Positions 1 to 46,952 of a stretch of DNA of 46,952 nucleotides are shown one piece after another. Source of the DNA: Armatimonadaceae bacterium. Lineage in GTDB: Bacteria; Armatimonadota; Armatimonadia; Armatimonadales; Armatimonadaceae. The notes beneath the pieces were generated by a model that was not told where the DNA came from, did no database searches, and saw only the letters and a program-made list of their open reading frames with translations. Each line of letters opens with the position of its first letter. The stretch's first letter is position 1. The DNA is taken from the NCBI GenBank assembly GCA_030446525.1, contig JAUJNC010000035.1, positions 1 through 46,952 of the forward strand, read 5' to 3'. The position numbers and the translations under genes were made by a program.

Positions 1-1252
1 TGCCGTCCACGAACAGATGCCGTATCCTGGTCCTCGGGCCGAACAGGGGGCCGTCGGCGACGACCACGTTGGCGATCTTGCCCGCCTCGAGGGAGCCGAG
101 CTGGCGCTCCACCCCGAGCAGGCGGGCGGCGGCGAGCGTCGCGGCTGCGACGGCGTCATCCTCGCTCAGCCCCGCCGCGATCATTTTGCGGACGTTTCGG
201 GCGAAATCGCCCGGCCGCTGGAGGCCGTCCGTCGCCAGCGCGAACGGCACGCCCGCCTTGCGCAGGGCGGCCGCCGAGCGGGGAGCCAGGGCGCGGCGGC
301 GCAGCGCCTGCAGAGTGGAGGTGCCTTCGTCGCCCGCCGCCACGCGCGGCGGCTCCGGCAGGTCCGCGGAAAGGAACACGGCGGCGTTCGCCGCCTTGAG
401 CTCGCTTGCCATCCGGTACGACTCGGCGCCGCCCTGGATGATGGGGCGCAGGCCGAACTCCCTGGAGAGACGCAGGGCGCGCTCGATGTCTCCCTGCGAA
501 TCGGCGTGGATGACGAGCGGTTGTCTTTTTTCGACGACCGATTGCAGGGCCAGGAGGGCGCGGGCAGACGACGGGCGCGGCTTCCCTTTCGGGTCGCGCT
601 CGTAAGCGGCGAGCCGCCGGGCCGCGTCCTGGGCGTCATAGAGCGCCTGCCGCGCCGCGGCCACCTTTCCCATGAGCGACGACGGATAGCCGCGCTCCGC
701 CTCGGCCGCGCTCAGGTCCAGATGGACGGCGACGGGCGACTTGAGGACCAGGGCGCCCACGTCGGCGCTGTCGCCCAGGACCAGGAGGGCGCTCTGCCCG
801 GAGAACAGGCCGACGTACGGGGCCGTGAGCGCGGCGCCGAAGCCGGCCCGCCGGCGCGCATCGATAGCGGCCCGGTCAGGGCGCATCAGTGTGGTCGCCG
901 CCACGTCCGCACGCACCGTCGGCAGCCGGTAGCTGTCACCGCGGGCGGGCGGGTACTCCCTCGCCTCGGGCATCCCCAGCCGCGTCATGGCGTCGATCAG
1001 GCCGGGATAAACGGTCAGCCCCGTGCCATCAATGACGGTGGCGTCGGGCGGCACGGCCACCTTTTCTCCCGCGGCCTCGATCAGGCCGTCGCGCAAAACG
1101 ATCGTGCCCCTGGCCACGGGCTTGGCCGCAACGGGGACGAGGCGCGCGCCCGTGATGGCATACACGTCGGGCGCTGCGGCGCGGGCGGACGCCGGGGCGA
1201 GCAGAAGGGTGGCAACCAGGGCGATTATGGCGGCGCTACGACGCACCGGCAT
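1..1252 (-). CDS. Amidohydrolase-family exported protein, C-terminus cut by window edge
   Basis: The minus strand is open from the ATG at 1252 to the window edge, about 417 codons with no stop. The N-terminus is a signal peptide (Arg pair, hydrophobic run, Ala-rich cleavage region near residue 25). Next come the beta-sandwich entry typical of composite-domain amidohydrolases (VYPGLIDA near residue 80), a VIHADS strand, an ATDG strand and the closing GSLEAGKIANVVVADG motif. The usual metal-binding HxH after PGLID is absent: the sequence runs AMTRLG. It therefore resembles the non-canonical exported imidazolonepropionase-like subfamily, and its hydrolytic activity is uncertain. It lies 38 bp downstream of the response-regulator gene on the same strand and may be co-transcribed with it. 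The family call is firm and the substrate unknown. Confidence 0.8.
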   Translation of the reverse strand, partial: MPVRRSAAIIALVATLLLAPASARAAAPDVYAITGARLVPVAAKPVARGTIVLRDGLIEAAGEKVAVPPDATVIDGTGLTVYPGLIDAMTRLGMPEAREYPPARGDSYRLPTVRADVAATTLMRPDRAAIDARRRAGFGAALTAPYVGLFSGQSALLVLGDSADVGALVLKSPVAVHLDLSAAEAERGYPSSLMGKVAAARQALYDAQDAARRLAAYERDPKGKPRPSSARALLALQSVVEKRQPLVIHADSQGDIERALRLSREFGLRPIIQGGAESYRMASELKAANAAVFLSADLPEPPRVAAGDEGTSTLQALRRRALAPRSAAALRKAGVPFALATDGLQRPGDFARNVRKMIAAGLSEDDAVAAATLAAARLLGVERQLGSLEAGKIANVVVADGPLFGPRTRIRHLFVDG

Positions 1253-1290
1253 CAGGCTCCCTGCCGGCCCTGGCGTTCGGGAGGACAACG

Positions 1291-1689
1291 TTAAAGCTCG
1301 TAAACCTTTTCGCCGCCCTCGATGTGCGATGACAGGATGCGCTTGGCGAACGCGATGAGCTCGGCGGGGTTGAACGGCTTGGTGAGGTACATGTCGGCGC
1401 CGGTCCGGTAGCCGGTCATCACGTCGGCGTCCTGCGCCTTGGCGGTGAGCATGATGACGGGCAGGTCCATCAGCGTCGGGTCGCGCCGGATGTTGGCCAG
1501 CAGCTCGAAGCCGTCCATCTCCGGCATCATCACGTCGGAGACCAATAGGTCCGGGCGGCTCTCCTTGATCTTGGCAAGCGCCTGCGCGCCGTTATTGGCC
1601 GTCTCCACCTCATAACCTTGACGTTGTAGGTTCACCTGAATCAAGCGCACGATGTTTATCTCATCGTCCACAACCAAAACGCGAGGCAT
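1291..1689 (-). CDS. Single-domain CheY-like response regulator
   Basis: A 132-residue protein that is essentially one receiver domain. The acidic pair D8/D9, phosphoacceptor D52 (LLVSDVMMPEMDG), T82 and K104 (the YLTKPF motif) are all present, so it should be phosphorylated by a histidine kinase. No output domain follows; the C-terminus ends shortly after the last helix. The frame stays open further upstream, but the ATG at 1689 opens directly into the first beta strand (MPRVLVVDDE), has a purine-rich AAAGGGA upstream, and lies 55 bp downstream of a consensus promoter. No partner kinase is in the window. It probably works by protein-protein interaction or in a phosphorelay. Confidence 0.93.
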   Translation of the reverse strand: MPRVLVVDDEINIVRLIQVNLQRQGYEVETANNGAQALAKIKESRPDLLVSDVMMPEMDGFELLANIRRDPTLMDLPVIMLTAKAQDADVMTGYRTGADMYLTKPFNPAELIAFAKRILSSHIEGGEKVYEL

Positions 1690-1744
1690 AGCTAAGTCCC
1701 TTTCTTCACGGCTTTGCGCACGCTGACGCCGTCCCTCGTCTCCT

Positions 1745-1773
1745 ATTCTACACCCCGGCGCTTGTGCTGTCAA
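1745..1773 (-). promoter_or_regulatory. Sigma-70-type promoter for the response regulator
   Basis: Read on the minus strand, TTGACA (1768-1773), a 17-bp spacer and TAGAAT (1745-1750) form a near-perfect housekeeping promoter, 55 bp upstream of the ATG at 1689. Confidence 0.75.
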
Positions 1774-2101
1774 TAAGAGACGGCCGCGTGGCGGGCGAAC
1801 GCTCCGCGAGCCGGGCTTCGGGGCGCCGCTCCAGGACCGGGCGGCCCACCCGGGCCGGTAATTATCCCTGCAAAGCGGTCCCCGCACAGCCAAAAATGAG
1901 AAGATAAGCCTGTCCTGACCGCCGGGCCGTGCGTCCCCGAAAGCAGGAGAAAAGGCGAAACATGGCGCCAATAAGGGCGAACTCCCGACAATCGCGTGCC
2001 CGCAAAAAATCCATCAGTAAAAAACTGTGTGGCATTCGAGCGGGGGTGTGGCACAACGAGTACGAAAACGCTTCCCGAAGCGATCAAACAAGGAGTTTCG
2101 A
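1774..2101. other. Intergenic region between divergent regulators
   Basis: Between the response-regulator promoter and the LuxR-type gene I see no coding signal. The open frames here lack domain character and are unsupported. I find no clear -35/-10 pair for the LuxR-type gene; its Shine-Dalgarno sequence near 2090-2095 is the only evident element. Confidence 0.5.
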
Positions 2102-2368
2102 ATGAACATGTTATCTGCAAGCAGTGCGTCGGCCGAGGGTCAGGAGTCCGTGAAGCTGACCAAGCGCGAGATCGAGGTGCTAACCCTGGTCATCGAAGGC
2201 AAGTCCAGCAAAGAGGTCGCGGAGCAGCTGTTCGTCAGCAAGCGCACCGTCGACTTTCACCTGGCCAACATCTACGACAAGCTCAATGTCACGAACCGCA
2301 TCCAGGCGTTTCACGAGGCGACGCGGCGCGGTCTCATCCCGTTCAGCATCGTCAGCGGCAAGCAATAA
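2102..2368 (+). CDS. One-domain LuxR/GerE-type DNA-binding regulator
   Basis: An 88-residue protein that is almost only a GerE helix-turn-helix. The hallmark LTKREIEVLTLVIEGKSSKE (residues 19-38) is followed by the recognition-helix region VSKRTVDFHLANIYDKLNV (about 45-63). There is no receiver, PAS or autoinducer domain, so it must be controlled by its own level or by a partner. The divergently encoded single receiver domain at 1291-1689 is an attractive but unproven partner. The ATG at 2102 has AAGGAG about 7 nt upstream. The frame extends upstream from 2027, but that part is low-complexity and has no better ribosome site. Confidence 0.9.
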   Translation: MNMLSASSASAEGQESVKLTKREIEVLTLVIEGKSSKEVAEQLFVSKRTVDFHLANIYDKLNVTNRIQAFHEATRRGLIPFSIVSGKQ

Positions 2369-2532
2369 TAGCGCACGCCGTTCGCCCGCAAGAGGCCTAT
2401 GGGCCGCCGCTCGCAGGGGAGGCGGCCTGTCTTTCGCTTTCTGTGCCCGAAGTTTTGAACCATCCGGCCCCTTCGTGCGTCTGAATCAATCGGTTGAAAT
2501 AAAACAGCTCCGTGACCAGAGGGCCGCCCGCC

Positions 2533-3198
2533 GTGGAAACCAGAACCCGTACCGCCAACCCATCGCCTTGCGCCGATTCTGCCGCCGCGAACTGGCGCAA
2601 GTTACTCTTCTCGCTCGTGCCCGTCTTCGTGCCTGCGGCGCTCTGTCTGGTAGCCGCGACGCAGCGCGCCGTCTCCGCCGCCGTCAGCGACAGGCCCTTC
2701 GGGCGCCTGTCGGGGGCCGAGGCACGGCGGACGGCGAGCGACTACTGCTCCCGGATCACCGGCGAGAGCGCCAGCGTCGGGGAGGCTTCGAAGCAGAAAG
2801 CCTTCTCGCACCGCCGGCAACTCATGGTGCGCGAGTGGGACGTGACGTGCAGCGCCACGGGTGGCGAATATCTTCTGCGCATCAACGCGAACACCGGGCA
2901 GATTTTCGGTGTCAACCGCCTCAGCGCCGCGGGCGAGGACGTGCCGCCCGAATCCTGGTGTTCCCGGGCGACCGCGGAAAGCCGCGCCCGGGGCTACCTC
3001 GGCATGCTGGGCGTCCCCATGGGCGAACTGCAGCCCGTCGGTGAGAGGGCGGGCACCAGGTCCGAAAACGGCGTGGCGTCTTGGTGCTTCACCTACCGCC
3101 TTGACGTCCCCGGCGTGGGGAGGCGCCTTCTCTCCGTCTCCGTTGACGCCGTTACGGGCAGCCTGGTGTGTGCCTGGACCCCCGCACTCGCCTTCTGA
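2533..3198 (+). CDS. Membrane-anchored PepSY-like protein
   Basis: About 221 residues. One hydrophobic anchor (WRKLLFSLVPVFVPAALCLV, near residues 21-40) is followed by an extracytoplasmic part with two PepSY-like alpha/beta modules. Each module has an amphipathic helix (SGAEARRTASDYC; ATAESRARGYLGMLG) and a strand pair ending in a turn of the type INANTGQIFGV or VDAVTGSLVC. PepSY domains often inhibit or modulate secreted peptidases; no peptidase lies adjacent. The GTG at 2533 is preferred because AGAGGG sits at 2518-2523. A GTG at 2512 is the alternative. It converges with the glycosyltransferase gene, 8 bp between stops. The domain call rests on secondary pattern and is moderate. Confidence 0.65.
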   Translation: METRTRTANPSPCADSAAANWRKLLFSLVPVFVPAALCLVAATQRAVSAAVSDRPFGRLSGAEARRTASDYCSRITGESASVGEASKQKAFSHRRQLMVREWDVTCSATGGEYLLRINANTGQIFGVNRLSAAGEDVPPESWCSRATAESRARGYLGMLGVPMGELQPVGERAGTRSENGVASWCFTYRLDVPGVGRRLLSVSVDAVTGSLVCAWTPALAF

Positions 3199-3206
3199 GA
3201 CAGCCC

Positions 3207-4901
3207 TCACCCGGCCGGCGCATCGAAGAGGAGGGCGACGAAGATCTCATCGCCCAGCCGTCTGTCCGGGGGAACCACGCCCGTGTCCGGCGGGCCGTAC
3301 AGCTCCGTGAGGTGTTTGCGGAGCTGGTTGGTGCGGATCATGCCGACGAAACCCGCGCTCAGTATCGTCTCGGGCAAGACCTCTCGGTCGAGCAGCCGGT
3401 TATCGAGATCGATGAGGTGGTCGCGGTCCATGATCAGCCCGCCGCGCCCCCCGGCGCGCCGGGCCTCCTCCAGGCGCGCCCGGGCGCGGCGGTATGCTTC
3501 GGGGTCCAGGAAGCGCTCCCGCTGGTCGTTGAAGGGCACCGCGCCCTCCCGCCCCAGGTGCGGGTAGCAGATCTGCGGGTTGTCCGGCTTGTAGTAGTAG
3601 TTGAACGACGACGCGATCCACTCCGGGCTGATGACGATCAGGTCCGTGGGCCGCGTCGCGGCCGCGACCGCCTCGGCCACCTGGCGCGCGTTCGACTTGA
3701 TGTCGTTGATCTGCGCGAGCGAGGAAGCCAGCGACACGGCCACCAGCGCGGCGATCGCGGTGACGGGGACGAGGGGCCGGGCGGGCGCCGCGAGCGAGGC
3801 GATGCCGTGCGCGGCGGCCAGCAGGACGCAGGGGACGACGGTGGCCAGACAGCGCGGCGGCAACAGGTAGGACTTCGCCGAAAGCGCGATGGCGACCCCG
3901 ACGGCCACGAGCGGGACGCCTGCCAGAAGAAGCAGGGCCGCCCGCTGCCCTCCCGCCCCGGCGGGCTGGCCGGCCGGGCGCAGGACGCGCCGGAAGGCGA
4001 GAACCATCAGCAGGAGCAGCAGCGCGCCGGCGAACGCGCCCGAAAGCGGCCACGTGTTCTCGCTTGTGACATCCACCTGTGTGCCCGGGAAGAGGAGCGT
4101 CGTTCGCGCGAACGCGAGCAGCGCGGCGCCGGGGGCCGACACCGGGGCGGGGCCGTGACCGGCGTGCTCGATCTGGAACAGCAGGGCGGGGATCCAGGGC
4201 GCATAGGCGGCAAGGACTCCCAACTGCGCCAGGACCCAGGGGCGCACAAGGGCCATCCGCGGCCGCCCGCCCGGCAGGGCGATGAGGACCGCCGCCATCA
4301 CCGCCTGCCCCGCATAGACCAGCCAGCCCCAGTTGTGCGTCAGGAGCAGGCCCAGAGTGAACGCGGCGTGCAGCGCCCAGGCGCGCTGCACGCCGCCCTC
4401 GAGCCCGCGCCAAAGGAAGTAAATGGACAGCAGGCACAGCAGCGGCAGGAGCGAATAGGGGCGGACCAGGGCGGAGTGCAGGGAGAGCGTCGGCGACGCC
4501 GCGGCCAGCGCGGCGGCGATCAGCCCGGTGCGGCGGGAGAACATCCGGCTGCCGACAAGATACATGGCAGGGACCAGGGCCACGCCGAGCAGTACCGGCA
4601 GCGCGAGCGCCGCCGCCTCGGAGTCGCCCCACACGGCCAGCCACATGCGCATGAGGAAGTAAAAGAGCGGCGGGTGCGACTCGTGGCCGCGCAGGAAGTC
4701 GAGCAGGGCGCCCGCCGTCGGCGAGCGCGCCACGAACAGGAACAGCGCCTCGTCGCGCCAGAGCCCGCTGCGCGCCGCCAGCAGCAGCCGCAGGCCCACC
4801 GCCAGCAAAAGCGCCAGGGCGAGGAGGATGGCGGTCTGTCCCGGCAAAGTAGCGCTGCCCACACCCGATCGGGTAGGCGCGGCCCGTGTGGTCGTGGTCA
4901 T
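3207..4901 (-). CDS. GT-C fold membrane glycosyltransferase (family 39-like)
   Basis: A 564-residue polytopic protein with roughly ten hydrophobic segments. After the first membrane helix comes GLWRDEALFLF with the acidic pair D50/E51, then HESHPPLFYFLM (about 73-84). This is the characteristic first extracytoplasmic loop of GT-C enzymes, which use lipid-phosphate-linked sugars. A soluble C-terminal part of about 180 residues (from the ISPEWIASSFNYYY region) probably binds acceptor. It likely moves a sugar from a polyprenyl carrier onto a lipid, glycan or protein outside the membrane. It is divergent from a second GT-C gene at 5036, across a hairpin-containing gap. The GGGG tract upstream of the ATG serves as ribosome site. 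The exact substrate cannot be read from sequence. Confidence 0.82.
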   Translation of the reverse strand: MTTTTRAAPTRSGVGSATLPGQTAILLALALLLAVGLRLLLAARSGLWRDEALFLFVARSPTAGALLDFLRGHESHPPLFYFLMRMWLAVWGDSEAAALALPVLLGVALVPAMYLVGSRMFSRRTGLIAAALAAASPTLSLHSALVRPYSLLPLLCLLSIYFLWRGLEGGVQRAWALHAAFTLGLLLTHNWGWLVYAGQAVMAAVLIALPGGRPRMALVRPWVLAQLGVLAAYAPWIPALLFQIEHAGHGPAPVSAPGAALLAFARTTLLFPGTQVDVTSENTWPLSGAFAGALLLLLMVLAFRRVLRPAGQPAGAGGQRAALLLLAGVPLVAVGVAIALSAKSYLLPPRCLATVVPCVLLAAAHGIASLAAPARPLVPVTAIAALVAVSLASSLAQINDIKSNARQVAEAVAAATRPTDLIVISPEWIASSFNYYYKPDNPQICYPHLGREGAVPFNDQRERFLDPEAYRRARARLEEARRAGGRGGLIMDRDHLIDLDNRLLDREVLPETILSAGFVGMIRTNQLRKHLTELYGPPDTGVVPPDRRLGDEIFVALLFDAPAG

Positions 4902-4930
4902 GCGTCCCCTTTCGTTCCCCGCCGGCGTGA

Positions 4931-4952
4931 TTCCTGCCTGCCGTGGCAGGAA
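4931..4952. promoter_or_regulatory. Inverted repeat in the divergent GT-C gene spacer
   Basis: TTCCTGCC (4931-4938) and GGCAGGAA (4945-4952) are perfect 8-bp arms around a 6-nt loop, midway between two divergent glycosyltransferase genes. It could be an operator or an RNA hairpin. It also covers the upstream GTG alternative start of the + strand gene, which favours the later ATG. Confidence 0.45.
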
Positions 4953-5035
4953 CGAACGCGGCCCGTAAAGAACTTAGCCGTGATCGGGATCTCACGCGAA
5001 GGCCCGCGGAAACCGTGGGTTTTGAGCCGCACCCC

Positions 5036-6925
5036 ATGCAAGCGAACAAAACCAGGAAGAGGCGCAAACCGGACGGTCCCCCCGTGCCGCCAGCAAGCAC
5101 GCTGGTTGCTGCCCGCCCCGAAGAAACGCTCCGGGATAGCGGATACGCGGCGGCTTGGGACGGGGGGGGAGCGGCTGTTTATGGCCGGACAACCGATGCG
5201 GCCGCCGTCCTTGTCCTGATTGCTTGTGTGCTCGTGACCGTTCTTGTCGCCAAACCCCTTGTGGATGTGCCGATGAACGACGGCGTTTCGTACGCGCGTA
5301 CGGCGCAGGCTCTGGCCCAAAAGGGCAAGATCGTTTATAACGGCTGGGGCAGCCCCCTGCTGTGGCCGCAGCTGGCCTACGGCGCGCTTGTCATCCAGCT
5401 CTGGGGGTTCTCCCACGCCGCGCTAGCCGTTACGGGCATCGTGTTCGCCGCACTTTGCACGGCAACCATGTACCTTCTGGCCCGTGCCTGCGGCTGCCCA
5501 CCCTTGTTGTCGTGCCTGGCCACGGCGGGGTTGACGCTTAACGCGGTCTTCCTGGGGGTCGCTCCGACCTTCATGACGGAAACACCCAGCCTGTTTCTGT
5601 TGCTCCTTTCGCTTCTGGTGCTGGTAAGATCACTGCGCACGGGGGGCGATGGCGCGATCCGGGTCGACAAGAGCCGGTTCTGGCTGTCCGTCGCCCTGGG
5701 GATCATCGCCGGGAGCAACCGGCAGATCAACTGGATCGCTTATCTCGGCGCCCTGGCGGCGCTCGTTACACTCGTGCCTACGGCGCGCCGCCTGCTCCTG
5801 CCCGCCGCCGCCCTGGTGCTCGGCTGCGCCGCTTCGTTGACGCTCTGGTTCAACCGACAGCCCTACACCGTTCCCGCGGACGTGACGACGGGCCTGCTTT
5901 TCCTGGTGGGCTACACCAACATCGCCTTGATGTTCACGTACAAGTTTTTGAACATGCTCGGCTTGTTTCTGTTTCCGCTGGCGCTTCTGGCGCTTCGGGG
6001 GCGACCCGTGCGCGGTGCTGCCCTGCCCGTGCTGCTCGTTTTGTGTTTCATCCCCGTGTTCCACGCTTTCGGGACCACGCTCCATCTGCTGAATGGGGAG
6101 TACCGGCTTACGGTCTACGGGCAGTACTTCACGTCGGCGGGCACGGTGGTCGGCGGCGTCGAAGGTTTCGCCGAGCGGCCGCCCGTCTTTCCCGCCGTGG
6201 TCGCTCAGGGGCTGATCATCCTCGGCGCCATCGGGCTCGCGGTCACCGGGTACGTACTGGGCGATTGGTGGAAAGAGATGCGGCGGGTTCCCCCGCCCCG
6301 GCGGACGGTTTCGCAGGTTGCCGTGGCGGTGATGGTGGTTGTCTCCTTGTCCCAGATCGCTGCATCGATCCCGTGGTATGCCCAGCTCAACGTGTTTGAT
6401 CGCTACCTGTTGTTTCTACTGCCGGGCTTTTTTATCTTGTTCGCGGCCCGCGCCGCCGCGGCACGGGAGGGGGCGGACAGGAGATCCCGGCAGGTCATGA
6501 TCGGTGCAGCAGCCGTTCTTCTGGGAGCTATGTGGATCACCGGTATCGGCTTTTACGTGGAATATATAAACAACACGCGCGCGCGCGCCTATCTCTACGG
6601 CCACCTGATCCGTCAGGGGGTTCCCCCGCGCAGCATAAACGCCGGCGTCGAGCTGAACGCCGACACCCAGATACGGCTGGCGGGCCACGTCAACAACCCG
6701 GCGGTAAAAAATCCGCCGGGGGGGTACCGGGAAGATGCCAAGGCGACGGGCGTACGGTATCGACCGGAGATGTTCCCGGTGATAAACGCGCAGTATCTTC
6801 TTTCCACCGAAGAGGCGCCGGACCCGACCTTCGTCTTCCCGGAGCCCGTGCTTTCCACAACGTATGCCAGTCCGATTTTCGCGCCGCGCCGGCGCGCCAT
6901 GTTCCTTTATCGTATCCGGAGGTAA
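5036..6925 (+). CDS. Polytopic GT-C-like membrane glycosyltransferase
   Basis: About 629 residues from the ATG at 5036, with about eleven membrane segments. The N-terminal tail is basic (KTRKRRK). Membrane helix 1 is followed by VPMNDGVSYARTAQALAQ, placing an acidic residue (D82) in the first outside loop as GT-C enzymes do. The middle carries repeated Leu/Val-rich helices with a SNRQINW motif. The C-terminal 120 residues are soluble. An in-frame GTG at 4943 would add 31 residues but overlaps the hairpin and gives no known feature. The methyltransferase gene follows after 15 bp, so they likely share a transcript. The role is probably cell-surface glycan or lipid glycosylation; no close named family is recognised. 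Confidence 0.75.
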   Translation: MQANKTRKRRKPDGPPVPPASTLVAARPEETLRDSGYAAAWDGGGAAVYGRTTDAAAVLVLIACVLVTVLVAKPLVDVPMNDGVSYARTAQALAQKGKIVYNGWGSPLLWPQLAYGALVIQLWGFSHAALAVTGIVFAALCTATMYLLARACGCPPLLSCLATAGLTLNAVFLGVAPTFMTETPSLFLLLLSLLVLVRSLRTGGDGAIRVDKSRFWLSVALGIIAGSNRQINWIAYLGALAALVTLVPTARRLLLPAAALVLGCAASLTLWFNRQPYTVPADVTTGLLFLVGYTNIALMFTYKFLNMLGLFLFPLALLALRGRPVRGAALPVLLVLCFIPVFHAFGTTLHLLNGEYRLTVYGQYFTSAGTVVGGVEGFAERPPVFPAVVAQGLIILGAIGLAVTGYVLGDWWKEMRRVPPPRRTVSQVAVAVMVVVSLSQIAASIPWYAQLNVFDRYLLFLLPGFFILFAARAAAAREGADRRSRQVMIGAAAVLLGAMWITGIGFYVEYINNTRARAYLYGHLIRQGVPPRSINAGVELNADTQIRLAGHVNNPAVKNPPGGYREDAKATGVRYRPEMFPVINAQYLLSTEEAPDPTFVFPEPVLSTTYASPIFAPRRRAMFLYRIRR

Positions 6926-6940
6926 CGGGGGTTAATTCGT

Positions 6941-7690
6941 GTGAACCGAGAAGAGTACGCAAAGATGTACCGGCTGGAGGACACGCACTGGTGGTTCGTG
7001 GCCCGGCGCAACCTGGTGTTGATGGCCCTCGAGCGCCTGCTGCGGCGCACCGAACGTCGGAGCGGCAGCCCACTGCGCCTGCTGGACGTCGGGTGCGGGA
7101 CGGGCGGAACGCTGGAGCGGCTGCGCCCGCTCGGCCGCGTGGTCGGTCTGGACCTGGAACCGCTCGCGCTCGCCTTCTGCCGGGAGCGGGGGCAGCGCGA
7201 GCTGGTCTGCGGCTCGGCGACCGCGCTGCCGTTCGCCGACGGCGCCTTCGACGTCGTGCTGGCCCTCGACGTCCTGGAGCACATCCCCGACCACGAGGCG
7301 GCGGCGCGCGAGATCGCGCGCGTGCTCGCGCCGGGCGGCTATGCCCTTGTGACCGTCCCGGCGTACCGGTCGCTTTGGAGCCGGCACGACCTGGCGCTCA
7401 TGCACCAGCGCCGCTACCGGGCGGGCGAGGTGCGCCGCCTGCTGGGGGGAGCGGGGCTTCGTCCGGGCCGCCTTACCTACACGGTTTCGGCGTTCTTGCC
7501 CGTCGTCTGGGCGGTACGCACGGCGCAGCGCCTCCGGCCGCGGGGGACCGTCCGGGCCGATGCCATGCCGACCGCCCCCCTGCTCAACCGGCTTCTGGGC
7601 GCCTGGATGGACTTCGAAAGCCGCGTCGCCCTGCGCGCACGCCTGCCGTTCGGGGTGACGGTTTTCGCGGTCGCCCGCAAGCCGGAGTGA
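6941..7690 (+). CDS. Class I SAM-dependent methyltransferase
   Basis: A 249-residue protein with the Rossmann motif I LDVGCGTGG (residues 48-56), the acidic ribose-binding D71 in VVGLDLEP, motif II ALPFADGAFDVVLALDVLEH (from about residue 95) and the APGGYALVTVPA strand. This is the Methyltransf_11/UbiE-like fold. The N-terminal EDTHWWFVARRNLV segment is typical of a subfamily found beside glycosyltransferases and lipid-modifying enzymes. A C-terminal hydrophobic patch (TVSAFLPVVWAV) suggests membrane association. The start is GTG at 6941, with GGAGGT about 17 nt upstream and a nearer G-rich run. The acceptor is probably a polyprenyl or glycan intermediate (inference from the neighbour). Confidence 0.88.
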   Translation: MNREEYAKMYRLEDTHWWFVARRNLVLMALERLLRRTERRSGSPLRLLDVGCGTGGTLERLRPLGRVVGLDLEPLALAFCRERGQRELVCGSATALPFADGAFDVVLALDVLEHIPDHEAAAREIARVLAPGGYALVTVPAYRSLWSRHDLALMHQRRYRAGEVRRLLGGAGLRPGRLTYTVSAFLPVVWAVRTAQRLRPRGTVRADAMPTAPLLNRLLGAWMDFESRVALRARLPFGVTVFAVARKPE

Positions 7691-7831
7691 TCCTCTTCGC
7701 CGTTCCCCTGCTAAACCGGCACGCTTCCTGCACTCGCCTGACGTATACGCTGCCCTGCGTTTCGCGGCGCATCTGCCGATAATACGAGCAGGGCCAAAGC
7801 CGATGTGGCGTCAAGAAGGGCGGGTACGGCA

Positions 7832-8167
7832 ATGATTTGCGCGGGGAACACGAAGGCGGGGTGCGAGATGGTGGTGACCGAGGAGCGGGCCGACATGGTC
7901 GCCCGGCTTCTCGGCGCGCTGGATGCGGCGTCGGCGCCGTCGGTGCGTGACGCCCTCCTCCTGCTCCTGGAGGTCCCGGCAAAGGCCGGGTGCCTTGTGG
8001 TGGATCTGTCGACCCTGTCCCTCCTGGACGCCCAGGGCGCCACGCTTCTGGCCGCTTTCTCCCGCCACGCCTACACGACAGGCACGCGCCTGCGCCTGCG
8101 CGCCCCCGCGCACCACCTCCGGGCCATCGTCGCCGCCGCCGCCACGCACCCGTTCCTTCGGGCATAG
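7832..8167 (+). CDS. STAS-domain protein (anti-sigma-factor-antagonist-like)
   Basis: A 111-residue STAS fold. The strands run EMVVTEERADMVARLLGALD, then a helix (APSVRDALLLLLE), then CLVVDLSTLSLLDAQGATLL and the closing helix. In SpoIIAA-type proteins the loop after VDLS carries a phosphorylated Ser in D-S-S-G. Here the equivalent is D-A-Q-G, so kinase control by that Ser is not possible. Starts at 7805 (GTG), 7832 (ATG) and 7868 (ATG) are all in frame. 7832 is chosen because 7868 would begin inside the first strand. No anti-sigma factor lies adjacent. A hairpin follows the stop. Confidence 0.75.
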   Translation: MICAGNTKAGCEMVVTEERADMVARLLGALDAASAPSVRDALLLLLEVPAKAGCLVVDLSTLSLLDAQGATLLAAFSRHAYTTGTRLRLRAPAHHLRAIVAAAATHPFLRA

Positions 8168-8187
8168 GACTCCTTACACCTTTCCGC

Positions 8188-8209
8188 GGGCGTCAGAACT
8201 CTGACGCCC
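8188..8209. terminator. Terminator-like hairpin after the STAS gene
   Basis: GGGCGTCAGA and TCTGACGCCC are perfect 10-bp arms with a 2-nt loop, 20 bp past the STAS stop codon. No run of T follows, so intrinsic termination is probable rather than certain. Confidence 0.55.
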
Positions 8210-8302
8210 GTCTTCCGCCTCGTCTGCCGCCTTCTCCTCCGCAGCCGCCCTCTCCGCCGGCGCCAGATACGTGCGCCACCTACGGCAGGAAAAGCGACCC
8301 TT

Positions 8303-8527
8303 TTGGGCGTACCTGATGGCGAGCCCAGGGATACCCTGGATCCCATCCGCCGTCGGGCCGAGTTTTACCAGCTCGGCGCGGACGGGCTGTTCCACGCCGT
8401 GCCCGTTCCCGCCGCCGGCGTATATCATAGCACGCCCCTTCCCGGCCTCACGTTGACGGTACGCTGGCTGTGGCAGAACCCGCTGCCGGCTCTGGGCGAT
8501 GTCCTTCGGGATTGGGGGCTGGCGTGA
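8303..8527 (+). pseudogene. C-terminal fragment of a Uma2-family (DUF820) protein
   Basis: About 65 residues from roughly 8330 to the TGA at 8525-8527 match the C-terminal end of Uma2 proteins: RRRAEFYQLGADGLFHAVPV, then [20 protein letters not shown] and a closing [12 protein letters not shown]. The catalytic PD-(D/E)XK-like core that should precede it is absent; upstream is unrelated low-complexity sequence. This is a decayed 3' remnant, not a gene with a plausible start. A second, longer Uma2 locus lies at 10438-11025, on the other side of the fucose isomerase. Confidence 0.6.
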
Positions 8528-8555
8528 TTTCAGAACGAACCAAAGGAACGAGAAG

Positions 8556-10345
8556 ATGACAATGACGACGAGCCCTGCGACAAACCGTTTGCGTGGCGCG
8601 CTGCCCAAGATCGGCATCCGCCCGACCATCGACGGGCGCTACGGCGGCGTGCGCGAGTCGCTGGAAGGCCAGACGATGACCATGGCGCGCAACACGGCGG
8701 CGTTCTTGAGCGAGAACCTGCGCCACGCCTCCGGGCTGCCGGTCGAGGCGGTTATCGCCGATACGTGCATCGGCGGCGTTTCCGAGGCGGCCCGGTGCGC
8801 CGAGAAGTTCGCGCGCGAAGGGGTGGGCGTGTCGCTGACCGTGACGCCCTGCTGGTGCTACGGCACGGAGACCATCGACATGACCCCCGGCATCCCGAAA
8901 GCGATCTGGGGCTTCAACGGTACGGAGCGCCCGGGCGCGGTCTATCTGGCGGCCGCGCTGGCCGGGCACAATCAGAAGGGGCTGCCCGCTTTCGGCATCT
9001 ACGGCCATGATGTGCAGGACACGACCGACACCAGCATCCCGCCCGACGTGCAGCAGAAGCTGCTTCAGTTCGCCCGCGCCGGCCTGGCGGTGGCGATGAT
9101 GCGCGGCACGTCGTACCTGTCCATGGGCGGCGTCTCCATGGGCATCGCCGGCTCGATCGTGGACCACGAGTTCTTCCAGGACTACCTGGGCGTGCGGGTC
9201 GAACACGTGGACATGACCGAGTTCGTGCGCCGCATGGACCGGGGCATCTATGACACGGACGAGTACGCGCGCGCCCTGGCGTGGAGTTCGGGACAACTGC
9301 CGCGAAGGGGAAGATCTCAACCCGCCGGAGAAGCAACACTCGCGCGAGCGGAAGGACCGGGAGTGGGAGACCAGCGTCAAGATGGCCTGATCGCCCGCGA
9401 CCTGATGGTCGGCAACCCGAAGCTCGCCGAGATGGGCTACAAAGAGGAGACGGAAGGGCACAACGCCCTCCTGGGCGGCTTCCAGGGGCAGCGGCAATGG
9501 ACCGACCACTTCCCGAACGGCGACTTCCTCGAGGCGATCCTCAACACCTCGTTCGACTGGAACGGCATCCGCCAGCCCTACATCGTCGCGACGGAGAACG
9601 ACAGCCTGAACGGCGCCTCCATGCTCTTCGGCCACCTCCTTACCGGCACCGCCCAGTTGTTCGCCGACGTTCGCACCTACTGGAGCCCCCAGGCCGTCCA
9701 CCGCGTCACCGGGCACATCGCCCACCCCGCCGAGGGCGGCATCTCATCAACTCCGGTCCCGCCGCACTGGACTGGACCGGCGAGCAGAATCTGGACGGCG
9801 TGCCCCTGCTGAAGCCGTTCTGGGAGATCACGCCCGACGAGGCCGCAGATGTTTGGAGGCGACCCGCTGGTGCCCATCCATGACCGAGTACTTCCCCGGC
9901 GGCGGCTGGTCCACCGACCTGCTCGCGCGGCGGCATGCCCGTGACCATGTTCCGCATCAACCTCGTCAAGGGCCTGGGCCCGGCCCTGCAGATCGCCGAA
10001 GGCCAGACTGTCGACCTGCCTGAAGAGGTGCACGGCGCCCTGGACGCCCGCACCAACGCCACCTGGCCGACCACCTGGTTCGTCCCCAACCTCACCGGCC
10101 AGGGCCCCTTCGCCGACGTCTACGGGGTCATGAACCACTGGGGCGCCAACCACGGCGCGATCTCCTACGGCCACATCGGCGGGGACCCATCAGCCTCGCC
10201 TCGATGCTCCGCATCCCCGTAGACATGCACAACGTCCCCGCCGAGCGCGTCTTCCCGCCCCAGCAACCTGGGCCCGCTTCGCGCCCTCGAACCCCAGACC
10301 GCCGACTACCGCGCCTGCGCCACGTACGGTCCGTTGTATCGTTAA
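8556..10345 (+). pseudogene. fucI: L-fucose isomerase, full length but with about seven frameshifts
   Basis: Piecing the frames together gives a protein of about 590 residues that follows E. coli FucI from the N-terminal [13 protein letters not shown] through [31 protein letters not shown] and FQGQRQWTD to the C-terminal DYRACATYGPLYR. FucI converts L-fucose to L-fuculose using Mn. The catalytic contexts [10 protein letters not shown] (Glu), [11 protein letters not shown] (Asp) and WGANHG (His) are all intact. Single-base breaks fall near 9285 (extra A), 9387, 9741, 9858, 9929, 10186 and 10260 (extra C). The first two compensate, so only a short stretch of about 35 codons is garbled. Start ATG 8556 has AAAGGA upstream. 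Conservation across every break suggests sequencing error or very recent decay. Confidence 0.92.
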
Positions 10346-10347
10346 TT

Positions 10348-10405
10348 CGGCACGAGCCTCGGAGGGCCAATTGGGAAGTTGCCCCGTCCTCCGAGGCTCG
10401 TGCCG
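10348..10405. terminator. Long inverted repeat directly after fucI
   Basis: Perfect 18-bp arms, 10348-10365 and 10388-10405 (beginning CGGCACGAGCC on the left), surround a 22-nt loop, starting 2 bp after the fucI stop. It is very stable and likely a terminator or mRNA-end hairpin. The right arm runs into TATAAT at 10412-10417, a possible -10 for the Uma2 gene. Confidence 0.6.
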
Positions 10406-10437
10406 AGCCGTTATAATGAAAACGGAGGTGAGCATTA

Positions 10438-11025
10438 TGGCCATAGCCGAACAGCCGCCGTGCGCGAGCCGAAACCGTTGCGCTGGTCGAAGGCTGAGTA
10501 CCATCGAATGGGCGAGATGGACCTGTTTGCGGGAAAGCGGGTCGAATTGATCGACGGGGAGATCATGGAGATGCAGCCTATTGGAGTAGAGCACCTGAAG
10601 GCGACGGTCGGCCCCGGATGTTCTGCGGCCCGTTTTCAGTGCCGATTTTTTCATCAGCGTTCAAAACCCGATCGACGTGGGGGATGACTCTGACCCGCAA
10701 CCCGACGTGTCGGTGTTCAAAGGGAATGCGCGTTGCTTGAAAGCTTCTCCGGCCGATCCCGTGCTGGTTGTCGAGGTGTCCGATTCTAGCCTGGACTACG
10801 ACCGCACGACAAAGGCGAGCCTGTATGCGCGCGCGGGCATCGCCGACTACTGGATCATCAATCTCGTGAATCACGTTCTCGAAGTACGGCGCCGGCCCAC
10901 GCCCATGCCCGAACAACCCTTCGGCTTCGGGTACGCTGACTATCAGTTTGTTGCGTGCTGGCGACACCGTCGCGCCGCTTGCCGCACCCCAGGCCGTCGT
11001 CGCCGTCGCCGACCTGCTTCCATAA
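10438..11025 (+). pseudogene. Uma2-family putative endonuclease, frameshifted
   Basis: The reconstructed protein of about 190 residues follows the Uma2/DUF820 family: LRWSKAEYHRMGEMDLFAGK, then RVELIDGEIMEMQPIGVEH, QPDVSVFKG, VLVVEVSDSSLDYDRTTKAS, YARAGIADYWIINL and a C-terminal PLAAPQAVVAVADLLP. The PD-(D/E)XK-type acidic residues (the D of PDVSV and the E of VVEVSDS) are present. Breaks occur near 10462, between about 10600 and 10650, and near 10953. The ATG at 10438 is preceded by GGAGGTGA. The biological role of Uma2 proteins is not established; they are numerous in Armatimonadota, Cyanobacteria and Chloroflexi. Confidence 0.82.
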
Positions 11026-11081
11026 GTTCCATCTGAGATAGGTACAATCCCTTTGGTGCAATCGTTGTAAGGAGAAGGCCG

Positions 11082-11353
11082 ATGACTATCACGCTGGATC
11101 TACCTGACGACCTCGCGGCGCGGCTTAGCGCCCGCCCCGATGTCGACCAGTTTGCCGCCGTTGTTCTTGCCGATTCGCTCGATGCTGAGGAAGGCGAGGG
11201 GTAGAGTACGACCTCGAAGCCGCCGTGGAAGGAATTCGGCGCGGGCTGGCCGAGGCTGACGCCGGAAAGGGCAGGGCACTGGAGGAGTTTATCGCCGAGC
11301 GGACGGAGGCGCGCCGGCAGCGAACCGGCGGCGATGCGACACAGGCCACATGA
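11082..11353 (+). pseudogene. Antitoxin of a RelE/ParE-type pair, one frameshift
   Basis: The ATG at 11082 with AAGGAG upstream gives MTITLDLPDDLAARLSARPD and reaches a TAG at 11202-11204 after 40 codons. Moving one frame near 11200 continues plausibly (VEYDLEAAVEGIRRGLAEAD, then an Arg/Glu-rich end) to a TGA at 11351-11353 that overlaps the toxin ATG by 4 bp. The N-terminal beta strand and Leu-rich helix fit a ribbon-helix-helix or short DUF-type antitoxin. Its identity as antitoxin rests mainly on position and the ATGA overlap. The 40-residue form may be what is made if the break is real. Confidence 0.6.
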
Positions 11354-11733
11354 CCCCATACCGAGTGCGCATCCTCCCCGCGGCGTGGAGAGCGATATCG
11401 CTGAGGCCCACGCCCATCTCGTGGGAACGGCGAGCTTCGCCGTCGCCGATGAAGTGGGAAACCGGATTGTTTACGGCGCTGCGCGAGCTTGCGACGACGC
11501 CGAGGCGACAGGTGGCCGAGTGCGAGAGCCGCCTCTTGGGCCAGCAGGTGCGCCGCATGGTGTACCGGCGAACACCGACCAGCGCTGCGGCGTACCACGT
11601 CTACTTCCGGCTGATCGAAAGCGAAGGCAAAGACGGCGTGGTCGAGGTGCTCCACGTCCGTCACGCGTCACGGCGGCCTCTGACCCGCGCGGAAGTCAGG
11701 GAGCGGCGTCGCGCCATCGAGAACGAGACGTAG
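11350..11733 (+). pseudogene. RelE/ParE-family toxin, compensated frameshift
   Basis: About 127 residues. The C-terminal half (QQVRRMVYRRTPTSAAAYHV, then YFRLIESEGKDGVVEVLHVRHASRRP) has the RelE/ParE beta-sheet and the terminal VxHxRHxxR signature. The N-terminal helix pair is out of frame between about 11383 and 11450, where another frame supplies ESDIAEAHAHLVGTASFAVA. Two opposite indels therefore restore the frame. ParE-like proteins poison gyrase and RelE-like ones cut mRNA on the ribosome; I cannot separate the two here. The gene is translationally coupled to the upstream antitoxin. Confidence 0.75.
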
Positions 11734-11784
11734 GCGAGCGTCAATGGACTCAAGACCTACAGAGGCCGCTGAACTACGAGCGCG

Positions 11785-11954
11785 CCGGACAGGACGCCCT
11801 CAGCGGTCTTCTTGGCATCACTGCGTTCCTGCTCTGGACGGTGCAGGCTCGCGGCGGCGCAGGAAAAGCCCGCGAAGGTCGGCGCGCCGCTTTTCCGGGA
11901 CTTCATGGGGCTGAACATGCATACGGTGCAGTTCAAGCCCGACCTGTACAAGCG
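11785..11954 (+). pseudogene. N-terminal scrap of a secreted glycoside-hydrolase-like protein
   Basis: A signal-peptide-like stretch in one frame (DALSGLLGITAFLLWTVQ) passes near 11848 into another frame reading LAAAQEKPAKVGAPLFRDFM and GLNMHTVQFKPDLYK. The FRDFMGLNMHTVQFKP string resembles the mature N-terminus of secreted glycosidase-like proteins. Homology stops abruptly at about 11954, and a toxin-antitoxin gene begins 30 bp later. This looks like the left end of a gene whose remainder was deleted or displaced. Confidence 0.4.
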
Positions 11955-11984
11955 GCTTTGGTACAATGGGAGCGGAGGCAAGCC

Positions 11985-12217
11985 ATGATAAATGCGCACC
12001 GCGTGGAAACGACACTGACCCAGGACCGAACGCTGACGTTGGAAGGCCTGCCGTTCAGGCGGGCGATACTGTCGAGGTGATCGTTTTGGAACGTGCCGCA
12101 AGCGATGGTGACACGACCAGCGAAGCCGAGCAGGTAGCCGACTGGCTCACGGCCTCCCGCCGTTCGCTACGCGAAATATGGGACAACGACGAGGACTCCG
12201 TGTATGACCACCTATAA
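11985..12217 (+). pseudogene. MazE-like antitoxin, one frameshift
   Basis: The ATG at 11985 starts MINAHRVETTLTQDRTLTLE with GLPF next, an AbrB/MazE-like or short beta-rich antitoxin beginning. A one-base break near 12057 leads to AGDTVEVIVLERAASDG and the helical tail EAEQVADWLTASRRSLREIW, ending at TAA 12215-12217. The start of the MazF gene at 12204 lies inside the 3' end (14-bp overlap), the normal arrangement for such operons. The acidic C-terminal tail (DNDEDSVYDHL) suits toxin binding. Confidence 0.65.
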
Positions 12218-12560
12218 CCGGGGCGACGTGATCCTCGTGGACATCGCCTTCTGCGGGTCCGCCGGGAGTAAGCGGCGCCCTGCGGTGGTTATCAGCACGA
12301 GCGCTTTCAACAACGCGGGCATCAAGCCGAGCGTCGCTGCCATCGCCAGCAACGTGTCACCGCCTTTTCGCCCGGCGACATGCTACTGAATGATTAGAAT
12401 GCGGCGGGTTTGCTCAAGCCGTCCGCGGTGCGCGGCGTGCTGGCGACGGTGGACAAAGCCGATGTCGCGTACGCTGGGCACGCTATCGGCCAACGACTTG
12501 GCTGAGGTCGAGAAGGGTATTGCGGGTATCGTCGGGTTCGTTGTTCCTGCATCGCCGTGA
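12204..12560 (+). pseudogene. MazF/PemK-family endoribonuclease toxin, nonsense plus frameshifts
   Basis: MTTYNRGDVILVDIAFCGSA followed by GSKRRPAVVIS is the MazF N-terminus: the RGDV beta strand, the S1-S2 loop and the KRRPAVV core with its catalytic Arg. Past a break near 12370 the frame continues MLLND, then a TAG where the family usually has a Trp (TGG to TAG), then NAAGLLKPSAVRGVLATVDK. After another one-base loss near 12463 it reaches the end at TGA 12558-12560. Two frame breaks plus a genuine-looking nonsense codon make real inactivation more likely here than in the other damaged genes. Confidence 0.8.
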
Positions 12561-12620
12561 AGTGCGAAACCGCTCTTAACTGGAGCCTCTGATCCTTGAT
12601 TCGCCAGGAGACAGAACGAT

Positions 12621-13697
12621 ATGAGGAAACAAGACGATACGCTGGAAGAGAAAAAGCGGCAGCTTACCGAGATCACGACCGCCTTCTGTGACGCACGCCT
12701 GAACGCCGACTACAAGCGGCTGTGCAAGAAGCTGATCAACCAGATGGCGCGGATGCGCCCGGCGCCGTTTCTGCGGGGGCGGCTCGAGATCTGGGCAGCC
12801 GGTATCATCCACGCGCTGGGCAGCGTCAATTTCCTGTTCGACAAAAGCTTCGAGCCGTACGTGAGTGCGAGCGAGATCGCCCAGCACTTCGGCGTCGCAC
12901 CAGGCAGCGCGTCGCAAAAGGCCGCGGCGATCCGCGAGATGTTCGACCTGAACCACTTCAACGCCGAGTTCACCACCAAGGACATGCAGCGCAAGCTCGC
13001 CCCCACGCTGGACATGCTGGCGCAGATGGAGACGCTTTTCGCCTCGCAGATGGGCGGTCTCGCGGGCGCGGATGAGCCTGGCGAGGGGGAGGGCGAGCTG
13101 ATCGACGAGGGCGAGTTCATCGACGACGACCATCCCGTGATGAGCGCCTACTACGACCTGGTCGAGCGTTTCCAGGCGCAGGGGCCGACCCCGGCGATCC
13201 AGAAAAGCCTGGAAAGGATGATCGAGCGTGACCCGGATTTTTACGATCCGTACCTGATGCTGCGCGACATCCTGATCCGGCAGGGCAAGGCGGCCGAAGG
13301 GAACGCGCTGCTCGAAACGGCCTACCGGCGGGCGCTCGGGCGCATCACCGACAAGGACGGCAACTGGCCGGCCTCGCTCGAATGGGGCTGGCTGGAAAAC
13401 CGGCACATCATCCGGACGTTCCTCAATCAGGCCATCGCCTCCTGGAACGCGGGCGACACCGGCGCGGCCCTGGAGCTTTTCCGCAAGCTGCTGCGCTCCA
13501 ACCCCAATGACAACGCGGGCGCGCGCGAGTACATCCTGGCCATCCGCCTGGGCATGACCTTCGACGAGTTCGAGAACAAGTTCCTGGGGCAGTTCGGCTA
13601 TGATGCTTCGAAGATGTCCGACTGGTTCGACAAGAACTCGACCCGCTTCCCCGACGAGTTCGACTGGTGGAAACAGGCCGTGGACTACGAAGCCTAG
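12621..13697 (+). CDS. DUF6398-like protein with TPR-like C-terminus
   Basis: Intact 358-residue soluble protein. The N-terminal ~120 residues (KRRQLTEITTAFCDARLNAD, then LINQMARMRPAPFLRGRLE, IWAAGIIHALGSVNFLFD, and a SASEIAQHFGVAPGSASQKA helix-turn-helix-like segment) match the DUF6398 pattern. An acidic linker follows (about residues 150-170: EPGEGEGELIDEGEFIDDD). The C-terminal half is helical with TPR-like units (YDPYLMLRDILIRQGKAAEG; SWNAGDTGAALELFRKLLRS). The ATG at 12621 has CAGGAGA upstream. It lies between two toxin-antitoxin loci and has no evident operon partner. Its function is unknown; the helix-turn-helix-like part could bind DNA. Confidence 0.7.
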   Translation: MRKQDDTLEEKKRQLTEITTAFCDARLNADYKRLCKKLINQMARMRPAPFLRGRLEIWAAGIIHALGSVNFLFDKSFEPYVSASEIAQHFGVAPGSASQKAAAIREMFDLNHFNAEFTTKDMQRKLAPTLDMLAQMETLFASQMGGLAGADEPGEGEGELIDEGEFIDDDHPVMSAYYDLVERFQAQGPTPAIQKSLERMIERDPDFYDPYLMLRDILIRQGKAAEGNALLETAYRRALGRITDKDGNWPASLEWGWLENRHIIRTFLNQAIASWNAGDTGAALELFRKLLRSNPNDNAGAREYILAIRLGMTFDEFENKFLGQFGYDASKMSDWFDKNSTRFPDEFDWWKQAVDYEA

Positions 13698-13760
13698 GAG
13701 CCGCGGGGGCCGACTACCGCGCCGGCGCCGTCTACAGGCCGCTGTGCCGCCGAAAACCAT

Positions 13761-13789
13761 TTGACGGCGCGCCTCCATTCTGATACAAT
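13761..13789 (+). promoter_or_regulatory. Promoter of the yefM-yoeB operon
   Basis: TTGACG (13761-13766), a 17-bp spacer and TACAAT (13784-13789) lie 33 bp before the GTG of the antitoxin gene. This is the same hexamer pair and spacing found in front of the tRNA gene. Confidence 0.75.
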
Positions 13790-13790
13790 C

Positions 13791-13809
13791 CGTACACCAT
13801 TTCTGTACA
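13791..13809 (+). promoter_or_regulatory. TGTACA-type operator for YefM autoregulation
   Basis: CGTACA (13791-13796) and TGTACA (13804-13809) are arranged 13 bp apart, centre to centre, just after the -10 box. The TGTACA hexamer is the known core recognised by E. coli YefM at its own operator (long and short repeats), so the site fits promoter-proximal autorepression. Confidence 0.6.
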
Positions 13810-13821
13810 GGATGGAAGATC

Positions 13822-14100
13822 GTGACAACAACGTATACCCACGCCCGGGACAACCTGGCCGGGCTCTGCGACAAGGCGACCGCCGACCGCGAGGTGATCG
13901 TGATCCAGCGGCGGGGAGCGGAGGACGTGGTCCTGATTGCTGCCGATGAGCTGTCCAGCCTGCTGGAAACGGCGCACCTGTTGCGCTCTCCCGCGAACGC
14001 CGACCGTCTGCTGACGGCGCTCGCGCGGGCGCGGGAACAGTCCGGGGAGCCGCAGTCGCTAGAGGAGCTCCGCCGCGAGGTCGGACTTGCGGACCGGTGA
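13822..14100 (+). CDS. yefM: YefM/Phd-family antitoxin
   Basis: Intact 92-residue protein. The N-terminal Phd/YefM DNA-binding fold reads TTTYTHARDNLAGLCDKATA, then DREVIVIQRRGAEDVVLIAA and DELSSLLETAHLLRSPANAD. The unstructured C-terminal tail, which would neutralise the toxin, contains REQSGEPQSLEELRREVG. It starts with GTG at 13822. It represses its own promoter alone and more tightly with the toxin, as is known for the family; a TGTACA operator lies directly upstream. The toxin gene follows after 25 bp. Confidence 0.92.
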   Translation: MTTTYTHARDNLAGLCDKATADREVIVIQRRGAEDVVLIAADELSSLLETAHLLRSPANADRLLTALARAREQSGEPQSLEELRREVGLADR

Positions 14101-14125
14101 GGACGCTGCGCCGTCCGGCGAGCGC

Positions 14126-14380
14126 GTGGCGGTTTTTCCGCCGGAGTTTGGCGAGGACCTCCGCTACTGGGTGGAGACGAATCGCAAAACGGCGCTGCGC
14201 GTCCTGACGCTGGTGGAAGCGGTTCTGCGAGACCCCTTCGAAGGTATCGGCAAGCCGGAACCGCTGAAATACCTCGGCGCGGGCGTCTGGTCCCGACGGG
14301 TCACCGAGGAGCACCGGCTTGTTTACCTCGTCCGGGCGGATCGGATCGACTTCCTGCAGGCGCGGTACCACTACGAATAG
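14126..14380 (+). CDS. yoeB: YoeB-family ribosome-dependent mRNA interferase
   Basis: From the GTG at 14126 the protein is 84 residues, the standard YoeB length, and opens with VFPPEFGEDLRYWVE as the family does. The catalytic residues align with E. coli E46/R65/H83 as E45 (GKPEPL), R64 (EEHRLVY) and H82 (QARYHYE), so the toxin should be active. YoeB cuts mRNA in the ribosomal A site. A TTG at 14087 would give 97 residues and overlap the antitoxin by 14 bp. The later start is preferred on length, though coupling would favour the earlier one. Confidence 0.9.
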   Translation: MAVFPPEFGEDLRYWVETNRKTALRVLTLVEAVLRDPFEGIGKPEPLKYLGAGVWSRRVTEEHRLVYLVRADRIDFLQARYHYE

Positions 14381-14440
14381 TTCCGCGCCCCGAGCAGCCG
14401 AGACCACGACCCACAGAGCGCTCCGCCGAAAGGGGCGGCT

Positions 14441-14463
14441 GCTTCGATGAACGGGAATCTTCA
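14441..14463 (+). repeat. Left copy of 23-bp direct repeat flanking the ATPase-TPR cassette
   Basis: This 23-bp sequence (GCTTCGATGAACGGG then AATCTTCA) recurs without mismatch at 17799-17821. Weak similarity continues a few bases on both sides. The right copy is the leader of the GH42 gene, so the left copy may be a leader duplicate. Confidence 0.7.
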
Positions 14464-14598
14464 GCGTTGAACGGGGAGGGCTGCGCGTTGTGCGCTCTGG
14501 CCCGGCGCGCTGGGTTCGCCAGCCTGGCGTACCGGTGAGTGCGGCTCCGACGATCCGCCCTGCCGCACTGGTGATAGAATGTGGATGGAGGAACGTGA

Positions 14599-15966
14599 AT
14601 GGAAGGGATGGAGTTCCCCGTCAGCCTGCTGGACCAGATTCCCCGCGCCTGCGATCCCGGCGAGCCGCTGGAGCCGGGCGACACCCGTTACGCTGACCTG
14701 AAGGCGCTCCGCCAGGGGGTCGGTTTGAAGCGCCTCAAGCAAGAACTGAACAGCAGCCCTGCGTCGGGACGTTTCCATCACCGCTGCGTCTGCGGTCATC
14801 GCGGCACGGGAAAGTCCACCGAGCTGCTGGCGTTCAAAGAGTGGGCCGACGCGCAGGGCTATCTGACCGTCCGGACCGAGGTGGATGAGCGTTTTGGCCT
14901 GATCTCGCTGGAAGTCGCCGATCTCTTCCTGCTGACCGCAACCGTCGCAGAACAGGCAATGCGGGAGTTCGGCGCGCCACTTCCCGACGACAAGATCCTT
15001 CGGGTGATTCAGTGGTTCGCCGAGATTACCAAGGAGGATAGGGACGAGGCGAAATCGGAGATCAGCGTCGAGGTCGGCGCGCAGTTGAAGTCTGAGATTC
15101 CGCTGCTGGGCAAACTCTTTGCCAAATTGACCGCCGGAGGCAAGGCGGCCTCTTCGCACGCGACGACCGTTCGGCAGAGGATTCGCAACTTCCCCGACAC
15201 GCTCGCGGACTTCACGAACGATCTGCTGGATTGGGCGAGCGCGAAACTGGTTGAGCAGGATAAGCCGCGCGGACTGCTCCTCCTCTTCGACAACCTCGAC
15301 CGCTACGACCCGGAGAACATCGACCGGCTCCTCTACCGCAGCAGCGACCTCGTCCACCGCCTCGCCTGCCACGCCGTCTTCACCATCCCGATCTCGCTCG
15401 AATATGACCCGCCCTCCGGCGTGATTCAGGACTGCTACGGCTTCTCGGTCGTTCTGCCGATGCTTTCGCTGCGCCGCCGAACCGATGCGTGGGGTGCGAT
15501 GGTCGCCGACACGGCCTTCGATGCGGGTGGCGTCCGCATCGTGCGGGAGGCGTTAGGCAAGCGCGTCGCCGTGGAGACGCTCTTCGCCAATCCGACTGAC
15601 GCGGATCGTCTCATCAAGATGAGCGGCGGCTGTATTCGCGACCTGATGCACCTCGTCACGCTCGCGCACGCACATAGCGAGGAGGGGGCGGCCCAGCTTA
15701 CCCAACCGGCGGTGCAGAGCGCGATTCGCGAGATGCGCGCGACCTACATCCGCCGCCTGGACGCCGACGATTACGACGCGCTGGCGAAGATCGCGCGGCG
15801 CGACCCCGGTGTAACCGAGGAGAAGAAGCGCCGCCTGCTCTACCACCGCTTCGCACTGGAGTATCTGGACGAGAACGCAGTGCCATGGGTGGACATTCAT
15901 CCGCTGGTGCTCGAGACCGAGGAGTTCCGCCATGCCTACCACCGCCAAAGCCCTCTCGCCGGATAA
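14599..15966 (+). CDS. P-loop ATPase (STAND/ORC-like), first gene of a two-gene cassette
   Basis: Intact 455-residue protein. The Walker A motif is GHRGTGKST (residues 66-74, K72). Walker B is LLLLFDNLD (226-234, D231 and D234). A sensor-2-like SGGCIRDLMHLV (342-353) carries the expected Arg. The C-terminal ~60 residues look like a winged helix (RRLLYHRFALEYLDENAVPW, then VDIHPLV). An inserted helical region (about 145-185) separates the P-loop from Walker B. There is no membrane segment. This is the layout of ORC/STAND-type switch ATPases. Start ATG 14599 has GGAGG 7 nt upstream; ATG 14608 is an alternative. The next gene begins inside it (35-bp overlap), so the products are probably made together and interact. 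Confidence 0.85.
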   Translation: MEGMEFPVSLLDQIPRACDPGEPLEPGDTRYADLKALRQGVGLKRLKQELNSSPASGRFHHRCVCGHRGTGKSTELLAFKEWADAQGYLTVRTEVDERFGLISLEVADLFLLTATVAEQAMREFGAPLPDDKILRVIQWFAEITKEDRDEAKSEISVEVGAQLKSEIPLLGKLFAKLTAGGKAASSHATTVRQRIRNFPDTLADFTNDLLDWASAKLVEQDKPRGLLLLFDNLDRYDPENIDRLLYRSSDLVHRLACHAVFTIPISLEYDPPSGVIQDCYGFSVVLPMLSLRRRTDAWGAMVADTAFDAGGVRIVREALGKRVAVETLFANPTDADRLIKMSGGCIRDLMHLVTLAHAHSEEGAAQLTQPAVQSAIREMRATYIRRLDADDYDALAKIARRDPGVTEEKKRRLLYHRFALEYLDENAVPWVDIHPLVLETEEFRHAYHRQSPLAG

Positions 15967-17616
15967 AGATCTCGCCGCCACGCTCGGAGAGGAGGGCGCG
16001 GCGGAGTACCGGCGGCTTCTGCGCGTGGTGCGGTCGGCACAGGGACGGTTCGCGCTTTTTCCCATCGAGAGCGACCTTCCTCCCCGGCAGCGCGACGCTT
16101 TCCTGGCGCAGCTCGCCGCCGATCTCGCGGCGGATGGCTGCTGCGTGCGCCGCATCCTCCTGACGCGGGAGGAGTGGGACGTTTTCGCGCATCCCGACTG
16201 GCCGGAGCGTGCCGCGCCGACCGATGTTATCGCCGTGGTCGGCCTAGAGGAGACGCCGGGCATCGTCGCGGAACCGGGAAAGCCGCCCGCCCGCCCGCCC
16301 GCTATTGCGCTCCTGAACCAGTTGCGGGAAACGCTGCGAAAACGCCTCGGTGTTCCGCTTCTGCTCTGGTGCTCTCCGCTTGTCTACACGACGCTCCTTG
16401 AATTCGCCCCGGACTTCTTCGATCACTTCACCGCGCAGTTTCGGTTTCCGTCAAAGTACGCCAAGTCATGGCCGAAGAACAGGGGCGGGAACGATGGTGC
16501 GGTCAGGACTTCTGTGGATGCGGGAACGGCAAACCATGTTCGGTCTTCGAATCCCTTCGCCGACCGAACTCGCCTTCTACGAGGAGACCGTCGCGAAACG
16601 GACGGACCCGACGCCCGACCGCGCGCGTGCGCTCGTCCTTCTCGCGAAGGCTATGGCGACAAACAAGGGGTGATCGTAATGCAAACCTGCGCCGTGCGAT
16701 TACGTGCCTTGAGGAGGCGTTGACGATCTTCAAGGAGGAAGAGTTTCCCCAGGACTGGGCCATGGCGCAGAACAGCTTGGGTCTTGCCTATGCCGTTCTG
16801 CCACTGGTGACCGGGACCAGAACCTGCGCCAGGCGATTGGCTGCTTTGAGGCGGCGCTGCGGGTCTACACCGAGGAGCGGTTCCCGCAGGACTGGGCAGG
16901 GACGCAGAACAACCTGGGCAACGCGTATCTCTATCTTCCTACCGGTGACCGGGACGCCAACTTGCGCCAGGCCATCGCCTGCTGCGAAGCGGCGCTGCGG
17001 GTCCGCGCCGAGGAGCGGTTCCCGCAGGACTGGGCCATGACCCAGAACAACCTGGGCGTCACCTACAGGAACTTGCCTACCGGTGACCGGGACGCCAACT
17101 TGCGCCGGGCCATCGCCTGCTACGAAGCGGCGCTGCGGGTCTACGCCGAGGAGCGGTTCCCGCAGGACTGGGCAGGGACGCAGAACAACCTGGGCAACGC
17201 GTATCTCTATCTTCCTACCGGTGACCGGGACGCCAACTTGCGCCAGGCGATTGCCTGCTTTGAGGCGGCGCTGCGGGTCCGCACCGAGGAGCGGTTCCCC
17301 TACCAGTGGGCGATGACCCAGAACAACCTGGGCATCGCCTACAGGAACTTGCCTTCCGGTGACCGGGACCAAAACCTGCGCCAGGCGATTGGCTGCTTTG
17401 AGGCGGCACTGCGGGTCTACACCGAGGAGCGGTTCCCGCAGGACTGGAGCAGGGACGCAGGCGAATCTTGGTTGGACGCTTCAGCAGCAAGGAGCGATCG
17501 AAGCGGCGCGCGAGGCGTTCTCGGCGGCGGCACGCGGCTTCCGTACTGTTGGCGACGAGGAGCGAGCGCGACGGGTCGAAGCCTATCAGGACAATCTGAA
17601 GGATGAGTCGGCTTAG
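15932..17616 (+). pseudogene. TPR-repeat protein with STAND-like N-terminal module, frameshifted partner of the ATPase
   Basis: The ATG at 15932 has GAGGAG upstream within the preceding gene. The first ~175 residues form an alpha/beta domain without Walker A that ends in VPLLLWCSPLVYTTLLEFAP and DFFDHFTAQF. That ending resembles degenerate STAND modules found ahead of TPR arrays. After frame changes near 16465 and 16668, six 46-residue TPR-type units follow, for example GDRDANLRQAIACFEAALRV then RTEERFPYQWAMTQNN. A missing C near 16801 and an extra A near 17447 are further breaks. The last part, GWTLQQQGAIEAAREAFSAA, ends at TAG 17614-17616. About 560 residues when repaired. It probably senses or binds a partner through the TPR array while the ATPase acts as switch; no catalytic effector is visible. 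Confidence 0.7.
16669..17457 (+). repeat. Six tandem 138-bp units encoding TPR repeats
   Basis: Units begin with GGTGAY at 16669, 16806, 16944, 17082, 17220 and 17358. The spacing is exactly 138 bp, except 137 bp for the first, which fits a single lost base near 16801. Units starting at 16806 and 17082 share long nearly identical stretches, as do those at 16944 and 17220, suggesting duplication of a two-unit block. Confidence 0.9.
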
Positions 17617-17641
17617 GTGAGGAAGCGAAAGGTATGGGTAA

Positions 17642-17765
17642 CTAGTGGGTCATTCGCCACGCAAATCGCCTTTCACTGAGTCACCGTTTCAATCGCTTCG
17701 CTTGAGCAATTTAGGATACGTGAGTCAGACCTGAATGGCTATACACGTGGCTAATGACCCACTAG
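17642..17765. mobile_element. 124-bp MITE-like element with terminal inverted repeats
   Basis: The left end CTAGTGGGTCATT (17642-17654) is matched by AATGACCCACTAG (17753-17765). Past one mismatch (C against A) the arms continue with GCCACG, giving about 20 bp each. The interior is visibly more AT-rich than its surroundings and has no coding sequence. The ends start and finish with CTAG, which may be a target duplication. It sits between the TPR gene and the right 23-bp repeat. Confidence 0.6.
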
Positions 17766-17798
17766 GACCCACATATCCCTCTGTCGAAATCGGTGGCG

Positions 17799-17821
17799 GC
17801 TTCGATGAACGGGAATCTTCA
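17799..17821 (+). repeat. Right copy of 23-bp direct repeat flanking the ATPase-TPR cassette
   Basis: Identical to 14441-14463. It ends 4 bp before the Shine-Dalgarno region of the GH42 gene, so it belongs to that gene's leader. Confidence 0.7.
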
Positions 17822-17839
17822 ACGCGGAAGGGACTGGCG

Positions 17840-19936
17840 ATGAACCACAGGAGCCTGCCGGATTTTCCTTACGGGGCGGTGTACTTCCGCAAGTCGAACC
17901 CGCCGCGCGAGGACTGGGCGCGCGACTACCGGACCGCTGCCGAGGACAGCATGACTGTCTTCCGGCACTGGTTCCTGTGGAGCGCCATCGAGTCGCCCCC
18001 GGCGTCTATGACTGGGAGGATTATGACCGACAGCTCGACCTGGCCGTCGAACACGGCATCAAGACGATCATCGCCGAGATGATCACGGCCGCCAGTGGGC
18101 GTGGCGCCGGTACGCCCACGCGCGGCTCGAGGCTCGGGATGGTTCTCATCCCCGCAGCACCATCAGCGGCGATTTGTGTGACCGGCGGCTTTCCCGGCCT
18201 GTGTCTGGACCACCCCGAGGTCCGGGATGCGGCCCAAAGCTCTGACGGCACTCGTCACCCGCTACAAGAACCACCCCGGCATGGGCGGCTACGACGTCTG
18301 GAACGAGTGCAACACCCGGCCGCCTACTGTTACTGCCCGGCGACGGCGGAAGTTCCGGGGTTGGCTGCGGGCCAGGTACGGTGGCGATGCGCGCGCTGGG
18401 GCGGGTCTGGCAGCGCCACAGCCTCCAGGTGTGGGACGATGTGCAGCCGCCGCGCGGCACGGGCCCTACCCCGACACGCTCGACTGGCTGCAGTTCCGCA
18501 TCGACAACGCGTACGCGGCGCTGCGCTGGCGCGTCGACCTGATCCGCGGCCTCGACCCGGAGCACCCCGTCACGGCGCACGGCATCGCGGCGAGCCTGAC
18601 GGGTATGGCCTCCGGCGGCGCCGACGACTGGCGCGCCGCCGCCGAGGTGGACAGTTATGGCTACACCTGGGGGGCGGCGCGGCGCGGCAACGAGCCGTGG
18701 AAGCAGTGGCACGCGGTCGATCTGGTGCGCGCCGCCTGCCGGGGTAAGCGCTTCTGGCACGCGGAGGCGTATGCGGGCCCGCTGTGGATGCAGCCCAACG
18801 TGATCGGCCGGCCGCGCGATGACGGGCGGATCGCCGACCCGGAGCACATCCGGCTGTGGGACATGACCTCGTTCGCCGCGGGCGCCACCGGGCTGATGTA
18901 TCTGCGCTGGCGCCCCTTGCTGAACGGGCCCCTGTTCGGCGCCTTCGGCGCCTACGGCATGGACGGAAGCCGGACGCCGCGCTCGGCGATGGCCAGTGAC
19001 ATCGCGCGCTGGGTGGCCGCGCCGGAGCAGCAGCCGCTCTGGGAGGCGCGCCCCGTGCGGGGCGAGATCGGCATCGTGTATGCGCCCGAAACCGAACTCT
19101 TTTGCTACGCGCAGCAGGGCAACACCGAATACTACGCCCAGTCTCTGCGCGGCGCCTACCAGGGCTTCTTCGAAAGCAACATCCAGGCGGACTGGGTGCA
19201 CATCGACGACATCGCCCGCTACGACCTGCTCTACCTGGCCTTCCCCTACATGCTGAGCCAGGCCAGCGCCGCCGCCCTCGCCTCCTGGGTGGAGGGCGGC
19301 GGCACGTTGATCGCGGAAGGCTGCCCCGCCTATTTCGGCGACCGCGGTCGTGTTGGCACGCGGCAGCCCAATTACGGCATGGACGCCGTGTTCGGCGTTC
19401 GCGAAAGCTACGTCGAGTTCACCCCCGACCTATCCGACGGCTTCGACATGGGCATTGACGGTCTAAACGTGCCCGGCGGCCTCTTCCTGCAAGCCTACGA
19501 CCTGGCGGGCGGGACCGCGCGCGGCTGGTACACCGACGGGCGCATCGCGGTTGTTGACCATAGCTATGGCAACGGCAAGACTCGTCTGATCGGCACCTTT
19601 CCCGGCTATGGCTACTGGAAGCGGCCGGGGACAGACGCGCGGCAGTTCTTCGCCGGCCTGCTTCCCTGGGCGGGCAAGCAGCCGCACCTGCGCATCAAGG
19701 GGGAAGATGGTGCCACCAGCGCCGTTGCCCGGCTGCACGCGGGGGAGACGGGCGCGTTCCTGTGGGTCGTCAACCACGACCACGCACCGCAGACCGTCGA
19801 GGTCGAGGTAGGTGAAGGGTGGGGACCGTTCGACGGTGCGGACCTGCGCTGGGGGGCGCACCCGCCGCAGGTGGGAGGCCGTCGGGTTCGTGTCGCCGTC
19901 GAAGGCCGTGATGCCGCCGTGATGCGGCTCCACTGA
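17840..19936 (+). pseudogene. GH42-type beta-galactosidase-like glycoside hydrolase, frameshifted near 5' end
   Basis: The ATG at 17840 (GGAAGGGA upstream) begins MNHRSLPDFPYGAVYFRKSN, then DSMTVFRHWFLWSAIE, the GH42 (beta/alpha)8 barrel opening. At least five indels lie between about 17993 and 18470. Across them, frames give GVYDWEDYDRQLDLAVEHGI, GGFPGLCLDHPEVRDAA, and MGGYDVWNECN with the acid/base Glu of the WNE motif. From about 18480 the frame is clean: FWHAEAYAGPLWMQPN holds the likely nucleophile Glu, then a Rossmann-like trimerisation domain (LLYLAFPYMLSQASAAALAS, then WVEGGGTLIAEGCPAYFG) and a C-terminal beta domain. No signal peptide, so it is probably cytoplasmic and acts on imported oligosaccharides with terminal beta-galactosyl or related residues. 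Confidence 0.85.
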
Positions 19937-20087
19937 TGCTGATGGAGTCTCTTCCGGTGTGAGAGCCAGAACGTGACACAAAAAAGGCGCCAGATAGCAG
20001 CAGAACCGTCGGATGTTAGATGTGTAGGCTGCTGAGGGCAGCGGATATCGGAAGCTCTCAAGCTGACGTGGAGCGATATGGGAATTG

Positions 20088-20504
20088 ATGCAAGCGCCAA
20101 TAACCGCGGAACTGCTAAATCATCTCATGGTGCAACAGGCGCTGGAGCAGGCCTGGGCGGACTCGCTGCCCACCGACCCTGCCCACCGGCACGAGGAAGG
20201 TGGGTGGATCTATATGGATGCCACGACAGGAGCCATCTCGGTGCGACGGGCGCCAGCAGGCACTCAGGCCGCGCTCGACTTAAGCGCACCGCCGATCATC
20301 ACCGGCTCCGTTGTCGTGGCCACTTTTCACACCCACCCCAGCCCGAGCAGCGAGGGCTGGTATCCAGGCCCCAGCACAACAGATACTGAGTCCGCCTGGA
20401 TCCTGGGCGTTCCGTGTTTGATTCGCGCCGACGATGGCGTCTATACCACAGGGCCGGATTCTCGACGTGGGGGTTTGACCGGCGGGCCGGGCTATCCCCC
20501 ATGA
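20088..20504 (+). CDS. JAMM/MPN-like metalloprotein (DUF4329-like)
   Basis: Intact 138-residue protein. Two glutamates, E36/E37 in HRHEEGGWIYMD, then FHTHP (H81, H83) and GPSTTD (S96, D99) reproduce the E...HxH...SxxD arrangement of JAMM zinc isopeptidases. The HxH to Ser distance is about five residues longer than canonical. The C-terminal LIRADDGVYTTGPDSRRGGL segment is typical of small bacterial JAB/DUF4329 proteins, some attached to polymorphic toxins. The ATG at 20088 follows a weak purine stretch. A small gene follows 38 bp later in the same orientation, likely co-transcribed. It could be a peptidase, a deubiquitinase-like enzyme or a toxin; sequence alone does not decide. Confidence 0.65.
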   Translation: MQAPITAELLNHLMVQQALEQAWADSLPTDPAHRHEEGGWIYMDATTGAISVRRAPAGTQAALDLSAPPIITGSVVVATFHTHPSPSSEGWYPGPSTTDTESAWILGVPCLIRADDGVYTTGPDSRRGGLTGGPGYPP

Positions 20505-20542
20505 AGAACGGGGCACCATGTACTTGCGAAGGAGTGTGAGAT

Positions 20543-20794
20543 ATGGCTGAAGCTGCTGCAATCCATGACCAGCATACCCGGTTACTAGCTGCCGATCAAG
20601 CCTTGACGATCGCGCAGGCGGATGCGGTCAAGGCTTACCGCGACCTTTCTGGCTATCGCATTCGGCTGGCGCTCGAGGAGGACGGCTGGCATGTGGATTA
20701 TGAACTGAAAGATCCCAAGCTCAAAGGTGGCGGGCCGCACTACGTCATCGACTCATTCACCGGAGCCATCGTCTCTAAAAGGTATGAACAGTAA
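20543..20794 (+). CDS. Small PepSY/NTF2-immunity-like protein
   Basis: Intact 83-residue protein with AAGGAG upstream of ATG 20543. The first half is helical (DQALTIAQADAVKAYRDLSG). The second half is a beta meander (YRIRLALEEDGWHVDYELKD, then PHYVIDSFTGAIVSKRYEQ). The closing YVID-TGAIVSKRYEQ strand-turn-strand is shared by PepSY-like domains and by the small NTF2-fold immunity proteins of polymorphic toxins. No signal peptide. Its close pairing with the JAMM-like gene suggests that it inhibits or protects against that product. This is a positional inference. Confidence 0.55.
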   Translation: MAEAAAIHDQHTRLLAADQALTIAQADAVKAYRDLSGYRIRLALEEDGWHVDYELKDPKLKGGGPHYVIDSFTGAIVSKRYEQ

Positions 20795-20891
20795 GCGGCG
20801 ACAGGGCCGCTTAGCACCCGTTGCATCCGACGCCGCGTCAGGGAATTGTTGGTAACAGTCAAGGGAGCGTAGCGCCGGCGCGACTGAGCAG

Positions 20892-21010
20892 GGTAGGGGC
20901 CGTTTGGCGCCGCGCGCCTGCACTGGGTAGCGCATCCGCCCCAGGTCGGTGATCATCAGATCTGCGTCACCGTCAAAGGCCGCGATGCCGCCGTGATGCG
21001 GCTCCGCTGA
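20892..21010 (+). pseudogene. 3' remnant of a second GH42-type gene
   Basis: Read in the matching frame it gives GPFGAARLHWVAHPPQVG, then DHQICVTVKGRDAAVMRLR and a stop. This aligns with the end of the intact-ended GH42 gene (GPFDGADLRWGAHPPQVG ... VEGRDAAVMRLH). DNA similarity covers about 120 bp and reaches past the stop codon. The two ends are paralogous rather than identical. Everything upstream of this scrap is missing, and the JAMM-like pair occupies the interval. Confidence 0.75.
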
Positions 21011-21041
21011 TGCTCGGAGTGCGTTCCAAGGGGGCCATGGC

Positions 21042-21491
21042 ATGCAGTGGCATCAGGGAAGCTACACGATCGACACGGATCGGGAGCGTTTAGATCTGGA
21101 TACGATCGCGCGCTGGCTGAACACGACTTACTGGGCGGCGGACCGCTCACGAGAAGCGATCGATCGCTCCTGGAATGGATCGATGGTTGTGTTTGGCCTG
21201 TACGCCGAGCAGGAACTGGCGGGCTGGGCGCGCGTGGTGACGGACTTCGTGACCACCGCTTACCTGGCCGACGTGTTCCTTCTGCCCGAGCATCGGGGGA
21301 AGGGACTGGGCCTGTGGCTCGTGGAAACTGTCGTCGGGCACCCGGAGCTGGCGGCCGTGAATTGGCTGCTGCACACCCAAGACGCGCACGGCCTGTACGA
21401 GCGTGTCGGATTTTCCACGGATACCGGACCACGGCTCATGGAGCGCCGTCGAACGCTCGATGCGGATAGAACAAAAGCGAGGATCGGATGA
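21042..21491 (+). CDS. GNAT-family N-acetyltransferase
   Basis: A 149-residue GNAT protein. The acetyl-CoA pyrophosphate-binding loop is LPEHRGKGLG (residues 81-90, with R85-x-x-G-x-G). Before it comes LAGWARVVTDFVTTAYLADV and after it GLWLVETVV; the family's late beta-bulge reads AAVNWLLHTQDAHGLYERVG with the usual Tyr. The acyl acceptor is unknown. The ATG at 21042 has AAGGGGG upstream. The stop codon overlaps the next start (ATGA), so it is translationally coupled to the sugar-isomerase gene, an unusual neighbour for a GNAT. Confidence 0.88.
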   Translation: MQWHQGSYTIDTDRERLDLDTIARWLNTTYWAADRSREAIDRSWNGSMVVFGLYAEQELAGWARVVTDFVTTAYLADVFLLPEHRGKGLGLWLVETVVGHPELAAVNWLLHTQDAHGLYERVGFSTDTGPRLMERRRTLDADRTKARIG

Positions 21492-22291
21492 AATACGCGT
21501 TTATGAGTTTTTCCTGTCCGGAGCTGGGTCTTGCCGAGATGCTGTCGCTGGCGCGGCGGCTCGGGTATGACGGCATCGAACCGCGCGTCACCAGCGGGCA
21601 CCGCCATGGCGTCGAGCCAGGCACGGATGCGGATACGCGGCGCGAGATCCGCAAGCAGGCCGAGGACAGCGGCATCGCGCTGTGCTGCGTCAGCACGTCG
21701 TGCAAATACGCCGACCCGCAGGCCGCGCCGCAAAACGTGGAGGAGACGCTGCGCTGCATCGATCTGGCGGCGGATGTCGGAGCGCCGCGGATCCGGGTCT
21801 TCGGCGGGGCCATCCCCCGGGGCATCGGCCGCGAAGAGGCGATCGAGCAGGTTGCCGGCGCCCTCCGCTCGGTCGCCGAGCACGCCGCGCAGCGGGGCGT
21901 CACCGTCTGCCTCGAAACCCACGATGACTGGTGTGATCCCGCGGACGTGGCCGATGCGATGCGCCGCGTGAGCCACCCGGCCGTCGGCGTGAACTGGGAT
22001 CTGTTGCACCCGATCCGCAAAGGCAACGCGACGATGGAAGAGGCCTTCGGGGCGCTGGAGCCCTGGATCCGCCACGTGCACATCCACGACGGCTCGACGG
22101 ATCCGCAACGGCTCGAGATGAAGCCGATCGGCGAGGGCGGCATCGACCACCGGCAGGCGTTGTCCCTGTTACGGGGAAGCGGTTACGACGGCTTCCTCAG
22201 CGGCGAATGGATCAACTGGGAGCCCTATGCGATCCACCTGCCGCGCGAACTGGCGACGATGAAGCGTTACGAAGGTGAGGCAACCGGATGA
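21488..22291 (+). CDS. Sugar phosphate isomerase/epimerase (xylose isomerase-like TIM barrel)
   Basis: Intact 267-residue AP-endonuclease-2-type TIM barrel. The likely metal ligands are in place: E143 (CLETHDD), D171 (VNWDLLHP), H198 (RHVHIHDG) and E240 (FLSGEW). The N-terminal LGLAEMLSLARRLGYDGIEP and RVFGGAIPRG loops fit the family. These enzymes isomerise or epimerise keto-sugars, inosose or hydroxypyruvate. It overlaps the GNAT gene upstream and the barrel-protein gene downstream by 4 bp each, so the three genes form one tightly coupled operon. Confidence 0.85.
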   Translation: MKYAFMSFSCPELGLAEMLSLARRLGYDGIEPRVTSGHRHGVEPGTDADTRREIRKQAEDSGIALCCVSTSCKYADPQAAPQNVEETLRCIDLAADVGAPRIRVFGGAIPRGIGREEAIEQVAGALRSVAEHAAQRGVTVCLETHDDWCDPADVADAMRRVSHPAVGVNWDLLHPIRKGNATMEEAFGALEPWIRHVHIHDGSTDPQRLEMKPIGEGGIDHRQALSLLRGSGYDGFLSGEWINWEPYAIHLPRELATMKRYEGEATG

Positions 22292-24096
22292 GCACGATTT
22301 GCGCGACGCGGCTTACGCCGCCGCCGGACTGGGCGATCAGCCAGCGTTTCCTGATCGACAAGATGAACGAGGCCGCGCCGGTCTTCCAGGAGCGCTACAC
22401 GCGCGCCGACGGCAGCTTCCTGTGGCGGCAAACCTGGCCCGGCATGGACGGCTCGGACGACGGCTACGAGAGCTACCACAACTGGCCGCTGTTTTACGCC
22501 CTGGGCGGCAGCGCGGACGTCCAGGCGCGCAGCCGCTTTCTGTGGGAGGCGGTGACGCGGCAGTTCACCGGGTACGGCCAGGTGTGGCGGGAGTTCGACG
22601 CCTACTACGACTGGATGCACCACGGGGAAAGCTCGCTGTTTTTTTATTATTTTGGCCTCGCCGACCCCCGCGTGCCCATCGATCGGGGCCGGGCGCGCCG
22701 CTTCGCCGGCATGTACATGGGGGCGGACCCCGAAGCGCCCAACTGGGACCCGGAGCGGCGGATGATGCGCTCGCCGATCAACGGCAGCCGCGGGCCGCGC
22801 TTCGAGAACTCGTGGGACGACTGGTCCACGCACCGGTGGGTTCTGGCCGGGTACCCGGCCCCGTTCGAGGACATCCCCGGCGTGGAAGGGGCCATCGCCG
22901 ACTGGAACGACGACGCCGTCTACGCCCAGATCCTGCGCCTCCTGAACGAGCGGCAGATGCGCGGCGACGTGCCGCTCAACCTCGCGGCTACCAGCCTGAT
23001 CACGCACGCCTATCTGTATACCGGCGAGGAGCCTTACCGCCGATGGGTTCTGGACTACCTCGAAGCCTGGAACGAGCGGATCGCGGCCAACGGCGGCCTC
23101 TGCCCCGACAACGTCGGCCCGAGCGGCGTGATCGGGGAGCGGATGGACGGCAAGTGGTGGGGCGGTTATTACGGTTGGCGCTGGCCGCACGGGTTCATGA
23201 CCATCATCCAGCCCCTGACCATCGCGGCCATGAACGCCCTCCTCCTCACCGGCGACATGGGCTACCTGGACATCCCGCGCGGCCAGCTGGATCGCCTGAT
23301 CGAGCTGGGGCGTGAAGAAGAGGGCAAGCTGCTCGTCCCCCACCGGCACACCGACGCCGGCTGGACGGCGCTCCGGCCGCTCGCCCCGGAGTACCCGCTG
23401 CAGATCTGGTACGTGTCGCAGGACGGGCGGGACGCGGCGCGCTTGGAGCGGTTCCCGGAGCGGGACACCCTGTGGAAGATGGTGCAGCCGGGGCGCGGCA
23501 AGGGCGACAACATCCATATCGCGCCCTGGTACTGCTATTTGCGGGGACAGAACCCCGACTACCCGCGGCAGATCCTCGACGCCCAGTGGGCCGAGGTCGC
23601 CCGGCGCATGGAGGTTATGGCCCGGGACGACGGCGACCCCGAGCACTGGGACGTGCACCACTGGCAGCAGATCAACCCGGTGCACACCGAGGCGCTGGTC
23701 CAGCTCACGTGCGGCGGGCCGCAGGTCATCTACCACGGCGGTCTGCTTCACACCCGCCTGCGCTATTTCGACGCCGACGCCCGGCGCCCCGGCCTGCCGC
23801 CCGATGTGGGCGCGCTGGTACAGGCGCTCGACGCGGACAGCGTGACCGTCACCCTGGCCAACGCCAGCCCCCTGCGGGAGCGGAAACTCATCCTGCAGGC
23901 CGGGGCGTTCGGGGAGCACACGTTTACCGAGGTGACCGACCTGACGGCGGAGGGACAAACACCGGCAGCCGTTAATGGCAAGCACCTGACGGTGGTTTTG
24001 CCGCCGGGCCGGTCCCTCGACCTGCGGCTGGGGATGCGGCGCTATGTGAACCGGCCCGGTTACGGGCAACCGGACGAGGTCATCAATTCAGGATGA
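22288..24096 (+). CDS. Large alpha/alpha-barrel glycosidase-like protein, family not identified
   Basis: Intact 602-residue protein without signal peptide. It is rich in Trp/Tyr-lined motifs typical of (alpha/alpha)6-barrel carbohydrate enzymes: QTWPGMDGSDDGYESYHNWP, EFDAYYDWMHHGESSLFFYY, RFENSWDDWSTHRWVLAGYP, KWWGGYYGWRWPHGFMTI and WDVHHWQQINPVHTEALVQL. A beta-rich C-terminal domain of about 90 residues (VTVTLANASPLRERKLILQA onward) ends the chain. Acidic candidates include the DD/E clusters in the barrel loops. Coupling to an epimerase indicates sugar metabolism. It could be a hydrolase, lyase or epimerase; I cannot assign a GH number. Confidence 0.6.
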   Translation: MSTICATRLTPPPDWAISQRFLIDKMNEAAPVFQERYTRADGSFLWRQTWPGMDGSDDGYESYHNWPLFYALGGSADVQARSRFLWEAVTRQFTGYGQVWREFDAYYDWMHHGESSLFFYYFGLADPRVPIDRGRARRFAGMYMGADPEAPNWDPERRMMRSPINGSRGPRFENSWDDWSTHRWVLAGYPAPFEDIPGVEGAIADWNDDAVYAQILRLLNERQMRGDVPLNLAATSLITHAYLYTGEEPYRRWVLDYLEAWNERIAANGGLCPDNVGPSGVIGERMDGKWWGGYYGWRWPHGFMTIIQPLTIAAMNALLLTGDMGYLDIPRGQLDRLIELGREEEGKLLVPHRHTDAGWTALRPLAPEYPLQIWYVSQDGRDAARLERFPERDTLWKMVQPGRGKGDNIHIAPWYCYLRGQNPDYPRQILDAQWAEVARRMEVMARDDGDPEHWDVHHWQQINPVHTEALVQLTCGGPQVIYHGGLLHTRLRYFDADARRPGLPPDVGALVQALDADSVTVTLANASPLRERKLILQAGAFGEHTFTEVTDLTAEGQTPAAVNGKHLTVVLPPGRSLDLRLGMRRYVNRPGYGQPDEVINSG

Positions 24097-24381
24097 CGGT
24101 TTTTACGGATCGGGTCCGCGGCAGCCGACGAGACCACTAAAAAGCCGGGGGTCAGGCGGCCATCGGCGGGGTGAGATGCCCGGCTAAAGTCACCCATCAG
24201 GGGCCGAAGGAGCTATTGCCGCTGGATCTGGCCTTCAACCACCACGACTGGGAGAACTTGCATTTCGCTGGTGATCCTGCGACTTTCCCGAACCGTCCAT
24301 CCATCGCGCGTCCTCTCGAACTCCTAAAAATATCCTGGCGCAGATGTTTAGAAAATCCCTGAACTGGGTACAGTATGTTTA

Positions 24382-24395
24382 TCAAACCGGTTTGA
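24382..24395. promoter_or_regulatory. LacI-family operator, copy 1 (perfect palindrome)
   Basis: TCAAACCGGTTTGA is a perfect 14-bp palindrome with the central CG common to LacI/GalR operators. It lies 135 bp before the regulator's ATG. Confidence 0.75.
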
Positions 24396-24478
24396 AAAAA
24401 CTGAATAGCGATGCGGCTGCGCAAGGAATTCCGACCCGGCTCTGCCATCTTGGAAGCCGGGTTTTAACGGAGAGTCTT

Positions 24479-24492
24479 TCAAATCGGTTTGA
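24479..24492. promoter_or_regulatory. LacI-family operator, copy 2
   Basis: TCAAATCGGTTTGA differs from copy 1 by one base. It lies 97 bp downstream of copy 1 and 37 bp before the ATG. Paired sites at this distance fit autorepression, possibly with looping. Confidence 0.75.
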
Positions 24493-24529
24493 AGACGCGT
24501 GGGGACGTTCCCTCGAGGATGTGAAGCGG

Positions 24530-25634
24530 ATGACTCAAAAGGTTTCGGACACGCCGGAGGCAGTGGCGGCAACACCACTGGGGCGCAAGATCACCCTCGC
24601 GGATGTGGCGCGGGCGGCGGGCGTCTCTAAACCGACCGCTTCGCAGGCGCTCAGCGGCAAGTCGTTTACCGCTCAGGCCACGCGCGAAGCGGTGGTCGAA
24701 GCGGCGCGGCGTCTGGGTTATCAGCCCAATCCGCACGCCCAGCGCTTGGCCAACGGGCGCTGCCACGACACCATCGAGCTGCTCTCGGTGCGCGCCGGCA
24801 CCGACAGGGACGTGCGGAAGATGCAGGTCATTCCAAGCCTGCTGTTCGGCCAGGGCTACGCCGGTCCGGTTCATTCCTACGCCTCGACGAGGGGGCGCAC
24901 GGGCGACCTGCCGGCGCTGATCGGGCGGCTGCGGCGCCAGCAGCCGCGCGCCATCGTGTGCGACATCAGCAACGACGAACTCCGGCAGGAGGCGCAGGAC
25001 GAGATGCAGCGCTATCAGGAAGAAGGCGGTTTGATCGTGCGCTACGGCTACGGGTCGCTGCCGGTGCCATGCGATCAGGTCGTGCTGGACGGCCCGGCGG
25101 GTGTTCGAGACGCGATGGGACATCTGCTGGAATTGGGGCACCGGCGCATCGGATTCTACAGCTTGGCGCGCAACAACAAGGCGATGCAGAGGGCCGTGCA
25201 CAAGACGCTGGACAAGTCCGGTGTGCAGGTGCGGCCGGAATGGCTTTATCAACGGGCGGAGACCGGCTCAGAAGAATCCGACGCCGTCGGCGCCCGCATG
25301 GCTGCGGCGTTCAAGCTGCCCCGCTCGAACCGACCCTCCGCCGTGCTCATCGTCAACGACCTGGCGGCTTTGGCCTTCATCGGCGAAGTGGCGCGCGCCG
25401 GCGTTGCGGTGCCGGGGAACTCAGCGTCGTGGGCTACGACGACATTCCCCTGGCCGCGCACATGGCCTGCTGCCGCTGACGACGATCACGCATCCCGTCG
25501 AAGCGATCGCGCTCCGCGTCGTGTCGATGCTCGGCGACCGTCTTGAGGGGCGTTATAAGGGCGCGCCGCGTGAGGAAGTGCTGAGAGGCGAACTCAAAGT
25601 GCGCCAAAGCACCTGCGCTCCGCAACCGAGTTGA
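24530..25634 (+). pseudogene. LacI/GalR-family transcriptional repressor, frameshifted near 3' end
   Basis: From ATG 24530 the N-terminal helix-turn-helix (ITLADVARAAGVSKPTASQA, then LSGKSFTAQATREAVVEAAR) and hinge helix (LGYQPNPHAQRLANGR) are textbook LacI. The periplasmic-binding-like sensor domain follows (HLLELGHRRIGFYSLARNNK; SAVLIVNDLAALAFIGEVAR). Near 25420 a base is lost, then VVGYDDIPLAAHM continues in another frame. A second break near 25468 gives LTTITHPVEAIALRVVSMLG to TGA 25632-25634. The frame extends upstream to 24344, but that part covers the operators and is not coding. It probably senses a sugar released by the neighbouring enzymes. The orientation suggests control of itself and the downstream genes. 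Confidence 0.88.
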
Positions 25635-25658
25635 TTTTTCCTTGAAACGCCGGAAGAC

Positions 25659-27519
25659 ATGAAACATTTTTTCGATCCAACTTGCCGCCGTTTTCTTCCC
25701 CGTCTCGCGGCGGGACTTGGAGCGTGCCTGATCGCCGCGCCGCTGATGCCCGCGTGCGCGCAGGATGAAGCCATAGCTCCCATCATTGACACCAGCCCCG
25801 CGCCCAAGGCCGGGCAGGACTTTCCCATTCAAGCGCCCGCCGCCGTGCCGATTCCGGCCACCAGCGCGCCCATCCCGGCGGGCGCTCTCTTCGCCGCACC
25901 GGACGCAAAAGCGGACAGCGACGGCAAGGCCGCCGCTGCGCCGACGACCTTTGAACAGGCGCTGAAAACTGCGCCCGAAGGCGGCACGATCATCTTGCGC
26001 GGCGGCACCTACCGCGCGGGCAAGATTTTCCTGCCGCGCCGCCTGACGCTGCAGGCCTATCCGGGCGAATCTCCGTGGTTCAAGGGCAGTGTCATCGTCT
26101 CCGGTGGGTCAAAGACGGCAGCGGGTGGCGGCGCGACAACTGGACGGCGGAGTTTGCGCCCGAAGGCCGGCTCGACAAGATCGTTGACGCCAATTATCCG
26201 CTGGGCATCTACGGCGATCAGGTGTTCATCAACGGCAAGGCGATGTTCCAGGTCGGGGCGCGCGCGGGCCTCAAGCCGGGGCAGTTCTTCGTGGATCACG
26301 CCAAAGATGCGCTCTACATCGGCGACGATCCCGCCGGCAAGACGGTGGAAGCGACCGTTCACGACGTGGGATTGAGCGTGGCGCGGCGCGAAAACGCCGA
26401 CGCGGCGGGCAGCGTGGTGCGCGGCGTGGGCTTTTTCATTACGCCTTGCGCGGCATGGTGGTGTCCGCGCCGCGCGTGCTGGTCGAGAACTGCGCCTTCG
26501 TCTGGAACGGCAACTACGGCCTGCGCTTTCAGTCGGGCGCCGGCGGAACCGGCGGGCAAGGCCCGGAAGACTGCATCGTGCGCGGCTGCACCATGACCGC
26601 CAACGGCCAACTCGGCCTGTGGGCGGGCAAGGCGCACCGCTTGCTGGTCGAGAAAGCCGCATCTCCTACAACAACGTCGAGGGGCTTTCGCCGCAACTGG
26701 GGCGCTGCGGGCTTCAAGGGTGTCGGCTTCGATGGCCTGGTGTTCCGCGACAACGTCGTCGAGCACAACTACTCGATGGGCATCTGGCTCGATGTCAACA
26801 CCAATAACGCCACGGTCGTGCGAAACGTGTCGCGCTTCAATCAGGGTGCGGGCATCTTCTTCGAGATCAGCGACAAAGCCATCATCGCCTTCAACGTCTC
26901 GCACCGCAACGGCGACGGCATCCTGCTCGAACTCGCACAACGCGCGGGTTTTCAACAACACGCTGGCCGACAACGGCCATAACTTCCGCGTCAATCAGGC
27001 GCGCGCCAGAACACCGGGCGCGGGCGGCACGCCCGACAACACCACGGTCGCCAACACCCCGCCCGGCGGAGTGTTCACCACGCGCGGCCATGTGTTCATC
27101 AACAACATCCTGTGGAGCAGCCGCCCGAACACGGCCGACCCGCTGTTCTTCACACGCATCTCCAGCGAACAACCGGTGGAATCGCGCCGCTCCAGCCTGA
27201 TGGTGACGGCTGCCGATTTCAACGCGTTCCACCGCGTCAACGCCGCGCAGCCGGCGAACCTCATCAACTGGTCGCCCACCGGCGCCGGCGTCACCGGCTA
27301 CGCCACGCTGGAAGCCTTCGCCGCCGCGACCGGCTACGCCAAAACTCGCTGGAAACCAGCGGCGCCGACCCCTATTTCGTGGACGCGGCCGAAGGCGACT
27401 TCCGCTTGAAGCCCGACAGCCCGGCGCGCGGCAAGGGCGCGCCCTTACCCGCGGATATTGCCGCCGCCGCCGGTCTCCGACCCGGCGCGCCCGTCCATCT
27501 GGGAGCGATCCAGGCATGA
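25659..27519 (+). pseudogene. Secreted right-handed parallel beta-helix protein, about five frameshifts
   Basis: An N-terminal signal sequence (RRFLPRLAAGLGACLIAAPL, with MPACAQ giving a lipobox-like Cys) is followed by a Pro/Ala linker, then the beta-helix entry EGGTIILRGGTYRAGKIFLP. Further rungs lie in shifting frames: LVENCAFVWNGNYGLRFQSG, DCIVRGCTMTANGQLGLWAG, FRDNVVEHNYSMGIWLDVNT, ISDKAIIAFNVSHRNGDGIL and VFINNILWSS. It ends with FRLKPDSPARGKG and HLGAIQA, as in many pectate-lyase-fold proteins (DUF1565/beta_helix). Breaks are near 26095, 26440, 26670, 26935 and 27340. It probably binds or cleaves polysaccharide outside the cell. The sulfatase gene follows. Confidence 0.8.
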
Positions 27520-27700
27520 TCGCATGACGTTTTGGAGAAGAACCATCATCGGAAAATCGTTTGTTGTTTGGCCTTAAAGAGAAGGCATCGGAACGTGGCG
27601 CACGCTCGCGGCGCTGACGCTGGCGCTGCCCGTTCTGTCGCTTACGGCATCATGCGCGCAGGCGCAGAACGCCCCGGCGCAGCCCGCGCCCGCGAAGAAG

Positions 27701-29236
27701 ATGAACGTGCTGTTCATCGCCGTGGACGACCTCACCACCGCCCCGGGCGCCCACGGGCGCCCGGACGTAACATCGCCCAACATCGACCCGCGGGCGCCAC
27801 CGGGCCAGCTGTTGTCGCGCGCCGACTGCCAGCAGGCGTTCTGCTCGCCCTCGCGCACGAGCTGGCTCACGGGCCGCTATCCCGACACCACGCGCATTTA
27901 CAACCTCACCACGCACTTCCGCGACGTGCTGCCCGACATCGTGACGCTGCCGCAGCACTTCCGGCAGAACGGCTACTTCACCCAGGAGATCGGCAAGATT
28001 TACCACGGTGGGCTGGACGATCCGCCCTCGTGGAACGTGATGGCAGGCGGCAAAAGAGCACCGGGGCGCGCGCTCCGCTTCGTGCCGCGCAGCTTCCCGC
28101 CGGCCTCGCGGCAGCCGGCGGCTGTTGGCGGCGCGCAGGTTCGGTTGGTGGCGGATGAAGCAGGACCGCCTCGCCCGCTGCTCGCTCAAGCGGGCGGCGG
28201 ACAGGCCGGCGGCAAGAAGAAGTGGAACTCCGGCAACTCGTGGGAAGCGCCGGACGTGCCGGACAGCGCGCTCTCCGACGGGCAGGAAGCGGATCGCGCC
28301 ATCAGGGCGCTGGGGCAGCTTCAAAGCAAGCCGTTCTTTCTGGCGGTCGGCTTCCACAAGCCGCACCTGCCGTTTGTCGCGCCCAAGAAGTATTACGACT
28401 TGTATCCGCCCGCCGATGTCAAGCTGCCGGACAACATGTTCCCGCCCAAAGACGCGCCGCCGCTGGCCTTCGCCAACTTCGGCGAGTTGCGCAACTTCAA
28501 GGACATCCGGGAGGTGGCTCCCGGTAACGAGCCGATCCCCGTCGACAAGGCGCGCGAGTTGATTCGCGGCTACCGCGCCGCGACGAGTTACACCGACGCG
28601 CAAATCGGGCGCGTGCTGGCCGAACTCGACCGATTGAAATTGCGCGACAACACTATCGTGATCCTGTGGGGCGATCACGGCTATCATCTGGGCCGCAACG
28701 GCGAGTGGGTCAAGCACACCAACTTCGAGGCGGCGACTCACGTCCCGCTCATCATTTCGTATCCGGGCCAGACCGCGCGCGGCGCCAAAACCAGCGCCCT
28801 GGTCGAGTTCGTGGACATCTATCCCACGCTGTGCGAGTTGGCCGGGCTGCCGCTGACGCCCGGATTGGAAGGCAAAAGCCTGGTGCCGCTCTTGAAGAAC
28901 CCGCAAGCGGCGGTCAAAGCCGTGGCGTTGAGCCAGTATCCGCGCGGCGGGCAGCGCGGCAGGATCAATCCGCACATGGGTTACACGATGCGAACCGACC
29001 GCTATCGCTTCACCCAGTGGATCAAAGCCGACGACAAAAGCGTGACGGCGACCGAGCTTTACGATCATCAAACCGATCCCGGCGAAACCGTCAACGCCGC
29101 CGCGCGCCCCGAAAACCAGGCGCTGGTCGCGCAGCTTGCGACGCAGTTGCGTCAAAGTTTTCCGGCCCTTTCCGCGCCCGGCCCGCTGCCGCTGCTGTTG
29201 GCTCCCGCGCCGCGCAAGGCCGGCGGCGGCGATTAA
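27701..29236 (+). CDS. Sulfatase (iduronate-2-sulfatase-like, S1 family)
   Basis: 511 residues from the ATG at 27701. [11 protein letters not shown] holds the metal-binding Asp pair. AFCSPSRTSWLTGRYP carries the C-S-P-S-R signature whose Cys becomes formylglycine. Later FHKPHLPFVAPKKYYDLYPP, GYRAATSYTDAQIGRVLAEL and VILWGDHGYHLG provide the remaining metal and sulfate ligands. An in-frame lipoprotein-like leader (LTLALPVLSLTASCAQAQ) lies upstream at about 27600-27660 but lacks a usable start: an ATG at 27524 is separated by TAA at 27575. The real gene is probably longer and exported. Residues about 125-175 look irregular and may hide a compensated frameshift. It removes sulfate esters from a glycan and requires a formylglycine-generating or anSME enzyme, which is not in the window. 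Confidence 0.9.
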   Translation: MNVLFIAVDDLTTAPGAHGRPDVTSPNIDPRAPPGQLLSRADCQQAFCSPSRTSWLTGRYPDTTRIYNLTTHFRDVLPDIVTLPQHFRQNGYFTQEIGKIYHGGLDDPPSWNVMAGGKRAPGRALRFVPRSFPPASRQPAAVGGAQVRLVADEAGPPRPLLAQAGGGQAGGKKKWNSGNSWEAPDVPDSALSDGQEADRAIRALGQLQSKPFFLAVGFHKPHLPFVAPKKYYDLYPPADVKLPDNMFPPKDAPPLAFANFGELRNFKDIREVAPGNEPIPVDKARELIRGYRAATSYTDAQIGRVLAELDRLKLRDNTIVILWGDHGYHLGRNGEWVKHTNFEAATHVPLIISYPGQTARGAKTSALVEFVDIYPTLCELAGLPLTPGLEGKSLVPLLKNPQAAVKAVALSQYPRGGQRGRINPHMGYTMRTDRYRFTQWIKADDKSVTATELYDHQTDPGETVNAAARPENQALVAQLATQLRQSFPALSAPGPLPLLLAPAPRKAGGGD

Positions 29237-29239
29237 GCC

Positions 29240-31226
29240 ATGAAAATGAATCTCGATCTTTGCGTGATGCTGACGGCGATGTGCTTGCTGTTGGCGGCGA
29301 CGGGGCTACAGGCCGCGCCGCCGCTGCGCGAGCAGGTTTCGCTCAACGGCCAGTGGCCGCAGGGTGGGAAGGTGCCGGTCTACGACAGCCAGAACTCGGC
29401 CTTCAAGACCCGCACTTACGAGCGCGCGGTAACGGTGCCGGCGGCCTGGAAGAACCGGCGCGTGAAATTGGACTTTGGCGCCGTCAACCATTGGTGCGAG
29501 GCGTTCGTGGACGGCCAAAAAGTCGGAGAACACAACGGCGCTTGGATTCCGTTCAGCTTCGACATCACGCGCTGGGTGCGGCCCGGCCAAAGCTTCACCC
29601 TGCGCCTGGAAGTCAAGGGCAAAATGATGCCGCCGACCGTCGTGGACGGGCGGGTGGTGTGGTGGATCGGGCACAACGATCTGGACGACAAGCGCAGCGG
29701 CATCGTGGACGACGTTTGGCTGCGCGCCTACGCGCCGGTGCATATCGAGGACGCCTTCATCCAGACTTCGACCCGTCGCAACAGCCTGCGCGTCGAATAC
29801 CGGCTTTTCAACGGCGGCGGCGTGCCGTGGCGCGGCCAACTGATCGGCGAGGCGCGGCACGAAAAAACCGGCGCCGTCGAAAAGACTCTGCGCCGGGACG
29901 TGGCGCTGGCGCCGGGCGAGCGCAAAACCGTCGTGCTGGAAACCGCGTGGGACAATCCCGCGCTGTGGTGGCCGCACGATCCGCAGCTTTACCTGCTCTC
30001 CAGCCGCCTGCAAGACGCCGGCGGCGCGGGCGATGCCGAGCAGCGACGCTTTGGCTTCCGCGAGTTCTGGACGCAGGGCACGCAGTTCCGCCTCAACGGG
30101 GTGCGCGTCAACCTGCGCGGCGACTGGTGCGCCTACTCGCAATACTGGGGCGCCATCCCGACTCCCGACGTGCTGCGCGGTCACTATCAGGGCGTGCTGG
30201 CCACTAACGCCAACATTCTGCGCTGGCACAGCATCCGGCCCCGAAGTTCGCCTACGACATGGCCGACGAAATGGGCCTGATGATCCTGGCCGAAACGCCG
30301 GTTTACGCCCGCAGTTATCTCAAGAACATCGATCATGCCGCCTTCATCGCGCGTGCCAACGAACTGCTGCCCGCGCTGGTGCGAGGACTGCGGAATCACC
30401 CCAGCATCGTGATGTGGTCGGCGTGCAACGAGATGACGTTCAAGTTCGCCGGCCCCTTCGACCCGTCGCTGCTCAAAACTCTGGGCGACACCATCAACGC
30501 GCTCGACCCGACGCGGCCCGTTTCCTACGACGGCGATTATGCGCCCGGCCCGATTTACAACCGCCATTATCCCGAAGGTTACGAGAAGAATCCGCAGGGC
30601 GATCCTTACACCGCCTGGCGCGCCACGCCATGTCGCGCACCACGCCGACTTACTACGGCGAGATTCTGGCGGTGCGTCTGCCAAAAACGACAACGCCTGG
30701 TGGATCGGCATCTGGCCGCGCGGCCTGCGTTATCAGCAGGTGGCCGGTATCGCGCCGCGCGTTTACTACGCCGGATCGCGCATCAACCCGCAGCAGGAAG
30801 CGTTGCAGCGCCTGGCCTACCATCCCAACGCGCTGTTCGACATCGCCTACGATAAGCTCGGCATCGCGCCCTACAAAGACGGCATCCTGCCCGAACTGAA
30901 TGCGGGAGAAACCGTCACGCGCGCCCTGGCGATCTTCAACGACGACCTGCGCGACGACAAGCTGCGCGCCCGCGTCGTCCTCAAAATCGGCGACCGCGAG
31001 TTGGCCGCCGGGCAGTTGGACGCTGGTGCCCGTCGGCGAGCATCGTGATCTGAGCGCCACTTTCCAGGTGCCAAACGCCGCGAATCAGATTCTGGAAGTG
31101 TGCTACATCACCGAAAAAGGCGGCCAGCAGCGCTTTGTCGAGAAGAAGCGCTTTCGCATCCGCGACACCGGGCAAACCGGCGTCACCGGGCGCGAGGTGC
31201 GCCTGCAACTCTCCGCGCCGATGTGA
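29240..31226 (+). pseudogene. GH2-family glycoside hydrolase, secreted, frameshifted
   Basis: The ATG at 29240 (3 bp after the sulfatase stop) encodes a signal peptide (LCVMLTAMCLLLAATGLQA). The GH2 sugar-binding jelly roll follows (FGAVNHWCEAFVDGQKVGEH; SFDITRWVRPGQSF), then the immunoglobulin-like domain, then the catalytic barrel (FRLNGVRVNLRGDW; AYDMADEMGLMILAETPVYA). NHPSIVMWSACNEMTF holds the acid/base Glu of the NE pair. The likely nucleophile Glu is in TPTYYGEILA, read in another frame. Breaks are near 30240, 30630, 30685 and 31020. It ends at TGA 31224-31226 after a beta domain. Likely a beta-galactosidase, mannosidase or glucuronidase type acting with the neighbouring sulfatase. Confidence 0.85.
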
Positions 31227-31252
31227 AAGCGCGGCCATCACAGGAGAAACTT

Positions 31253-32264
31253 TTGAGCCAGGGCAACCAGACCCAAATGCCGGAACCGTTCAACGCGGCG
31301 CGCTACGAAACGATGCGCTTCAATCGCTGCGGCAAGAGCGGCCTGAAGCTGCCGGCGCTGTCGCTGGGCGGCTGGCACAACTTCAGCGATCCGCAAGTCG
31401 CGCGGCAATTGATGATCCACGCTTTCGACCGGGGCATCACGCACTTCGACCTGGCCAACAACTACGGCATCCCGCCCGGCAGCGCCGAAGCAAGCGCCGG
31501 GCGGGGTTGTCCGGCGACTTCGCTTCGCACCGCGACGAACTGCTGATCTCGACCAAGGCGGTCACGAAATGTGGCCCGGCCCCTACGGAATCGGCGGCTC
31601 GCGCAAGTATCTGCTGGCCAGCCTCGACCAATCGCTGCGGCGCCTGAAGCTCGATTACGTCGATATTTTCTACTGCACCGCTTCGATCCCGACACGCCGC
31701 TCGAAGAGACGATGGGCGCGCTGCATCAGGCGGTGCAGTCGGGCAAGGCGCTGTATGCCGGCATCTCCAATCACGACGCGGCGCAGGCCGTGGAGGCCGC
31801 TTCGATCATGCAAAGCCTGGGCACGCCGCTCTTGATTCATCAGGCGAAATATTCGATGCTGTCGCGCCAGATCGAGAACGGGGTGCTGAACCACTGCGCC
31901 CGCCTGGGGCTGGGCACCATCGCCTACAGCCCCTGGAACAGGGGCTGCTGACCGGCAAGTATCTGGACGGCATCCCCGCCGATTCGCGGGCGGCGCGGCC
32001 GGCGAACACCCTGCCGCCGCCCGCTTGCGCGCTCGCCTCACGCCGCCGATGGTGGAGAAGCTGCGCGGCCTGAATGCCATCGCGGCGCGAGCGTGCCAGA
32101 CCCTGGCGCGCCTGGCGCTGTCGTGGGCGTTGCGTGATCCCGCCGTGACGAGCCTGCTGGTGGGAGCCAGTCGCGTCGAGCAGGCTGGACGATAACTTGG
32201 CCGCGCTGCAGGACGCGCGCTGGGCCGCGAAGAATTGCAGCGCATCGAAGCCATTCTGGGCTGA
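31253..32264 (+). pseudogene. Aldo/keto reductase, YghZ (L-glyceraldehyde 3-phosphate reductase)-like, frameshifted
   Basis: The repaired product follows E. coli YghZ closely: FNRCGKSGLKLPALSLGGWH, THFDLANNYGIPPGSAE, MWPGPYGIGGSRKYLLASLD, LDYVDIFYCHRFDPDTPLEE, SGKALYAGISNH and GTIAYSPWNRG, then LLTGKYLDGIP. The catalytic Asp, Tyr, Lys and His of the reductase tetrad are all represented. These enzymes use NADPH to reduce aldehydes; in this setting lactaldehyde or glyceraldehyde phosphate from deoxysugar breakdown is plausible. Breaks lie near 31495, 31567, 31680, 31942 and in 32000-32190. The TTG at 31253 has AGGAG 6 nt upstream; ATG 31277 is the alternative. It ends at TGA 32262-32264. Confidence 0.88.
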
Positions 32265-32295
32265 AATTTCGACAAGATTCAAAGGAGATTCAAGC

Positions 32296-33215
32296 ATGAC
32301 AGCCGACGCACAAAGCCAGGAGGATATGATCATGACGTTCACTACCGTCCCCACAACCACAGCCGGACAGTTCGCGCCCACGCCTGAAGAGTTGCAAGGC
32401 TGGGAACGCGACGGCTACATCGTGCGAGAAGGCGTTTGCGCCCGAAGAGTGCGACGAACTCATCGCCCGCGCCACCAGACTCGCGCGCGACGAAACCTGG
32501 TGCCCGAAGCGCGCCGCCGCCAGAACGCCCTGGCCAAAGAGCGGGGCCAGAAAGACGACGGCGCGCCGATCATGCACAGCGTCACGCGCCCGGCACATCT
32601 ACGACGCGCACTTCCGCGCCCACATCCGCGACCCGCGCCTCGCCGACGTGGCGTCGGCGATCTTGGGTCCCGACCTGAAGATGCACAACGCGCTGTTTAT
32701 CTTCAAGGCGCCCGGCGTCGGCCTGCTGTTCCCGTGGCACCAGGACATGTGGTTCTTCCGGAAGCGCTTCGAGACGCCCACAACCTGCGGCACCTGGCAG
32801 GCGATGGACGACGCCACGGTCGAGAACGGCTGCCTCTGGGTGATCCCCGGCAGCCACCGATGGCCGATCCTGGAGCACGACCTGCCCACCGAAGGGCCGC
32901 AGCAGGAGGAGTTCCGCCGCGCCCGCGTGCCGCAAGAGGAAGAAGCCAAGGCGATCCCGGTGCCAATCCCGCGCGGCTCGGTCCTGTTCTTTCACAGCCT
33001 CCTTGCTGCACAAGAGCGGGCACAACCATTCGCCCAATTTCCGGCGCACCTTCGTGGCGCATTACCTTGATGCCCAGGCCGTCGACAAGCGGGCAACCGC
33101 GCGATCCGGTCGCGTGGGTGCGCGGCCAGAGCTACGAGGGCCGGGTGCAGGCCACGCCCGACGACAAGCTCATCGAGGCTGACCAGAGGCGGCGCGCAAC
33201 GTCAAGCCGTCTTAG
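32296..33215 (+). pseudogene. Phytanoyl-CoA dioxygenase (PhyH)-family oxygenase, frameshifted
   Basis: ATG 32296 (AAGGAGA upstream) and ATG 32332 (AGGAGG upstream) are both good starts, in frame. The core PhyH pattern is clear: LQGWERDGYIVREGV, then in another frame ADVASAILGPDLKMHNALFI, and FPWHQDMWFF with the Fe(II)-binding H-x-D. CGTWQAMDDATVENGCLWVI, PGSHRWPILEHD and RGSVLFFHSLL follow. After a break near 33003 comes LHKSGHNHSPNFRRTFVAHY with the third His and the 2-oxoglutarate-binding Arg. Other breaks lie near 32434, 32590 and 33095. It ends at TAG 33213-33215. It probably hydroxylates a small molecule using 2-oxoglutarate; the substrate in this sugar cluster is unknown. Confidence 0.85.
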
Positions 33216-33353
33216 AACTCGCTGTCAAAACCAACCGGGAAGGACGCGCAGGCGCAGAGAGAAAGCAGAGCGGTTTCCGCTCCTGTCCTGTTTTTCCTTC
33301 CCCGGTTCGTCTCTGTGCTTCTGCGGTTCATGATCAAAGCAACAGCAAACCAG
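33216..33353. other. Non-coding spacer with GCAGAG-type imperfect inverted repeat
   Basis: Left part GACGCGCAGGCGCAGAGAG (33244-33262) and right part CTCTGTGCTTCTGCGGTTC (about 33311-33329) are imperfectly complementary. A related string, AACCGCAGAGACATAGAGG, recurs at 33609-33627. It looks like a dispersed intergenic repeat; no gene is visible. Confidence 0.4.
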
Positions 33354-33592
33354 ATGACACCTCACCAACCCTGCCGCAACGTGGCGCGGCTTCGCGCCCG
33401 CCCTGCTCCTGAGTCTTTGCGCCTTCCTTTGCGCCGCGACGCCTCGTGTCCGGGCCGGCGAAGCCGCGCTCGACAGTTACGGCGGCCTGCTTGTCCTGGG
33501 CCGCAAAGCGGCCATTGAGCTTCCTATGAAAATCAAACCTTCGCCCTTTCTTGTCGGCTCCCGCGCCGCGCAAGAAAGCCGGCCAGGATTAA
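33354..33592 (+). pseudogene. Deletion scar: secreted-protein N-terminus joined to a sulfatase-like C-terminus
   Basis: ATG 33354 begins MTPHQPCRN and, after a break near 33386, passes into a signal peptide (GFAPALLLSLCAFLCAATPR, then VRAGEAALDSYGGLLVLG). That is the start of an exported protein. The 3' end reads APAPRKKAGQD and TAA, almost the tail of the sulfatase at 27701-29236 (APAPRKAGGGD); similarity at DNA level spans about 35 bp. Two unrelated gene ends are therefore fused, with their middles missing. Confidence 0.5.
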
Positions 33593-33632
33593 CGTACCTG
33601 ACAAAATGAACCGCAGAGACATAGAGGGAATC

Positions 33633-34926
33633 ATGACAACCAACGACAGCAACGATGTCCCGGCGAACCGGCAGGGCGCTCCGGCGCCAGAACGCGGACA
33701 AGCTGCGGGGCTTCATCCACTGCGAGGAGGGCGCCTTTCGCGCGTTATCGGCGCGCTTCGTGGACATCGCCGATTACCCGGCGCGCCGGGCCGTGGGCGC
33801 TACATCTGGGAGCAGGCGCAGAGCGTCAACGGCCTGAAGCGGCGTCTGGGCGAATTGCCGACCGGGCGCGGCGACGGCCTCTGGCATCCCGCGCTGGGCG
33901 AAGCCATCGCTCTGGTCGTCGAGACGCCGGACGAGACCGCGTTCCTCCACGACCTGTTCACCGTGGTGAAGCCGGAATTTGCCAAACGCTACGAGGCGTA
34001 TCTCGAAGCCGCCGTCAAAGCCGACGAGCCGTCGCGCGACGTGATCGAGGAAGGCCTCCACCGCACGCGCGAGCAGATCAACTGGGCGAAGCGCTGGCTG
34101 CGCTCCAGAAACTTCGTGCCCGATGCGGCGGACGCGGCGCGGGCCGAGGCCCTGACGCAGGCTCGTGCCGGACCCTTTCCCGAAGGCCGCGCGGGCACGG
34201 TGACGGAAGTGAACGCGCTCTGGGCGCCGTTCGTGGCGCGCATCCGCTCATCCGGTGTCGGGCAAGATGCCGGCGCGCGATCCGAAATGGCGCGTCGGCA
34301 GCCAGCCCGAACGGGTGATCGAGGAAGTCCTGGCGGCCAACGGCATCGACCTGGAAAGCCACACGGCCGCGGTGGCGAGCGAGTTGTTTTCCTACGTGCG
34401 CGAGATCCAGGGCGCGGAAACGCTGGCGCAGGTGCTCCACGAAGCGCCGTGGGAGATGCCGTGGGAGTTCTTCTACGACACCGCGCGCCACTGCTGGGAC
34501 GAAGTGCGCCACTTCGAGATGGGCGTCGAGCGCCTGGAAGAACTGGGCGTCGACTTGAACACCATCCCGGTGCCCTCGGCCAACACGCAGGCACGCGGCG
34601 AACTGTCGGCCCTGGAACGCTATGTCGTGCTGGTGCGCGTGGCCGAAGCGCCGCGCTTCCCGGCTTTGCGGAGGAAGTTCGACCGTTTGCGCGCGCGCGG
34701 CGACGAGGCTTCGGCGGCGATTGTCGATTTCGACCGCTCGGACGAGATCACGCACGTTTGTTTCGGCAAAAAGTGGATGCCGGTTTTGCGCGACAAGCTG
34801 GGAGAGACGCGCAGCATCGAACAGATCGTCGAAGAATGCGAGCCGCGCTATAAAGCCGCCGTCGTCGAACTGCTCCGGCGCGAAGGACAAGTGCGCGTGC
34901 TGGAAGAAAGCCTCTCGTCCGAATAA
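33633..34926 (+). pseudogene. Ferritin-like DUF455-type protein, frameshifted in first half
   Basis: Repaired length about 430 residues. The clean C-terminal ~220 residues contain the paired E-x-x-H iron-type motifs of ferritin-like helix bundles: DTARHCWDEVRHFEMGVERL and VDFDRSDEITHVCFGKKWMP. The latter is the DUF455 signature region. The N-terminal part in alternating frames reads KLRGFIHCEEGAFRALSARF, VDIADYPARRAVG, YIWEQAQSVNGLKRRLGELP and LFTVVKPEFAKRYEAYLEAA. Breaks lie near 33680, 33800 and 34245. The ATG at 33633 has AGAGGGA upstream. The role is unknown; a di-metal oxidase or hydroxylase is possible. It ends 6 bp before the next gene in a continuous operon. Confidence 0.65.
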
Positions 34927-34932
34927 GCACCC

Positions 34933-35685
34933 ATGAAAATATCAGCCAACTTGTTTGCCTTCAAAGAGCGCGAGTTCAGCGAGTTCCCCGGCATCTGCCG
35001 GGCGCTCCAAACGTCGGGCTTTCACGGGATCGAGATCCGCAACCACGCCGGGCACGACACGCCGCAGCATCTGCGGGAGGTGGCGGGCGACCACGATCTG
35101 ACCATCGTTTCCGCCTACCTCGAATACGCCTGCTTCAAGCCGGACAAGATGGACGAGACGCTGGCTTTCCAGCGCGCCGCCGGCCCCGCGTATCTGGCGC
35201 TGAGCGCGTATCCCTTCGGCGAATCGCCCGATCCCGACGTCTTCATCGCCGATTTCCGGCGCATGACGCGGGCGGCGACGGACGCGGGCTTCATCTTCCT
35301 CTTTCACAACCACGAGCGGGAACTGGTCACCCGCGACGCGGCGGGGCGGTGGCTCCTCCATCACCTGCTCGAGGAGGTGCCCGGCCTGCGGCTCGAACTC
35401 GATGTGTATTATCTGGCCAAGACCGGCATCGCGCCGCGGCAGTTTCTGGAAGAGAACGGCGACCGGATCGGCCTGCTCCATCTCAAGGACCTGGCCGGTG
35501 ACGCGGAGCAATCAACCGCCGATATCGGCGAGGGCGTCATTGACTTCGCGCCGATCCTGGAGTTTGCCGAGGCTCAGGGCCATCGCTGGATCGTGCTGGA
35601 AAACCATCGCCCGCAGGGGCCGCCCGAAGACAGCCTCGACACCTGCATCAAAAATCTGCGGAGATTCGCCGCCCCAAGGAGCTAA
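34933..35685 (+). CDS. Sugar phosphate isomerase/epimerase
   Basis: Intact 250-residue TIM barrel. Conserved residues are in FLFHNHERE (H125, H127, E128), LRLELDVYYLAKTG (D157), LLHLKD (H183) and IVLENH (E223), the metal site of the AP-endonuclease-2/xylose-isomerase-like superfamily. The LELDVYY variant is common in epimerases that sit beside Gfo/Idh dehydrogenases. It begins 6 bp after the ferritin-like gene and ends 3 bp before the dehydrogenase gene. It likely interconverts a keto-sugar produced or used by that dehydrogenase. Confidence 0.88.
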   Translation: MKISANLFAFKEREFSEFPGICRALQTSGFHGIEIRNHAGHDTPQHLREVAGDHDLTIVSAYLEYACFKPDKMDETLAFQRAAGPAYLALSAYPFGESPDPDVFIADFRRMTRAATDAGFIFLFHNHERELVTRDAAGRWLLHHLLEEVPGLRLELDVYYLAKTGIAPRQFLEENGDRIGLLHLKDLAGDAEQSTADIGEGVIDFAPILEFAEAQGHRWIVLENHRPQGPPEDSLDTCIKNLRRFAAPRS

Positions 35686-35688
35686 CGG

Positions 35689-36747
35689 ATGACCAAAACA
35701 GTGAACATCGCCGTGATCGGCCTGAACATCGGCAGGACGCTTGTCAACTGCCTCCAGGAAACGCCCGGCGTCCACATCGCCGGCGTCGCGGATTTGCGAG
35801 CCGAGATTCCCGCCGGGCCGGGCCGGCCCCCGGTTGCGCTGGCCGATTACGCCGCGTCCCTCGGCGCACGCGCCTACAACGACGGCGTCCAAATGCTGGA
35901 GGGGCTTGATCTCGACGGCGTGTGCATCGCCGTCTCGCCGGCCCATCGCAAGCCGCTGATCGAAGCGGCGGCGCGGCGGGGCGTCCCGATCTTTCTCGAA
36001 AAACCGCTGGCCGCTCACAGCGAGATGGCCCGCGAAATCGCCGCGCTGATCGAGCGGCATCCCGTGCCCTTCGTCACCGATTACATGATGACTTCGATGC
36101 CGCCGATGAAGAAGTATCGAGAGCTGGCCGCAGCCGGAGACATGGGCCAGGTCATCACGATTTGCGCGGATTTGCAGATCGCCTATCTGCCGCGCGCCGA
36201 CGGCTGGCAGTGGGACGCCAACAACGGCAACGGGCTGATCAACGAGAACGGGTGTCACATTCTGGCGCCTGTGCTGAGCGTGGCGGGCCGCCCCCAAGCG
36301 GTTCACGCCTTCGGCGGCTCGTTCAGCGGCGCGCGTCCGCTGGAAGATCACGCCGCCTGCATCCTGAAGTTCCAAAGCGGGGCCGTGGCCACGATCACGG
36401 TCGGCGGCTGCGCCTCGCTCAAGGGCGCCGCCGCGCCCGTGCATCTCGACATCTGCACCGACACGGGGCAGGCCGTGATTTCCGGCACCGATCATATGTT
36501 CAGCGCGATCACCTGGAAGACCAAAGCCGCCGATCAGCCTGCCACGCAAACCTGGCCGCAGCCGCCGCGCACGCTGGTGATGCGCGATGCCGTCGCCGAT
36601 TTCGTCGCGGCCGTCCGCGGGGGCGAGCCGCCGCTGTGCGATCTGCGGTTTTCGCTGGAGGTTCAGGAGGTCACGGACGCCCTCATCCAATCCATCCGGA
36701 CGGGAGGAACGGTGCGGCTCGACAGCCCGGCACCGGCAACATCATGA
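35689..36747 (+). CDS. Gfo/Idh/MocA-family NAD(P)-dependent oxidoreductase
   Basis: Intact 352-residue protein. The N-terminal Rossmann fold begins VNIAVIGLNIGRTLVNCLQ (the usual G-x-G-x-x-G is relaxed to G-L-N-I-G). It continues with HIAGVADL and the family signature IFLEKPLAAHSE (E105-K106-P107, the catalytic Lys). The C-terminal alpha/beta domain holds GLINENGCHILAPVLSVAG, with the Asp/His pair of the family represented as N/H. The missing third Gly and the N-for-D change are worth noting for cofactor and activity. Substrates are typically sugars, inositol or amino-sugars. Its stop overlaps the next start (ATGA). Confidence 0.9.
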   Translation: MTKTVNIAVIGLNIGRTLVNCLQETPGVHIAGVADLRAEIPAGPGRPPVALADYAASLGARAYNDGVQMLEGLDLDGVCIAVSPAHRKPLIEAAARRGVPIFLEKPLAAHSEMAREIAALIERHPVPFVTDYMMTSMPPMKKYRELAAAGDMGQVITICADLQIAYLPRADGWQWDANNGNGLINENGCHILAPVLSVAGRPQAVHAFGGSFSGARPLEDHAACILKFQSGAVATITVGGCASLKGAAAPVHLDICTDTGQAVISGTDHMFSAITWKTKAADQPATQTWPQPPRTLVMRDAVADFVAAVRGGEPPLCDLRFSLEVQEVTDALIQSIRTGGTVRLDSPAPATS

Positions 36748-37580
36748 AACTTGGCTTGCAATTCAACGGCGGCGAGGCCGAGCGCCTCATCGAGCGTCAC
36801 GGCGTGACCACGGTCCCCGCCGGCCTGCCGCAGGTTCTGGCGCAAAAACCCGAAGATCTGAAGCGCTCGTTCGAGAGCAAAGGGCTTTCGATCTGCTATT
36901 TCGCGTTCTTCGGCTTCAACCCGGTTCATCCCGACACCGAAAAAGTCGCCAGCGCCAGGGCGCAGCTCGAACAAGCGATGCCGCTCGTTGGCGACGCGGG
37001 ATGCTCCGATATTGTCATCAACGGCGGCAACTACACCCCCGGCGCCAACGGATTCGGCGCCGCGCATCCCGATAACTTTTCGCCCGGCGCGCTCGATGAC
37101 GTGGCGCGCCAGCTTGCTCCGCTCCTCGAGCTGGCGGAAAGGCATTCGGTGTTCCTCAGCATCGAACCCTACATCCATTGCGTGGTCAACTCGCCCGAAC
37201 GCTTCCTGAGCTTGAAGGAGAAAACCGGCTCCGATCACCTCACGATCTGCCTCGATGTCTGCAACTTTTACCACTACGCCGATTTGTGGCAGCCCACCCA
37301 ACACGCGGACAGGGTCTGTTCCGCTCTGGCCGGCCATTATCGCTTCGTCCACGTCAAGGACATGAAGTTCACGCCCGGCTTTCATCTGCACATCGACGAG
37401 ACCACGCTCGATCAGGGCGTCACCGACTGGGCGGCCGTGCTGCGCCACGTGCAGCGCGACTTGCCCCCGACCGGCGCCGTCGTGCTCGAACACATGAAGA
37501 CCGCGCAAGAGGTCGACATCTCGATGGCCGAACTCAAGGCCGCCGCGACGCAGGCGGGCATGGCGTTCGACCCGCGATAA
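36744..37580 (+). CDS. Second sugar phosphate isomerase/epimerase of the operon
   Basis: Intact 278-residue TIM barrel. Metal-site residues are E141 (FLSIEPYIH), D171 (ICLDVCNFYHYADLW), H203 (RFVHVKDMKF) and E249 (AVVLEHMK). SDIVINGGNYTPGANGFG is a substrate-loop region of this family. It overlaps the dehydrogenase gene by 4 bp, so both are made from one message. Two different epimerases flanking one dehydrogenase suggest sequential epimerisation-oxidation steps on one sugar acid or inositol-like compound. No transporter gene is adjacent. Confidence 0.86.
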   Translation: MKLGLQFNGGEAERLIERHGVTTVPAGLPQVLAQKPEDLKRSFESKGLSICYFAFFGFNPVHPDTEKVASARAQLEQAMPLVGDAGCSDIVINGGNYTPGANGFGAAHPDNFSPGALDDVARQLAPLLELAERHSVFLSIEPYIHCVVNSPERFLSLKEKTGSDHLTICLDVCNFYHYADLWQPTQHADRVCSALAGHYRFVHVKDMKFTPGFHLHIDETTLDQGVTDWAAVLRHVQRDLPPTGAVVLEHMKTAQEVDISMAELKAAATQAGMAFDPR

Positions 37581-37596
37581 AGGGAAAAGAAACCCG

Positions 37597-37738
37597 ATGA
37601 GCAGGAAGATTGGGAAGACGCTGGCGTGTTCGCTGTTGCTGACGGCCCTACCAGGTGAGCGTCAACGGAAAGCCGTTCGCGCAGTTCAAGCTGGCGCGCG
37701 GCGGCGCTGATATGATCGAAGTTCAACGGGCAGGGTAA
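37597..37738 (+). pseudogene. Scar of an exported protein gene
   Basis: ATG 37597 opens a signal peptide (MSRKIGKTLACSLLLTALP). It is cut off and joined, in another frame, to a C-terminal tail YQVSVNGKPFAQFKLARGGA, then DMIEVQRAG and TAA 37736-37738. The middle of the gene is absent. It parallels the scar at 33354-33592. Confidence 0.45.
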
Positions 37739-37851
37739 GGCAATTCGCCAAACGAGATCCATGAAAAATCGCTTTTTGTCGTCCCGCTGCAAAGCGCCTT
37801 CGGTGTCTCGATAGAGCGCCGCTCCGCTCGCCCTGTCCCTCGCCCCGCCGG

Positions 37852-38180
37852 ATGAACGTGTTGTTCATCGCCGTCGATGACCTCAACAACGCCGCCGGCA
37901 CTTACGGCCATCCGGTCGTCAAGACGCCCCATATCGACCGGCTCGCCTCGTGGGGCGTGCGCGCGGCCCGACACCACGCGCGTCGTCGACAACGACACAC
38001 CGCCGGGCACCCACATTCCCGGCGCCCTCTTTTTGCCGCAACTCTTCAAGAGTGAAGCACGTCGTGTTCCGCCGCTCCCTGAACGTGTGCGGCTCTTCTG
38101 CGGTCGGCGTCGGCCCTCGAGCACGCCTCGGAGCGCACCGTGGCGCTGAGCAGCATGAGGACTGGAGCGAGCTGCAGTTT
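37852..38180 (+). pseudogene. Remnant of a second sulfatase gene
   Basis: [20 protein letters not shown], then [17 protein letters not shown] is a sulfatase N-terminus, with its first 11 residues identical to the sulfatase at 27701. The C-S-P-S-R segment is missing: sequence jumps, in another frame, to [20 protein letters not shown] and [10 protein letters not shown], the part normally after the active-site loop. Only short scraps follow. Without the formylglycine Cys it cannot work. Confidence 0.65.
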
Positions 38181-38462
38181 TGATCCGTCCGTTATTTAGA
38201 AGGGGCCGGAGCAGGGATTCGGCGCCTGTCTCGCGTAATTACGGGGTGGCAGTTTTGCTTGAGGGACAGCCGACCGGACCATAATTCATGCACATCAATG
38301 CGTGGGAGAACCCACAGCGTTCCGGCAGGTCGAGATCGCAGGTGGGCGTCTACTCGGGTCCGGTGCGGGAACAGCGGTATCCGTGCCGTGCGGCCGCAGG
38401 AGAGCGGCAACAACCGGAGTGCATGGGGCAGAGGCAGCCCGGAGGTTCACGGAGAGACGAGA
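38181..38462 (+). other. Scrambled region, possible GH2-type fragment
   Basis: Mostly featureless. Around 38356-38412 the frames give REQRYPC then RPQESGNN, reminiscent of the RPQENGN motif in the C-terminal part of GH2 beta-galactosidases. Too short to be sure. Confidence 0.25.
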
Positions 38463-38905
38463 ATGATAATCGCGGATCTGAACGAAATTAAGGCCGCACC
38501 TACCCGGCGCGGCGGAAAACGCAGAACCTGGTAGGGGGCGTATCGCCCATTCAGGCGACGAATTTCTGCCTGGGCTATGTCACCCTGGAGCCGAACGGCG
38601 GCCAGGTGCCGTGGCACAACCAGGAACAGGAGGAGATCTACTTTGTCGTGGACGGGACCGGCGAGATGTGCCTGGGCGAGGAGCGCCAGATGGTCACGGG
38701 GGGCAGGCCGTGTACATCCCGTCCGGCGTGTTCCACCACCACCAACGTCGGGGACACGCCGCTGCGCATGATGTACTGCTACGGGCCGGCGGGCGATGTG
38801 GCGCACTGGCGCCAGGAATTGGAAGGGACGTTGCCACGGGCCGGCGCCGAGGCGCCGCCCCTGCCCGAAGAAGCCCAGCCCCAGTGCACCGACAAACCCG
38901 AATAG
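38463..38905 (+). pseudogene. Small cupin-domain protein, two frameshifts
   Basis: ATG 38463 begins MIIADLNEIKAAPTRRGGK. After a break near 38512 the frame gives NFCLGYVTLEPNGGQVPWHN, then QEQEEIYFVVDGTGEMCLGE, the first cupin motif with its H/Q/E metal ligands. A second break near 38705 leads through VYIPSGVFH to NVGDTPLRMMYCYGPAGDVA and a Pro/Glu-rich end at TAG 38903-38905. It is about 147 residues, a single conserved barrel of the cupin_2 type. Such proteins bind or isomerise sugars or act as metal-dependent enzymes; no substrate is evident. The MFS gene follows at once. Confidence 0.8.
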
Positions 38906-38920
38906 AGGAGTGCCCTTCTG

Positions 38921-40195
38921 CCCGAGGACGACCTGCCGATCGGGCCGCCGATGTGGGGCGCCTGCGTTTGGCGCGCACGTTCGTGGCGCTGCGGCACCCG
39001 AACTTCCGCCTGTTTATCGCGGGTCGCCTCGTTTCCTCGTCGGCATGTGGATGCAGAACACGGCGCTCGGGTGGCTGGTGGTGCTGCTCGCGAGCGGGCG
39101 AGGGGACGGGCAGCGAGGCCCAGGCGAACCTGTACCTCGGGATCATGTCGGCGGCGGGGTCGCTGCCCGTCCTGTTCGGCGCGCTGTACGGCGGCATCAT
39201 CGCCGACCGGCATTCCAAGCAAAGGATCATCGTCCTGACCCAGGCGACGCAGATGGGGCTGGCGCTTTCCATGGCCGCGCTGCTGTTTCTGGGCCAGGTC
39301 CAGATCTGGCACGTCATCCTGCTGGCCGTGCTGTTGGGAACGGTGAACGCGTTCGACATCCCCGCACGCCAGGCGTTCGTGGTCGAGATGGTGGGCAGGC
39401 AGGACCTGGGCAACGCCATCGCGCTGAACTCAAGCATCTTCAACGCGGCGCGCCGTGGGGCCGGCCCTGGCGGGCCTGCTGATCGCGGCCCTGCGGCCGC
39501 TCGGCGAGAGCCGGCGGCGCTCGCCCAATGTTTTTTGTGGAACGGGCTATCGTTTGGCGCGGTGATCGTCGGACTGCTGCTGATGCGGGGATTTCCGGCC
39601 CTGGGCGACCAGCGCGGGGCCGCCGCTGGAACAGGCCCGCGAGGTGGTGCGCTACCTGCAAAAGCCATCAGGCGGCGCGCCTGCTTATCACCCTCAGCCA
39701 TTTTTTCCGTTTTCGTCGTGCCGTACTTCGTGCTCTTACCGTCCCTGGCGCGCTTCACGCTCGGGCGGACGCCGGCGCGGCTTCGGGTTCTTGATGTCGT
39801 GTCAGGGGATGGGCGCGCTGGTCGGGGCGCTCACCACGGCCACCCTGGCGGATTACGGCCGCAAGGGCTTCGTGCTGAGCGGCGCGTCCCTGGTGTTCCC
39901 GGTCCTGCTGACGCTTCTCGCTCTCAGCCGCAGCTACCTGCTGTCCTGTTTTTGGTCGCCGGCATCGGCTTTTCGCTGATCTGCTTTCTGGGCCACAGCG
40001 AACGCCGTGCTGCAGACCTCGTCGCCGGATGCGCTGCGCGGGCGCGTCATGGGCATCTACTTGGTCCTCACCGGCCTGACGCCGCTGGGGAGCCTGTGGG
40101 CCGGGGCGGTGGCGCAGCGGTTCGGCGCGCCGGCCGCCATCGCCGTGGGGGCGGCGGTGGCGGCATCCGCCACCCTGTTTATCGTCCTTCGCTAA
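38921..40195 (+). pseudogene. MFS exporter (EntS/MFS_3-like), frameshifted
   Basis: Repaired, about 420 residues with twelve predicted helices. The N-terminal ALRHPNFRLFIAGRLVS is the typical MFS_3 start. Helices 2-3 carry YGGIIADRHSKQRIIVLTQA, the MFS loop-2/3 motif. Further pieces are FDIPARQAFVVEMVGRQDLG, NAIALNSSIFNAARR, CQGMGALVGALTTATLADYG, SPDALRGRVMGIYLVLTGLT and a last helix ending FIVLR. Breaks lie near 38960, 39045, 39100, 39455, 39530, 39620, 39690, 39775 and 39950. The start codon is unclear (GAGGAG at 38905-38910, no good ATG). It is likely a drug or siderophore-type exporter. Its stop overlaps that of the convergent gene. Confidence 0.82.
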
Positions 40196-43100
40196 TCCGC
40201 GCTTCCGCCGGATGGGTCGGACTCTGCCGCAGACTCTGTGAGCGGGCTGCCCTCCCGGGCGCCGGACTGCCCTCCCCGCCGCGCCTGGGACCGCCCCCGC
40301 CGCCGCGGACGTGCCGCCGGCGTCTCCTCCAGGCCCTCTTGCGGTTGGGGCCGCCCCACCCGGCCTCGTCCGACCGCACCTGGAGCGGCAGGAACTCGTC
40401 CGGGACCGGCGGCAGGTCGCCGTCGACAAGCTCTGAATCGGGCAGAAGCTCGGAGAGCGGCGGCAGCATGCGCGGCATCGCCGTGCGCCTCACCCGGCGC
40501 CTCCGTGGATGCCACCGGCCCGACCGCGTCCACGCCCTGGGCGCTCGCGACGCTGCCATCTTCGCCTTCCGCGGCGCGTCCGTGCGCCCCGCGCCGGCGG
40601 CGGCGTTTCTTCCTGCCCGGCGCCGCGGCATCGTCCCCGGCGAGCGGGGCGGCCCTCTTCCGTGTCGCTTTCTTCTTCGACGACGTCTGCACGGGCCGCG
40701 TCCTTATCCGCGAACGGCGCGCCCGTGGCGAGCGCCGCCGCCATCGCTTCCTCGTCCTCGGCGAGCAGGTCGCGGTCGGGGCGCGTGGCCGCATCCGCGG
40801 GCTCCATCACGAAGGGCCGCGGCGGCGGCGGCAGTTCTTCGGTTGCGCTCAGACCCGGCGGCCCGGCGTTGGGGTCCCCGCCCAGACGGGACACCTCGGC
40901 GGCCGTGCCCGAGAACAGGAGCTCGCACTCGCGGGGGCGCAGGTGGATCCGCACGCCGCGCCCGCCTGATACCAGCGTCTCGCCGCTCAGAAGGTCGAAC
41001 AGGTGCGCCTCCTCTTCCGGCAGGGCGACGGTGTTGAAGCCGTTCGACGCCGAATGGAGGCAGATCAGCGAATCGCCGATCCACGCCACGTCGTCCTCGG
41101 CGGTGTACGACGGCACGCCCGCCAGCCGGTACAGCCCGCGCAGCAGCGCGGGCGTCAGCGCCGTCTCGCCGATGAACACCGACTGCCAGGTGGGGTGCTT
41201 ACGCACCGCCAGCGACGTGTTGCCGGTCTGGACGTACTCGCCCAGGGCCTGCGCCGCGCGGTCGGTGACGAAGAACGACGGATTGATCTGCTCCTCCTCG
41301 CCCAGCCGTTGCCCGCGCAGGCCGTCCGTCAGCGGCGAGCGCCCGTCCGTGATCAGGGTGCCGGTCCTGGTTCTCCACGCCTGGAGCCGCAGGTGCATCC
41401 CGATGACGTCCGACGTCTCCGACACGCTTTCGCTCCGCCCCGCGGTCACCTCGCCTGTCCCGTCCGCTGCCGTCTCCAGACACCCCGGCCCGTACACCCA
41501 GGCGAGCGTGCGCCCGTCGCCCTGGAAGCGCTCCTTGATCGCGGCGCGCACGCCGTCGGGGAAGTGGAACGCGTTCAAAAAACAGCAGCAGGCGCGGCGC
41601 TTCCGGGAAGTTTTTGCGCAGGGAGGTCCGAGAGGAGGTAAAAGCCCAGGCGCGCGCCCGACCGGAGCAGCGCGTCGCGCTGGTTCATCACCAGCCTTCC
41701 CAGCAGGCGCTCGTCCGCGCGCACGCCGAAGAACGACTGCTCGTCCACGAAGACGGCCACGTCCGGCGGGGGCACCGCTTTGGTGCGCGGGTTGCGCCGG
41801 CGCGTCGCCAGCCTATCGCTCAGGGTGCGCAGGCGGGCGATGTGCTCCCAGACCGCCCGGTCGTCGAGCCAGCCCTGCCCCCACAGATCCATCCAGGAAA
41901 CGCCCGCCCTGTGCGCGAGCGCCGCCCCGAAGCTGTCGAGCGTGCACCGCCGCCGTAATCCTGCGCGGACGACACCCGCGGGGTTGTACGTGTCCGGGGT
42001 TTCGCCCCGCGCCAGGAAGGTCTTGGTGTCATCCTCGCTGACCCAGAGCTTGCCGGCCAGCGCCAGGGAATCGACGGGCGTCGGCAGCGGGGCCGACCCG
42101 CCCGGCGTGCGCGTTGCGTACGAGACCGGCCCGGTCAGTATGTCGATATCGGGCGAGGCGAGCACCTCTGCCAGGGCCAGGTGGCCCGATCCGGCCCGGG
42201 GGGAGCCTTCGAGCGTGTAGCCGTAGGAGACGGCCACCGCCGAGCGCCCGCCGCTGGCCTGTTTCACGGCGCGCCCCAGCCGCGTTATGACTCCGGCCAC
42301 GATCTCGGACGAGAACTCGTGGAAATCGGCGGCGCGGCGCTCCCGCTCCTGATACAGCACGGGGGCGGTGGGCGGCGCGGAGCCCGGCGGTCTCCGCTCG
42401 GGTATCTCGGCGGTTTCGAACGTCACGCCGCCGTCGTGCCAGGCGGCGCGCAGGGCGATCACGTCGTTCTGGTACCGGGTCCGCAGCCACGCCCGGAACG
42501 CGTCCCGGTTGGGGGGGGGAAATGTCGTAGCCGCGGGTGACGTCGTGGAACCACTCGCCGTGCTCCAAGTAGAAGCCGAACACGCGCTCGGCATACGGCC
42601 CCCGGGCGACGTGTTCCACGGCGGCGCGCAGGGCGGCGTCGGCGTCCTCTTCCCAGAACCGGCGGGACGCCAGCGACACATCGCCCCTGCCGCCGTCCGG
42701 GTAGAGCGTCATCTCGTCGGGGTGCGCCCGCTCCCACGAGGCGGGGGTGAGAAGATCAGCCGGGGCAGGATGAACCCTTCCGGCGCGTTCTCGGCGACGA
42801 ACCGAAGCGTCTCGTCGAGCGGGTCGTAGCGGCGCTCGCCGGACCGGGGTGGTCCAGGGCAGGTGCGCCAGCAGGGTGAAGAAGCGACCCCCGGCGTCGT
42901 AGGCCTGCCGTATCTCGCGCGCCGCGATCCCGCGGCTGTCGGGGTCCTCGGTGTTGACGAAAAACCACAGCGGCAGGCGCGGCTCGCCGTTCACGACGGT
43001 TCCTCGGGCGCCCCTTGCGGAGCGCGACGCGGGTTTCCGCGAGCCGCGCCAGCGTTTCGGGCAGCGCGTGGCGTTTTCGGGCAGCCCGGGCGGCGGCGAC

Positions 43101-43684
43101 CTCGGCCGTCTTCGTCGGGCGCCGCCCCGCGCGGCGCGGCCGGGCATCCTCCGCCGGCGCCTCCGGGGCGGGCGCCGCTTCCCCGGCGGGGGTTGCATCC
43201 GCCACCGGCTCCGCCGTCACGGCAGCGCGCCCTGGAGCCGCGTCCACGGGCGCCTGCCCCGCGCGGCATCCGCCGGTGCCGGCTCGGCCTTTTTTCGCCG
43301 GCCCGCGGCGGCGCGTACGCTTCGGGCGGCTTCGCCGCGGCCTGCGGCTTCTTGGTCAGGGGCGCCACCGGCGCCGCGTCGGCGGGCGGCTCCGCCTGCG
43401 CCGGCGGCGCCATCTCCATCACGGTGGGGCTCCTCGACTGCGTCCGCGGGCACCGCCAGCGGCGTCGCCGGCTCCTCGCCCGCCTCCGGCCTTTTCCTGG
43501 GTCGGGGGGCGCGCCGGCGTCGGGGCGGAGCGCCGGTCGCGGGATCAGGGGCGGTGGCTTCCGTGGGAGTTGTGGGAGCGGTATCTGCGGGTACGGCGAC
43601 AGCTTCGGTTATGTCGGTGTCGACGGTTTCGCTGATGTCGCCGGTGACTTCCGGCTCAGAGGCGGCGGTTCGCCTGCGGCGCAT
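40192..43684 (-). pseudogene. Very long GH42-like protein with Arg/Pro/Ala-rich tails, frameshifted
   Basis: ATG 43684 on the minus strand has AGGAG and a consensus promoter upstream. About 1,150 residues if repaired. The first ~230 are low-complexity (GAPPRRRRAPRPRKRPEAG; runs of Ala/Pro/Glu). The central part resembles a GH42-type barrel plus Rossmann-like domain: GEPRLPLWFFVNTEDPDSRG, YDAGGRFFTLLAHLPWTTPV, RVFGFYLEHGEWFHDVTRGY, SPPNRDAFRAWLRTRYQNDV, GVSWMDLWGQGWLDD, LGFYLLSDLP, LNAFHFPDGVRAAIKERFQG and DGRTLAWVYGPGCLE. A beta domain follows, then a ~200-residue acidic/basic tail (APGRKKRRRRRGAHGR) ends at TAG 40192-40194. Breaks lie near 43420, 43300, 43010, 42840, 42755, 42525, 41580, 40670 and 40480. 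Central identity is moderate; the role of the tails is unknown. Confidence 0.6.
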
Positions 43685-43749
43685 GGGGTGTATACTCCTG
43701 CTGTTTCGGGGAGGTAGGCAAATCAGGGAAAAACAAAGCGTTCGCGCCC

Positions 43750-43778
43750 ATTATACCACCCGCATTCCTCCCCGTCAA
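43750..43778 (-). promoter_or_regulatory. Promoter of the long GH42-like gene
   Basis: On the minus strand TTGACG (43773-43778), a 17-bp spacer and TATAAT (43750-43755) lie 65 bp upstream of ATG 43684. Confidence 0.8.
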
Positions 43779-43816
43779 AGTGCGGTCTTCGCGCCGGGCG
43801 ATCCGGTGTCGGGCGA

Positions 43817-43845
43817 TTGACGGCCCACCGGCCGCGTGTTACAAT
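43817..43845 (+). promoter_or_regulatory. Promoter of the tRNA gene
   Basis: TTGACG (43817-43822), a 17-bp spacer and TACAAT (43840-43845), 55 bp before the tRNA 5' end. It is divergent from the GH42-like gene promoter 38 bp away. Confidence 0.78.
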
Positions 43846-43900
43846 GCACAGGGATGGGTTACTCCCTTCTACCTGCTACGCTTTCGCACCGCCGCAGCAC

Positions 43901-43976
43901 GCCCCGGTAGTCCAACGGCAGAGACAAACGACTTAAAATCGTTCCAGTGCGAGTTCGAATCTCGCCCGGGGCACCA
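43901..43976 (+). tRNA. tRNA with UAA anticodon (Leu by codon), short variable loop
   Basis: A 76-nt cloverleaf can be drawn in full. The acceptor stem is GCCCCGG/CCGGGGC, the discriminator is A73, and CCA is encoded. The short D stem is GTC/GAC. The anticodon stem AACGA/TCGTT surrounds loop CTTAAAA with anticodon TAA (34-36). The variable loop is 5 nt (CCAGT), and the T arm is GCGAG-TTCGAAT-CTCGC. The anticodon reads UUA (Leu) and A73 fits Leu, but the short variable loop makes it a class I tRNA, whereas bacterial tRNA-Leu normally has a long variable arm. The isotype is therefore assigned by anticodon only. A consensus promoter lies 55 bp upstream. Confidence 0.88.
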
Positions 43977-44059
43977 CACCTCCTTCCCCGCGCCGCGACA
44001 CCCGCGCCGGGGCGGATGAGGCTGCCTGCCAGGCTTTCTATCCCCTCGCCCATTTCAGG

Positions 44060-44065
44060 TATAAT
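44060..44065 (+). promoter_or_regulatory. Candidate -10 box upstream of lpdA
   Basis: A perfect TATAAT 117 bp before the lpdA ATG. No good -35 lies 16-18 bp upstream, so this is only a candidate. Confidence 0.4.
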
Positions 44066-44182
44066 GACGGTGTAGTGTTGGAAACGTCCCCCGGCGGAGA
44101 CCATGCCTCCCCTGGGTATGGATGAAACCGCCGCGATCGGTCTGCCGATCTCGCGGAGTTACTTCAGGAGGTAGAAGCGATA

Positions 44183-45676
44183 ATGAGTGCACCGGGCGGT
44201 GGGCGCGACGCCGACGTTGTGGTGATCGGCGCAGGCCCCGGCGGCTACCCGGCGGCGATCCGCGCGGCCCAGCTGGGCGGGCGCGTGGTCTGCGTCGAGA
44301 ACGACAAACTCGGCGGGACGTGTCTGAACTGGGGATGTATCCCCACGAAAACCATGATCGGGTCGGTCGGGGCGCTGCACACCTTGAAGCACGCCGCCGA
44401 TTTCGGCCTCAAGGCGGATAACGTCGGCTACGACTTTGACAAGCTGATGGCGCGCAAGGACAAGGTCGTCAGCACCCTGGTCGGCGGCGTCGGTTACCTG
44501 TTCAAAAAGCACGGCGTCAAGCACATCGAGGGGACGGGCTCGATCGTCGACCGTAACGCGGTCGAGGTGAAGAAGCCGGACGGCTCGACCGAGCGCATCA
44601 CGACGGACAACATCGTCATCGCGACCGGCTCGGTTCCGATGAGGCTCCCGATCCCCGGGATCTCCGATGCGGACATCTTCATCCCCAACAACGAGGTGCG
44701 GCGGAAAAACGCCGACGGTACCCTGGCGACCGGTCCGATCTGGACGTCGAACGAGGCGGTGTCGGCCAAAACGGTCCCCGGCGAGATGGTGATCATCGGC
44801 GGGGGCGTCATCGGCTGCGAGTTCGGCTACACCTACAGCGGCCTGGGCACCAAGTGCACCATTGTGGAGCTTATGCCGCGTCTGCTCCCCACCATGGAAG
44901 CGGACCTGGGCGCCGAGCTGGAAAAGCAGCTCAAGAAGCAGGGGATCGCCATCCACCTGTCCACCAAGGTCATGAAGGTCGAGGACAGGGACGGCAAAAA
45001 GGTCGTTCATTACGTCTCGGAGAAGGGCCAGGACGGCGCGTTCACGTGCGACGTGGTTTTGGTGGGGGCGGGGCGCGTCGCCTACACGGAGGGGATGAAC
45101 CTGGAAGCCCTGGGCGTTCAGATGGCGGGGCGCCACATCGCCATCAACGACCGGATGCAGACCAACGTCCCCGGCATCTACGCCATCGGCGACGTGACGA
45201 CCGGCGAGCGCGGCGGGTACGCCGGCGGCCTGGCGCACGTGGCGACCATGGAAGGCCTGGTGGCCGCGGCCAACATCATGGGCCACGACGAGACGATGGA
45301 CTGGAAGGCGGTCCCGAACTGCGTCTACACCGAGCCCGAGGTGGCGTCGGTCGGGATGACCGAGCAGCAGGCGCGCGACGCGGGTTACCCGGTCAAGATG
45401 GGAACCTTCACGTTCCGCAACCTGGGCAAGGCGATGGCGATCAACGAGCGCGACGGCTTCGTGAAGGTGGTCGCGGACGAAAAGTACGGCGAGATCCTGG
45501 GCGTCCACATCATCGGCCCGCACGCCACCGACCTGATCCACGAGGCGGTCGTCTCGATCCAGCTCGAGAACACGGTCGAGGAGCTGATGAAAACGATCCA
45601 CGCGCACCCGACGCTGGCCGAGGCCATCGGCCAGGCCAACGAGGACGTGCGCGGCATGTCGATCGACAAGGGATGA
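44183..45676 (+). CDS. lpdA: Dihydrolipoyl dehydrogenase (E3)
   Basis: Intact 497-residue flavoprotein disulfide reductase. It has FAD-binding VVVIGAGPGGYPAAIRAAQL, the redox-active disulfide GGTCLNWGCIPTK (C47, C52), the NAD-binding MVIIGGGVIGCEFGYTYSGL, the FAD-contacting GIYAIGDVT strand, and the dimer-interface base pair H475/E480 in HAHPTLAEAIGQ. It re-oxidises dihydrolipoamide on 2-oxoacid dehydrogenase or glycine-cleavage complexes, passing electrons to NAD. AGGAGG lies upstream of ATG 44183. An insertion of about 20 residues (NNEVRRKNADGTLATG region, about 172-190) is longer than in common E3 proteins. The E1/E2 genes are not in the window. Confidence 0.95.
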   Translation: MSAPGGGRDADVVVIGAGPGGYPAAIRAAQLGGRVVCVENDKLGGTCLNWGCIPTKTMIGSVGALHTLKHAADFGLKADNVGYDFDKLMARKDKVVSTLVGGVGYLFKKHGVKHIEGTGSIVDRNAVEVKKPDGSTERITTDNIVIATGSVPMRLPIPGISDADIFIPNNEVRRKNADGTLATGPIWTSNEAVSAKTVPGEMVIIGGGVIGCEFGYTYSGLGTKCTIVELMPRLLPTMEADLGAELEKQLKKQGIAIHLSTKVMKVEDRDGKKVVHYVSEKGQDGAFTCDVVLVGAGRVAYTEGMNLEALGVQMAGRHIAINDRMQTNVPGIYAIGDVTTGERGGYAGGLAHVATMEGLVAAANIMGHDETMDWKAVPNCVYTEPEVASVGMTEQQARDAGYPVKMGTFTFRNLGKAMAINERDGFVKVVADEKYGEILGVHIIGPHATDLIHEAVVSIQLENTVEELMKTIHAHPTLAEAIGQANEDVRGMSIDKG

Positions 45677-45682
45677 CCTATC

Positions 45683-45706
45683 CCCCCTTCCCTCGAGGGA
45701 AGGGGG
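45683..45706. terminator. Perfect 24-bp palindrome between lpdA and the BMP gene
   Basis: CCCCCTTCCCTC followed at once by its reverse complement (12-bp arms, no loop), 6 bp after the lpdA stop. It resembles the dispersed CCCTTCCCTCGAGGG-type intergenic repeats seen in several bacterial phyla. It may act as a hairpin for termination or mRNA end protection. Confidence 0.5.
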
Positions 45707-45725
45707 CAGGGGGTTAGGAGGAAAA

Positions 45726-46808
45726 TTGCTCGTTTCGCGACGCATCGTTCTTGCAACTCTAGCGGGACTCGCGCTTGTACCGGCAGCGCTTCTTTCATCT
45801 GGCTGCCCGGGTAATAAGCAAGCGGTCGACAATACCGCCGCTCCGGGCGGGGGCAACGCTGCCGCCGGCCAGCGGATCAAAGCGGGTCTGGTCACCGACA
45901 CAGGCGGGGTGGGGGACAGGTCGTTCAATGCCGCCGCGTGGGAGGGGCTGCAGCGGGCCGAAAAGGAGCTGGGCGCCCAGGTCAAGTTTACCGAGTCCAA
46001 GCAGGCCGCCGATTACGTCGGCAACCTTTCCCGGTACGCGCAGAACGGCTTCGACGTCGTCTTCGCCGTCGGCTTTCTGATGCAGGACGCCCTGGCGGAA
46101 GTGGCCCCCCGCTTCCCGAAGGTCATGTTCGCGATCGTGGACGGCGACGCGCCCGACCTCCCGAACTGCATGTCCCTCAAGTTCCGCGAGGAAGAGGGGT
46201 CGTTCCTGGCCGGGGCGCTGGCGGGCGCGATGACCAAGAACAATACCCTCGGCTTCGTCGGCGGGATGGAGGTCCCCCTCATCAAGAAGTTCGAGGCGGG
46301 CTACAAGGCGGGTATCAAGACCACCAACCCCCAGGGGCGGGTCCTCGTCGGCTACGCCGGGAGCTGGACCGACCCGCAGAAGGGGCAGGAGATCGCCATC
46401 GCGCAGATGGGCTCGGGCGCGGACATCATCTACCACGCCGCGGGCCAGACGGGGATCGGCGTCATCACGGCGGCCAAAAACCGGGGCGCCCCCGCCTACG
46501 CCATCGGCGTGGACAAGGACCAGGACGATCTCGCGCCGGGCCGGGTGCTGACCTCGATGGTCAAGCGCGTCGACACCGCGGTCTTCGACACGGTCCAGGC
46601 GGTCCAGGAGGGCGCCTTCGAGCCGGGCACCCGGATTTTTGGCCTCAAGGAGCAGGGCGTCGGCCTGTCGCCCATGCGCTTCACCAAACAGGACGTGCCC
46701 GCCGACGTCCTGGCCCGTATCGAAAAACTCCGCGCGCAGATCATCGCCGGGACGCTGAAACCGCCCACGAGTCTGGAGGAGCTGGACAGATTTCAGGCGC
46801 CGCGATGA
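45726..46808 (+). CDS. BMP-family lipoprotein (nucleoside ABC transporter substrate-binding protein)
   Basis: Intact 360-residue protein. A lipoprotein signal (RRIVLATLAGLALVPAALLSSGC, lipobox LSSGC, C27) is followed by the TmpC/PnrA/Med fold: KAGLVTDTGGVGDRSFNAAA, YAQNGFDVVFAVGFLMQDAL, REEEGSFLAGALAGAMTKNN, TLGFVGGMEVPLIKKFEAGY and YHAAGQTGIGVITAAKNRGA, then YAIGVDKDQDDL. These motifs line the nucleoside-binding cleft. It delivers purine nucleosides to an ABC importer; the permease and ATPase genes are probably downstream, beyond the window. Start TTG at 45726 has AGGAGG 4-5 nt upstream, rather tight. Confidence 0.93.
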   Translation: MLVSRRIVLATLAGLALVPAALLSSGCPGNKQAVDNTAAPGGGNAAAGQRIKAGLVTDTGGVGDRSFNAAAWEGLQRAEKELGAQVKFTESKQAADYVGNLSRYAQNGFDVVFAVGFLMQDALAEVAPRFPKVMFAIVDGDAPDLPNCMSLKFREEEGSFLAGALAGAMTKNNTLGFVGGMEVPLIKKFEAGYKAGIKTTNPQGRVLVGYAGSWTDPQKGQEIAIAQMGSGADIIYHAAGQTGIGVITAAKNRGAPAYAIGVDKDQDDLAPGRVLTSMVKRVDTAVFDTVQAVQEGAFEPGTRIFGLKEQGVGLSPMRFTKQDVPADVLARIEKLRAQIIAGTLKPPTSLEELDRFQAPR

Positions 46809-46815
46809 CCCGGGA

Positions 46816-46952
46816 ATGGGTATGCTTGACCTGACCCAGATCGCGGCGCAGGCGGCCCAGGCGGGCGCGCGCGAGCGGGAGCGGCGGGTGCGCCTGGCCG
46901 AGGAGACGGCGCTCGCCGCCGCCCTCGCCGCGATGGACGCCGGCATTTGGGC
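46816..46952 (+). CDS. Partial gene, N-terminus of a possible NurA-like protein
   Basis: From ATG 46816 (or 46822) the frame is open to the window edge: MGMLDLTQIAAQAAQAGARE, then an Arg/Glu/Ala-rich helix. The MLDLTQ-type start followed by a charged helix occurs in NurA-domain nucleases of this type of genome, but 45 residues are not enough to confirm it. Confidence 0.4.
   Translation, partial: MGMLDLTQIAAQAAQAGARERERRVRLAEETALAAALAAMDAGIW

Follow-up and report, generated by a model that had tools for sequence, protein, structure and literature searches.

The window, the whole 46,952-nucleotide stretch of Armatimonadaceae DNA analysed here, carries two overlapping genes that encode an intact AAA+ ATPase and a partner protein in which an AAA+-like module lacking a Walker A motif is followed by TPR-type repeats. 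The pair spans several bacterial phyla. We consider it probable, at roughly 60%, that it represents a two-component, NTP-driven conflict switch (for immunity, cell suicide or self-recognition) that is split over two co-translated proteins. The domains that accompany the pair suggest a role in defence.

The gene pair in the window

Gene 1 (positions 14599..15966, forward strand) was called as an intact open reading frame of 455 amino acids. In an alignment of 44 family members, the P-loop residues H67, G69, G71, K72 and T74, the Walker B residues D231 and D234, and the S342-G343-G344 motif were invariant, and R347 was conserved in at least 90% of the sequences. The predicted model (pLDDT of 91.2) has a Cdc6/Orc1/STAND-like core and a helix-helix-strand-strand C-terminus resembling a winged helix. 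By motifs and predicted fold, with Walker A, Walker B, a sensor-2-like motif and a winged helix in Cdc6/Orc order, gene 1 belongs to the Orc1/Cdc6-STAND-like AAA+ proteins, in agreement with the original prediction of an intact P-loop ATPase with these features. The top Pfam matches of the window ATPase were AAA_16 (PF13191; 31.1 bits against a cut-off of 32.6), AAA_22, and ORC-CDC6-like (PF24389; 14.6 bits against 27). As each lay under its cut-off, the ATPase was not assigned to a known housekeeping family, an assignment that would have counted against the prediction. For the ATPases, PADLOC returned no more than weak matches, the best being mad8 (11 of 44 members, E 3.1e-6).

Gene 2 starts at 15932 and overlaps gene 1 by 35 bp (15932..15966, forward strand), as had been predicted; the overlap suggests that the two genes are translationally coupled. 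The constant N-terminal module of gene 2 (15932..16465, forward strand; 178 amino acids) carries N129-x-x-R132 but no Walker A motif, and its predicted fold is an AAA+/STAND-like core, which bears out the earlier description of a STAND-like module without a P-loop. A Walker A motif was found in 0 of 140 modules, and R132 was invariant across an alignment of 60 modules. Searches of Pfam, NCBIfam and solved structures with the window's module gave nothing above chance, and the module profile did not significantly match the ATPase profile; the kinship of module and ATPase is visible in the fold alone.

The module is followed on the same strand by linker helices in another frame (16466..16673, start approximate, from frame comparison and alignment to the relative at locus L004), by the first TPR-type repeat, which uses a third frame (16669..16805), by five more repeats with a period of 138 nt, or 46 amino acids (16806..17454), and, after another frame change, by the C-terminal end (17452..17616, start approximate). 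The order of the reading frames is module (15932), linker (16350), first TPR (16468), main TPR block (16962) and end (17359). The six repeats that had been proposed are therefore present, spaced 137-138 nt apart over 16669-17454 and with a TPR_12 match to the block (E 4.8e-11), but they do not lie in a continuous frame. The frame changes about four times within gene 2, which the prediction's own word "repaired" implies had been recognised.

These frame changes make it possible, although on balance unlikely, that gene 2 of the window is a pseudogene, a decayed relic or a sequence artefact, a reading under which the pair would not function in this organism; it applies to the window only and is compatible with the others. 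The ATPase, however, is intact, unbroken pairs are present in dozens of other loci, and the neighbouring GH42 and MazF-like genes also appear frame-broken by eye, as would fit base-calling or assembly indels; for this last reason, such indels are as likely an explanation as gene decay. The unbroken gene 2 relative at L004, with a module 48% identical to that of the window, reaches the end of its contig and aligns across three of the window frames. A codon-frame scan of the window was too noisy to place the frameshifts.

The 23-bp direct repeat reported to frame the pair was recovered at 14440..14462 (left copy, one mismatch) and at 17798..17820 (right copy, just upstream of the GH42 gene), both on the forward strand; its mean occurrence in 100 shuffles was 0.00. 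The repeat is embedded in a 72-nt stretch with just 79% identity, and a fresh insertion with target-site duplication was therefore rejected. Three neighbouring toxin-antitoxin loci had been claimed. Of these, the YefM/YoeB pair at 13822-14380 is well supported (YoeB, E 8.5e-30), while the MazF-like short ORF at 12204-12389 (E 1.5e-4) and the ParE-like ORF at 11350-11733 (E 0.0036) are weak and under cut-off. PADLOC analysis of the window proteins and of the partner proteins gave TPR-named or weak matches.

Conservation and distribution of the pair

In 80 loci picked on the ATPase alone, the module was found downstream in 78, and the two exceptions were contigs that end too early. Gene calls were greedy ORF picks, with six-frame checks added for the module count, and all locus and genome counts are raw as to kinship. 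In phylum samples centred on loci L035, L023 and L004, whose record titles supplied the phylum names, the ATPase and module occurred together in 25 of 98 cyanobacterial genomes, and the same 4 of 81 Chloroflexota genomes held both. The ATPase was present in 6 of 81 Armatimonadota genomes, with the pair in 6/6 inspected loci (the genome G199, with eight ATPase matches, contributed a single inspected locus). Rare co-occurrence, the result that would have told against the original prediction, was thus not what the neighbourhood survey returned, and the proposed division of switch and sensor over two genes holds as a conserved cassette.

Each gene also occurs unpaired. In the cyanobacteria, an ATPase was lacking within 10 kb of 23 of 110 modules, and a downstream module was lacking for 11 of 93 ATPases (5 of 98 rows having been dropped because they were second fragments of a single gene). 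The corresponding figures in ten other genomes, drawn from loci already known to carry the pair, were 10 of 55 modules and 11 of 56 ATPases (8 of 64 rows dropped likewise). In ten inspected cyanobacterial genomes, the stand-alone module gene was located amid ordinary genes. Copy number reached 14 matches in one genome, with a single match in seven of eight others. One scan of a one-genome-per-species collection identified at least 515 ATPase relatives among at least 580 candidate stretches.

No constant third gene was found within ~6 kb in the 80 loci. The largest neighbour cluster comprised 11 loci, all cyanobacterial, that have one gene in common (radical-SAM, by eye), and this shared neighbour points to a stable chromosomal placement there, unlike that of a mobile defence island. 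Phage records gave no match, a result that is neutral as evidence.

Architecture of the partner proteins

The domains C-terminal to the module were mostly TPR arrays, with WD40, NACHT, SIR2, phosphoesterase and kinase-FGE domains in other loci, and in one branch a TIR domain is present on the ATPase itself; NACHT in L002 and L015 and TIR in L143 were assigned by eye. TPR-only partners, which carry no enzyme, were the most frequent (82 of 144 by pattern-based classes, in a non-random set whose loci were partly picked as unusual). Whole single-chain STANDs were found as cargo behind the module, and the TPR arrays turn over rapidly. As the module is constant while the part that follows it varies, and as TIR lies on the ATPase in one branch, the module appears to serve the ATPase as an adaptor. 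Its candidacy as the effector, raised in the original prediction, was rejected on these grounds.

Proposed mechanism

Gene 1 would encode the active, Orc/Cdc6-STAND-type AAA+ ATPase, and gene 2 an adaptor-sensor. By analogy with BrxB on BrxC, the dead AAA+ module may stand in for a neighbouring subunit beside the nucleotide pocket of the ATPase, setting its activity and oligomer state. The C-terminus of gene 2 would be the plug-in part, which in the plain form seen in the window is a fast-changing TPR array that may bind a trigger, and in other loci consists of extra NTPases, WD40 or enzymes. Binding of the trigger would shift the cap, the ATPase would assemble or change state, and the effector would fire. 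The partner would carry this effector in some loci (SIR2, phosphoesterase, kinase), and the ATPase would do so in a single branch (TIR). The outcome for the cell would be that of a conflict system.

In weighing this reading, we counted against it the weak PADLOC matches of the ATPase, the neighbour gene common to 11 cyanobacterial loci, the stand-alone modules, the unpaired genes, the enzyme-less TPR-only form, and the profiles of the module that matched neither the ATPase nor BrxB.

An improbable alternative is that the pair serves cellular signalling or regulation instead of defence, for example as a developmental or transcriptional, MalT-like switch; its TPR array would then respond to a ligand from within the cell, and the ATPase would act on DNA through its winged helix. 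The neighbour gene conserved in 11/80 loci, all cyanobacterial, the stand-alone modules between ordinary genes, and the prevalence of TPR-only partners (82/144 by pattern, in the non-random set) are consistent with such a role; however, it fits poorly with the patchy presence of the pair (4/81 Chloroflexota and 6/81 Armatimonadota), the many copies in some genomes (14 in one, though a single match in 7/8 others), the company of TIR, SIR2 and NACHT, and the rapid turnover of the arrays.

Significance

The ATPase relatives are abundant (at least 515), yet PADLOC has no good match for them and the adaptor has no match in Pfam or NCBIfam. The coupling, in several phyla, of an Orc/Cdc6-like ATPase to a dead-ATPase adaptor with exchangeable sensor or immune-effector domains suggests a bacterial switch for immunity or self-recognition that has yet to be catalogued. 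One TPR/WD40 repeat protein has 322 module-bearing homologues, and, by record names, the partner proteins often adjoin a "P-loop NTPase fold protein". If the conflict-switch reading is true, many proteins named merely as TPR or WD40 repeat proteins would turn out to be the sensors of a single system whose partner is known, and the idea that a dead AAA+ core can act as a socket for a variety of sensors and effectors would become testable. The live-plus-dead AAA+ pairing of BREX might then be a general building block.

Relationship to described systems

Single-chain STAND sensors, such as NACHT-TPR, nSTAND1-WD40 and MalT, combine an NTPase switch with a TPR or WD40 sensor; the pair, in contrast, splits switch and sensor over two proteins. 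No description of the ATPase-module pair was found in the titles and abstracts that searches of open-licence PMC papers returned. Remote similarity to the anti-phage ATPase DS-41 (NCBIfam NF053860; PMC13092281) was seen in 9 of 44 ATPase family members (best E 6e-5), and the window ATPase, at 12.7 bits, fell far short of the cut-off of 370 bits.

A further improbable alternative is that the pair is the nSTAND2 two-gene system of Kaur et al. 2021 (PMC8195603). That system has the same grammar, a single operon for one live and one eroded STAND NTPase with variable effectors on the eroded one, and the paper names the S29/Dap3 family as close (the best solved-structure sequence match of our ATPase profile being mS29, E 4e-4). 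Its commonest fused effectors are reported to be GT4 or HEPN, which occurred in none of the 16 partners that had Pfam tables (four of the tables holding the best 25 families). For a further 69 partners, the listing covered the best 25 of 126 families, and a plasmid glycosyltransferase probe, probably not GT4, matched no partner. Both systems are two-gene operons with STAND/AAA+-type cores by predicted fold, one with eroded NTP-binding motifs; compared by description alone, the reported effectors, mostly GT4/HEPN, differ from the TPR, WD40, NACHT, SIR2, phosphoesterase, kinase-FGE and TIR domains of the pair.

The MoxR-vWA-iSTAND ternary systems (PMC7159879) likewise have an inactive STAND as the constant part, swapped effectors and sensors, and multicellular hosts. 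The pair differs in lacking a constant third gene, where the ternary systems have adjoining MoxR ATPase and vWA genes, and in a live ATPase that is Cdc6/STAND-like in fold. In BREX (PMC13326643 and PMC12839542), BrxC is an active AAA+ protein of ORC/Cdc6 type that bears a winged helix, and BrxB is a separate inactive AAA+/STAND without the helical bundle; the inactive subunit contributes an arginine at the ATP pocket, raises ATPase activity and forms the link to an effector. The pair shares a live ORC/Cdc6-type AAA+ with a winged helix and a separate dead AAA+ core. BREX, however, has PglZ, a methyltransferase and other genes, whereas no third-gene family accompanies the pair in more than 11/80 loci, and the pair's inactive module itself bears the sensor or effector. 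None of 60 modules matched BrxB (PF08747) at E 0.1, and profile comparison of the module with eight BrxB sequences was not significant (hhalign probability of 2.4%). Membership of the ternary systems and of BREX was rejected because constant partner genes are absent (no neighbour family in more than 11/80 loci), and for BREX also on the missing BrxB family match. The pair thus resembles BrxC-BrxB in logic, yet it is not BREX.

There is an even chance that the pair belongs to an extensive and so far uncatalogued class of bacterial switches for immunity or allorecognition, in which an Orc/Cdc6-type ATPase is held by a separate dead AAA+ adaptor, homogenising TPR/WD40 arrays act as sensors, and TIR, SIR2, phosphoesterase, kinase or whole STANDs on the adaptor or the ATPase act as effectors. 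Such a class would be related in logic, in stripped-down form, to BrxC-BrxB and to the origin recognition complex, which combines live and dead subunits.

The ATPase Gene and Its Relatives

The ATPase gene (14599–15966, plus strand) is an unbroken open reading frame of 455 aa. Inspection of the frame and the family alignment confirmed an intact ATPase, with each motif where it had been predicted. A protein search (7996 candidates scored) identified 250 relatives at E ≤ 1e-3. The closest other protein was 78% identical, and the 43 homologues aligned with that of the window shared 29–78% identity; sources in the search table include Chthonomonadales, Armatimonadetes, Acidobacteriota, Entotheonella, Chloroflexi, Isosphaeraceae and Sorangium. 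The predicted fold (pLDDT 91.2) matches Pyrobaculum Cdc6, Aeropyrum Orc1 and a Pyrococcus Walker-type ATPase, and TnsC, CED-4 and plant resistosomes follow closely. The protein was below the cut-offs of the curated families in Pfam.

Co-Occurrence of the ATPase and the Module

Contigs were scanned with the ATPase profile alone, and the best 80 loci of at least 515 relatives were analysed. A module profile, seeded from the N-terminal module of the window's partner gene and then iterated, detected the module in 78 of the 80; the contigs of the remaining two stop 89 and 283 bp past the ATPase. The module match started within 150 nt of the end of the ATPase match in 75/78 loci. In ten whole genomes, drawn from loci in this ATPase-selected set, an ATPase lay upstream of 45/55 modules and a module was present for 45/56 ATPases. 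Among 98 cyanobacterial genomes, the module was present in 26, the ATPase in 27 and both in 25. Here 83 of the 110 modules were downstream of an ATPase, 4 were otherwise arranged within 10 kb and 23 had no ATPase within 10 kb; a downstream module was present for 82 of the 93 ATPases. Both genes occurred in the same four of 81 Chloroflexota genomes (two of them known carriers beforehand), with a spacing of 36–165 bp. Six of 81 Armatimonadota genomes, the seed itself included, contained the ATPase (13 matches), and the module adjoined it in 6/6 when one locus per genome was inspected. Distances among the ATPases were correlated with those among the modules across 64 loci (r = 0.96, as high in 0/999 permutations), to which common host ancestry contributes. 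The co-occurrence implied by the original prediction was found at both locus and genome level, and for near relatives of the ATPase it is close to universal.

Stand-alone single-module genes of ~154–172 aa, with no ATPase closer than 10 kb, were inspected in ten cyanobacterial genomes, one per genome (loci L111–L120; for example, L112:3257–3760 and L115:3731–4225). Their neighbours are ordinary chromosomal genes. Their products may possibly compete, as free proteins, with the paired system or regulate it.

Domains Fused to the Module

The partners mostly carry TPR arrays (TPR_12 in 63/70). Other architectures, each with a same-family ATPase alongside, place behind the module a NACHT domain (loci L001 and L095), nSTAND1 and WD40 (L084), NACHT and a calcineurin-like phosphoesterase (L089), an Mre11/SbcD-like phosphoesterase stretch (L090, E 2.4e-5), SIR2, nSTAND5 and TPR (L091), or a protein kinase and FGE (L092). 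Locus L130 encodes two tandem ATPases, the second with a TIR fusion (1.2e-31), followed by a partner with two tandem modules, an order that fits one-to-one pairing of ATPase and module. The same type of gene order is present on plasmid4 of Calothrix sp. NIES-4101 (AP018277), whose TIR-bearing homologue was also returned by the protein search (P0244). In L121 and L122, a single ATPase is flanked on one side by a module-TPR gene and on the other by a gene for the module alone. The suggestion that the N-terminal module might be the effector was not borne out; the module looks like an adaptor.

The Partner Gene and Its Surroundings in the Window

The partner gene begins at 15932, giving the predicted 35-bp overlap with the ATPase gene. 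It is interrupted in the window, with the module, linker, first TPR, main TPR block and tail split over alternating frames. Three of its frames align with L004, an unbroken Armatimonadetes relative that runs out at the end of its contig, with ~50–68% identity in the main segments. The six TPR-type repeats described in the original prediction are present at a spacing of 137–138 nt (TPR_12, E 4.8e-11), as is the framing 23-bp direct repeat, with exactly two occurrences and one mismatch, against none expected. Three toxin-antitoxin loci had been proposed nearby; YefM/YoeB is clear, and the other two were sub-threshold.

A CCCG unit is repeated four times in tandem at 16281–16302, inside the module gene, and such a run is a likely source of slippage or erroneous base calls. 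A MazF-like frame (12204–12389, E 1.5e-4) ends after 61 aa and looks truncated or frame-broken. A DUF6398 and TPR protein (12621–13697, E 2.7e-38) lies between the toxin-antitoxin loci. The GH42 beta-galactosidase gene (17841–19936) appears frame-broken in its first third, with N-terminal pieces seen by eye in other frames; the Pfam match in the frame at 18227–19936 begins at profile position 202/376. Its 3′ end is duplicated (19816–19940 and 20890–21014; 125 nt, 78%), and the copies enclose two short frames (20085–20504 and 20543–20794), as if these were inserted cargo or a duplication.

Genomic Context and Hosts

No neighbour was frequent enough across the 80 loci to represent a constant third gene. 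The largest cluster, a single gene that is radical-SAM by eye, was present in 11/80 loci, exclusively cyanobacterial. Of 72,556 plasmid records searched, 8 contained the ATPase. One copy, carried by a conjugative plasmid of Acaryochloris, is flanked by two recombinases, and HicAB and a NACHT gene are close by. A search of phage records with the window's ATPase gave no match. Copy number was variable, with up to 14 ATPase matches in one genome and a single match in 7/8 others.

The pair was also found in an archaeal Methanothrix MAG (L039) and in Thiomargarita and Thioploca (L014, L028 and L034), lineages with filamentous or multicellular growth. Judged by example loci, the host spread is like that reported for other NTP-dependent conflict systems.

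Turnover of the Repeat Arrays

DNA-level tandem arrays with a period of at least 60 nt were identified in 41/70 partner genes (72 sequences tallied, less two ATPase fragments), compared to 0/64 ATPase genes, and every period was a multiple of three. In L057, L069 and L078, the ATPases are 98–99% and the modules 96–98% identical; the partners are 596, 479 and 725 aa long. At the sequence level, this is the pattern expected of quickly evolving repeat sensors. Repeats with little selective value could also give rise to such turnover.

Comparison with Known Systems

The original prediction of an ATPase and TPR cassette proved a good lead. The pair is not named in PADLOC, Pfam or NCBIfam, searched with the window proteins, partners, ATPases and modules, and no description of it appeared among the titles and abstracts listed by searches of the open-licence literature. 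The nSTAND2 two-gene system shares its grammar (PMC8195603, section 15), a comparison made by description, and there is real doubt that the pair is new relative to that system.

The nearest studied precedent, in the sections of the literature consulted, is BrxC-BrxB of BREX. In the relevant passages of PMC13326643, BrxB is an inactivated AAA+ subunit seated on the AAA+ domain of BrxC, where its R182 enters the BrxC ATP pocket and it excludes an additional BrxC subunit; it also boosts ATPase activity and links to the nuclease PglZ. The corresponding part of PMC12839542 groups BrxC with ORC/Cdc6 and describes BrxB as an inactive STAND that lacks the helical bundle. As BREX has the same two parts, we propose by analogy a capped-ATPase model for the pair, in which the two components, their pairing and the fused domains are observed features. 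The inactive module would form a complex with the ATPase and cap it, ligand binding at the array may release or re-set the capped ATPase, and the switch would then have an outcome for the cell. A putative role in conflict is moderately favoured, with a probability of roughly 0.6. In the passages compared, both systems have an active ATPase and an inactive AAA+ part; however, in the present pair, the inactive part itself carries the fused sensor or effector.
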